37,548 nt of DNA from the IMG/VR virus record IMGVR_UViG_3300034012_000959, positions 1-37,548 of that record; one strand, given 5' to 3'. The position numbers and the translations under genes are program-made. The notes beneath the pieces are model-generated. The model worked only from the letters and a program-made list of their open reading frames with translations, was not told the DNA's origin and made no database searches. Of this stretch, positions 1-37,548 are shown piece after piece. This stretch comes from a virus. Positions within the stretch are counted from its first letter, which is position 1. Every line of letters starts with the position of its first letter.

Positions 1-10
1 TGTGTACAGA

Positions 11-292
11 TTATTTTCCATTTTTTATTTTTGCCTTTCCTTCGGCAAAGCCATGTTTTCCAAAGTCTATTTGAGCAACAGGCTGTTGCGTGTCTTTATT
101 TTCTTCCTCATCAATCTTTCCTAGCATGTATAAAGCATCTTCAAATGCAAGCCTTTTTGCTGATGCTGCATTCTTCAATTTATCGGCAGATATATCGTCT
201 TCTGCATGAGTTATTATTGGCTCTCTTAATACTTTAATGAGCTCATCAACTGCTACCTTAGCTGCCTGTATTAACTCTATTTTCTTAGACAT
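11..292 (-). CDS. Small hypothetical phage protein, 93 aa
   Basis: Not recognised. The product is acidic to neutral and probably helical in its N-terminal two thirds (residues about 5-60), with a charged E/D/K/Q stretch and a lysine-rich C-terminus. It is the last gene of a tightly packed minus-strand run; its start overlaps the end of the tandem GroES-like gene (277-837) by 16 bp, so it is translated from the same message. The ten bases before the left edge show nothing. Confidence 0.7.
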   Translation of the reverse strand: MSKKIELIQAAKVAVDELIKVLREPIITHAEDDISADKLKNAASAKRLAFEDALYMLGKIDEEENKDTQQPVAQIDFGKHGFAEGKAKIKNGK

Positions 293-837
293 ATATTCTT
301 GTTGTACATTCTGTAAAGAACCTCATCGTCTATTCTAAATTCATACTCACTATCTGGAGAAAACGCAACAATGTCTCCCTTGCTAACGTCCATCAATGCA
401 TCGTTAAAATACACTAGTTCCCCCCACAAATCTTCTCTCGATCCAATACTTGATATAATTTTATCTTGATTTTTTATGGGCCTAACAAAACAATATGGAT
501 AAGGAGACATCCAATCACCATTTGGGTCTTTATATAGGTACAACTGATCATGCTCTATGATAAAATAATCATCAAACAAATGATGCCAGCTACTTTTTTG
601 GTTTCCCTTCATGTCGTAATAGAACTTAAACACATTGTGATGAACAATAACATTGTCGCCACTTTTAATTGGGCCATCATAATTTATTGGAACAGAAATA
701 ACCACACCAAGTCTATTAGAAACGGTGTGGTCTTCTTGAGATGTACTTATTATAAAGTCAATATCGCCATACTTACGCACATTGTCATAGCGCTTATCGT
801 TGTAAGGCTTAATTATAAAATGGTATGGAGACTTCAT
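277..837 (-). CDS. Tandem GroES-like (co-chaperonin fold) phage protein, 186 aa
   Basis: The protein looks like two GroES-type beta-barrel halves in one chain. The first half (about residues 30-120) has a GVVISVP strand, an IKSGDNVIVHH strand and a YFIIEHDQLYLY strand, echoing GroES G-V-V, V-K-x-GD-x-V and D-I-L-A blocks. The second half (about 135-183) has GELVYF, VSKGDIVAFSPDSEYEF and DDEVLYRM. Canonical GroES has one such barrel in about 95 residues, and a separate single-barrel GroES is present at 9062-9319. It starts at an ATG sharing one base with the stop of the upstream gene (TAATG). Inference: a virion-morphogenesis co-chaperonin relative or a structural beta-barrel; the family call is from pattern only. 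Confidence 0.5.
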   Translation of the reverse strand: MKSPYHFIIKPYNDKRYDNVRKYGDIDFIISTSQEDHTVSNRLGVVISVPINYDGPIKSGDNVIVHHNVFKFYYDMKGNQKSSWHHLFDDYFIIEHDQLYLYKDPNGDWMSPYPYCFVRPIKNQDKIISSIGSREDLWGELVYFNDALMDVSKGDIVAFSPDSEYEFRIDDEVLYRMYNKNICLRK

Positions 838-1091
838 TAGAAATCTATATTATACTCAATAGATATAGGCATTGAAGCAGAGAAACTTTTCCACTTGACA
901 ATCTCCTTGTCTTGATTAAGTATATATATAGATATAGATGAATCAGACTCCATGAGTATTGTGTCTATAGAACCATTTCCTCTAAGGACTTCTTGTCCAA
1001 CTACATAGTGCATAGACTTCATGTAGTCAGGACCTACCGATATTTTTCTAATTATATTCACCTGTTTGAAGATTGATTTTAATGTCTCCAT
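837..1091 (-). CDS. Small conserved phage protein, 84 aa
   Basis: No known function. Compact alpha/beta-looking protein; the order (helix, then VGPDYMKSMHYVVGQ, then beta strands with SISIYI and PISIEY) matches a small family I have seen beside coiled-coil proteins in Bacteroidota phages. The start overlaps the upstream coiled-coil gene by 44 bp and the stop overlaps the next ATG by one base, so all three are translationally coupled. Confidence 0.7.
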   Translation of the reverse strand: METLKSIFKQVNIIRKISVGPDYMKSMHYVVGQEVLRGNGSIDTILMESDSSISIYILNQDKEIVKWKSFSASMPISIEYNIDF

Positions 1092-1290
1092 ACTTAGACA
1101 CTAACTCATCTTGAAACTGCGATAAGTCAAATGCAGATGTTTCTAGATTAGCTAATGATGCCATCTTTTGGCTCTTCATTCGTTCAAACGAAACCTCGAT
1201 GTCAGCGATTTGAAATTTAAGATCTCTGTAAGTTTGATTTAAAGATCTTAGCTTGTCTAACTCTTCCTGAGTGATTTTCTTTTCTTCCAT
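1048..1290 (-). CDS. Coiled-coil phage protein, 80 aa
   Basis: Residues 1-66 are almost all helix-forming with heptad-spaced L/I/F (coiled coil); the end KYGDIKINLQTGEY is the conserved tail of a small phage coiled-coil family of unknown function. It is the first gene of the 1290-11 run and has its own promoter-like box 27 bp upstream. Likely a structural or assembly accessory protein by position; this is inference. Confidence 0.75.
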   Translation of the reverse strand: MEEKKITQEELDKLRSLNQTYRDLKFQIADIEVSFERMKSQKMASLANLETSAFDLSQFQDELVSKYGDIKINLQTGEYN

Positions 1291-1316
1291 TTTATTTAAT
1301 TTAAAATTATTTGTTA

Positions 1317-1324
1317 CAAATATA
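1317..1324 (-). promoter_or_regulatory. Candidate -7 promoter box TATATTTG
   Basis: On the minus strand the sequence reads TATATTTG, a match to the Bacteroidota -7 consensus TAnnTTTG, 26 bp upstream of the ATG at 1290. No convincing -33 TTG element is seen at the usual distance. It would drive the genes from 1290 down to 11. Confidence 0.45.
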
Positions 1325-1342
1325 GTAAATATTCGTAATAAA

Positions 1343-1750
1343 TTACATAGATATGTACCAAGTAGTATTAGCGTTATTGTATTGAAAGCATACTGGGGTA
1401 TCAGCCGTCAATGTAGATGGAGCACCAACTATTGATGCACCTGGGGTAATCCAAGTTGTTGATGGTCTAGTAACAGTAGACATTATAACATACTTTAAGC
1501 CATCAATGCTTGAACTAGCTGTTGGCATTGTTACAGCAAATGATACGGCTGCTGGAGTACCAGTAAAGTATGTGTTAATATTTGAAATAGTATAGTTTCC
1601 TAACGTTCCAGTAGAATCAATTTCTGGAGCTTGAGTTAAGTTTACTACATCCTGTATCTTGAAGTTTACAGTATCTCCTGTAGAATTTTTTGTTCCAAAC
1701 AACAGGTCATTTACGCTTGGAGTTTTAGTTTGATAGTTACCTGCTTTCAT
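1343..1750 (-). CDS. Virion/tail-associated protein, 135 aa
   Basis: Rich in T, S, N, G and short beta strands, few charges, like baseplate or fibre appendage proteins. The N-terminal part (KTPSVNDLLFGTKNSTGDT) resembles the starts of phage fibre-associated proteins; the C-terminal half looks like a small beta-sandwich (TPVCFQYNNANTTWYI). Its ATG overlaps the stop of the 45-aa gene (ATGA). Lies directly downstream of the lysis cassette. Function inferred from composition and place only. Confidence 0.6.
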   Translation of the reverse strand: MKAGNYQTKTPSVNDLLFGTKNSTGDTVNFKIQDVVNLTQAPEIDSTGTLGNYTISNINTYFTGTPAAVSFAVTMPTASSSIDGLKYVIMSTVTRPSTTWITPGASIVGAPSTLTADTPVCFQYNNANTTWYISM

Positions 1751-1884
1751 CGTCCTTGTCCTTTATATTTTTTTTTATAGTTCTTTGATGTCTTTAAAAA
1801 AGATGTCTTGGTCTTAGCGTGAACGCCAGGCCTTTCAACGTGTTTTTTTTCTACCTTACTCGCCTCTAAAATTTTTTTACTCAT
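1747..1884 (-). CDS. Small basic protein, 45 aa
   Basis: Starts MSKKILEASKVEKKHVERPG and ends KNYKKKYKGQGR; 15 lysines or arginines in 45 residues, no hydrophobic core, so probably nucleic-acid or virion bound. Both ends show ATGA overlaps (with the 50-aa gene upstream and the 135-aa gene downstream), strong evidence that it is translated despite its size. No named family. Confidence 0.75.
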   Translation of the reverse strand: MSKKILEASKVEKKHVERPGVHAKTKTSFLKTSKNYKKKYKGQGR

Positions 1885-2033
1885 CTGTTTCTAAGTGTAA
1901 AGTTAATAAAAGTAATCGAATAAAAATTTCTGTACATGTCTATGTCAATAGCAAATAATCTAATTGGTCCAATAGTTATTCTTAAACTTAAGTTTCCCCA
2001 AATTTCTTTTAGCCAATGATTTCTAAACTTCAT
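1881..2033 (-). CDS. Small phage protein, 50 aa
   Basis: Reads MKFRNHWLKEIWG... with alternating hydrophobic residues (IGPIRLFAIDIDMY and YSITFINFTL), a tiny beta-type protein. Its ATG overlaps the amidase TGA (ATGA at 2033-2030) and its TGA overlaps the next ATG (1884-1881), so it belongs to the lysis message. A similar small protein occurs at 12369-12506, suggesting a family of short beta proteins. Function unknown. Confidence 0.75.
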   Translation of the reverse strand: MKFRNHWLKEIWGNLSLRITIGPIRLFAIDIDMYRNFYSITFINFTLRNR

Positions 2034-2677
2034 AGTTTTTGTAACATTTCAATCATTCTAGGACATGGGTATATGTCGCTCTTATCCTTTCTTACCGAGT
2101 TGTGGGTATAAATACCAGGAATTCCTTTAAATGCGCTCTTGTCAATATCAAATATTTCTGATCTATAATCTTTGGGTATGTTATATGTTTCACACAAATA
2201 CACCAAAAGCTGTCTTGTAGACTCTATTTGAGCGTCAGTATATTTATACCAATAAGTATAACCCTTGTATGGTTTTTCTAGTTTAGTCACCATTGAAGGA
2301 TCAACAGATTTATTTACGTAGTTATAATATTTTCCGTCTTTAAGTTTTAATGGCCCCCAGTTGCACACCTCAATACCAACTGATAACTTATTTAAGTTTT
2401 GGTATTTAGCTCCGTTCTTGACAAAGTCTTCTGAATCTATACCTAAGTGCCAAGCCCAATGTCTAGATAAAAAACACTGAACTATTGTTCCTCGTTCTCC
2501 AATGACAAAAGCAGTAGCTATCCTAATGTCGTTACTGTTCCAATACTTTGATACCGCAACAGCATCACCTCCTCCAGCTGTATGGTGTAAATATATTTGA
2601 GTCTTAGGGCTATCTTCAGCAAAATACTGATCTTCTGATAGTCTAGACTGTACTATCTTTGTTGTATCTAGCTTCAT
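2030..2677 (-). CDS. N-acetylmuramoyl-L-alanine amidase (endolysin)
   Basis: Amidase_2/T7-lysozyme-like zinc amidase that cleaves the bond between N-acetylmuramic acid and L-alanine in peptidoglycan. Visible: IYLHHTAGGG with the first zinc histidine (H31/H32), a central GIEVCNWGP block, and THNSVRKDKSDIYPCP near the end, giving the second histidine (H192) and the K199-x-D201 pair that supplies the catalytic lysine and third ligand. 215 residues, a usual length for single-domain phage endolysins; no signal peptide, so release depends on the adjacent holin, whose stop shares one base with this start. Spanin, holin and amidase form one cassette. Confidence 0.93.
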   Translation of the reverse strand: MKLDTTKIVQSRLSEDQYFAEDSPKTQIYLHHTAGGGDAVAVSKYWNSNDIRIATAFVIGERGTIVQCFLSRHWAWHLGIDSEDFVKNGAKYQNLNKLSVGIEVCNWGPLKLKDGKYYNYVNKSVDPSMVTKLEKPYKGYTYWYKYTDAQIESTRQLLVYLCETYNIPKDYRSEIFDIDKSAFKGIPGIYTHNSVRKDKSDIYPCPRMIEMLQKL

Positions 2678-3174
2678 TAGTTTTTAATGTCTTTATAAGT
2701 GTCCGATACTTTTTTCAAACCATCCTTTAATTTTTTTACTGTATTGAATGCTGTTTTTAAAACATTATTGCCAGAGATATCAAACCAGTTTTCATTAATA
2801 GATGTAAGCTCTATTATTGCAAATATTCCAAGTAGAATGTTTGTAAATATTGCAGGAGTTGTAATTACAAATGAAAAACCTAAAAACTGAAGAAAACTAT
2901 TTGCAAAAGGAGTAAGTGCGTAATAGTCTAAAGGAAAAATAGCTCCTGCTGTAATATAATAACCAAGAGCTTTGTATGTATATCCTTTTCGAAGTATTTT
3001 AGACTTAAAAACATCTCTATACCTTCTGTTAGTATCTATGGCTATTTTACGCAAAGAGATTAATTTAACTAAAGTATCAATTAATATGACAAACATAAGT
3101 ATCATTGCCATTAACTCTACGGGAGCAAAAAAAGACGTTATCGTTAAAAAAAATAAAGACAACTTTGTTTTCAT
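2677..3174 (-). CDS. Holin-like membrane protein, 165 aa
   Basis: Likely inner-membrane holin. Hydrophobic segments at about residues 5-37, 71-91 and 94-122 are separated by a basic loop (KLISLRKIAIDTNRRYRD) and followed by a lysine-rich amphipathic tail (VKKLKDGLKKV), the layout of the larger toxin-secretion/phage-lysis holin family. It sits immediately upstream of the amidase and overlaps the spanin by 4 bp (ATGA). Holin assignment is by topology and position. Confidence 0.75.
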   Translation of the reverse strand: MKTKLSLFFLTITSFFAPVELMAMILMFVILIDTLVKLISLRKIAIDTNRRYRDVFKSKILRKGYTYKALGYYITAGAIFPLDYYALTPFANSFLQFLGFSFVITTPAIFTNILLGIFAIIELTSINENWFDISGNNVLKTAFNTVKKLKDGLKKVSDTYKDIKN

Positions 3175-3656
3175 ATTCTAGAAAGTTTTTTTTTGATAAT
3201 TCTGTAAATTACATACAATAAAATTAAAATCCACAATATACCACCACTCCAAGCTAAAAATATAGTAAATCCAGGGGTATATTTTATTTTTTGTGGCTTT
3301 AATGTTTTTGTTACTAACTTTGTTTGATATATAGTATTTCCAGGTATTGTTTTGTAAACAGTATCTGTCTTAGCTATAACTTTATATTTATTACTTTTCA
3401 ATCTTGCCTGTAATTTTAGTATTGTACCATCTTTTTCTGATAGTCTACTAGCGTATACATTTCCTAATGAATCACAGAAAAGAGTATCCTCAATAAAAAC
3501 AGTTTCACCAGGAAGCTCTATAGTTGTATCGCGATACTCAATAATTGTAACTGTGCTATCTTTTTGAACACAGAGAGGGCAATACTTCTCTAGCTTTCTT
3601 TCGATAGAACAAGAGAAAAATAAGAATATTGTAGATAATATAAGTATATACTTCAT
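3171..3656 (-). CDS. Probable unimolecular spanin (lipoprotein with C-terminal TM)
   Basis: N-terminal signal MKYILILSTIFLFFSC places a lipobox cysteine at residue 16; a periplasmic stretch of about 100 residues rich in D, T and K follows; a C-terminal membrane helix (about TIFLAWSGGILWILILLYVIY) and basic tail KKKLSR end the chain. An outer-membrane lipid anchor at one end and an inner-membrane helix at the other is the architecture of u-spanins, which fuse the two membranes at the last lysis step. I chose ATG 3656; the frame is also open from a GTG at 3662, but that codon overlaps a promoter-like box. Followed by holin and amidase. Confidence 0.75.
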   Translation of the reverse strand: MKYILILSTIFLFFSCSIERKLEKYCPLCVQKDSTVTIIEYRDTTIELPGETVFIEDTLFCDSLGNVYASRLSEKDGTILKLQARLKSNKYKVIAKTDTVYKTIPGNTIYQTKLVTKTLKPQKIKYTPGFTIFLAWSGGILWILILLYVIYRIIKKKLSRI

Positions 3657-3661
3657 ATCCA

Positions 3662-3669
3662 CAAAGGTA
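3662..3669 (-). promoter_or_regulatory. Candidate -7 box TACCTTTG of the lysis cassette
   Basis: Minus-strand TACCTTTG fits TAnnTTTG and ends 5 bases before the spanin ATG (TACCTTTGTGGATATG). A start site a few bases downstream would leave almost no leader. No clear -33 element. Similar spacing occurs at 12511-12518 and 28599-28606. Confidence 0.4.
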
Positions 3670-3689
3670 ACTAAAATATGCTTATTTTT

Positions 3690-3824
3690 TTATATGTCTT
3701 TTAATAACTCTTTAGGCACGCAAACCGTAGCACCTTCGGTAGTAAATATGTGAACATATATATCATCAACCTCCTCCCATTCTGTGAAGGTGTAGGTAAT
3801 ATCGTTGACTGTTACGCTATGCAT
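3690..3824 (-). CDS. Small phage protein, 44 aa
   Basis: Acidic small protein beginning MHSVTVNDITYTFTEWEEVD with beta-like alternation and a central aromatic/acidic patch. Its ATG overlaps the stop of the 480-aa fibre gene by 8 bp and it ends shortly before the lysis promoter, so it is the last gene of the fibre message. No known family. Confidence 0.65.
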   Translation of the reverse strand: MHSVTVNDITYTFTEWEEVDDIYVHIFTTEGATVCVPKELLKDI

Positions 3825-5259
3825 ATAGTAATACTCTGAATTGATCAACAGCTCCAACATCTCCAGCATTTTGGCATTGAGCTGTCCATATTAGATAATA
3901 GTTGAATGTAGTGTTAATACTTAACGTTGATAGTTGTGATGCTGTACTCTCTGTACCAAAGCCTGTGTTTTGATATCTTAAAGATGTACCTATACAGCTA
4001 ATACTTTTTTGTGCTAATAAAGCCTGTTGAGTCCCTCCTCCATTAAGAGTAATTAAACCACCTAATGTACTTGCTCCTGTTAAGGTATTAGTTTGATTAA
4101 GATAAAGCCTGCTGTATATCTGCCCTAAGTTACCCGATACCCTGTTTATTCGCCAGGATATCTCAAGTATTGAATCCGATGTCAAAGTATTGGCAGGTAT
4201 AAATAATGATTTTGATATATTAATCAAAGTGCCTGATGTGGTAGTACCCACAGTACCAGAATAACCTAATACTTGCGGACTAATTCCACTACCTGTAACA
4301 GTTAGGTTTCCACTACCAAGTACGGAAGCTCCGTTGATGGTCTTGATATTAGTACTACTAACTAGTGTAGGCTGTATACCAGCATTTGATAGTGATTTAT
4401 TTTGCCAAAGATCAGTAGCTTGATCGTATTGTATTATGTCATTATCAGCAAGTCCAGATATCTGAACGTCATGTAACTCCTCTATTTCATAGCCATTTTG
4501 CACCCTAACGTACATCCTTCCAGCGCTACCATTGTTGGCTGTTGTAACAAATCCGAGATATACCAAGTGATTAGGAGCCGATGGCTTTACATTAGTTATT
4601 GAACCTGCCGTTGGGCCCAAGTAAACAGGATCTCCATCTGCCCATGTAGACGTAGGAAGAATACTAAGACCGTCTAGCTGTCCGTTAAGTATAATAAATC
4701 CCTTCTGATTGGCTCCAATTGATGCAGACAACACTAATCCTACTGTTTGTGCTGATGTAGCGTCAGTAGTGTTGTATGCAAGCTTAACCTTTAGTCTGTC
4801 ACCTTGTCCTCCAAACGCATATACAGGCTGACCTTTAGTTATGGTTATTGACTCATCATTTGTTACATATGCTAATAGTGTGTTTGGAGATGAGCCTATT
4901 ACTTGAAAAATATTTAACGTTGAATTGTATATACAAAGCATCTCAGCGCCACCCTCAATGTCTCCACCTATAACCTGACCATCATTGTTTCTATAAAGTG
5001 GTATTGCGCCTAATCCGTTAACATTTAGCGTGGACCCAGTTGTATTACCATTTGTAAACCTAACTAAATAAGCATCACCATCAGCATAAGAAGTTGCTCC
5101 AGCAATTGATACGGTATACGTATCAGTACCACTAGCTGTTCCGTGAGGTATACTTCCTGATCCGCCTCCGCCAGATATAACTTTAGGCTTGCCGTCTGGA
5201 CCATTTACCTGTAATCCTTTTGGTCCAAATATATATCCATTTGAGTCAGTTACTTGCAT
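3817..5259 (-). CDS. Tail fibre / appendage protein, 480 aa
   Basis: Low-charge, G/S/T/N-rich protein of phage fibre type. After an N-terminal collagen-like glycine stretch (about residues 13-37, VNGPDGKP and GGGGSG) comes a beta-rich body. A middle region (about 190-290) contains WADGDPVYLGPTAG, NHLVYLGFV and ELHDVQISGLADNDII, blocks I recognise from Bacteroidota phage fibres and appendages; the C-terminal part (about 325-480) looks like a jelly-roll-type domain. Probably binds the host surface or adorns the capsid. Overlaps the upstream gene by 10 bp. Confidence 0.75.
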   Translation of the reverse strand: MQVTDSNGYIFGPKGLQVNGPDGKPKVISGGGGSGSIPHGTASGTDTYTVSIAGATSYADGDAYLVRFTNGNTTGSTLNVNGLGAIPLYRNNDGQVIGGDIEGGAEMLCIYNSTLNIFQVIGSSPNTLLAYVTNDESITITKGQPVYAFGGQGDRLKVKLAYNTTDATSAQTVGLVLSASIGANQKGFIILNGQLDGLSILPTSTWADGDPVYLGPTAGSITNVKPSAPNHLVYLGFVTTANNGSAGRMYVRVQNGYEIEELHDVQISGLADNDIIQYDQATDLWQNKSLSNAGIQPTLVSSTNIKTINGASVLGSGNLTVTGSGISPQVLGYSGTVGTTTSGTLINISKSLFIPANTLTSDSILEISWRINRVSGNLGQIYSRLYLNQTNTLTGASTLGGLITLNGGGTQQALLAQKSISCIGTSLRYQNTGFGTESTASQLSTLSINTTFNYYLIWTAQCQNAGDVGAVDQFRVLLYA

Positions 5260-5579
5260 CTAAGGAAAGATAAGTTAGGGCCCTCTTCTCCACTAATTAT
5301 AAATGTAGTATTAGCGTCTGTAGATGTTGCTGTTATCTGATCTCCAGGATGTAATATATACACCATGTCATCAGTAATTGTATCACCGTGATTAAGTGAA
5401 ACAGAGTATATGTCTACAGTAGCAGCAGTTGATGATACATACTTTTGAAGCGTAACATCATAGTTGGTTACAGAGTTTGAGAATCTAATATAGTTTATAG
5501 CACACACGTTCTGTGGCTTGCACTCGTACAATATAGTGCTAGTTACACCAACATTACCTTCGTTGCTAATAAGAGCCAT
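5250..5579 (-). CDS. Small structural beta protein, 109 aa
   Basis: All-beta composition: ILYECKPQNVCAINYIRFSN, then VTLQKYV, VDIYSVSLNHGDTI and QITATSTDANTTFIISG. This pattern (short strands, Thr/Ser rich, a central GD turn) is typical of small tail-tip or fibre-attached beta-sandwich proteins of phages. Lies between two other structural genes with a 10-bp overlap downstream and a 1-bp gap upstream. Exact role unknown. Confidence 0.65.
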   Translation of the reverse strand: MALISNEGNVGVTSTILYECKPQNVCAINYIRFSNSVTNYDVTLQKYVSSTAATVDIYSVSLNHGDTITDDMVYILHPGDQITATSTDANTTFIISGEEGPNLSFLRCK

Positions 5580-5580
5580 A

Positions 5581-5841
5581 CTACCAAAGTGCTACGATAC
5601 CAGTTGCTGATGTTGTAGAAGCAAATACTCTGATAACTTGGATAGGTAATACAACTCCAGCAGGAACAGAGTTAAAGGTAACATCATCACCGCCAGCAGT
5701 TAAAACTCTAATAATACCTCCAGATCCAGAGTACAAAACACACGGCCAAGTTTCTGTTGGATATCCAACATAAGGAATATTGTCAGTGTCGCTAGGTGTT
5801 ACTGCCTCAGCTCTAGATTGTTGTAGTTTTTGATATGCCAT
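5581..5841 (-). CDS. Conserved small virion protein, 86 aa
   Basis: Belongs to a small family I recognise from many marine and Bacteroidota phages: start AYQKLQ..RA, then PSDTDNIP, a PCVLYSGSGG turn, GGDDVTFNSVPAG, and final LPIQVIRVFA...IVALW. The family looks like a short beta-barrel decorating or spike-like protein; no biochemistry is known to me. It is 1 bp from the next structural gene and 2 bp after the 41-aa gene. Confidence 0.75.
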   Translation of the reverse strand: MAYQKLQQSRAEAVTPSDTDNIPYVGYPTETWPCVLYSGSGGIIRVLTAGGDDVTFNSVPAGVVLPIQVIRVFASTTSATGIVALW

Positions 5842-5843
5842 CT

Positions 5844-5969
5844 TTAGTTATTTTTTATAGTGTTTAGTGCATTTAAAATGGCCACTATATCAGCCAAGCT
5901 GTATGCGCCCTTTTTTGTGGCCTCGTCCAAGGCTCTTTCAATTATTAAGATTGCTTGTTCTTTTTCCAT
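5844..5969 (-). CDS. Small helical phage protein, 41 aa
   Basis: MEKEQAILIIERALDEATKK GA YSLADIVAILNALNTIK: two amphipathic helices separated by a Gly turn. The form is common next to structural genes in Bacteroidota phages. It fits exactly between its neighbours (2 bp from each), so it fills an otherwise unexplained gap. Role unknown. Confidence 0.75.
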   Translation of the reverse strand: MEKEQAILIIERALDEATKKGAYSLADIVAILNALNTIKNN

Positions 5970-5971
5970 TA

Positions 5972-6604
5972 TTAAGGTATTAATTGAATTTTGTATGGGG
6001 TTCCGTTAACATCAACCTTAATGTAGTCAGTACCAGAAATATTGGTTACTAAATCAGATGTAACTGATAACGATGCTTGAGAAACATCTGCGTTTTTAAT
6101 TCCAAATTTAGTAATTGATCCACCAAAGTTGTACATACCCGAAAAACAATCAAACTCCAAACGACTTACTCCACCCAAATATAAACTTAAAAATTCACCT
6201 CCAGGAGATGAATTATCTAAGCTTATCCCCCAAGATGGACCAGAATTACCAAATATATCACCAATGTATGCGTATGAATTTGCATTACCAGTTTCTCCGT
6301 AAATATTAAGTAAATTAGATGAAGAATCATAAGTAAAATAAAGTCCAGCATTATAGTTGCCAGTTAAATTTGTACCACCAAGTCCAGTTAGCTCTGATAA
6401 ACTTGAGTTTACAAGACTGCCTAGAGCAGTACCTTTGGGAATAGTGTTTAGTGTAATAGGAAATGTTCCACCACCAACGGTCTGAGCAAAGTCCTCAATG
6501 GTAAATGTTTGATCGTTAGAGTTGACTAACGCTGAACGTCTGTTGACAACAGTTGTAGGCTTAATAGCCTCAAACTTTGTTCCTGCTGGTATATTTACTG
6601 GCAT
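5972..6604 (-). CDS. Putative tail fibre / structural protein, 210 aa
   Basis: G/S/N/T-rich beta protein with few charges; starts MPVNIPAGTKFEAIKPTTVV and contains a repeated short-strand body (about 60-165: GNYNAGLYFTYDSSSNLLNIYG, SLYLGGVSRLEF) like phage fibre shafts, ending in DLVTNISGTDYIKVDVNGTPYKI. First of a run of appendage genes. The C-terminal VDVNGTPYKIQL phrase is typical of fibre or decoration proteins. Substrate and place on the virion are not deducible. Confidence 0.65.
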   Translation of the reverse strand: MPVNIPAGTKFEAIKPTTVVNRRSALVNSNDQTFTIEDFAQTVGGGTFPITLNTIPKGTALGSLVNSSLSELTGLGGTNLTGNYNAGLYFTYDSSSNLLNIYGETGNANSYAYIGDIFGNSGPSWGISLDNSSPGGEFLSLYLGGVSRLEFDCFSGMYNFGGSITKFGIKNADVSQASLSVTSDLVTNISGTDYIKVDVNGTPYKIQLIP

Positions 6605-6625
6605 CTTTTTTCTTTTATAAAGTTA

Positions 6626-6886
6626 TTATTTCTTAGTACTCTTTCCGTTGGCCCCGTTTCTAGCCCTATTACTAGAACTGGACTCAAGTACAAATTTACC
6701 ATTTTTTTTCATACTAACATCAGGGCCTCCCTTTCCGTCAATATCTCTTTTTCTTCGTTCTCTAGTGTGCTCTGCCCTATACTTCTTCTCAGACTCACTC
6801 TTGTTGAGTTCCCTCTGATACTCCCTTCTCTTCTCCGCTGCTTTCGGGTTGCTTGCGTAGTATTTCGATGTTTTGCTCTGTCCCAT
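6626..6886 (-). CDS. Small very basic phage protein, 86 aa
   Basis: MGQSKTSKYYASNPKAAEKRREYQRELNK...: helix full of K/R/E followed by a flexible Ser/Asn/Lys tail. The start belongs to a small family seen in phages and large DNA viruses; a basic, Zn-less DNA-binding-like protein. Its first 92 bp lie inside the end of the 98-aa gene in another frame (6795-7091). Likely nucleic-acid or virion associated; not proven. Confidence 0.75.
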   Translation of the reverse strand: MGQSKTSKYYASNPKAAEKRREYQRELNKSESEKKYRAEHTRERRKRDIDGKGGPDVSMKKNGKFVLESSSSNRARNGANGKSTKK

Positions 6887-7091
6887 AAAATATCTTGTTA
6901 ATTAATAGGTTAGGGTTGTTTAACATTTCTTTTCTTTCATTGCATCCGCAGTCCTCTCCAGCAACCGCCTTTACAACTTTTTCTATTCCAGTGGCCTTGG
7001 TTATTGCGTGTATAGTATCACCAAATCCGTTGGCCTTGGTTATTGCGTGTATAGTATCACCAAATCCGTAGTGCTTTTTAATTATAATCAT
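6795..7091 (-). CDS. Phage protein with duplicated 13-residue segment, 98 aa
   Basis: N-terminal half MIIIKKHYGFGDTIHAITKA (then the same 13 residues GFGDTIHAITKA-N/T repeated) followed by TGIEKVVKAVAGEDCGCNERKEMLNN. The GDTI...TKATGI..VVKA(V/I)AG.DCGCN..K block is a small conserved phage family with a CxC motif, usually ending soon after this block. Here the duplicated segment comes from a perfect 39-bp tandem repeat, and the last about 30 residues overlap the downstream gene by 92 bp, so the C-terminus may be an overrun. Function unknown. Confidence 0.75.
   Translation of the reverse strand: MIIIKKHYGFGDTIHAITKANGFGDTIHAITKATGIEKVVKAVAGEDCGCNERKEMLNNPNLLINKIFYGTEQNIEILRKQPESSGEEKGVSEGTQQE
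6992..7069. repeat. Perfect 39-bp tandem duplication
   Basis: Two identical 39-bp units (6992-7030 and 7031-7069) directly abut inside the 98-aa gene. The unit is a multiple of three and adds 13 codons without shifting the frame. Full identity including third codon positions shows a recent event or an assembly artefact. Confidence 0.9.
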
Positions 7092-7477
7092 TTCCTGTAC
7101 TTTGCTGTTTTCTTAGCTATTGATTCAGGCTGCTTAACAACGCTTCCAGTTCCTCCACCCTGTCTCTTGGCCCTTGTTGTTGCAGCATATTCTGATGGGC
7201 TTAACGACTCAATAGCCTTTTTGGGTAGGTATCTCTCTCCAGTCTCCTTGCTTGGCTTGCCACTCTTGGTGGTCCATTCTTGTTTTGTCCACTTGGATAA
7301 ACTATTTGACTCAGACTTCTTGCCCTCGTACTTTCCTCCAGACTCTTTATATTTAGCCACAGCTATCTGAGCCTTTCTAGCTGACCACTGACCTGCGTCA
7401 CCGCCCTTTGTGCCTGACTTAACACTAGACACAATTCGGTTCCATAGCTCTGGATTTTTCTTTTTTGCTACAGACAT
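7088..7477 (-). CDS. DUF5872-family basic protein, 129 aa
   Basis: Matches the DUF5872 pattern: KKKNPELWNRIVSSVKSGTK, then GGDAGQWSARKAQIAVAKYK, a linker with NSLSKWTKQEW, and GERYLPKKAIESLSPSEYAA, ending in IAKKTAKYR. The family is found in phages and in large eukaryotic DNA viruses; the function is unknown, but the strong basic charge suggests DNA or virion association. Overlaps the 98-aa gene by 4 bp (ATGA). Part of a block of K-rich small proteins from 8563 to 6626. Confidence 0.85.
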   Translation of the reverse strand: MSVAKKKNPELWNRIVSSVKSGTKGGDAGQWSARKAQIAVAKYKESGGKYEGKKSESNSLSKWTKQEWTTKSGKPSKETGERYLPKKAIESLSPSEYAATTRAKRQGGGTGSVVKQPESIAKKTAKYRK

Positions 7478-7478
7478 T

Positions 7479-7781
7479 TTATGATCCTTTAACCCACTTC
7501 TTACTTGGTGATGCTGTCTTGCTTGGAGACCACTTTACCTTATCGGCCCAGTATGCAGCACTCATCTTGCCTTTTGCAATATTCTTTGCGTGACGGCTTT
7601 TAAATGCCTCTCGCTGACCTGCCGTTTGATTGGTCTTTACTCCCTGCTGACCAAAACGAATAGTCTTAATTTCGTCACCCTGCTTCGCCACAACAATGTG
7701 ACTCTTTGTTGGGTGACTTGGAGTTCTTTTTGGTTTATTGAACCCCTCAACTCCTGCTCTTTCTAGCCTTGGATCTTTCAT
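7479..7781 (-). CDS. Conserved basic phage protein, 100 aa
   Basis: Carries the conserved core IVVAKQGDEIKTIRFGQQGV followed by AFKSRHAKNIAKGKMSAAYWADKVKWSP, a family I recognise from many phages and large viruses, with Lys/Arg-rich second half. Function not established. The start overlaps the 72-aa gene by 4 bp and the stop is 1 bp before DUF5872. Confidence 0.8.
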   Translation of the reverse strand: MKDPRLERAGVEGFNKPKRTPSHPTKSHIVVAKQGDEIKTIRFGQQGVKTNQTAGQREAFKSRHAKNIAKGKMSAAYWADKVKWSPSKTASPSKKWVKGS

Positions 7782-7996
7782 TTTTTATAGGGATTTTCTT
7801 TATGCCATTTTCTAGTTGCAGCTATACCTTGTTTAACTGTTTTAGCTTTTGCTACTTTGGTTAAGTTAATGGTATCCCACTTTCCTTTATCTTTTGTTGT
7901 ATGACTAACCATTATATCGCCTGGATTACCTTCTCCTATTTTATTAGTTTTTTTGTAAATCCTATGCTTTTCTCCATCAGCAACAATAGTAGCCAT
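7778..7996 (-). CDS. Conserved basic phage protein, 72 aa
   Basis: MATIVADGEKHRIYKKTNKI, then GNPGDIMVSHTTKDKGKWDTINL and KAKTVKQGIAATRKWHKENP. A compact basic family that travels with the two genes downstream in Bacteroidota phages. No activity known. Start clear: the upstream gene's stop is 1 bp away. Confidence 0.8.
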   Translation of the reverse strand: MATIVADGEKHRIYKKTNKIGEGNPGDIMVSHTTKDKGKWDTINLTKVAKAKTVKQGIAATRKWHKENPYKK

Positions 7997-7997
7997 A

Positions 7998-8147
7998 CTA
8001 TTTTTTCTTTGGCATTTTTTTCATGGCGGCTTTCATTCCGTACTCCTTGATCATCTCCTTTTTAGATTCAGACTTTTCGTGCTTCATCTTAGCAGATTTG
8101 CTGGCATACTTTTCGCCAGTCTTTTTTTCGGTTACCATTTTTTTCAT
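7998..8147 (-). CDS. Small lysine/methionine-rich protein, 49 aa
   Basis: MKKMVTEKKTGEKYASKSAK... ends MKKMPKKK; 18 lysines in 49 residues and a single long helix. The ATGA overlap with the gene upstream (8144-8147) and the 1-bp gap downstream support translation. Similar tiny Lys-rich proteins occur at this place in related phages; probably DNA- or scaffold-associated. Confidence 0.75.
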   Translation of the reverse strand: MKKMVTEKKTGEKYASKSAKMKHEKSESKKEMIKEYGMKAAMKKMPKKK

Positions 8148-8563
8148 CTGTTTATTTTTTTGTCTTTAATAACTCTTTTAACTGGCATGCCATCAGCATT
8201 GAATCTTGTTCTCTCCATTCTACTTCCACCACCAGGCATGTTATATCTTTCAGTCTCAACCATTCCGCCACCAATAGTAGGTCTCTCAGTCATAGTACCC
8301 TGAACCTCTTGTCCATCAAACTCACTTGATATATCATATCTTCTTCTGTTAAGAATATCAATGGCGTTATTCTTAAATGGAACACTATTGTAATAATTAT
8401 CAGCAGCATCCATCATGGCTTTAATTCTATCTCTATTCATTAAGTTAGCATTTCGTGCATCAACAGCTGGAGATTTTCTTGTTTCAACCATGAAATCCTG
8501 CATAACACTTTTTGGCTTACCGCTTTCTGGACCAGTCGTGGTCATAGTAGTCCTATTTTTCAT
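8144..8563 (-). CDS. Phage protein with Gly/Met/Arg-rich C-terminus, about 139 aa
   Basis: Unrecognised. Helical middle (DRIKAMMDAADNYYN, FKNNAIDILNRRRYD) and a Gly-rich, charged C-terminus (TIGGGMVETERYNMPGGGSRM). The frame is open from an ATG at 8584, but that codon falls inside the minus-strand promoter box at 8582-8589, so I place the start at ATG 8563 (MKNRTTM). First gene of the long minus-strand run of basic proteins and fibres. Confidence 0.65.
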   Translation of the reverse strand: MKNRTTMTTTGPESGKPKSVMQDFMVETRKSPAVDARNANLMNRDRIKAMMDAADNYYNSVPFKNNAIDILNRRRYDISSEFDGQEVQGTMTERPTIGGGMVETERYNMPGGGSRMERTRFNADGMPVKRVIKDKKINR

Positions 8564-8589
8564 AACTTTGTTTTTGAAGTACAAATATA
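8563..8589. promoter_or_regulatory. Divergent promoter pair between 8563 and 8596
   Basis: Two TAnnTTTG-type -7 boxes face opposite ways in 27 bp: TAACTTTG on the plus strand (8563-8570), 25 bp before the ATG at 8596, and TATATTTG on the minus strand (8589-8582), 18 bp before the ATG at 8563. -33 elements are not clear. The plus product, a likely DNA-binding protein, could regulate both. Confidence 0.5.
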
Positions 8590-8595
8590 ATAAAA

Positions 8596-9102
8596 ATGAG
8601 AATAATAAAAAAAAAGAAAAGACGTGCAGATGCCATATACTATGGCAGAGATACTAAGTATGATTTTCTTAAAAATTGGGGCGTAATTAGAAAATGGGCC
8701 ATATATCAGTACGGGCTTAAGTCATCGGCAGACATAGATATGCTCATGTTTTTGTACTCAGAAAAATTATTTACACGATCAAAGTTTAACGAGTATGCAT
8801 CGTTTATGTCGTGGGATAGAAACAGATTTGACAGACTACTTAGCGATGGATTTATCTCAATATGGAGAAAAAGAAAGTACGGAGAGTACAATCTTTACGA
8901 GCTATCGTTTCAGGCTAAAAAAATGATTGCTAGTATGTATAGAAAGCTAATTGGGCTAGAACCCTTCCCAGAGACACCAAGACGAAACAAGGTCATGAAA
9001 CCAAGCGCATCTTACTCGGAAAGAATGCTAGCCCACGCTATAAGAAGGTTTAACTCTGAGTTTAAAGAACGCAAACAATATCCTTCTCTTGAACAACAGT
9101 AA
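8596..9102 (+). CDS. Probable winged-helix DNA-binding protein, 168 aa
   Basis: A family recognisable from Bacteroidota phages: basic start MRIIKKKKRRADAIYYGRDT, then a helical region with SSADIDMLMFLYSEKLFTRSKFNEYASFMSWDRNRFDRLLSDGF and a wing-like beta pair GFISIWRKRKYGEYNLYELS, followed by helices and a basic tail. The order helix-turn-helix plus beta wing is that of winged-helix (MarR/RepL-type) regulators. It is the only plus-strand gene in the left 13 kb and its end overlaps the end of groES by 41 bp (convergent). Its targets are unknown. Confidence 0.75.
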   Translation: MRIIKKKKRRADAIYYGRDTKYDFLKNWGVIRKWAIYQYGLKSSADIDMLMFLYSEKLFTRSKFNEYASFMSWDRNRFDRLLSDGFISIWRKRKYGEYNLYELSFQAKKMIASMYRKLIGLEPFPETPRRNKVMKPSASYSERMLAHAIRRFNSEFKERKQYPSLEQQ

Positions 9103-9319
9103 ACCTGCTGTTGTCGATTACTACCTCGTAGGAGTGAACCTTGTCGTACATAACCTTGTCTCCTTTTGACATTCCAGTTACGTTAATTCCTGGCTCGACT
9201 ATTACACCGTAGTGATAACGCATGTCTTGGTATTCCTCACCGCTGAGTATTAGTCCGCTCTTGGATGTTTTTTGTTCTACAACCTTCTCGATTAGTATAA
9301 ATTTATTTAGGACTCTCAT
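9062..9319 (-). CDS. groES: Co-chaperonin GroES (single domain), 85 aa
   Basis: Ten-kilodalton co-chaperonin that caps the GroEL ring during protein folding. Visible: FILIEKVVEQKTSKSGLILS (strand plus mobile loop with the hydrophobic LIL tripeptide that docks on GroEL), GVIVEPG, MSKGDKVMYDK and FTVVQEKDIVCVL, the ordinary GroES blocks at a slightly short length (85 against about 95). Lies after groEL on the message and overlaps it by 17 bp, the reverse of the usual bacterial groES-groEL order. Its 3' end overlaps the plus-strand regulator by 41 bp. Confidence 0.92.
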   Translation of the reverse strand: MRVLNKFILIEKVVEQKTSKSGLILSGEEYQDMRYHYGVIVEPGINVTGMSKGDKVMYDKVHSYEVVIDNSRFTVVQEKDIVCVL

Positions 9320-10868
9320 CTGCTCTAATGTTTGTTATAATTGCATTTGTACTCATTATTGTGGTGGCAACAGACACGGCGTTTAAAAGAGCGTTCTTCG
9401 TTACCTTGGTCGGGTCAATAATACCCATCTTCATCATGTCTCCAAACTTCTCAGCCTTTACATCGTATCCATGACCTTTTTCAAATATACCCATCTCTAT
9501 CTCGTGCGGATTCTTTCCAGCGTTAACTAGTATCTGACGAAATGGTGCAACTAGTGCTTCTGACATTATCTGTGAAGCTACATCATCGTCTGAAAAAGCA
9601 TATTCAGATGCACATTCTAGAAGCGCTATCCCTCCTCCTGGAAGTATGCCCTCCTCAAGTGCGGCCATAACAGCGTAAACCGCATCATCAATCCTGTCCC
9701 TTTTCTCCTTCTGCTCAATGTCGCTCTGTGCGCCAACATATATTACACCAATGCCTCCAGATATATTAGCAATACGCTCCCTAATAAACTCCCTATCAAC
9801 ATGATCGTCTGTCTGGTCCATCATTGACTTAAGCTCTTCTAAATGATTATCTATGTCCTGCTTAAAATCAGCGTGATGCATAAATACCGTCATGTCTTTT
9901 TTTACAATGACCTTTGAGGCTTTTCCAAGGTCGCTTAGTGTTGCAATAGACAAATCATCACCAGTATCATCGCTGAAGTACGTGCCTCCAAGAGCAACAG
10001 CTAAATCTTTTAAAAGGTCTTTCTGTCTGTAACCAAACGATGGAGGAATAATATTGCAAGCCTTAATCTTTCCTTGGTAAACGTTAACGTTCAACGTCTG
10101 AAGAGCGTTAGGTCCCAAAGTACCAATGATTAATAACGACTTGCCTTGTGAAACAATAGGAGCCAATATTTTCTCTAGATTAGATATATTATTTATCTCG
10201 TGGTCACAAATCAAAACGTATGGATTCTCAAGAACACACTCCTGCTTCTTTTGATCATTAACAAAATATTGAGAAGTGTATCCCCTCTCAATTCTCATAC
10301 CGTTAATAATCTCTACACGAGTCTCAGAGTTCATACTGTTCTCTACGGTTACAAGAGATACCTCTGAAAATGCGTCACCAATCATCTTACCAAGATCATT
10401 GTCGTTGTTTGCCGATATAGCCGCAACATCGTACAGCCTTTTTCCGTTAACCTTTTTAGACATCTTGTCAAGCTTAGAAATAACTCTCTTTGTGATGTCA
10501 TTTATTCCCCTTATAACCTCAGTAACGTTGTCATTTTCTTTTAAATACTTGTCAGAAGCGTCAATAATAGCTTCTGCCAACACAATGGACGTTGTTGTTC
10601 CGTCACCTGCAATGGTAGCAGTCTTGTCCGCAGCCTGCCTCATCATCATTACAGCTAGATTTTCAGTTGGGTCGTACAGATTGATTGACTTTGCTACAGT
10701 TACACCGTCCTTTGTAACTGTTATTCCTCCAACATGGTGCTCGGACTCAATTAAAACTGTCCTTCCTCTCGCTCCAAGTGTACTTTTTACGGCTCCAGCT
10801 ATCTTTTTGATGCCAGATTTCAATTTTTTTTGGCCTTCATCACCAAAATGAATCTCTTTTACTATCAT
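9303..10868 (-). CDS. groEL: Phage-encoded chaperonin GroEL, 521 aa
   Basis: ATP-driven chaperonin ring subunit. Nearly full length (E. coli about 548). Key parts: VTKDGVTVAK (residues 51-60, D54 for E. coli D52), ATP loop AGDGTTT (87-93, D89 for D87), an apical domain with RGYTSQYFVND (195-204) in place of RGYLSPYF, and RIDDAVYAV...LPGGGIALLE (393-418) with D395 matching E. coli D398, needed for hydrolysis. The GGM-repeat tail is absent; the end is IRADESPK. Both catalytic aspartates are kept, so it should be active. Likely folds phage capsid or fibre proteins, alone with the phage GroES or with the host machinery. Confidence 0.95.
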   Translation of the reverse strand: MIVKEIHFGDEGQKKLKSGIKKIAGAVKSTLGARGRTVLIESEHHVGGITVTKDGVTVAKSINLYDPTENLAVMMMRQAADKTATIAGDGTTTSIVLAEAIIDASDKYLKENDNVTEVIRGINDITKRVISKLDKMSKKVNGKRLYDVAAISANNDNDLGKMIGDAFSEVSLVTVENSMNSETRVEIINGMRIERGYTSQYFVNDQKKQECVLENPYVLICDHEINNISNLEKILAPIVSQGKSLLIIGTLGPNALQTLNVNVYQGKIKACNIIPPSFGYRQKDLLKDLAVALGGTYFSDDTGDDLSIATLSDLGKASKVIVKKDMTVFMHHADFKQDIDNHLEELKSMMDQTDDHVDREFIRERIANISGGIGVIYVGAQSDIEQKEKRDRIDDAVYAVMAALEEGILPGGGIALLECASEYAFSDDDVASQIMSEALVAPFRQILVNAGKNPHEIEMGIFEKGHGYDVKAEKFGDMMKMGIIDPTKVTKNALLNAVSVATTIMSTNAIITNIRADESPK

Positions 10869-10877
10869 TTTAATTAA

Positions 10878-10910
10878 TTTTCACCAAAAATAAGCATTTT
10901 TCACCAAAAA
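10878..10910 (-). promoter_or_regulatory. groEL promoter region with two direct repeats
   Basis: The 13-mer TTTTCACCAAAAA occurs at 10878-10890 and 10898-10910 (plus-strand reading), repeat-to-repeat distance 20 bp, about two helix turns. The first copy also holds the minus-strand box TATTTTTG (10892-10885), which fits TAnnTTTG, 17 bp before the groEL ATG. This looks like a promoter with a doubled operator, placed directly after a terminator, so groEL-groES are probably controlled separately from the gene upstream. Confidence 0.5.
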
Positions 10911-10920
10911 AATCGTTTTT

Positions 10921-10946
10921 AAATAAAAAAAGGGCCGAAGCCCTTT
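10921..10946 (-). terminator. Rho-independent terminator with UUCG loop
   Basis: On the minus strand: 7-bp stem AAAGGGC/GCCCTTT around a TTCG tetraloop (stem 10946-10940 and 10935-10929), followed by T-rich DNA to 10921. It ends the message of the 474-aa gene, 8 bp after its stop. A-rich sequence on the other side makes it potentially bidirectional. Confidence 0.9.
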
Positions 10947-10953
10947 ATTTTTT

Positions 10954-12378
10954 TTATTCAGTTATTTTTTCTGATCGTTTTGTGGCCCTCTGTATTGGCT
11001 TTGCACCAACCCTTTCTCTCATCTTGTTGTTTAGAGTAGCAAGCTGCCCGAAAATAGTGTTTCTGTTTGCTGCATTTTCTCGTTGTTTTCTAAATGTCTC
11101 CTGTTTAGAAATATCTTCATAAGAACCTGAGTATCCTTTAAGGTTAGACGCAGTATAATATTTGTTTTTAGATTGTTTTTGATCGCTAGTAGACAAAACA
11201 TTATATCCACTAGGCATTTTTTTATCTCCATCAAGAGCCTGTGTCCAGTAATTGAATCCTTCTTCGTTCATTTTTGGTCTTGCTCCCTTTTTGCTTTGTC
11301 CAACAATGTTACCTTGTTCGTCCTTAAGATTTCCTGTGTAATATTTTTCCTGTACTTGCGTTTTAGGAGTAACCATTTCAGGAGAAGATGTAACTCCAGT
11401 TACGTTTTCTCTTCCTGCATATCTTTTTGCTTGTCTGGCTTGTTTAACTCCGTACTTAGCTTCAGACCACTCTCCTGCTTCCATTGACGCTCTTTTATCT
11501 TGGCGAGCCTTTTGAAGAATCCCCTTCATCTCCTCCTTGGTTTTGCCTCTAAAAGACTCTCCACCGTACTCTCCAGACATATACACCTCGGCTAGTTTTT
11601 TCTCTCTGTAGTATCTACCTTCGTCCTTAACCTTAGCTCCATGTATTGGTTGAACTTCTACCTTTCTTAAGGCTGGAACAGTTTTTCCTTTTTTTGTGAT
11701 TTTAGTGCCTAATACAGTCTTTGTGGTTTTATAAGATTTTGATGGAGCCTCATAGCTATAGTCAGTAACCCCAACATTTTTAGTCTCAACCTCTTCGATA
11801 GGCTTCTTAGGCTTAGGAGGAGTAGGAGTAGGAGGTGTTGGGTCTTCTGTCTTGTCTTCTTTTTTTTGTTCTCTAAGAGAGCTAACACCGAAGCTTTCTC
11901 CATAACCAGATTTTACACCTATGTCAACTTGACGATCAAGCCCCTCTTGAGAAGGCTTATATGATTTCCACCCTGGACTATTTTGAATAGCCTTATTATA
12001 CTGTTTACTACCTTTTCTAAAATCTAATTGAAGCGCAATGTTTTTTTTACTAGAACCAATATTTCCTACCTGTTGTATAATTGGCTCTTCATATGTTTTA
12101 TCATCTAATATATCTGTAGATCCTTCTAGATAATTTTGTACTTCCTTTGGAAAGAAGGAATATCTACCACCTGTTGGTTTTTCTTTAGTTCCTCCTTCTC
12201 CAAAAAATTCACTATCAAGTTTTCCTTCTTGATACATTTTTCTAACATCTGGCCAGCTAGAAACAGTACCCCCGTCACCAGGAAGCTTTTTACCATATAC
12301 ATCTGGGTCTGCTACTCTAGCCCTAGTAATTGGGTCCTCAGTTTTTGGTTTAAACCTACCATACTTCATCATTGCCAT
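10954..12378 (-). CDS. Hydrophilic, proline-linker phage protein, 474 aa
   Basis: Not recognised. Nearly all hydrophilic, rich in K, E, G and Y, without membrane segments; a proline-rich linker (about residues 180-195, TPPTPTPPKPKKP) divides an N-terminal part from a basic, helical C-terminal part (about 245-300, AEVYMSGEYGGESFRGK, KGILQKARQDKR). Such composition fits a virion-internal or scaffold-like protein. The start is ATG 12378, or ATG 12372, which forms an ATGA overlap with the 45-aa gene upstream. A strong terminator follows. Confidence 0.7.
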   Translation of the reverse strand: MAMMKYGRFKPKTEDPITRARVADPDVYGKKLPGDGGTVSSWPDVRKMYQEGKLDSEFFGEGGTKEKPTGGRYSFFPKEVQNYLEGSTDILDDKTYEEPIIQQVGNIGSSKKNIALQLDFRKGSKQYNKAIQNSPGWKSYKPSQEGLDRQVDIGVKSGYGESFGVSSLREQKKEDKTEDPTPPTPTPPKPKKPIEEVETKNVGVTDYSYEAPSKSYKTTKTVLGTKITKKGKTVPALRKVEVQPIHGAKVKDEGRYYREKKLAEVYMSGEYGGESFRGKTKEEMKGILQKARQDKRASMEAGEWSEAKYGVKQARQAKRYAGRENVTGVTSSPEMVTPKTQVQEKYYTGNLKDEQGNIVGQSKKGARPKMNEEGFNYWTQALDGDKKMPSGYNVLSTSDQKQSKNKYYTASNLKGYSGSYEDISKQETFRKQRENAANRNTIFGQLATLNNKMRERVGAKPIQRATKRSEKITE

Positions 12379-12506
12379 TTTAAAACAAATTTTATAATTA
12401 ATAAATTAATCTGAACCTCGTAAAAGTCAAACTCACTATCTTTCGAGTAGTACTCAAAACCGACATTCAGACCGATCGATAACATGTTGTGAATCTCTAT
12501 CAACAT
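12369..12506 (-). CDS. Small beta-type phage protein, 45 aa
   Basis: MLIEIHNMLSIGLNVGFEYY, then KDSEFDFYEVQINLLIIKFVLKWQ. The pattern (short start, two strands, acidic turn, hydrophobic strands, final K/W) is that of a small phage protein family also hinted at by the 50-aa gene at 1881-2033. Its TGA overlaps ATG codon 3 of the 474-aa gene (ATGA), and it begins 5 bases after a promoter box, so it is the first gene of this leftward message. Confidence 0.65.
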   Translation of the reverse strand: MLIEIHNMLSIGLNVGFEYYSKDSEFDFYEVQINLLIIKFVLKWQ

Positions 12507-12510
12507 GACA

Positions 12511-12518
12511 CAAAGATA
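12511..12518 (-). promoter_or_regulatory. Candidate -7 box TATCTTTG for leftward genes
   Basis: Minus strand reads TATATATCTTTGTGTCATG: the box TATCTTTG lies 4 bases before the ATG at 12506. A start site at the usual distance would be at or inside the ATG, so this message would be leaderless. No -33 element is clear. Confidence 0.45.
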
Positions 12519-12670
12519 TATATTTTTTTTGATTTTTAGATGTGTTTAGTTTTTGGGTAATGGGGTGGATTGACGCTGGCCAGGCTGTCGGGAAAACGGT
12601 TTGAAATTCAATGGGGGGGTTGTAATTTCGGATTTTTATCTTGGATTTTTTGGCTTTTTGGTAGGCTAAT

Positions 12671-12683
12671 GCAACTCAGTTGC
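12671..12683. promoter_or_regulatory. Palindrome GCAAC-TCA-GTTGC (possible operator 1)
   Basis: GCAACTCAGTTGC is a perfect 5-3-5 (also 6-1-6) palindrome, flanked by TAGGCT direct repeats at 12663-12668 and 12686-12691. The same GCAACnnnGTTGC half-sites recur 210 bp away. Likely protein-binding site. Confidence 0.4.
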
Positions 12684-12822
12684 GATAGGCTGTTCGTTGC
12701 GCCCAGTATGTATATACATAATTGTTTATGTACGTTGACTTATGTATATATATAGCAGCAAACCTACATGTAGTATAACTTGTATTATGTTAAATAGAAT
12801 TAACATTCGTTAACATTTGCTG

Positions 12823-12850
12823 TCGGTCGGTCGGTCTGTCTGTCGGTCTG
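12823..12850. repeat. Tetranucleotide run TC(G/T)G x7
   Basis: Seven consecutive 4-mers: TCGG, TCGG, TCGG, TCTG, TCTG, TCGG, TCTG. A short microsatellite in the non-coding region; could be slippage-prone or a spacer of the origin. Confidence 0.7.
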
Positions 12851-12880
12851 TTGTTCGGACGTATTAAACACATTCTTAAC

Positions 12881-12893
12881 GCAACATCGTTGC
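12881..12893. promoter_or_regulatory. Palindrome GCAAC-ATC-GTTGC (possible operator 2)
   Basis: Second copy of the GCAACnnnGTTGC palindrome with a different 3-base centre; its start is exactly 210 bp from that of the first copy, about 20 helix turns, so both would face the same side of the DNA. Confidence 0.4.
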
Positions 12894-12977
12894 ACCTAGA
12901 TGTATGGCGTTATAACAGTATTCATTGCAAAATAAGTTACATTTTTCACGCAAATAATGTGTAATGCTCTAAAACCC

Positions 12978-12986
12978 TTATCCACA
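12978..12986 (+). promoter_or_regulatory. Perfect DnaA box TTATCCACA
   Basis: Exact match to the bacterial DnaA box consensus TTATnCACA, 10 bp before a cluster of phased hexamer repeats. Only one copy is seen, so host DnaA would bind here only in combination with other initiator sites. Confidence 0.6.
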
Positions 12987-12995
12987 TTACGTTTC

Positions 12996-13069
12996 ATGCG
13001 TTTTTAATGCGTCTCAAACCCGTCCGAACTACGTAGATGCGTCTACGTGTTTCTACGTAAAAACTACGT
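12996..13069. repeat. Iteron-like cluster of ATGCGT and CTACGT
   Basis: ATGCGT at 12996, 13007 and 13037, and CTACGT at 13029, 13043, 13053 and 13064. Spacings within each set are 11 and 30 bp, and 14, 10 and 11 bp, mostly close to whole helix turns, as in initiator-binding iterons. Confidence 0.5.
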
Positions 13070-13171
13070 AATTTGATGTTTTTCTCGTAACAAAACAAAG
13101 CATACTTGCGTTAACATTGGTGTACGGCAAACGAGCCAACAGCGATTTGAAATCTTGGTAAGACAATAAAC

Positions 13172-13533
13172 ATTAACGGGGTAGGTCAGACCTAGTGTAG
13201 TACGGGGTAAGTATAAAGACTCCTCAAAGCTACGGCAATCATTACACTACTCAGGTGGGTGATGTCAAAACCATGCATAGCATAGGGATAAAGAAGAGAG
13301 ATAGCGGTTTCACGCGGCTATCAAAAAAATAGGTGCATTTAGTAAGACTAATTAATCGGAGCGAAACCGAATGCACCGCTAACCAATAAAACAAGTAATC
13401 ACGTCAAGCAAAATCATCAAAATCGAGGGAATCTTCGAAGTATGGGGATTCTTTAAGAATGGGGTGCTAGTTCGAACAACAAGAGTACGTATTCCATTTA
13501 GCCATCGTTAATTAACCTTAAAAACAAATAACT
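13172..13533 (+). ncRNA. Foldable untranslated region, possible structured RNA or long 5' leader
   Basis: No gene in these 360 bp, but several perfect helices on the plus strand. GATAGC (13300-13305) pairs with GCTATC (13317-13322). GGTGCAT (13332-13338) pairs with ATGCACC (13371-13377) and encloses two hairpins, TTAGT-AAG-ACTAA (13339-13351) and TCGG-AGCGAAA-CCGA (13356-13370), a compact three-way junction. TAGTGTA (13193-13199) can pair with TACACTA (13243-13249). No match to a riboswitch or ribozyme I know. It directly precedes the first early gene (ATG 13534), so it is either its leader or a separate small RNA. Confidence 0.45.
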
Positions 13534-13713
13534 ATGAAAGCAGTAATTTTTTCAATCGGTCTAGCCATGACCATTATCGGGGTTGTAGTCCCCGTAACAT
13601 CAAGCGTAACTGGATACATGATGGATACGCATGAACACGCTCTAACCATATTCGGAATCTTAGTCGTAGGCCTATCTTTAGGCGCTGTATTAATCAAAAA
13701 ATCTAACATTTAA
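13534..13713 (+). CDS. Small two-helix membrane protein, 59 aa
   Basis: MKAVIFSIGLAMTIIGVVVP (membrane segment 1), a short loop GYMMDTHEHA, and LTIFGILVVGLSLGAVLI (segment 2), ending KKSNI. First gene of the rightward early region. Translation is supported by the A-rich leader AAAAACAAATAACT before ATG and an even spacing to the next gene. Membrane role unknown; tiny early phage membrane proteins often act on the host envelope or exclusion, but nothing here proves it. Confidence 0.65.
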   Translation: MKAVIFSIGLAMTIIGVVVPVTSSVTGYMMDTHEHALTIFGILVVGLSLGAVLIKKSNI

Positions 13714-13725
13714 AACCTAGAAACC

Positions 13726-13935
13726 ATGAGATACCATTTGTTTATAGATGCAGGAGGAGACAACAACATTGTAACCATTAAAATAGCATCATCAGACGAC
13801 TTTAAAGTAATGATATCAATGTCGAATGCGATATTGAGCAATAACGAAATGATTCAAGAAACTATTATCAAAGATGTGTACACATCCAACATGGTAATAT
13901 ACGGAAAAGACAGAATCTACTCAAAACAATATTAA
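13726..13935 (+). CDS. Small early phage protein, 69 aa
   Basis: Starts MRYHLFIDAGGDNNIVTIKI and looks like a small alpha/beta fold (beta-beta-helix-beta: TIKIASSDDFKVMISMSNAI, MVIYGKDRIY). No family recognised. Preceded by AAAACCTAGAAACC directly at ATG, one of the repeated start modules of this region. Confidence 0.65.
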   Translation: MRYHLFIDAGGDNNIVTIKIASSDDFKVMISMSNAILSNNEMIQETIIKDVYTSNMVIYGKDRIYSKQY

Positions 13936-13947
13936 AAACTAGAAATC

Positions 13948-14121
13948 ATGAAAGTGAAAGCAAAAAATAAAATTGAGGCATTAGAGCAATACGGAATAGA
14001 GCGTATATATTTCAAAGGCAGTAAACCATATGGATGCATATGGAGCATATACATATATCACGTATATGCAATACGTGTATCATATGGATTATATGAAATA
14101 GTTATGACTAGAGTAAATTAA
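13948..14121 (+). CDS. Small aromatic-rich protein, 57 aa
   Basis: MKVKAKNKIEALEQYGIERI, then a stretch with many Y, I and G (YFKGSKPYGCIWSIYIYHVY). The basic first helix plus hydrophobic beta end suggests a peripheral membrane or DNA-facing micro-protein. The DNA of the second half is itself repeat-like (CATATG, GCATA, GTAT motifs), which may bias codon choice. Starts after AAAAACTAGAAATC. Unknown function. Confidence 0.6.
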   Translation: MKVKAKNKIEALEQYGIERIYFKGSKPYGCIWSIYIYHVYAIRVSYGLYEIVMTRVN

Positions 14122-14144
14122 TTAACCAATAAAAAATAGAAATC

Positions 14145-14381
14145 ATGAAAACAGGAAAAATTTTAGACAACGTAGGATTCAGTAAGATGGACGGAACAAT
14201 AAGAAGGCTAACCATCAGAGAGCAATTAATCCGCAATAAGCAGTTCGTTGGAATCAACGACATCAAACATCCGATGTTGGGAGTAATCCATGTCGATCGA
14301 TCGAGAATTGACGAGCTACTGAAGTACGAGGAAGGTCACCTAATCAGATTCAAAAAATCAATGTTCGATGGTAACCTATGA
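14145..14381 (+). CDS. Small early phage protein, 78 aa
   Basis: MKTGKILDNVGFSKMDGTIRRLTIREQLI... with DIKHPMLGVIHVDRSRIDELLKYEEGHLIRF; beta-rich, evenly charged, probably a small SH3-like or beta-barrel fold such as early phage host-modifying proteins. No named family. Its end overlaps the next gene by 14 bp. Confidence 0.65.
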   Translation: MKTGKILDNVGFSKMDGTIRRLTIREQLIRNKQFVGINDIKHPMLGVIHVDRSRIDELLKYEEGHLIRFKKSMFDGNL

Positions 14382-14517
14382 CATAATCATTGCCACAATG
14401 TGCGGTGGAATGAAAACAATTCGCAAGACATTCAGCAACGAAAACCATTATGACAATTGGTACAAGTTCATGAATCGTCAAGGTATAAAAATAGTAGATA
14501 CTTTTAAAATTAATTAG
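14368..14517 (+). CDS. Small conserved phage protein, 49 aa
   Basis: MVTYDIIIATMCGGMKTIRK followed by TFSNENHYDNWYKFMNRQGIKIVDT: a beta-hairpin, helix, beta pattern with the phrase ATMCGG...NWY....GIKIV, which I recognise as a recurrent tiny family of marine and Bacteroidota phages. Overlaps the upstream gene by 14 bp; start at ATG 14368 rather than the internal ATG 14398. Confidence 0.7.
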   Translation: MVTYDIIIATMCGGMKTIRKTFSNENHYDNWYKFMNRQGIKIVDTFKIN

Positions 14518-14519
14518 CC

Positions 14520-14603
14520 ATGAAAGATTTTTTGTTATCAAGCATTTTGCTTATCGCTTCACCTATTTTATTGTACTACCTTTTAAAAATAATATTACTA
14601 TGA
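14520..14603 (+). CDS. Single-helix membrane micropeptide, 27 aa
   Basis: MKDFLLSSILLIASPILLYY LLKIILL: almost entirely one transmembrane helix. Its TGA overlaps the next ATG (ATGA at 14600-14603) and it begins 2 bp after the previous stop, so it fits the tightly packed message. Too short for a family call. Confidence 0.5.
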   Translation: MKDFLLSSILLIASPILLYYLLKIILL

Positions 14604-14785
14604 AAACAAATCAAGCAACATTAAGAAAAATAAAAACAATACTTGAAGAATTACGCCAAGAAATTAGACAAGGTACAATAAGCTATGGAGAGATAGTTGA
14701 ACTACATAGTTTAAAAAAATACATTGAAGAGGGTGATGTTGAAATGCTTGAATGGGCAGGAGTAAATGAATTTGAAAACGATTAA
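14600..14785 (+). CDS. Small helical protein, 61 aa
   Basis: Two helices rich in E/K/R/L (TLRKIKTILEELRQEIRQGT and YGEIVELHSLKKYIEEGD) and an acidic tail WAGVNEFEND. Probably a small helical-hairpin regulator or inhibitor. No family recognised. Confidence 0.65.
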   Translation: MKTNQATLRKIKTILEELRQEIRQGTISYGEIVELHSLKKYIEEGDVEMLEWAGVNEFEND

Positions 14786-14797
14786 AAACTAATAACC

Positions 14798-15022
14798 ATG
14801 AAAACATTATTTGCAGTACACCATGTGTTCGATTGCCTAGACTACAACGAACACTACTACTTCACATCGTTTGCTGAAGCATTCGATAGGCTAACCGACA
14901 TAAAGAATTCCATACAGGAACACCTTTTCATTGAGGAGGTATACACCGATCATCAAATGGATTTTTATGTTCATCTTGACGATGGACTACAGCGAGTATA
15001 CATAGAAGAAATTAACCTTTAA
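14798..15022 (+). CDS. Small acidic early protein, 74 aa
   Basis: MKTLFAVHHVFDCLDYNEHY YFTSFAEAFDRLTDI...: aromatic and acidic, alternating strand/helix, with YVHLDDGLQRVYIEEI at the end. Acidic small early proteins of phages often bind host enzymes or mimic DNA; nothing specific can be read here. Clear start module AAAAACTAATAACC before ATG. Confidence 0.65.
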   Translation: MKTLFAVHHVFDCLDYNEHYYFTSFAEAFDRLTDIKNSIQEHLFIEEVYTDHQMDFYVHLDDGLQRVYIEEINL

Positions 15023-15035
15023 ATCATAATTAACA

Positions 15036-15251
15036 ATGGACATGATTGATAAACTAATGGCATACGAGGAAGGTATGCTAGATGGAGCAGGTATGGTGTA
15101 CCTGTTCGCTGAACTAATCAAGACAAAGCAAGCGTGGAGTCTACAAGGTCACTACGGACGAATGGCACAACGATTCATAGATGCAGGGATAATTATGCCC
15201 AATGGTGACATAGATGAGATGCGAGCAATAGAGTACGGAATAGAAATGTAA
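15036..15251 (+). CDS. Conserved phage protein, 71 aa
   Basis: MDMIDKLMAYEEGMLDGAGM, then VYLFAELIKTKQAWSLQGHYGRMAQRFIDAGII. The blocks AYEEG.LD...(V/T)..LF..LI.T..AW.LQGHYGR.A..(F/L)I..G are a widespread small family of phages of unknown function (possibly DUF7417, from memory). Helical, no catalytic pattern. Confidence 0.8.
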   Translation: MDMIDKLMAYEEGMLDGAGMVYLFAELIKTKQAWSLQGHYGRMAQRFIDAGIIMPNGDIDEMRAIEYGIEM

Positions 15252-15280
15252 AAATGTTTAACTAATAAAAACTAATAACA

Positions 15281-15517
15281 ATGGAAAATTTATCAGATTC
15301 AAGACTAATGGCAATAGCTAACGCAAAGTTAGTTTTAAAGCAAGCAGGATACTACGTAGACAATCTATGGAGCATCCATGACGTAAAGGATGACAGCCTA
15401 ACTGACGAACAAAAGATGAAAGCGTTAGACATGGCACTAACAAATGGATACACTAAAGAGGAAATATTTTATGCTATAGGTGTAAGCGTAGAAATAATAA
15501 CCGAAAAAATCAAGTAA
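15281..15517 (+). CDS. Small early phage protein, 78 aa
   Basis: MENLSDSRLMAIANAKLVLK QAGYYVDNLWSIHDVKDDSLTDEQKMKALDMALTNGYTKEEIFYAIG: helical, with TDEQKMKALDMALTNGYTKE reading like the end of a small helix-turn-helix or host-interaction domain. Typical early phage protein around here; no function can be assigned. Confidence 0.7.
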   Translation: MENLSDSRLMAIANAKLVLKQAGYYVDNLWSIHDVKDDSLTDEQKMKALDMALTNGYTKEEIFYAIGVSVEIITEKIK

Positions 15518-15519
15518 CC

Positions 15520-15729
15520 ATGAGCAAGCTCAGAGAACAGCTAGGACTGATGCATGACATCAGAGTCAAGGCAAACATAAACATCGTGACGTGTGGTCAC
15601 TGCGATGCGATACTACTACACCACATGGATGAAGAAACAATCATTTGTTACTCATGCATGAGAGACATGGACATCAGTGATTGTCCCGACTATTTTTACG
15701 AAGGAATGCCAGAATTAAACAATGAATAA
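15520..15729 (+). CDS. Small zinc-ribbon-like protein, 69 aa
   Basis: Two CxxC knuckles: CGHC (25-28) and CYSC (43-46), with a further C55, form a probable zinc ribbon; acidic tail CPDYFYEGMPELNNE. Zinc-ribbon micro-proteins in phage early regions usually bind nucleic acid or RNA polymerase; the target here is unknown. Starts 2 bp after the previous stop. Confidence 0.7.
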   Translation: MSKLREQLGLMHDIRVKANINIVTCGHCDAILLHHMDEETIICYSCMRDMDISDCPDYFYEGMPELNNE

Positions 15730-15731
15730 CC

Positions 15732-15899
15732 ATGGAAGAATTAATCAAAATTATTCTCAAATACGAGAAAGAACTAAGAGATGAAAAGGACGAGCTAACT
15801 GAAGCATTCGGTCACACAGACCCATCAGCAGAATGGTCAACCAATCGTTGGCTCGTTATGGAAGAACTATTAACCAAATTAAATTTAAAACCGCTATGA
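15732..15899 (+). CDS. Small helical phage protein, 55 aa
   Basis: MEELIKIILKYEKELRDEKDELTEAFG..DPSAEWSTNRWLVMEELLTKL: helical with a DPSAEWSTNRW core, a pattern found in many phage early-region proteins. Its TGA overlaps the next ATG (ATGA at 15896-15899), which also fixes the start of that gene. Confidence 0.75.
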   Translation: MEELIKIILKYEKELRDEKDELTEAFGHTDPSAEWSTNRWLVMEELLTKLNLKPL

Positions 15900-16120
15900 A
15901 AGATCAAATTTTATCAAAGGGCAACAGAATGTTTTCTGTAACCTTTATCAAGAAAGATGGTTCTCTTAGAAGAATGGTCGCTCGACTAGGAGTTCGAAAG
16001 GGAGTAAAGGGTATAGGCATGTCGTTCAATCCATCCGACAAGGGACTAATGGTCGTATTTGACATGCACAAGCGAGAGTTCTGAATGATTAACTTGGAGA
16101 CTATTGTAGAACTTAAATGA
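15896..16120 (+). pseudogene. Small SH3-like phage protein interrupted by an in-frame TGA
   Basis: The protein MKDQILSKGNRMFSVTFIKK DGSLRRMVARLGVRKGVKG...LMVVFDMHKREF stops at TGA 16082-16084. In the phage family it resembles, this phrase continues as (K/R)..(F/Y)R.INLET(I/L)..(V/L)K; here the same frame continues after the stop as MINLETIVELK to TGA 16118-16120. The stop replaces the arginine by one base (CGA to TGA), and only the downstream stop has the ATGA overlap with the next gene (16117). So the original gene ended at 16120 and has a nonsense mutation, or the stop is read through. The frame from 15833 is longer, but 15896 is the coupled start. Confidence 0.7.
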
Positions 16121-16386
16121 TGATTGTGATGAACCTAATAATTTTTAGCCAAAAAACTAAGCTGGACGGCTTTGCGTTTTACAACATAAAGACTGGGGAC
16201 TTTGAACCCTCATCAAGCTTATCCATCATTGATGGAACAACCAAGGAGTACAACGGAACGGATTCAATAAGGCAGAACGTAAAGTCATACGTATTGGAAA
16301 ACATAGAGCTTCTTTACGACAAAGACAACTACCTGTCAAGCAGAATACATAAAGGTAACTTAAGACTATTTATTTCAAAAACATGA
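16117..16386 (+). CDS. Small phage protein, 89 aa
   Basis: MMIVMNLIIFSQKTKLDGFA FYNIKTGDFEPSS... a beta-rich protein with an N-terminal hydrophobic strand (not a clear signal peptide). Ends GNLRLFISKT and overlaps the next gene by 4 bp (ATGA at 16383). Possible alternative start at the second Met. No family recognised. Confidence 0.6.
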   Translation: MMIVMNLIIFSQKTKLDGFAFYNIKTGDFEPSSSLSIIDGTTKEYNGTDSIRQNVKSYVLENIELLYDKDNYLSSRIHKGNLRLFISKT

Positions 16387-16544
16387 AGAGAGTATCAAGA
16401 ATCGCCATGATATCCATACTGGGCGTATGGGTTCTAGGCAGAAGCAACTTAGAAATATCGGACGAACTACATACCTATCTGACAATCAGTCTGTTAGGCA
16501 TGAACATTATGGTTTTAGTGTTAACACATGACGAAAAATGTTGA
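16383..16544 (+). CDS. Small two-helix membrane protein, 53 aa
   Basis: MKRVSRIAMISILGVWVLGR (membrane segment 1), SNLEISDELHTYL (loop) and TISLLGMNIMVLVLTHDEKC (segment 2). Coupled to the preceding gene by ATGA. Resembles the 62-aa membrane protein at 17399-17587 in its ISxxxxxxxLxxxGMNIxVLxxxI/L phrase; these two look like distant paralogues. Confidence 0.6.
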   Translation: MKRVSRIAMISILGVWVLGRSNLEISDELHTYLTISLLGMNIMVLVLTHDEKC

Positions 16545-16798
16545 TTTTTTTTCAACTTAACACAAGCCAATCTCCTGTAAATCAATGGATTAACTAAAAA
16601 AATGTCGAAATGTCAATTTTTCAACCAAAAAATCGTAAAATTAAAATATCGCTATATAATACTATATATATATATTATTTTTTTTTATTTACTAATTGGT
16701 ATATAAAAATTAACATTTTAACATTATCCTAGTAAAATCAAGGGTTTCAGAAAAAAAAATCGACATAAAATCAACATTTATTAACACAAACCAACATT
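16545..16798. other. AT-rich intergenic gap
   Basis: No gene. Very A+T-rich with an alternating TA block near 16660-16680 and poly-T to 16688; it ends in the A-rich leader before ATG 16799. No box matching TAnnTTTG was found on the plus strand, so the promoter of the second early gene group is not identified; a small GTTGA/TCAAC hairpin sits at 16540-16556, too weak for a terminator call. Confidence 0.6.
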
Positions 16799-17071
16799 AT
16801 GAAAGCAAAAGTAAATCCATTCTATCGGTCGGTAGTCCTATCGGTAGACGATGTAGAGCTATCTGAGATATTCTTCGACTACACGGACGAGTGGGAGTCA
16901 AGGGAGATAAACGGCAAGATGTACGACATCCATTTCAACTACGAGCCAAAGGATTCGTACAAGAACGAGAAAGAGTGGCTGATGTCGTTGGTATCGGTTT
17001 ACTTAGTTGGAGACTGGCCAGAGGAGCACTACTCCAGTAACTTAATAACCGAAGTAAAGCTAGAGCTATGA
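16799..17071 (+). CDS. Small acidic phage protein, 90 aa
   Basis: MKAKVNPFYRSVVLSVDDVE LSEIFFDYTDEWESREINGK... acidic, aromatic, beta-like, with WLMSLVSVYLVGDWPEEHY. No family recognised. First gene after the AT-rich gap; overlaps the next gene by 4 bp (ATGA). Confidence 0.65.
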   Translation: MKAKVNPFYRSVVLSVDDVELSEIFFDYTDEWESREINGKMYDIHFNYEPKDSYKNEKEWLMSLVSVYLVGDWPEEHYSSNLITEVKLEL

Positions 17072-17238
17072 AACCAATAGATAAGGCAATGTCTTTAATG
17101 GATAGGCTAAAAGACAAGGAGAGCGCAATAATTGTATGCAATGATTTGATTGGATTTTGGGAGCGCATAGACACGACATACAGCAAGTCAAAGATATATT
17201 TTTATGAGAGGGTCAAACAAGAAATAATAAAGCTATGA
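17068..17238 (+). CDS. Small helical protein, 56 aa
   Basis: MKPIDKAMSLMDRLKDKESA IIVCNDLIGFWERIDTTYSKSKIYFYERVKQEIIKL: helical, amphipathic. ATGA overlaps at both ends (17068-17071 and 17235-17238) support it. Unknown function. Confidence 0.65.
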   Translation: MKPIDKAMSLMDRLKDKESAIIVCNDLIGFWERIDTTYSKSKIYFYERVKQEIIKL

Positions 17239-17411
17239 CAAAGTACCTAATTAAATTTGTACAGAGGGGTGAATCTTCTGAGGTAAATATAACTTGCAAG
17301 GACGAGACTATGGCTGTCATATTTTTTGAGATGGCATTTCCAGATGCAATTATATTGTCGATTGAAAAGAGCTTAGTTCAAATCATAACAACAAAGCCAT
17401 GTTTAAACTAA
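17235..17411 (+). CDS. Small phage protein, 58 aa
   Basis: MTKYLIKFVQRGESSEVNIT CKDETMAVIFFEMAFPDAIILSIEKSLVQIITTKPCLN; beta-alpha-beta with ferredoxin-like alternation. Starts within the stop of the previous gene and overlaps the next by 13 bp. No family recognised. Confidence 0.65.
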   Translation: MTKYLIKFVQRGESSEVNITCKDETMAVIFFEMAFPDAIILSIEKSLVQIITTKPCLN

Positions 17412-17587
17412 TAAAATACACAATAGTATGGATAAGTCAGAATTTAAGTATACCATTTTGGGTGGTAGGTCACGTACACTTGTCGTTGAACGTGTACGAG
17501 GACATCCACGAGATAATTATGTCAATGGGGATGAATATAATAGTATTAATTGGATTTATAATAAGCTATAGAGATGATAATAAATAA
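17399..17587 (+). CDS. Small membrane protein, 62 aa
   Basis: MFKLIKYTIVWISQNLSIPF WVVGHVHLSLNVYEDIHEIIMSMGMNIIVLIGFIISYRDDNK: two hydrophobic segments (about 5-26 and 44-56). The GMNIIVLIGFIIS end resembles the 53-aa protein at 16383-16544. Overlaps neighbours on both sides (13 and 14 bp). Confidence 0.6.
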   Translation: MFKLIKYTIVWISQNLSIPFWVVGHVHLSLNVYEDIHEIIMSMGMNIIVLIGFIISYRDDNK

Positions 17588-17744
17588 GGTAATTTTTTGG
17601 GCCATCATGTACTTGATAAGCCTATTCATATCGATCAGGGCAACAACCCAAATTGGTGTATTTATATTGCCCATGATTATATTTAATGCGATATCTGCGC
17701 TAACGTTATTATGTTACTTAATTTGTTTAGATTTTGAAAAATGA
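17574..17744 (+). CDS. Small two-helix membrane protein, 56 aa
   Basis: MIINKVIFWAIMYLISLFIS, a short basic turn, then GVFILPMIIFNAISALTLLCYLICLDFEK: two transmembrane segments. Overlaps the previous gene by 14 bp and the next by 4 bp (ATGA at 17741). Third tiny membrane protein in 1.4 kb; together they suggest envelope-directed early functions. Confidence 0.6.
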   Translation: MIINKVIFWAIMYLISLFISIRATTQIGVFILPMIIFNAISALTLLCYLICLDFEK

Positions 17745-18151
17745 AAAAAATAATTCTTTCGGCATTTTGTGCTATGGTAGCACACATGTCATTTGCCCAG
17801 TCGAACTACTTCTTAGTTTCAAAAGATTATGAGAAGGTGCTAATTGAAAGCAAAAACATAAGTGCAATGTATATCAGGTCTTTTGACAACAAGTCGGACG
17901 CTATAAAGGAACACATTAGAGTATTTGGATATAATTTTAAAGAATCGTTGCCAACAGTAACCAAGAAATGTAACACACCAATATTTGCCAACTTTTTAAG
18001 CAAGACCGACACTAACGTTTGTATTACAACTTTTGTAACAATAAACGAGGAAGGTGGTTATGATAGTGTGTTTTTGGAAGGAATCAACGAGGACTACTAT
18101 TTATTTACATGTGACGGAACAGATTACATAAACAGCAAAATTATTAAATAA
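17741..18151 (+). CDS. Secreted/periplasmic protein with signal peptide, 136 aa
   Basis: Signal peptide MKKIILSAFCAMVAHMSFA with cleavage expected after A19 (SFA-QS). The mature part (about 117 residues) is acidic/basic balanced with three cysteines and beta/alpha mixture (YVHL-free; SKDYEKVLIESKN, DSVFLEGINEDYYLFTCDG). An early exported phage protein could modify the envelope or block superinfection; inference only. Coupled by ATGA to the membrane protein before it. Confidence 0.7.
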   Translation: MKKIILSAFCAMVAHMSFAQSNYFLVSKDYEKVLIESKNISAMYIRSFDNKSDAIKEHIRVFGYNFKESLPTVTKKCNTPIFANFLSKTDTNVCITTFVTINEEGGYDSVFLEGINEDYYLFTCDGTDYINSKIIK

Positions 18152-18152
18152 C

Positions 18153-18551
18153 ATGGAACACATCTGGGAATATATTTCGTCAAAGCATAACGACCAAATT
18201 TACAGGACTTTAAATAGTTCTTGGTACATTGACAAGGGCGTAAAGATAGAGAGGTTTGACAAGGATGGCAAGATAGAGATAATGAACACAATGGTTCAGT
18301 CTGACTTTCACGAGCCAATAAGCAGCAACCAAGAGTTTTATTTTTACAAGTACGGATGGGATGCAGGATGCACTAGTGTTCAGATAGACTCAACAGAGAC
18401 AAAAATAAACAGGCTTTACGCCTTGCTTGAGTACTACGGATTAAACAGCAAGTCTGAGGAGGCTACATGGGCAAAGGAGCAAATTGATAACTTGACGAAA
18501 AAAAGACGAGACCTTGTTTTGAAATTAAAAAAAATAATGCAAACTTTGTAA
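18153..18551 (+). CDS. Early phage protein, 132 aa
   Basis: N-terminal beta part MEHIWEYISSKHNDQIYRTL...WYIDKGVKIERFDKDGKIEIMNTM, then a helical C-terminal half from about residue 80 (TETKINRLYALLEYYGLNSK, EEATWAKEQIDNLTKKRRDLVLKLKKIM) likely coiled coil. It lies directly before the recombination set, and may be an accessory of it; no family recognised. Confidence 0.65.
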   Translation: MEHIWEYISSKHNDQIYRTLNSSWYIDKGVKIERFDKDGKIEIMNTMVQSDFHEPISSNQEFYFYKYGWDAGCTSVQIDSTETKINRLYALLEYYGLNSKSEEATWAKEQIDNLTKKRRDLVLKLKKIMQTL

Positions 18552-18568
18552 TCAATTAAATTAAATAT

Positions 18569-19048
18569 ATGGCGCACTGGAGAAATCTAATGAAAGACAA
18601 CAAGTACATGGGAGCGTGGGACTTGGAGGTCAACGGCAAGTACGAGCCGAGGGAGGTAACAATCGAGAAGATATACCAAGACACCTTTGTTGGGGAGATG
18701 GGCAAGGAGGACAAGGTATTTGTCAAGCTAAAGGAGTTTGACAAGTCTATGGTTTGCAATCGCTCAAACTTCAAGAGGTTGGAGACATTCTTTAATTCAT
18801 TCGACCCGAACGACTACATCGGCAAGACAATTGTCATCACGACAGAGAAGGTCAAGAGTCCTCAAGGCTTGGTCGATGCGCTGAGGTTCAGCACTCGTCC
18901 ATTGCCCAAGAAGGAGCTACCTATGCTGAATGACGATCAGTTGGGCAAGGCAATAGATGCGGTAAAGACTGGCAGGACTACAATCGAAAAGATTAAGAAG
19001 CAGTACACCATCACTGAGGACCAACTAAAAATGTTTGGTAATGATTAA
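18569..19048 (+). CDS. Phage recombination/replication-associated protein, 159 aa
   Basis: Recognisable by MAHWRNLMKDNKYMGAWDLE VNGKYEPREVTIEKIYQ, then DKVFVKLKEFDKSMVCNRSNFKRLETFF and GKTIVITTEKVKSPQGLVDALRFS. The family sits directly before a PD-(D/E)XK exonuclease in many phages and reads like an OB-fold or nucleic-acid-binding domain; the last part (TGRTTIEKIKKQYTITEDQLKMF) is a helical tail. With the nuclease and the DUF3127 protein it forms a probable single-strand-annealing/recombination module. Overlaps the nuclease start by 14 bp. Confidence 0.75.
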   Translation: MAHWRNLMKDNKYMGAWDLEVNGKYEPREVTIEKIYQDTFVGEMGKEDKVFVKLKEFDKSMVCNRSNFKRLETFFNSFDPNDYIGKTIVITTEKVKSPQGLVDALRFSTRPLPKKELPMLNDDQLGKAIDAVKTGRTTIEKIKKQYTITEDQLKMFGND

Positions 19049-19826
19049 GGTAAGGTCGTCCAGCTGTGCTCTCTTGTTTTCTGGCAAGAGAGGAGGACTA
19101 ACAACAAAACAGAAAGAAAAGCTTGAAGGATTGAAGATGAAGATTAAGCTCACAGAGAAGCAAGCAGAGGAGAGAGACGAGCTTGAGAAGAAGGGTGAAA
19201 TGTCTGACGAGCTGAGTGAAATGGCAAAGACCTACATCGAGGACATGGTTGACGAGGTCGTATACGGATTCAGGAAGAAGTTTACCACAAGGGAGATGAC
19301 CAAGGGAATCATGGTGGAGGACGACTCAATCGAGATGTACAACCGATTGTTTTTCACGAGTCACTTCAAGCAGGCTGAGTTTGACAAGTTTTACGAGCTA
19401 ACACATGGAGTATCGATTGGCCACCCTGACATTGTTGACGAGTCTAGGCTCATGGTGATTGACATCAAGAGTCCGTGGAGCAAGCACACGATGCCGAAGA
19501 CAATAAAGAAGGCAGACAAGAAGTCAAAAGAGGCTGGTTACGATTGGCAGGTCAAGCACTACTTGTACATGCTACGCAAGATGACCAACATGGACTGGAG
19601 AAACGGAGAGATTGCCTACGTTCTTAGCAACACGCCAGAGGAGTTGATTCCAGAGAACGAGGCAGACAGTCTGCACTATATGGATGACTTAGCCGATGAG
19701 CTGAGGGTGACAATTGTGAAGGTGGATTTGACTGACGATGACATCGAGTGGATGGAGTCTCAAATAAAAAAGGCAGAGACATATGCAAAGGAGTATTTTA
19801 ACTATCTAAATAATAAAAACAAATGA
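19035..19826 (+). CDS. PD-(D/E)XK exonuclease (Cas4/YqaJ/lambda-exo-like), 263 aa
   Basis: Metal-dependent exonuclease/nuclease of the restriction-endonuclease fold. Visible motifs: an E-rich helix at about 93-101 (VEDDSIEMYNR), the GHPDIV block with D132, VIDIKS with D143-x-K145 (the PD...D-x-K centre), and WQVKHYLYML with Q172xxxY176, the QxxxY motif of RecB/Cas4/YqaJ-type exonucleases. Helical insert at about 22-75. The start is MVMIK (19035) or ATG 19041. Works in recombination or DNA processing, next to an annealing-type partner and a DUF3127 OB-fold protein. Confidence 0.88.
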   Translation: MVMIKVRSSSCALLFSGKRGGLTTKQKEKLEGLKMKIKLTEKQAEERDELEKKGEMSDELSEMAKTYIEDMVDEVVYGFRKKFTTREMTKGIMVEDDSIEMYNRLFFTSHFKQAEFDKFYELTHGVSIGHPDIVDESRLMVIDIKSPWSKHTMPKTIKKADKKSKEAGYDWQVKHYLYMLRKMTNMDWRNGEIAYVLSNTPEELIPENEADSLHYMDDLADELRVTIVKVDLTDDDIEWMESQIKKAETYAKEYFNYLNNKNK

Positions 19827-20143
19827 GTGATTTTAAAATGAAAGGGGTTTTAAAGGTTATAAACCCAGCGGTACAGGTAAGCGAGAAGTTTATCAAGAGA
19901 GAGTTCGTACTTAACGAGCCACACGATCAGTATCCACAGGACATCTTGTTCCAGTTAACGCAAAAGAACGTTGACGTGTTGGACAAGTTTGGAGAGGGTC
20001 AAGAGGTTGAGGTATCGTTTAGGATTCGAGGACGAGAGTACAACGGAAAGTACTTTAACAACATTGAGGCATGGAGAGTCGAGGCCATTGGCGAAGCTCC
20101 CAAGCCAGTTGAGGTTAAAGAAGAAGAGCCGTTACCGTTTTAA
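19823..20143 (+). CDS. DUF3127 OB-fold, SSB-like protein, 106 aa
   Basis: Matches DUF3127: MKGVLKVINPAVQVSEKFIK REFVLNEPHDQYPQDILFQL, then GQEVEVSFRIRGREYNGKYFNNIEAW, an OB-fold that probably binds single-stranded DNA. The C-terminal tail EEEPLPF is acidic with a final hydrophobic pair, like the SSB tip (DDDIPF) that recruits partner enzymes. Length (106) is usual for the family. ATGA overlap with the nuclease gene. Confidence 0.85.
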   Translation: MSDFKMKGVLKVINPAVQVSEKFIKREFVLNEPHDQYPQDILFQLTQKNVDVLDKFGEGQEVEVSFRIRGREYNGKYFNNIEAWRVEAIGEAPKPVEVKEEEPLPF

Positions 20144-20159
20144 TCTACTGCTAATCAAG

Positions 20160-20180
20160 GTGGGTAGTCAATCTACCCAC
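20160..20180 (+). terminator. Hairpin, possible terminator or attenuator
   Basis: Perfect 8-bp stem GTGGGTAG/CTACCCAC around TCAAT, followed by TTTAAATTT. It lies 16 bp after the DUF3127 stop and 16 bp before the next gene. The T run is short, so termination would be partial. Confidence 0.5.
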
Positions 20181-20196
20181 TTTAAATTTAATCAAA

Positions 20197-20451
20197 ATGA
20201 AAAAATTATTGTTACTTTTACCATTGCTTGCGTTATCATGCAAGACAGCGTCAAAGTGTGACGCATATACATTGAAACTTAGCCCAGATTGCGACTCGAT
20301 TATGGTCACAAGGTACAACAAGATGTACATGCCAAAGATACCAGTAGAGGGAGCAAGCATTCTATCTTTTCACAACATTGATAGGGGAAGCTACAGGCTT
20401 AATATGTACAAGAGAGGCAACATTGAAACAATTAAATTTAAAATAAAATGA
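20197..20451 (+). CDS. Small lipoprotein, 84 aa
   Basis: Signal MKKLLLLLPLLALSC with lipobox ALSC (C15), so the mature protein (about 70 residues, beginning CKTASKCD) is lipid-anchored. Beta-rich, with a second C21 and C32. An early phage lipoprotein is often a superinfection-exclusion or receptor-blocking protein; the sequence itself does not decide. ATGA overlap with the next gene. Confidence 0.7.
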   Translation: MKKLLLLLPLLALSCKTASKCDAYTLKLSPDCDSIMVTRYNKMYMPKIPVEGASILSFHNIDRGSYRLNMYKRGNIETIKFKIK

Positions 20452-20702
20452 GCGATATAACAAAGTGCCCAGGGACAGATTGTCCCCTGAAACAGAGCTG
20501 TAAAAGATTTACTGCAAAATCTAATGAGTATAGGCAAGCATACTTTCTTGACCCACCATACCACATTAATGATGAGGGTTTCTCATGTGAAATGTACTGG
20601 GGAGAATTTGCTCAATCAGTTTGGGAGTCGCTACAAGAGTCTATTGGAATCACCATACCCAAACTTAAAAAGAACTATGACTTCAATGATCACAAATTGT
20701 GA
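20448..20702 (+). CDS. Small Cys-rich phage protein, 84 aa
   Basis: MSDITKCPGTDCPLKQSCKR FTAKSNEYRQAYFLDPPYHINDEGFSCEMYW: cysteines at 7, 12, 18 and 47, the pattern C..(T/G).CP....C.RF.A..(N/S)EYRQ..(Y)..PP of a recurring phage/Bacteroidota micro-family, probably zinc or iron-sulphur binding. The C-terminal part is helical. Function unknown. Confidence 0.75.
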   Translation: MSDITKCPGTDCPLKQSCKRFTAKSNEYRQAYFLDPPYHINDEGFSCEMYWGEFAQSVWESLQESIGITIPKLKKNYDFNDHKL

Positions 20703-20745
20703 CCTATAAGATCAAAAAACTTTACAAATTTTAAACCTATAAGCT

Positions 20746-20781
20746 ATGAAACAAACAGCAGAACAAATAATAGTGCCTTAA
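20746..20781 (+). other. Eleven-codon leader peptide or truncated paralogue start
   Basis: ATG AAA CAA ACA GCA GAA CAA... encodes MKQTAEQIIVP and stops. Its first bases (TATGAAACAAACAGCAG, 20745-20761) are repeated at the start of the real gene at 20865. The stop lies in the loop of a 7-bp hairpin, so translation here could tune folding of the following leader. Either a decayed copy or an attenuator peptide. Confidence 0.35.
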
Positions 20782-20849
20782 GATGCACTATTTAATTTAA
20801 GTAAATAAGAAAAACAAATAAATGTATAACATAGTGCTGTTTACTGCAC
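20770..20849 (+). promoter_or_regulatory. Two related hairpins before the paralogue operon
   Basis: Hairpin 1: ATAGTGC (20770-20776) with GCACTAT (20785-20791), 8-base loop. Hairpin 2: GTGC (20834-20837) with GCAC (20846-20849), 8-base loop. Both share TAGTGC...GCAC; the first is followed by TTAATTTAAG. They look like duplicated regulatory or attenuation hairpins ahead of the gene at 20865. Confidence 0.4.
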
Positions 20850-20864
20850 GAATAAATAAATAAT

Positions 20865-21080
20865 ATGAAACAAACAGCAGTAGAGTGGTTACAAAAACAA
20901 TTAGAGTGTTTTGGAAATAAACATGAACTACAAATGTCTTGGGCTACAGTAGATGAGTTACTTGAACAAGCCAAAGCAATGGAGAAAGAGCAAATTGTAA
21001 ATGCTTATAACGATTGTGAATGGACTGGGGACCATGAAGATGGAGAACAATACTACAACGAAACCTTTAAATCAGAATAG
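20865..21080 (+). CDS. Tandem paralogue 1, 71 aa
   Basis: MKQTAVEWLQKQLECFGNKH ... LLEQAKAMEKEQIVNAYNDCEW...EQYYNETFKSE. The pattern TAVEWL..QL....(E)QAK.MEKEQI..AY..G........EQYYNETF is a common small family of Bacteroidota phages of unknown function. Shares its last 37 bp (up to the stop) exactly with paralogue 2. Confidence 0.85.
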   Translation: MKQTAVEWLQKQLECFGNKHELQMSWATVDELLEQAKAMEKEQIVNAYNDCEWTGDHEDGEQYYNETFKSE

Positions 21081-21301
21081 AATGAAAACAAAAAAACAAC
21101 TTACAGCAGTAGAGTGGTTGGTTGAACAATTACCATTAATTCAACAAGAAGGATTAAGATATGTTATTGAACAAGCCAAACAGATGGAGAAAGAGCAGAT
21201 AATTGATGCCTATTATCAAGGAGATGCAGATTCGGATAACATACACGTAGATGCAGAACAATACTACAACGAAACCTTTAAATCAGAATAGAATGAAAAC
21301 A
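21044..21301. repeat. 47-bp perfect direct repeat bounding a 211-bp duplication
   Basis: The 47 bases at 21044-21090 recur exactly at 21255-21301. They cover the end of one paralogue (EQYYNETFKSE), the stop, and the start of the next (MKT). Unit-to-unit distance is 211 bp, equal to one gene: the family spread by tandem duplication through these ends. Other parts of the genes differ, so the ends are either recently converted or under selection. Confidence 0.9.
21082..21291 (+). CDS. Tandem paralogue 2, 69 aa
   Basis: MKTKKQLTAVEWLVEQLPLIQQEGLRYVIEQAKQMEKEQIIDAYYQGDADS...AEQYYNETFKSE. Same family as the gene before it. I place the start at ATG 21082, two bases after the upstream stop, not at the earlier ATG of the longer open frame (21001), since it matches paralogue 1. 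Function unknown. Confidence 0.85.
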   Translation: MKTKKQLTAVEWLVEQLPLIQQEGLRYVIEQAKQMEKEQIIDAYYQGDADSDNIHVDAEQYYNETFKSE

Positions 21302-21847
21302 GCAGTAGAATATTATAATCAAGAAATAAAAGAGTTGTTTAATATGCATCAAGATGGAGAAATAAGTGGTAAAATGTTTCATATGTCAAGACTTGTTGCT
21401 TTAACTAAAGCCAAAGCAATGGAGAAGGAGCAGATAATGAAGGCTTTTTATAAAGGTAGGCAAGAAGAACAATATAAAAACTTATTTAATAACCACGTTA
21501 GAAAATCAGAAGAACAATACTACACAGAAACCTATGAAAGCAACGAAGCAACAGAAAACTTGAATATATCTGATGTTAGTGATAGTGTTTATTTTATTAG
21601 AGTTTCTGTCAAAATAGACAAGTCTCTCTATAATAGAACTGCTGATATTAAAGATATAGTAAGAACTGAATTAATGTCTGCTGAAATTAAAGGTGTTTTA
21701 TGGAATTATAAAATAGAACAAATTGATTCTGGTGATGGTAAAGACTGGGAGTTTTTAGTAAATTTTTTCACGAAAATGAATAAAACACAAATTCAAAACT
21801 ATTTTGACAGAAACACATTAGGAAGTGAAAACTATCAAGTTTTATAA
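21293..21847 (+). CDS. Chimeric protein: paralogue 3 fused to an integron-cassette product, 184 aa
   Basis: Residues 1-94 are paralogue 3 (MKTAVEYYNQEIKELF...AKAMEKEQIMKAFYKGR...EEQYYTETYES...NLNISD). From V95 the frame enters integron cassette 0 at base 21576 and continues with an unrelated, lower-complexity-free domain (about 97-184: DSVYFIRVSVKIDKSLYN, TELMSAEIKGVLWNYKIEQI, WEFLVNFFTK) ending VL before the attC site. The cassette reading frame has no own ATG near its left edge, so expression depends on the phage start. Removing 21576-22893 would give a 104-residue protein ending DVNRRFNGVNY. Function of the foreign domain unknown. Confidence 0.8.
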   Translation: MKTAVEYYNQEIKELFNMHQDGEISGKMFHMSRLVALTKAKAMEKEQIMKAFYKGRQEEQYKNLFNNHVRKSEEQYYTETYESNEATENLNISDVSDSVYFIRVSVKIDKSLYNRTADIKDIVRTELMSAEIKGVLWNYKIEQIDSGDGKDWEFLVNFFTKMNKTQIQNYFDRNTLGSENYQVL

Positions 21848-21853
21848 CATTAT

Positions 21854-21947
21854 CACTAACGTTTTGCGGCTTTGCGATGGCCGCCAATGAAGAATTTAAT
21901 TATTAACCGAGATGTGTCAGGCGGCTATTGCAAAACCGCTGTTAGCC
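21854..21947 (+). mobile_element. attC site 1 (end of cassette 0)
   Basis: R'' CACTAAC (21854-21860), L'' GCGGCTTTGC and GGCCGCC, a spacer of about 37 bases, then GGCGGC, TTGCAAAACCGC (L') and R' GTTAGCC (21941-21947). The arms pair imperfectly, with extra bases on one side, the asymmetric form of attC sites. 94 bp. Crossover between G21941 and T21942. Confidence 0.82.
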
Positions 21948-21976
21948 GCTGGCCTTTCTCATAACACAAATAAAAA

Positions 21977-22288
21977 ATGAGTACAAGAGCAAACATTAAA
22001 TTTCAAGACGGGGATGAGTACATTCACATTGACAGAAGCCACGATGGATTTCCTGATGTAATTCTTCCAGATATTAAAGCAGCCATTGACCTTTGCAAAG
22101 GACGTTGGAGTGGTTCAGAATTAGGGCAGTTGGTTTCAGCTTTCTTAGGACTACATTTTGACAAAAACAAACGTATTCAGAATTACGAGCCTTGCATTGG
22201 TTTTGATAAAGCTGGTGATGAAAGTTATGAATATTATGTTCGTTGGAATAGTCAGAAACGTGAATATGAATACGGGGTGCTGTCATAG
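21977..22288 (+). CDS. Cassette 1 protein, MSTRANI family, 103 aa
   Basis: MSTRANIKFQDGDEYIHIDR SHDGFPDVILPDIKAAIDLCKGRW..., ending YEYYVRWNSQKREYEYGVLS. The start MSTR(A/C)NI.F.(D/N)G......(Y/D)R..DG(Y/F)P..(V)LPD is a known family of unknown function, common in bacteria, phages and gene cassettes. Single gene in its cassette, same direction as the neighbours, its stop 4 bp before the attC arm. Possible roles in stress or phage defence are not testable here. Confidence 0.85.
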   Translation: MSTRANIKFQDGDEYIHIDRSHDGFPDVILPDIKAAIDLCKGRWSGSELGQLVSAFLGLHFDKNKRIQNYEPCIGFDKAGDESYEYYVRWNSQKREYEYGVLS

Positions 22289-22294
22289 GCTTGC

Positions 22295-22390
22295 GGCTAA
22301 CGTTTCGGGGCTTTGCGTAGTAGCCCTTAATATAAACTTAAAATTAACCACGACACTTGATAGGGCTATTACGCAAAACCCTTGTTATGT
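22295..22390 (+). mobile_element. attC site 2 (end of cassette 1)
   Basis: R'' GGCTAAC (22295-22301; GCGGCTAAC from 22293), GGGCTTTGCGTAGTAGCCC (22308-22326), spacer of about 36 bases, GGGCTATTACGCAAAACCC (22363-22381) and R' GTTATGT (22384-22390). The two inner arms pair for 16 of 19 bases. 96 bp. Confidence 0.85.
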
Positions 22391-22410
22391 GCCGTTAAAT
22401 TATCAAACAA

Positions 22411-22629
22411 ATGGGATGTGAAATTTGCGGACGTGGAGCTTGTACAAGGAGCTTTCACTCATTAGAAGAACAAGAAGAATTTGACCGAGTAAATAAAACG
22501 GACGAAATAAAAGAACGTCTGAAAAATATTATTGAAAGGCAAGTAAACAGATTAAAAGGTGATTACATAGAAAATGATTACTATGTGAAATTGTCAGACG
22601 TTATTGATGTAGTTCAGTCGTCTGATTAA
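22411..22629 (+). CDS. Cassette 2 protein, zinc-finger-like N-terminus, 72 aa
   Basis: MGCEICGRGACTRSFHSLEE QEEFDRVNKTDEIKERLKNI...: CEICGRGACTRSFHS gives C3, C6, C11 and H16, a small zinc-binding start (family phrase C.ICGR..C.RSFHS.EEQ), followed by helices. Its function is unknown to me. Only gene of its cassette, flanked by attC sites 2 and 3. Confidence 0.8.
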   Translation: MGCEICGRGACTRSFHSLEEQEEFDRVNKTDEIKERLKNIIERQVNRLKGDYIENDYYVKLSDVIDVVQSSD

Positions 22630-22633
22630 TGGA

Positions 22634-22767
22634 ACATAACGTTTTCGGGCTTTGCGTTCGTTGGCATTTAGAATTACTGAACTTTAAAATAAGCACAAAT
22701 GAAAATTAGAAAACAAAAACTTGAAATTAAGCAATTAACCGCCAATGACGCAAAGCCTGTGTTAGCA
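22634..22767 (+). mobile_element. attC site 3 (end of cassette 2), long type
   Basis: R'' ACATAAC (22634-22640), CGGGCTTTGCGTTCGTTGGC (22646-22665), a long spacer of 75 bases, GCCAATGACGCAAAGCCTG (22741-22759) and R' GTTAGCA (22761-22767). The inner arms pair through GGCTTTGCGT and TTGGC. 134 bp; the spacer contains the start of a small open frame. Confidence 0.8.
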
Positions 22768-22854
22768 GTAGTGTTAAAGTGTAGTCATTTTTGGAAGATG
22801 GTAGCTAAAAATTATTACAAATGTAGTTGGTGTGATAAGAGGCATTACTGCTAA
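22699..22854 (+). CDS. Cys/His-rich small ORF spanning attC 3 and cassette 3, 51 aa
   Basis: MKIRKQKLEIKQLTANDAKP VLAVVLKCSHFWKMVAKNYYKCSWCDKRHYC: starts in the spacer of attC 3, reads through its right arm and ends in the R'' of attC 4. The C28-x-H30 ... C42-x-x-C45 ... H49-x-C51 pattern looks like a compact zinc knuckle. A GTG at 22771 could be the cassette's own start (27 residues). Being produced by the junction of two cassettes, it may be accidental. Confidence 0.4.
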   Translation: MKIRKQKLEIKQLTANDAKPVLAVVLKCSHFWKMVAKNYYKCSWCDKRHYC

Positions 22855-22899
22855 CACAAAAGCAGGTGCAGTTTCAATTGCACTTGCTAACTGTTAACC
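22849..22899 (+). mobile_element. attC site 4 (end of cassette 3), short type
   Basis: R'' TGCTAAC (22849-22855; TACTGCTAAC from 22846), inner arm AGCAGGTGCA (22861-22870), 8-base loop, TGCACTTGCT (22879-22888) and R' GTTAACC (22893-22899). 51 bp, with 9 of 10 inner pairs, close in size to the classical short attC. Different sequence from sites 1-3. Right end of the array at G22893. Confidence 0.7.
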
Positions 22900-22942
22900 G
22901 CCGTTTTAATGGCGTAAATTATTAAAATTAAATAAAAATAAT

Positions 22943-23160
22943 ATGAAAGCAAAACTAACCTTTGACCTACCCGAAGATAAGTACGAATGGGAGAACGCTA
23001 TGAGGGCTGATGCTATGTACTCAGTTCTTTGGGATTTATCTCAGGAGTTAAGAACACTATGGAAGTATGAGGAGCTCAGTGAGGAGGAATGGAATATGGT
23101 AGAGAGAATCAGAAATAAGTTCTATGAGATACTTGGCGATAATCAAATTAATTTAGACAA

Positions 23161-23164
<4 letters not shown>
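22943..23164 (+). CDS. Small acidic helical phage protein, 73 aa
   Basis: MKAKLTFDLPEDKYEWENAM RADAMYSVLWDLSQELRTLWKYEELSEEEWNMVERIRNKFYEIL. Recognisable small phage family (AKLTFDLPED..E......(A).......LWD(L/I)...LR...K), helical and acidic. Usually found next to replication genes; activity unknown. First native phage gene after the cassette array. Confidence 0.8.
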
Positions 23165-23320
<156 letters not shown>

Positions 23321-23372
23321 CTTTGTTTGGAGTTAGGGTTCTTCGGTTAGCCTCCATACGGGTAAAAACTCT

Positions 23373-23403
23373 ACGCACACTGGTATGGCAGGTGTGTGTT
23401 TTT
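23373..23403 (+). terminator. Terminator after tRNA-Arg
   Basis: 8-bp stem ACGCACAC/GTGTGTGT (one G-T pair) with an 11-base loop, followed by four T and then TTTAAAT. It lies about 50 bases after the tRNA and ends 18 bases before the next ATG, so it may set tRNA levels against the replication genes. Confidence 0.65.
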
Positions 23404-23421
23404 AAATCTAAAATTAATACT

Positions 23422-23646
23422 ATGAAATGGGAATCAACATCAACTGCCGACATAGTTGTCGACAGTGTAGTGGAGAGTGTTATCTCTAAAATTAGGTCAA
23501 GGTCTAGTGTTGGAATAAAGAAGTACAACACAACAATGGACAGAAAGGATTTGTCTACCATTGAGTGGATTACACATCTACAGGAGGAGCTTATGGATGC
23601 TGTTATATACATCCAAAAAATAAAAGAAGAACTATCTAATACATAA
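23422..23646 (+). CDS. MazG/dUTPase-like all-alpha family fragment, 74 aa
   Basis: MKWESTSTADIVVDSVVESV ISKIRSRSSVGIKKYNTTMDRKDLSTIEWITHLQEELMDAVIYIQKIKEEL. The phrase GIKKY.TT..R.DLS...W..H.QEELMDA..Y..K is a small phage family with the E-E-x-x-D helix of all-alpha NTP pyrophosphohydrolases. I place the start at ATG 23422 after the terminator; the open frame reaches back to 23323 through it. A house-cleaning nucleotidase role is an inference. Confidence 0.7.
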   Translation: MKWESTSTADIVVDSVVESVISKIRSRSSVGIKKYNTTMDRKDLSTIEWITHLQEELMDAVIYIQKIKEELSNT

Positions 23647-23651
23647 TTCAA

Positions 23652-26000
23652 ATGATAACATACTTTAAATCAATCAACGAAACAGATCGTCCTTTTTATG
23701 TAGATGTTGATGTTGCTATTGAAAGAATAAAATTTGGAAAGTCAAAAGATATAGTAAAAAAGATTCGTTCTGCTGAAACGAAGGAAGAGCGAAACAACAT
23801 AAAGAAACAGCTTCCATCAATACTATTTTCTGGAGAATTTTCAAGGAGAGCTGACAATGCCATCATAAATCATAGTGGACTAATATGTATAGACTTTGAT
23901 GGATTTAAAGACGATGAGGAGCTACAGAAAATGAGAATGCACTTGTTTAATGACAAGTACACGTACTGCTTATTTATATCACCATCTGGCGATGGTCTCA
24001 AGGTATTGGTAAGAATTCCAAGCGATGCATTAAACCACAAGAATTATTTTTTAGCACTTGAGAAGTATTACGATTGCCCACAGTTTGATAAGTCTTGCAA
24101 GAACGTATCTCGTGTGTGCTACGAGAGCTATGACCCTGACATCTATGTCAACGAGCTGTCTGAGGTTTGGACAGAGATGATGAGGATAAATAATAATGTC
24201 AAGGTATCTCCTACCATAATCATCAACGATTCAAACGAGATTGTAAGAAGGCTGTCTCTTTGGTGGAATAAGAACTATGGAATGGTAAAGGGACAGAGAA
24301 ATAACAACCTATTTATCTTTGCATCGGCCTTAAATCAGTACGGAATAAACAAAGATGATGCACTTAACGTATTAATGTCGTATGACGATGGCGACATGGC
24401 ATCTGAGATTAAGACTATTGTTTGGTCAGCATACAAGAACACCAGCGAGTACGCAACTAAGTTCTACGAGGACATTGACAAGAAGACCGACATAAAGAAC
24501 AAAATCCTAAAAGGTGTTCCAATTCATGAGATTAAGGATAACTTTAATGACGTTGACGAGGACATCATTAACGAGATGGTCGAGACTGAAGAGTACAACA
24601 CATTTTGGTCTAAGAGTAGTAAAGGCAAGATAGACCTAGTGCCACATCTTTTCAGGGACTACCTAAAGGGGAACGGTTTCTACAAGTACTACCCAAGCGG
24701 ATCAAACAATTTTGTTTTTGTTCGAGTGGTTGACAACATAATCAGCGACACCAACGAGGACATGATTAAGGACTTCGTGTTGGACTATCTTATGGGAATC
24801 AACGACATGTCGGTGTACAATTTCTTTGCGATGAACACTAAGTTCTTTCAGGAAACTTTTTTGAACTACGTTCCAAAGGTAGAGCCAAGGTTTATGGTTG
24901 ACACCATTGACGAGTCTTACCTTTACTTTAAGAATTGTGCTGTAAAGGTAACGAGCGACAATATAAAGATGATAGACTACAAGAATCTTGGTGGATACGT
25001 TTGGGAGAAGCAAAAAATTAATAGGGACTTTGTAAAAATAAAATCTGATGATTGTGAGTTTAAGAGATTTGTACAAAACATTTCTGGAAATAATTCTAGA
25101 AGGTTTGAGTCGATGGAGTCAACAATTGGTTATCTTTTGCATAGTTACAAGCCTGCTAGCTACTGCCCTGCTGTTATACTTAATGATGAGGTTATTAGTG
25201 ACAACCCTGAAGGTGGTACGGGTAAGGGGATATTTGTCAAGTCTATCTCGTTTATAAAGAAGATGGTTATAATTGACGGAAAGGGTTTTAGCTTTCAGAA
25301 GTCGTTTCCTTATCAGCGAGTACAGGTAGATACACAGACACTAGTATTTGATGACGTTAGCAAGAACTTTGACTTTGAGAGATTGTTTTCTGTTATCACC
25401 GAGGGTATAACCTTAGAGAAGAAGAATAAAGACGAGATACACATACCATTTGAGAGCTCTCCAAAGATTGTTATAACTACCAACTATGCAATAAAGGGTG
25501 CAGGAAATAGCTTTGAGCGTAGGAAATGGGACTTAGAGTTTAAGCAATATTACTCAAAGTCTTTCACCCCAGAGTCAGAGTTTGGTCACATGTTGTTCTC
25601 TGGATGGGACGATCTTGAGTGGTCTAGGTTTGACAACTACATGATAAAAAACCTACAGCTTTATCTGTCAAAGGGTCTAATCAAGTGTGACTTTATGAAT
25701 CTTAAGACACGTAAATTTATCGCAGAGACATCTGCCGAGTTTTGGGAGTGGGCCACGTCAAAAGACAATGACTTTGTCAAGTTGAAACAAATATCAATAG
25801 GACAAAACATGTATAACAAGTTCACAGAAGAATACCCAGACTATGGTATATACGGAAGGTTTAAGCTGTCACACAACAGATTTTATAAGTGGCTAGATGC
25901 ATTGGGAGAGTATAAGTTTGGAATGAAGCCAAAGATATTTAGAAGCGCCACAGGTAAAACAATTGAGTTTATTGAATATGTTAATGAATTAAAATTTTAA
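23652..26000 (+). CDS. VirE/BT4734-type primase-helicase, 782 aa
   Basis: Replicative primase-helicase. N-terminal BT4734/VirE_N archaeo-eukaryotic-primase-like domain (about 40-165): ICIDFDGF with D81-x-D83, FISPSGDGLKVLVRI (108-122), and DPDIYVN. Middle linker domain (about 190-310). C-terminal SF3-like/DUF5906-like ATPase: Walker A PEGGTGKG (519-526), Walker B TLVFDDV (563-569), sensor VITTNY (607-612) and arginines RR 623-624 in SFERRKWDLEF. Length and order agree with phage and mobile-element members of this group. First of the replication genes; the polymerase is not in the window. Confidence 0.92.
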   Translation: MITYFKSINETDRPFYVDVDVAIERIKFGKSKDIVKKIRSAETKEERNNIKKQLPSILFSGEFSRRADNAIINHSGLICIDFDGFKDDEELQKMRMHLFNDKYTYCLFISPSGDGLKVLVRIPSDALNHKNYFLALEKYYDCPQFDKSCKNVSRVCYESYDPDIYVNELSEVWTEMMRINNNVKVSPTIIINDSNEIVRRLSLWWNKNYGMVKGQRNNNLFIFASALNQYGINKDDALNVLMSYDDGDMASEIKTIVWSAYKNTSEYATKFYEDIDKKTDIKNKILKGVPIHEIKDNFNDVDEDIINEMVETEEYNTFWSKSSKGKIDLVPHLFRDYLKGNGFYKYYPSGSNNFVFVRVVDNIISDTNEDMIKDFVLDYLMGINDMSVYNFFAMNTKFFQETFLNYVPKVEPRFMVDTIDESYLYFKNCAVKVTSDNIKMIDYKNLGGYVWEKQKINRDFVKIKSDDCEFKRFVQNISGNNSRRFESMESTIGYLLHSYKPASYCPAVILNDEVISDNPEGGTGKGIFVKSISFIKKMVIIDGKGFSFQKSFPYQRVQVDTQTLVFDDVSKNFDFERLFSVITEGITLEKKNKDEIHIPFESSPKIVITTNYAIKGAGNSFERRKWDLEFKQYYSKSFTPESEFGHMLFSGWDDLEWSRFDNYMIKNLQLYLSKGLIKCDFMNLKTRKFIAETSAEFWEWATSKDNDFVKLKQISIGQNMYNKFTEEYPDYGIYGRFKLSHNRFYKWLDALGEYKFGMKPKIFRSATGKTIEFIEYVNELKF

Positions 26001-26002
26001 TT

Positions 26003-26290
26003 ATGAATATTTGTGAGGCAACAATAAAGGGTAAGATTGATTTTTACAAATTACTTCTTAAGATTACAGCAGATAACGCTAAAAAGTGTGAAGAAATAAA
26101 TCGTAAAATTGAAGACCTAAAGTCTTGCTACGATTACCTTACCAAGGGCACAAAGATGGATTTTCTTCCAGTAGAGAGCATTGATGCGTTGGTAAGGAAG
26201 AAAGGCCTCATGCACAAGAAACCTTACTGTATTGATCTTGTGGATGAAATTGATTCTTGCGTTCAAAACATTCGAAATGAATTTGCGTGA
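26003..26290 (+). CDS. Small helical phage protein, 95 aa
   Basis: MNICEATIKGKIDFYKLLLK ITADNAKKCEEINRKIEDLKSCYDYL..., helical throughout with several cysteines and lysines (C4, C28, C42). Lies between primase-helicase and SF2 helicase and overlaps the latter by 14 bp. Possible helicase accessory by position only. Confidence 0.65.
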   Translation: MNICEATIKGKIDFYKLLLKITADNAKKCEEINRKIEDLKSCYDYLTKGTKMDFLPVESIDALVRKKGLMHKKPYCIDLVDEIDSCVQNIRNEFA

Positions 26291-27512
26291 CTATCAAGTA
26301 GATATATCTAGGAAGGGTGTAGATATATTGAAAAGTAGTTATATACTATGCTTGGCTATGGAAGTTAGGCTTGGTAAAACCTTTACGTCTTTAGATATAT
26401 GTAGAGCTTTAGGATTTAAATCTATATTATTTTTGACAAAGAAAAAGGCAATACCATCCATTCAGTCTGACGCTGATAAAATACTTCCTGGCCATGACAT
26501 AGTCATCACAAACTACGAGAGTATTCACAAGATAGTTAGGAAGGACTTCAATGTAATTATATGTGACGAGTCACACACCATGAGCGCATTTCCTAAGCCT
26601 AGTCTAAGGGCGAAGCAGGTAAGGAAGTTGGTAATAGACTGCGGTATGGCGAAGGTAATACTACTTAGTGGCACAATAACTCCAGAGTCTTACTCACAGG
26701 TGTTTCATCAGTTTTGGGTTCACCCATTTAATCCATTTCAAAGCTTTATAAATTTTTATAGATGGGCTGACGTTTATGTAGATAAGTTTCAAAAAAAGAT
26801 AAACGGACTAATGATCAACGACTACTCTAGAGGAAAAGAGAACGAGATAATGTCCGTAATATCCCCTTATACAATTACATACACCCAAAAGCAGGCAGGT
26901 TTTTCTACAGAGATAGAGGAAGAGGTGCTGAGAATTAAAATGCCAGACATCATAAAAAAGATTACCGACAAACTTAAGCTGGACCTAGTGGTAGAAGGTA
27001 ATAACGAGGTGATACTTGCAGACACCCCCGTTAAGTTGATGCAAAAAATGCACCAACTTGCAAGCGGAACGATTAAGTTTGAGAGCGGAAAGTCTATGGT
27101 CATATCAACCTTTAAGGCTGAGTTCTTGAAGTCGCATTTTGCGACCAAAAGAATAGGTATATTTTACAAGTTCAAGGAAGAGCTCAATGCCATTAAGACT
27201 GTATACGGGGATGATGTTACTACTGACGTTGCCGAGTTTGATACTGGAAAGTATAAGGCCATAGCCCTACAAATAGTATCTGGTCGTGAGGGAATATCGT
27301 TAAAGAATGCTGACTACCTTGTGTTTTATACAATTGACTTTAGTGCCGTGAGTTATTGGCAGGCAAGAGACAGGATGACCACAATGGATAGGTTAAGCAA
27401 CAAGGTTTACTGGGTTTTTGCTGAAGGAAGTATTGAGAACGACATATACAGGTCGGTTAAGTCAAAAAAGAGTTATACGTTGAATATTTTTAAGAAAGAT
27501 TATGGAAAATAA
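26277..27512 (+). CDS. SF2 / SNF2-like DNA helicase, 411 aa
   Basis: DNA-dependent ATPase of the SNF2-like phage helicase group. MNLRDYQVDISRKG (Q-motif-like start), Walker A EVRLGKT (29-35, K34), Walker B CDESH (96-100), motif III SGTIT (131-135), and motif VI WQARDRM near residue 360; motif V-like VSGREGISLKNA before it. Start at ATG 26277 (frame is open from 26232), in the usual place four residues ahead of DYQ. Small (411 residues), like phage SNF2-domain helicases found next to primases. Overlaps the previous gene by 14 bp. Confidence 0.9.
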   Translation: MNLRDYQVDISRKGVDILKSSYILCLAMEVRLGKTFTSLDICRALGFKSILFLTKKKAIPSIQSDADKILPGHDIVITNYESIHKIVRKDFNVIICDESHTMSAFPKPSLRAKQVRKLVIDCGMAKVILLSGTITPESYSQVFHQFWVHPFNPFQSFINFYRWADVYVDKFQKKINGLMINDYSRGKENEIMSVISPYTITYTQKQAGFSTEIEEEVLRIKMPDIIKKITDKLKLDLVVEGNNEVILADTPVKLMQKMHQLASGTIKFESGKSMVISTFKAEFLKSHFATKRIGIFYKFKEELNAIKTVYGDDVTTDVAEFDTGKYKAIALQIVSGREGISLKNADYLVFYTIDFSAVSYWQARDRMTTMDRLSNKVYWVFAEGSIENDIYRSVKSKKSYTLNIFKKDYGK

Positions 27513-27621
27513 AATGTTTTTTTTATTGCCAATGATGGCATACAGTAAAATTAATGGAGAAAAAATGTTGATTGTTGGATGGTTCCACAAGTCAATTGTA
27601 ATAAGATTTATAATGTCATAA
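27502..27621 (+). CDS. Small protein, 39 aa
   Basis: MENKMFFLLPMMAYSKINGE KMLIVGWFHKSIVIRFIMS: hydrophobic and basic. Starts 11 bp inside the helicase end (in-frame ATG also at 27514) and its TAA shares one base with the next ATG (TAATG at 27619-27623). Small size; possibly translated for coupling only. Confidence 0.5.
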   Translation: MENKMFFLLPMMAYSKINGEKMLIVGWFHKSIVIRFIMS

Positions 27622-27881
27622 TGAAAATTTTAAACGACCCAATGATCAGGTTACTGGTGGATACCTTTGACCTTGAGACACCAGAGCAGAACATACTTGA
27701 GATATGCGATTACGAGTACAAGGATGGTGTAATTGTAATTAAAAAGATTAAGGTGTTGGATTCTGATTTAAATTTTATTAGATTTGCAGATCTTGAGAAG
27801 GTAACTAAATACCTCAGCAAGTATTACTGCAACTTCAATGACAGAGCAACAGATACAGACGAAGATAATCAAGAAGCTTGA
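27621..27881 (+). CDS. Small conserved phage protein, 86 aa
   Basis: MKILNDPMIRLLVDTFDLET PEQNILEICDYEYKDGVIVI..., then VLDSDLNFIRFADLEKVTKYLSKYY.NFND. The family phrase (M)KILNDP.I..L(V/I)....LE.PE....(I)C.YEY.DG...(I/K)..I.V.D.D.N(F/Y)I is recurrent in Bacteroidota phages next to a VRR-NUC nuclease. Start at ATG 27621 rather than the 14 codons upstream. Overlaps the nuclease gene by 44 bp. Confidence 0.8.
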   Translation: MKILNDPMIRLLVDTFDLETPEQNILEICDYEYKDGVIVIKKIKVLDSDLNFIRFADLEKVTKYLSKYYCNFNDRATDTDEDNQEA

Positions 27882-28080
27882 GTCTCAGGGGTATTATGTA
27901 ATAAAACTAATTCAGACAAACAAGCCTGGAATACCAGACCTCATCGCAATACCCAAGAACTCAGACGTTGAGTTCATAGAGGTAAAGAGGCCAGGTGGCA
28001 AGACAAGCCCACTACAGGATTACAGAATTAAAGAACTAAATAATCATGGAATTAAATCTAAGGTACAAGAATGCGTCTGA
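27838..28080 (+). CDS. VRR-NUC domain nuclease, 80 aa
   Basis: Stand-alone VRR-NUC (PD-(D/E)XK superfamily) nuclease: MTEQQIQTKIIKKLESQGYY, GIPDLIA with D34, EFIEVK with E48-x-K50, and SPLQDYRIKEL with Q60. Small size is usual for the phage version, which acts on DNA branches or flaps in replication and recombination. Overlaps both neighbours (44 and 35 bp). Confidence 0.93.
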   Translation: MTEQQIQTKIIKKLESQGYYVIKLIQTNKPGIPDLIAIPKNSDVEFIEVKRPGGKTSPLQDYRIKELNNHGIKSKVQECV

Positions 28081-28450
28081 CAAGAGTCTGTACATACAAG
28101 ACAACAGAGCTCTAATCAATAAACTTTTAGAGGATGGTGTTCCCGTTCAAAGAATACTATCTATACTTGGTGTAGATAACTATAGATTTAGTTTATTCTT
28201 TAGCACTAAGCCTACTCAGTCAATGCTTGGACACAAGAACGACACGTATTTTGAAGAAGAAGAACTACTCAATAATAATTTTAATTTTAAATTTAATGAT
28301 TTAAGTTATGACGAACAAAAAATCTATCTCGAAAGAGAAAAAACTGGTGTGCTTGGTAGGTATTTTGCCAATACTAATGGACTTCATGGAGGACGTGAAG
28401 GAAGATTTTCCGATGATCTACAAGAGACAGGTAAAGAAGTCGGGCAATGA
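28046..28450 (+). CDS. Phage protein, 134 aa, long overlap with next gene
   Basis: MELNLRYKNASDKSLYIQDN RALINKLLEDGVPVQRILSILG, then a sheet/loop with KPTQSMLG and an acidic EEEELLNNNFNFKFNDLSYDE region. The first about 100 residues look like a normal folded family (repeated LYIQ.NR..(I/V)NK.L.DG pattern); the last about 45 lie entirely in the region shared with the next gene (143 bp overlap) and are Gly/Arg-rich. The gene may have lost its original stop. Function unknown. Confidence 0.65.
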   Translation: MELNLRYKNASDKSLYIQDNRALINKLLEDGVPVQRILSILGVDNYRFSLFFSTKPTQSMLGHKNDTYFEEEELLNNNFNFKFNDLSYDEQKIYLEREKTGVLGRYFANTNGLHGGREGRFSDDLQETGKEVGQ

Positions 28451-28589
28451 TTTCATAAACGAGGTGTACAAGATGGGAGACACTTTGTATAAGAAAATGG
28501 AAAGCGAAGAAGATGAAGAATTGAGAGAATTCTACAATAGTGTCATAGAAATGGGCACAGTTTTTCGCAATTGGATTGCAGAATTATAA
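28308..28589 (+). CDS. Helical phage protein, 93 aa
   Basis: MTNKKSISKEKKLVCLVGIL PILMDFMEDVKEDFPMIYKRQVKKSGNDFINEVYKMGDTLYKKMESE: helical, acidic end IAEL. The phrase I.ALMD.(L/M)ED....(P)..(Y)(K)..(V/I)K.....(F/I) resembles a small phage family. Shares 143 bp with the end of the preceding gene in another frame. Confidence 0.65.
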   Translation: MTNKKSISKEKKLVCLVGILPILMDFMEDVKEDFPMIYKRQVKKSGNDFINEVYKMGDTLYKKMESEEDEELREFYNSVIEMGTVFRNWIAEL

Positions 28590-28606
28590 ATATATGTATA
28601 TATTTG
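28576..28606 (+). promoter_or_regulatory. Promoter TTGC-N19-TATATTTG
   Basis: -33-like TTGC at 28576-28579, 19-base spacer, -7 box TATATTTG at 28599-28606, followed by TGGTGAG and ATG 28614. The best full Bacteroidota-type promoter in the window; the start site would lie almost at the ATG. Confidence 0.6.
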
Positions 28607-28613
28607 TGGTGAG

Positions 28614-28799
28614 ATGCGCCACGTAACATACATAAACGCTTTAATGTTGGATATTAACGAGCTTACAGACGTTATATATGAATCTCTATTCGACAATGAT
28701 ACTCAAGAATTAAATAAGGCAATAGATAATCTAATTAAAATTTTAAAGGATGCCAAAAAAAGCCATCAATCAGACATCGAAGATATTAGACCTTTATAG
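28614..28799 (+). CDS. Small helical protein, 61 aa
   Basis: MRHVTYINALMLDINELTDV IYESLFDNDTQELNKAIDNLIKILKDAKKS: helical, acidic/basic alternation. Directly follows a promoter; overlaps the start of the metallophosphoesterase by 50 bp in another frame. Unrecognised; ends HQSDIEDIRPL. Confidence 0.6.
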   Translation: MRHVTYINALMLDINELTDVIYESLFDNDTQELNKAIDNLIKILKDAKKSHQSDIEDIRPL

Positions 28800-29871
28800 G
28801 TCTGGAATGACAAACAAAACAGAAATAACTAGAAGGGTTTTTAATAGTGATGATGAGACTAGCAGAAGTGCTGTTAGAAGGGCTATTAGTTACTATGAAA
28901 ACAACAGGGCTCTTTATGATGAGTGTGAAAAGGTAGGAATACCAGTGGAGGACGTAAAGCACTATTGGCACAAGGGAAAACACTTTAGCATTAATGTTAG
29001 CGGAAGCGGTTCGGAGGTAAACCTAGAAGAATTTAAGTCAGAACTTGTGTCTGAGATTAAAAACTGGTCTCCTAAGTATGTTAAAATTAAAAGAGAAAAA
29101 CTTTCTGATCCACATTGTTTTGTCTTTGACCCTGCCGATATTCACATTGGAAAGCTGTGCTCATCGTTTGAGACTGGAGAGGATTATGATCAACAAATAG
29201 CTGTTAGCAGGGTGAGGGAAGGACTTAACGGACTGATTAGCAGGCTGTCTGGTTACAATATAGACAAGATAATTTTTATTGCTGGAAACGATGTTCTTCA
29301 CGTTGACAACCCTAGGAGACAAACAACAAGCGGAACTCCACAAGACACTGACGGAATGTGGTACGACAACTTTGTCATGGCTAAAAGGTTGCTAATAGAT
29401 ATTATAGAAACACTTATGTCTATAGCTGACGTTCATGTTGTTTATAATCCAAGCAACCATGATTTTATGTCTGGATTTATGTTGTTGCAGTGTGTAGAGG
29501 CATGGTTTAGTAACTGTAAGAACGTTACGTTTGATAACGACATGAAGCACAGAAAGTACACCACGTATGGAAAGAACTTGATCGGAAGCACCCACATGGA
29601 CGGTGCTAAGATTCAGGATCTACCTCTTTTAATGGCCCACGAGGCATCAGATAGTTGGCACAATTGTGTTCACAGATATATTTATGGGCATCACGTACAC
29701 CATAAGTCTTCAAAGGACTATATGTCTGTGAATGTAGAAACACTAAGGTCTCCATCTTCTGCTGATAGCTGGCATCACAGAAATGGATACCAGCACTCAC
29801 CAAAGGCAGTTGAGGGTTTTATACACCACCCTTCCAATGGTCAGGTAGCTAGGCTTACGTATATATTTTAA
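28750..29871 (+). CDS. Phage metallophosphoesterase with N-terminal HTH, 373 aa
   Basis: N-terminal part (about 8-60: SKILDLYRSGMTNKTEITRR, TSRSAVRRAISYY) looks like a helix-turn-helix DNA-binding domain. The rest is a calcineurin-like metallophosphoesterase: D130-x-H132 in FDPADIHIG, GNDVLH (179-184, N180, D181, H184), NPSNHDF (233-239), STHMD with H282, and GHHVHH with G313-H314-x-H316. These are the di-metal ligands of SbcD/Mre11-type and phage phosphatases/nucleases. Likely a DNA-end or nucleotide phosphoesterase in replication. Ends the rightward run, meeting the giant gene tail to tail over 4 bp. Confidence 0.88.
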   Translation: MPKKAINQTSKILDLYRSGMTNKTEITRRVFNSDDETSRSAVRRAISYYENNRALYDECEKVGIPVEDVKHYWHKGKHFSINVSGSGSEVNLEEFKSELVSEIKNWSPKYVKIKREKLSDPHCFVFDPADIHIGKLCSSFETGEDYDQQIAVSRVREGLNGLISRLSGYNIDKIIFIAGNDVLHVDNPRRQTTSGTPQDTDGMWYDNFVMAKRLLIDIIETLMSIADVHVVYNPSNHDFMSGFMLLQCVEAWFSNCKNVTFDNDMKHRKYTTYGKNLIGSTHMDGAKIQDLPLLMAHEASDSWHNCVHRYIYGHHVHHKSSKDYMSVNVETLRSPSSADSWHHRNGYQHSPKAVEGFIHHPSNGQVARLTYIF

Positions 29872-32800
29872 TTTGATATTATAAACTTTCTTATCTGTTC
29901 AACTGTTTTTCCCTTTTGTATAAGTTTATATACTTGAGGAGTAACTTCAATTCCAGTACTCATTAGCTTGGCATATACTTTACCTTGTTGATTGCTAAGT
30001 CCTCCCAATTGATCAATGTTATAAATGTTTTCTAACATTTTTTGATTTGATCCTTCCGTATATCCTTCTTTTATAACATAAGGAGTAGATTTTATAATAT
30101 CAATTTCGTAAGGCTTTGGCTCTCTTTTGAATTCTTTTTTAAATTCTTTATATGACTCGTATTGATTTTTTGTTAAAGAATTTTGCTTTATTTTTCTTGT
30201 TCCCTTGTCCGCCAATTGATTTGCCTCTCTTGGCAAAACACCAATAAAGTGAAACAATTTTAAAGCACTAAATATTTTTTGAGATTCAATTTGATCTTTA
30301 GTTAGATATTTTTCAGTTTCCTTTCCTTGAAATTCTTCGGTATACTTACCGTCATTCATTTTTAAGGATTCATATAATGCTTCATAAGCATCGCTTCCGA
30401 CACTAATTAAACCATACTTACCAGTATCATTTTTAAATGACTCTAAACTAAAAGTATTGTCCTCCTTGTATTTTTTTATAAACTCTTCTTTTTCATCTTC
30501 AGTCATTTCATATTTTCCTAGAGCGATGTTTCGAATATTATTCTCTTCATTTACGGCATCATTTATTTCAGACTCACTTGGCTCCATAAAAGGTTTAATA
30601 CCTTTATCTATAGCCCATACCATAAAATCATCTAAAAATGGAGCTGGAGAAGCCATATCTCCAATAAATGATTTGATTGGATACTTTAAAGCGTTTCTAT
30701 TTCTTTTTTTAGCCTCTTCTTCATCTTCATCATCGTCTCCGTATCCAAGTATTGACATGGCTCCGTAATATATAAGCTTTCCAACTTGATACTTAATAAA
30801 ATTAAACGTAGCTTGTTCTGCAACAGTACCAACAAGTGATCTTCCTGCAATTTTTATATCCTCTTTGCTTGCCACATTTATAGCTGATGTAAGAGTAATT
30901 ATATCGTTGGCTAGTCTCATTCTTTGATTCACTGAAAATCCAGCAAACGGGAGCAAAATTTTTCTAACAGCCTTTCTTAGCCCATCTTCGCTAGAAAAAG
31001 TTTCTCCAGCAAGTCTTTCGTCAGATACGTTTTGCTGTCTAGATACCATATTTTCAGCAAACAACATAGCCTTTTCGTGTAGGTCTTGTATTCCCTCTTC
31101 TTTTATAGTATCGTTCCATGTGTCCCAATTAATTTTTTTAGTGTCGTAACCATTATCAGAAAGATACTTTAAGTAGTAAGACTTCCATGCAGCTCTTGCA
31201 ACAAATACATCAGGCTTAGACAGGAAAGTCTTCATGTAAAATTGAGTTAGCTTTTGATATTGTCTAGCAACTTGTTGTAATGTACTTTTAACTGGGTCTA
31301 TAGCGTTCATCTTGTTTTCAATAGATGTAACAGACTCTACGCCTCTGTTAGCCGTTGGTGTTCCAGTAGAGTTCATCCAATCATTAAAGCTTTTACCAGT
31401 GTATAGTTGAGTGTTTTTACCAGCCTGAATTAAGGTATTTATTCCAACTGAAAACGTTTGAAGAATAAACTGAAAAACACCACCAAGAGCCATTGTTGTA
31501 CCAAATCTTCCAGCCTCGTTAATTACTTTATCAATAACTCTAGCGTAGTCCTTTGGAACTAATAGTTTGTTTTTTGATCTTCTAATATATTTATTGATTC
31601 TATTTACCACTAAAGATCTGTCTGAAGAGCTTGGAATAATTGATTTAAAAGAGTCGCTACTAATAAATGCATCAACCTGTCTAATGGCTCCTGCTGTTTC
31701 AATATCTACAAGAGCTCCAGAGAGAGCTTGAGATTGGTTAATATCAAAGTTTAGGTTAACATACCTTCCTTTATCTTTTAAAGTTTTTGGGTATGTTGAC
31801 GCTATTAAAACACCTGCCTTTGATTTGTCAGTTATTTCTTCGTTTTCAGTATTTATTAAAAACGATGAACCCCTTTCTGATATATTTGTTATATCAATTG
31901 ATTCTCCAGTAGATTCTGATAGCTTAGAAAGTCTGTCTGAGGTATAATAAAAATCGCTACCTAGGTCTGTGTTATATATCGATAGAGAAACATCGTATAG
32001 GTCTTGGTAGTGATTTTCCCATGTACCCATCCACCATGCAGCACCAGCAATGTTAAATTGTTTGGCGTTAGACTCTATAACGCTCATGTCTCTTGACTCA
32101 ATGTTTAGTCTATCAAATACTTTTTTGTATACTTCGGCCATTTTTTGTTCTTCTGCCGTTCCATTTTTTAAAGACTCATAGCTCTCTAGTAATAGGTCTA
32201 TTCTCCTATTAAATTCTTTATTCGCCTCTTCAGGTTTAATTGAATTTGTTCTAGATACAAAGGCCAGTACTCCTCTTTCGTAAACATTTTCTTGGTCAAA
32301 AAATCCTTTTATGTTTTTAAATGTATTTGCATATAGTTCTTGATATGCGTTAGACATTTTCTTAGCCTTGTTAACGCCCATTACTACTCCTGCAACTCCA
32401 GACTTTTCCATGAATTCATTTCCTCTGGTAACACCACCAAATAATCTGGTAAATAATTCATTTAAAGACATTCCCTCAAAACCTAAAAGTCTTCCTAGCA
32501 TTGGAGAAAAGTAGGCCTTTAATTGTCTGGCAACAAATCCTTTTCTTTTTAAGTCGTTAGCATTTTTAATTCCTACATAAGTTTTATGAGCTGCGTCTAG
32601 ACCACCTATCGTACCATTTTTTACAAAATTATTTAGCGATTCAACTAAGGCTATCATCTGCTCTGTAGTCATGTCTTCCACATCTAGGCTAGATATTTCT
32701 TTTATAACCTGTTTAATTCTGTCTGTCATTTCTACCCTTTCATTTGTGACAGGGTTATAACCAAACACCATAGCCTTAAGAATATCTTTTAACGAATTTA

Positions 32801-35800
32801 TTTCGCCCTTTAAGTTATCTTTAAGCTCTTCGCTATTTGTGGCTTTGTTTAATTTATTTTTTTGTTCGTTTATCCTTCTTATTTTTGATTCGATGTCTTT
32901 TAAAGACATGCTCTTGTCTATGATGCCTTGCTCAACCAACGATGGATTGTTAGACAATAGTCTTTCTTTTTTTATGTTTTCCTGGCCTTCTAAATACTGA
33001 TCAACGTATGAGTATATATCGCTAAACTTAGTTGTATTTGAAATAGAAAGAGAGGTTGGTTTCAACGCATTCTTAACTTGTTCGGCTATCGCCATGTACT
33101 CGTCAATGTCCTCAACTAAATCTGGGTCTATAGATGCAAATGCAGTTGCCATAGCTCTTACTTCGGCCTGTCTATTGCTATCTTTTTTTAACTTTTTAAT
33201 AGTCGCTCTTGCTGATTTTGCTTTGTTTATTTTCTCTTTGTAGTCAGCGTCTTTCATTACTTTGTCAACATAGTCTATAACCCTGTCAACCATCTCTTCG
33301 TTTAAAAGATTAACCTTTGATATCCTATCATTTATTGCGGACAATTGCTTTTCAGATATTTTGCCCTTGTAATTTTTTATTACGTTCTTAATGGCAATAC
33401 CAAGTTCTTTTCTTCTCTGGTTAATATCTTTAGTTGCTTCTCTTGCGGCTTTTGCTTCTAGCTTTATTTGATCACGAATTGCGGCAGCGAGGTCTGAAAC
33501 AACAGCAGTATCTTTTGTTTTCCCTGTTATCTTAGCAACAGATGGAGCAGACTTTAGTTTTTCTCCGAAGAATTTTTTAATTTCTCTTACAGCATTTTCC
33601 CTTTGAGTGTCGTCAGCTTTTGCATACCAGTCTGACTTTTGTAGGTCAGCAATTGCAGCTGTTACACCTTGTTGATGTGAGTTGCCTCTCTTTTCTACTG
33701 ATAGCTCGTACTTGTCCTTGGCTTTTTGAATGGCATCTTGTTTGCTTGGTTTCTGGGCCTTGATTTTGGATGGTCTCCCTTCTTCAAATGCAAAGTCTGG
33801 AAGAAGTCCTACCTTTTGATCGGCAAAACTCATCTCTTCGTATACCTCTCCGACCATTTTGTCTGCCTGCTCTACCTTACCTTGTTTACGAAGCTCTCTT
33901 GCCTTATCTCTTTTCTTAAATACAGCGTCATTAACTCCGCTAAAATTAACCCAGCTATTCTGCCCTCTTGTCTCAGATGTCATGGCTTTTCTAGCTTCTG
34001 GTGAATACATTTCTGAGTGAACTCTCCATGCATTTTCCTCTCCTATTGGACCAAAGCTATTGCCTAATTTTGCATGACCAAAAAAGTCATGTACAAATCT
34101 GAACACATCATTAACCAATAAAGTTTCTCCGTTGATATCTTTTCTACCAGAGTCTCTTAATAATGGATTTTCTTTTCTCTGTTCTTCAGTTATTGGCTCA
34201 TCACCAAAACCAGACTCAGTAGAGAATATTTTCATTCTCTTATTGTCTCTAAGATCATTTATCATGTCCTCAGAAGAAGAGTATGGTTCGTTATTATTTA
34301 TCTCAACATTATATCCTTTTTCTAGTATCTGGTCATACTGATCTAACGTCTCCTTCGCCATAGCCTCGTATGCTTTTTTGACTTGTGGATCGTTAGGATC
34401 GTTTTTCATTTTGTCATACGCATCGGATATTCTTTTTGAAAGATTTTCATCTAGCTTGGTTATCTTTTCTACAGGAACATATTCCATTCCTACAGACTTC
34501 ATATATGACTTGGCTATTGTCTCGGCATCTTTTAACGGCTCGTTAAATAGTTTATTTCCAGCAACAGGTTCTGTTTTTTGAGCTTTGATTTTTTTAGGAT
34601 TGAACTCAGCAGTTTTAGGTATGGCTCCTGCACTAGATGATACATTTTTCTGTTCAAACTTAGGTTCTTCTGCTTTTCTTGATATCTCTTCACCACCTTT
34701 ATTGTATTTGGTGTATGAATCAGTTATATCTACAGATTTAATTAATTCAGTAGGTTGATATATACCATTTATTTTAGCTAGTAGAGTAAATCCAAATGAT
34801 GGATGATGATCTGTATTATTTGGTTTTGTTTCTACAATTTTAAATGTCGTAGGATCAAATTCTACTATATTCATAATTTCACCACCAGTCATTCCTTCAT
34901 TTAGTGGATCCATTATCCTTTTATAAAATTCATTTAGATTATTAACACCTATAGCTTTTTGAAATGTTTTATTTGCAGCAATAGCATTATTTAAAGCTTT
35001 TCTTAATTTAGGTGAATAATTATTTTTTATATCTAATAAATCAATAATTTTTTTAGGATCTGATTTAAATGAATCAAAATTCTTTATATTCTCGCCATAT
35101 TTTTCAGTAAATTGTTTAAATTGAGATTTATTTTCTTTATTATCTTTAATGGCATCATTGAATACAGAAATTAATTCTTTAGGTGTTAATATACCATTAT
35201 CTAAAACTAAATTAAATAATTCAGCAAAAGTATGCTGTTGAAATTGCCAAGATTGATTTAATGTTCCAGCATGAGGAGCAAATAAATTAGCCCCACCTAA
35301 TTCTGAATTTCTTATAAATGTTTCGGCTTGTTCTTTAGTATTAAATGCTGCTAGGTTTGATACGTCACCAATACTTTTTCCATTTAATTCCATCATTAAT
35401 GGAACATAGTTTTTACCACCAAGCATGTATATACTAAGACCATTACCTAAATCTGTTTCTCCTGCATTTGTATAGTCATACATATTAGTGATAAATTTCT
35501 TACCGTTAAATTCTCTAATATCTATGTCTTTTACAAATTTTCTAATAAAATCTCTAGGATCTTCTGAAACACTTCTTGATTTTTCAGCTTTTATTTTAGG
35601 TATATTAAATGTACCTACTTCACCTCCATCTCCAGGTTCAATTCCTTCAATCTGCTCACCTCTTCCAAGCTTACCAGACATTGAGTTCATAAAGTCAACA
35701 GCATCCTGTGCGGTTGATGCAGCAGAAAAGACAACAGGTAGTCCTAGCTTTTTGGCTATCTTATTGATTAGTGTTTTGAACTGCTGGAACTTTGTGGTAG

Positions 35801-37548
35801 ATAGTTCTTTCTGTGCCTCGGCCATAATGGCTCCAAGTTCAACGATGTATTCCTCGGCCTTAGTTAATTCTTCTTCTTTTTTGGCTTCTTCTATTTCTTC
35901 TTTACTTTTATTTTGATCTATTTCTTCAGTATATTCAGATACAAATTCATCAAGTCTTTGTTTTAATGCCTTGTCAGATATAACTGACTTAAGACCTTTA
36001 GCCATGTCTAGTATTGCGTTTGTCTCAATGCCTTTCTTAGTCAACAGGTCATGTAACGCTTCGTGGAAAACGGTGGTCACGCCAGCCTTTTCTAAGTTGA
36101 TATGAACATCTCCATTTACATACGCACCTCTAATTGTATCGACCCCTTCATTTTTAGCGTCTTCTTTTGTTTTGTTTGAAGATTTAGCAACACCATCAAC
36201 AAATGAATCAGTATTTTCGTGAAGTATAATTCTTGCGTTTGGAATAGCAGACAATACCTTTTGAACAGCTATAAATACTTTCTTTCTCTTTGCGTCTGTC
36301 TCATTGTTAATTCTTTCAGTGATAGTCTGATTGGTCTCAGGAGTTATCGTTACCTCTGGGGCAACTTGAGTAGGAGCAGCCTGTTTTTCTGGCATTACCT
36401 TTTGGCCAAAGTCGTATCCAATAGAGAATGTCTTTAGCCCGTCCTTCGTGTTTACTACAGAAACAAAGTCAGACTCTGGACTATAGCTCTCAGTAAAACT
36501 TAGATTGTCGTCAGCCTTTACCCTTGGGTTCATTGATCCATCCTGGTATACCAAACCGTCAGAGTGTGCGACAGCCTCTTGATTGAACTGTTTAGCAAAT
36601 TCAATAGCATCCTGTCTTGTTAGGTTAGGAACAAAGAAAGAGTTCTCTGCCTGTCCATACTTTCCAGTTACACGTCTTGGTTTGTATCCTCTTTCAGTAA
36701 GCCACTCCTCAGCCTTTTGGTTTAGTTGTTTGTTTTCTTCCTCGGTAAGAGGTTGTGCCATTGGGTTCTCAGCGGTAAGTAAACCGAACTCTCCGTCAAG
36801 TTCTTTTGTCAACGTCTCTACGTCTTCAACTGGAAGCTCTTTAGATGCGTTCTCAACGTACTCACTGGTAGATCTAAATGCCTTTCTTTCTTCTGCCTGT
36901 GGCTCTGTTGGATATACGATATCTACGTCAGCAACTTTTGCAGTTGCTCCTGGAACTATTCCTTCTTTTGCAGTTGCAACCTCCTCTGATGTCTTTGTTG
37001 TTTCATTAGAAACAGTAGCTGTGGGAGTTATTTCAGACTTATAATTATTTCTTCTAGCCTCTACTGAAGTTTCAAAATTAGCATCATCAACCACTTCATA
37101 TGTATCTAAGGCTCTTTTGAAAACATCTCTGTAAACTTGTTGTAATGCTTCATTTTTTTGAACATTATCAATTAGTTTCATTTTAGCTTTCTGCTCTATT
37201 TTTTTAATCTCATTAACCTCATCCTCATTCAAATATACCTCTGCACCAGCCTCCATAGGTCTTCCTTGCTCATCTGTTTCATTAAACTCATCTTGCTTTA
37301 AACTTACAACATATCCATCTCCACTTATAGTATGATGAGCTCTTCTTTTACCTTCTTGATTTTCTTTTATTCTTTTAAGTCTATCTTTAAATATTTTTCT
37401 AGGCGTGTGAACACTTACTGCCTCACCCTCTGATACATCTACTTTTTCTTGGCTACTTTTTTCGGTAGCTTCTTTCCCTTGGACGACTGGTTCCACTCCT
37501 TCACGTCCACCCCCTGTTTCTCCAGTTCCTTCTTGTTGGCGTTGAAGA
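29868..37548 (-). CDS. Giant polyvalent-type virion protein (partial, more than 2,540 aa)
   Basis: Open to the right edge; the first codon listed (GTG 37496) is probably internal, as the frame continues upstream without stop. Residue numbers are counted from it. About 1-200: charged, E/K-rich low complexity. 280-370: SFFVPNLTRQDAIEFAKQFN, GLVYQDG domain as in phage large polyvalent proteins. About 475: VFHEALHDLL, a zincin HExxH motif, with a later E-rich helix (EEYIVELGAIMAE). 650-960: LNQSWQFQQHTFAELFN-type phage domain. About 1130-1170: FRFVHDFFGHAK...RGQNSWVNF, a known phage virion domain. 1200-1600: coiled coil. 1650-2540: helical tail-end region with a hydrophobic segment near 2230. Likely injected or internal virion protein with peptidase activity. 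Confidence 0.82.
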   Translation of the reverse strand, partial: LQRQQEGTGETGGGREGVEPVVQGKEATEKSSQEKVDVSEGEAVSVHTPRKIFKDRLKRIKENQEGKRRAHHTISGDGYVVSLKQDEFNETDEQGRPMEAGAEVYLNEDEVNEIKKIEQKAKMKLIDNVQKNEALQQVYRDVFKRALDTYEVVDDANFETSVEARRNNYKSEITPTATVSNETTKTSEEVATAKEGIVPGATAKVADVDIVYPTEPQAEERKAFRSTSEYVENASKELPVEDVETLTKELDGEFGLLTAENPMAQPLTEEENKQLNQKAEEWLTERGYKPRRVTGKYGQAENSFFVPNLTRQDAIEFAKQFNQEAVAHSDGLVYQDGSMNPRVKADDNLSFTESYSPESDFVSVVNTKDGLKTFSIGYDFGQKVMPEKQAAPTQVAPEVTITPETNQTITERINNETDAKRKKVFIAVQKVLSAIPNARIILHENTDSFVDGVAKSSNKTKEDAKNEGVDTIRGAYVNGDVHINLEKAGVTTVFHEALHDLLTKKGIETNAILDMAKGLKSVISDKALKQRLDEFVSEYTEEIDQNKSKEEIEEAKKEEELTKAEEYIVELGAIMAEAQKELSTTKFQQFKTLINKIAKKLGLPVVFSAASTAQDAVDFMNSMSGKLGRGEQIEGIEPGDGGEVGTFNIPKIKAEKSRSVSEDPRDFIRKFVKDIDIREFNGKKFITNMYDYTNAGETDLGNGLSIYMLGGKNYVPLMMELNGKSIGDVSNLAAFNTKEQAETFIRNSELGGANLFAPHAGTLNQSWQFQQHTFAELFNLVLDNGILTPKELISVFNDAIKDNKENKSQFKQFTEKYGENIKNFDSFKSDPKKIIDLLDIKNNYSPKLRKALNNAIAANKTFQKAIGVNNLNEFYKRIMDPLNEGMTGGEIMNIVEFDPTTFKIVETKPNNTDHHPSFGFTLLAKINGIYQPTELIKSVDITDSYTKYNKGGEEISRKAEEPKFEQKNVSSSAGAIPKTAEFNPKKIKAQKTEPVAGNKLFNEPLKDAETIAKSYMKSVGMEYVPVEKITKLDENLSKRISDAYDKMKNDPNDPQVKKAYEAMAKETLDQYDQILEKGYNVEINNNEPYSSSEDMINDLRDNKRMKIFSTESGFGDEPITEEQRKENPLLRDSGRKDINGETLLVNDVFRFVHDFFGHAKLGNSFGPIGEENAWRVHSEMYSPEARKAMTSETRGQNSWVNFSGVNDAVFKKRDKARELRKQGKVEQADKMVGEVYEEMSFADQKVGLLPDFAFEEGRPSKIKAQKPSKQDAIQKAKDKYELSVEKRGNSHQQGVTAAIADLQKSDWYAKADDTQRENAVREIKKFFGEKLKSAPSVAKITGKTKDTAVVSDLAAAIRDQIKLEAKAAREATKDINQRRKELGIAIKNVIKNYKGKISEKQLSAINDRISKVNLLNEEMVDRVIDYVDKVMKDADYKEKINKAKSARATIKKLKKDSNRQAEVRAMATAFASIDPDLVEDIDEYMAIAEQVKNALKPTSLSISNTTKFSDIYSYVDQYLEGQENIKKERLLSNNPSLVEQGIIDKSMSLKDIESKIRRINEQKNKLNKATNSEELKDNLKGEINSLKDILKAMVFGYNPVTNERVEMTDRIKQVIKEISSLDVEDMTTEQMIALVESLNNFVKNGTIGGLDAAHKTYVGIKNANDLKRKGFVARQLKAYFSPMLGRLLGFEGMSLNELFTRLFGGVTRGNEFMEKSGVAGVVMGVNKAKKMSNAYQELYANTFKNIKGFFDQENVYERGVLAFVSRTNSIKPEEANKEFNRRIDLLLESYESLKNGTAEEQKMAEVYKKVFDRLNIESRDMSVIESNAKQFNIAGAAWWMGTWENHYQDLYDVSLSIYNTDLGSDFYYTSDRLSKLSESTGESIDITNISERGSSFLINTENEEITDKSKAGVLIASTYPKTLKDKGRYVNLNFDINQSQALSGALVDIETAGAIRQVDAFISSDSFKSIIPSSSDRSLVVNRINKYIRRSKNKLLVPKDYARVIDKVINEAGRFGTTMALGGVFQFILQTFSVGINTLIQAGKNTQLYTGKSFNDWMNSTGTPTANRGVESVTSIENKMNAIDPVKSTLQQVARQYQKLTQFYMKTFLSKPDVFVARAAWKSYYLKYLSDNGYDTKKINWDTWNDTIKEEGIQDLHEKAMLFAENMVSRQQNVSDERLAGETFSSEDGLRKAVRKILLPFAGFSVNQRMRLANDIITLTSAINVASKEDIKIAGRSLVGTVAEQATFNFIKYQVGKLIYYGAMSILGYGDDDEDEEEAKKRNRNALKYPIKSFIGDMASPAPFLDDFMVWAIDKGIKPFMEPSESEINDAVNEENNIRNIALGKYEMTEDEKEEFIKKYKEDNTFSLESFKNDTGKYGLISVGSDAYEALYESLKMNDGKYTEEFQGKETEKYLTKDQIESQKIFSALKLFHFIGVLPREANQLADKGTRKIKQNSLTKNQYESYKEFKKEFKREPKPYEIDIIKSTPYVIKEGYTEGSNQKMLENIYNIDQLGGLSNQQGKVYAKLMSTGIEVTPQVYKLIQKGKTVEQIRKFIISN

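Follow-up and report, generated by a model that had tools for sequence, protein, structure and literature searches.

Reverse-oriented gene cassettes in an integrase-less phage array, with recombinases at the ends of related viral arrays

INTRODUCTION

How does a phage genome that encodes no integrase come to hold a row of integron-type gene cassettes? The DNA that we analyzed (the window), which is 37,548 bases long and listed as a virus in IMG/VR, carries primase, helicase, exonuclease, and lysis genes plus one tRNA. A preliminary description, made from the sequence, had recognized four back-to-back cassettes in it and had concluded that a host integron integrase must have added them. The window has at least two attC sites close together and no integrase gene nearby, which is the definition of a CALIN. 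Phage attC arrays as such are already published and are not new: the accessible portions of Qi et al. (2023; PMC9892861) describe integrase-less attC arrays in phages, including virulent phages and Polaribacter phage P12002L, a phage of Bacteroidota. The window resembles these CALINs in having attC-flanked genes without an integrase gene in a phage genome. At issue here are which unit is exchanged, in which direction it lies, and which recombinase moves it.

RESULTS

An integron-type array in the window. We trained a covariance model on 24 attC-like sites, all from Bacteroidota chromosomes. In the consensus, R'' pairs with R'; next come an unpaired spacer, four pairs, a C/A mismatch, and finally a long stem, which is the shape of an attC, and 17 of the 24 consensus pairs in the chromosomal alignment show compensatory changes on both sides. 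When the window was searched, three sites (attC1 to attC3; Table 1) matched on the plus strand with E values of ≤4e-13; on the minus strand the same sites scored ≤21 bits. Neither the sister phages without the array (L002 and L003) nor plasmid R388 nor Polaribacter phage P12002L yielded a match to the model. A generic scan of the 37.5-kb window found stems at the same three sites (scores 18.8, 19.4, and 18.7) and no other stem scoring above 12. Single-strand folds of attC1 and attC2 reproduced the R''/R' pairing, the unpaired spacer, the C/A mismatch, and the long stem; fold z values on the plus strand were −2.9, −4.0, and −1.3 for attC1, attC2, and attC3, respectively. All three are imperfect palindromes (R''-L''-L'-R') conserved in structure and not in sequence. 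Four full attC units had been proposed. The first three hold, and the fourth (attC4), recognized by hand and by stem scan only, is a short hairpin of a different kind, with no match to the covariance model.

The ends of the units bear out the integron-type array. Each gene body in the window has GTT at its start and AAC at its end, and R'' is complementary to a TTRRRY at the far end of its own gene body. Pairing between start and end is 10, 9, 7, and 10 nt within units and 4 to 6 nt between different units. Among 302 gene bodies from related arrays, 75% had end pairing of at least 7 nt, a value that fell to 4.7% after end swapping. The absence of an integrase was also upheld, none being seen among the open reading frames (ORFs) of the window or in a 62-kb sister contig.

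The leftmost unit, gene 1, lacks a left-hand attC and forms an in-frame fusion with a phage ORF (21287-21847); no relatives of this remnant were found in viral contigs. For the 103-aa gene of cassette A we found one relative in a genome, in the phage-like contig L081, which has lysis-, exonuclease-, and terminase-like genes and a reversed cassette array. Phage GenBank records gave only tRNA matches in a DNA search and no match to the cassette protein.

Table 1. Features of the array and its surroundings in the window
Feature	Position	Strand	Basis or remark
Hypervariable small-gene region	20865..22927	+	Exchanged for other content in close relatives
Remnant cassette body (gene 1), own attC missing	21575..21847	+	ORF and end pairing
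attC1	21857..21944	+	Best fold on plus strand; stem scan; 63.4 bits
Cassette A (attC1, leader, and 103-aa gene)	21860..22300	+	Block in L270, L291, and L336, 86-93% DNA identity
Cassette A gene, 103 aa (MSTRANIKFQDGDEYIHIDRSHDG...)	21977..22288	+	No family
attC2	22298..22387	+	Stem scan; fold; 66.1 bits
Cassette B (attC2 and 72-aa gene)	22301..22639	+	Stem scan; covariance match
Cassette B gene, 72 aa	22411..22629	+	ORF list
attC3	22637..22764	+	Stem scan; fold; 81.2 bits
Cassette C (attC3 and possible 27-aa Cys-rich gene)	22640..22854	+	Sequence; IR 10 nt
Possible cassette C gene	22771..22854		GTG start
attC4, short attC-like hairpin, resident terminal site	22852..22896	+	Site and right flank beside different genes, many phages
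CCGCCGTTTTAATGGCG hairpin, fixed to terminal attC in phages	22898..22914	+	Phage comparison

Surroundings of the array. In near-identical sister phages the array is absent or other genes stand at its position. The hypervariable region is replaced by 203 bp in L002 and L003 and by 1.6 kb of different genes in L001, with flanks about 98 to 99% identical. The empty site that had been predicted, with base 21575 joined to base 22894, was not found in relatives; close relatives swap the whole interval from 20.89 to 22.93 kb.

Small paralogous genes also vary here, at 20865-21539 in the window, at L001 5640-7290 and L002 7060-7310, and in L004, L005, and L011. They share segments at their 5' ends (MKQTAVEWL), in the middle (MEKEQI), and at their 3' ends (EQYYNETFKSE), and the short repeats in this run of genes suggest module swapping without the involvement of attC. 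Elsewhere, at 9062-10868 on the minus strand, the window encodes a GroEL chaperonin (521 aa; 498 bits to NF009487), and an adjoining 85-aa ORF looks GroES-like without matching a family. An Rfam search of the window gave nothing beyond the tRNA.

The exchanged unit is an attC plus the gene downstream of it. Each unit had been described as a G^TT boundary, a gene, and an attC at its right, but the exchanges move these boundaries by one attC. A BLAST search with 21841-22420 returned the block 21856-22300, attC1 and its downstream gene, from three other viral records (Table 1); in one of these, L336, an attC with the same ends as attC1 lies upstream of the same gene. Among nine nonredundant pairs, the left attC (in attC polarity) was retained and the right one had changed, and the reverse case did not occur. 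One 177-aa gene had the same left attC in three phage contexts and four different right attC sites. Because the left attC stays with the gene while the right one changes, and because the 21856-22300 block is conserved, the cassette is an attC followed by a gene. Thus, the attC lies upstream of the gene with which it travels, with exchange at TAA^C; in attC1 the crossover would fall between 21859 and 21860. The core of attC2 is joined to other genes in L245, L270, L283, and L293.

In many phages attC4 and its right flank stand beside different genes, and the variable part stops exactly at YAA|C. An alternative in which an incoming gene brings the terminal attC along on its downstream side was rejected, since every occurrence of attC4 included the right flank.

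The segment from attC1 through its leader (CCGCTGGCCTTTCTCACAACACAAATAAAA) up to the start codon (21857-21980) precedes more than 10 different genes (contexts include L248, L267, L271, L274, L281, L306, and L328), as if new cassettes were formed by joining genes to a standard attC-leader module. Some of these units may therefore arise by homologous recombination in the leader and not by an integrase. In addition, short attC-like hairpins, some with the loop GTTTTAAT, recur in otherwise different phages (L001 6068-6135; also L085, L087, L102, L104, and L111); a second hairpin, CCGC(C/A)GTTTTAATGGCG, whose loop is identical, comes next.

Cassette genes are oppositely oriented in phages and in Bacteroidota chromosomes. 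Because the arms of an attC are asymmetric, every site has a direction. We scored orientation with a weight matrix for which only chromosomal sites served as training data, taking the longest ATG ORF of each body. The order was gene-then-attC in 64 of 69 chromosomal Bacteroidota cassettes (64:5) and attC-then-gene in 166 of 175 viral cassettes (166:9). Fisher's test on these counts gave P ∼1e-42, although loci within a class share ancestry and are not fully independent. Counted by array, the ratio of gene-then-attC to attC-then-gene was 23:0 for chromosomes and 4:74 for viruses (P = 5e-19). Here, "viral" means IMG/VR status plus a few hallmark genes; portal, primase, and helicase genes adjoin several of the arrays, in support of a viral origin. 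The reversed genes line up with phage transcription, whereas in a chromosomal array the same cassette would face away from the chromosomal reading direction. We infer that the opposite orientation separates two cassette pools.

Recombinases linked to related arrays. The attC pattern was present in 50 of 395 Bacteroidota genomes, and a true IntI was found in 2 of 14 array genomes tested. About 17 genomes had a tyrosine recombinase, mostly of 280 to 400 aa, on the same contig as the array and within about 22 kb of it; in nearly all cases its 3' end pointed toward the array. An initial reading, that the chromosomal cassette genes are read toward the recombinase, was discarded when an ORF survey showed the opposite. 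The array-linked recombinases resemble XerA and IntI, but an alignment shows that they lack the IntI-specific additional domain, an insert of about 43 residues, and they score below the TIGR02249 cutoff; their best family match is the XerA/XerD type (NF040815). No Xer protein is known to serve a gene-cassette array.

Attachment-site-like sequences accompany these genes. About 100 nt past the stop codon of the chromosomal recombinases lies a shared attI-like site, TAACTngTTTATA (in array polarity), at which the cassettes begin. Two genomes whose recombinases are 95% identical share their sequence up to about this site and diverge beyond it. A TAnnTTTG box, a possible element of a Pc promoter for the cassettes, lay no more than 130 nt past the stop codon of the recombinase at 9 of 28 loci, with 0.09 expected in each.

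Seven viral records with reversed arrays have recombinases of their own at the array (attI) end, a separate group of short proteins. Their genes are on the cassette gene strand, always in the same orientation, 250 to 1,056 nt beyond the last attC, and a matching attI-like motif, TAACtAgTATATATa, lies shortly upstream of the start codon. L336, which also carries the attC1 type together with a gene closely related to the 103-aa one, is among the seven. In a recombinase tree the phage group received moderate support (84/78), the main chromosomal group 100/99, and IntI 100/100, with the phage group apart from both others; the "P" label of L194 was ignored because it rests on one weak site. The recombinase-linked arrays have recombinase, putative attI (as recognized from sequence), and cassettes in fixed geometry, as in a complete integron. 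The window itself has no attI motif at its array end, and no recombinase was found in the 62-kb sister contig or in most of the array-bearing phages tested; a search of the phages for IntI found none.

Two array-linked recombinases (L182 8772-10520 and L194 1276-2676) have an extra repeated N-terminal domain with a W..S/D....K.W..P motif, which neither IntI nor the phage recombinases possess. In a 169-kb viral record (L335 423-9644), an array with many genes that by eye look like DNA methyltransferase genes, and with one that looks like a PAPS-reductase gene, is directly followed by a recombinase. Two Bacteroidota genomes (L202 3019-4229 and L180 8511-9720) share, at 99.7% identity, a cassette with a dihydropteroate synthase gene that resembles Sul3 (353 bits, under the Sul3 cutoff); it may offer a clue to where sulfonamide-resistance genes came from.

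DISCUSSION

We conclude, with a probability of about three in four, that the window's array, which lacks an integrase, is made up of phage-type cassettes in reverse orientation and that a recombinase moves them in trans. The mobile unit would be an attC and a gene read away from it, so that genes run along phage transcription. The enzyme, a tyrosine recombinase provided in trans, would act on the folded plus strand of attC, with exchange at the TAA^C end, and new units would join the left edge of the resident terminal attC4. Candidates for this enzyme are a relative of the array-end recombinases of other phages and a host chromosomal recombinase. We infer that the array-linked recombinases act on these attC sites. 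That a host integron integrase must have added the cassettes does not follow, since phage cassettes are reversed relative to chromosomal ones and seven viral records have an array-end recombinase of their own. These observations suggest that phages run a gene-exchange system themselves.

Could the reversed units be moved by a host chromosomal recombinase only, their orientation reflecting selection for cotranscription and the phage recombinases being incidental? The lack of a visible recombinase in most phage arrays, the window's included, would fit, as would the attC and attI motifs common to both recombinase types. We regard this as the less likely reading, because the seven array-end phage recombinases have a fixed position and orientation and form their own group. 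We think it improbable that the hairpins serve as regulators or terminators between genes and that homologous recombination within a hypervariable region exchanges the genes. Shared leaders, short repeats, and the occurrence of attC1 and its leader before many different genes are what such swapping would produce; however, the structure is kept by compensatory change rather than by sequence, the exchange points lie exactly at TAA^C, the R''/R' pairing is gene specific, and recombinases and attI-like sites adjoin arrays. Also improbable, and rejected on the exchange evidence, is that a secondary site in the phage took up ordinary gene-then-attC cassettes with G^TT boundaries from an integron of a Bacteroidota host. 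The symmetric end pairing would suit this equally well, and it finds support in PMC9892861 (phage attC arrays are known, and 5 of 6 phage attC sites recombined with IntI1), but the right-hand attC never travels with the gene while the left-hand one always does, host arrays are oppositely oriented, and the one genome relative found for cassette A sits in a phage-like contig.

A reverse-oriented array moved in trans can be set against known systems. Chromosomal IntI integrons (G035, G025, and the class 1 integron of R388) share with the systems described here the attC architecture, an integrase-adjacent attI, and cassette arrays; they differ in the IntI insert, and the orientation of gene versus attC is reversed in the phages. 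In the "reverse orientation" integrons of Spirochaetes, as described in the accessible portions of PMC9668308, it is the integrase that is reversed, whereas in phages it is the gene relative to attC. The Bacteroidota chromosomal arrays resemble that Spirochaete type, as far as those portions describe it, in that recombinase and cassette genes have the same direction and the array lies at the 3' end of the recombinase. The accessible portions of PMC9892861 do not mention systematic reversal, a phage recombinase at the array end, or exchange at the upstream end of the gene. In the open-access literature (preprints and most subscription journals lay outside the search), neither reversed cassettes in phages nor phage recombinases at array ends nor a chromosomal type lacking the IntI insert turned up.

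The broader proposal is that Bacteroidota phages have an integron lineage, with reversed cassettes, a phage attI, and a phage recombinase without the IntI domain, which parallels an equally undescribed chromosomal type and is separated from it by orientation; we put the odds of this at about even. Phage attC sites have hitherto been viewed as exchanged with bacterial integrons. If the proposal is true, there is a separate phage cassette pool, and phages would be active users of integrons; this would also explain the fast turnover of small phage genes, some of which are DNA methyltransferases. It would further suggest that many Bacteroidota arrays regarded as integrase-less are served by an integrase that escapes IntI models, and it offers a concrete test of how orientation restricts the passage of cassettes between phages and their hosts.
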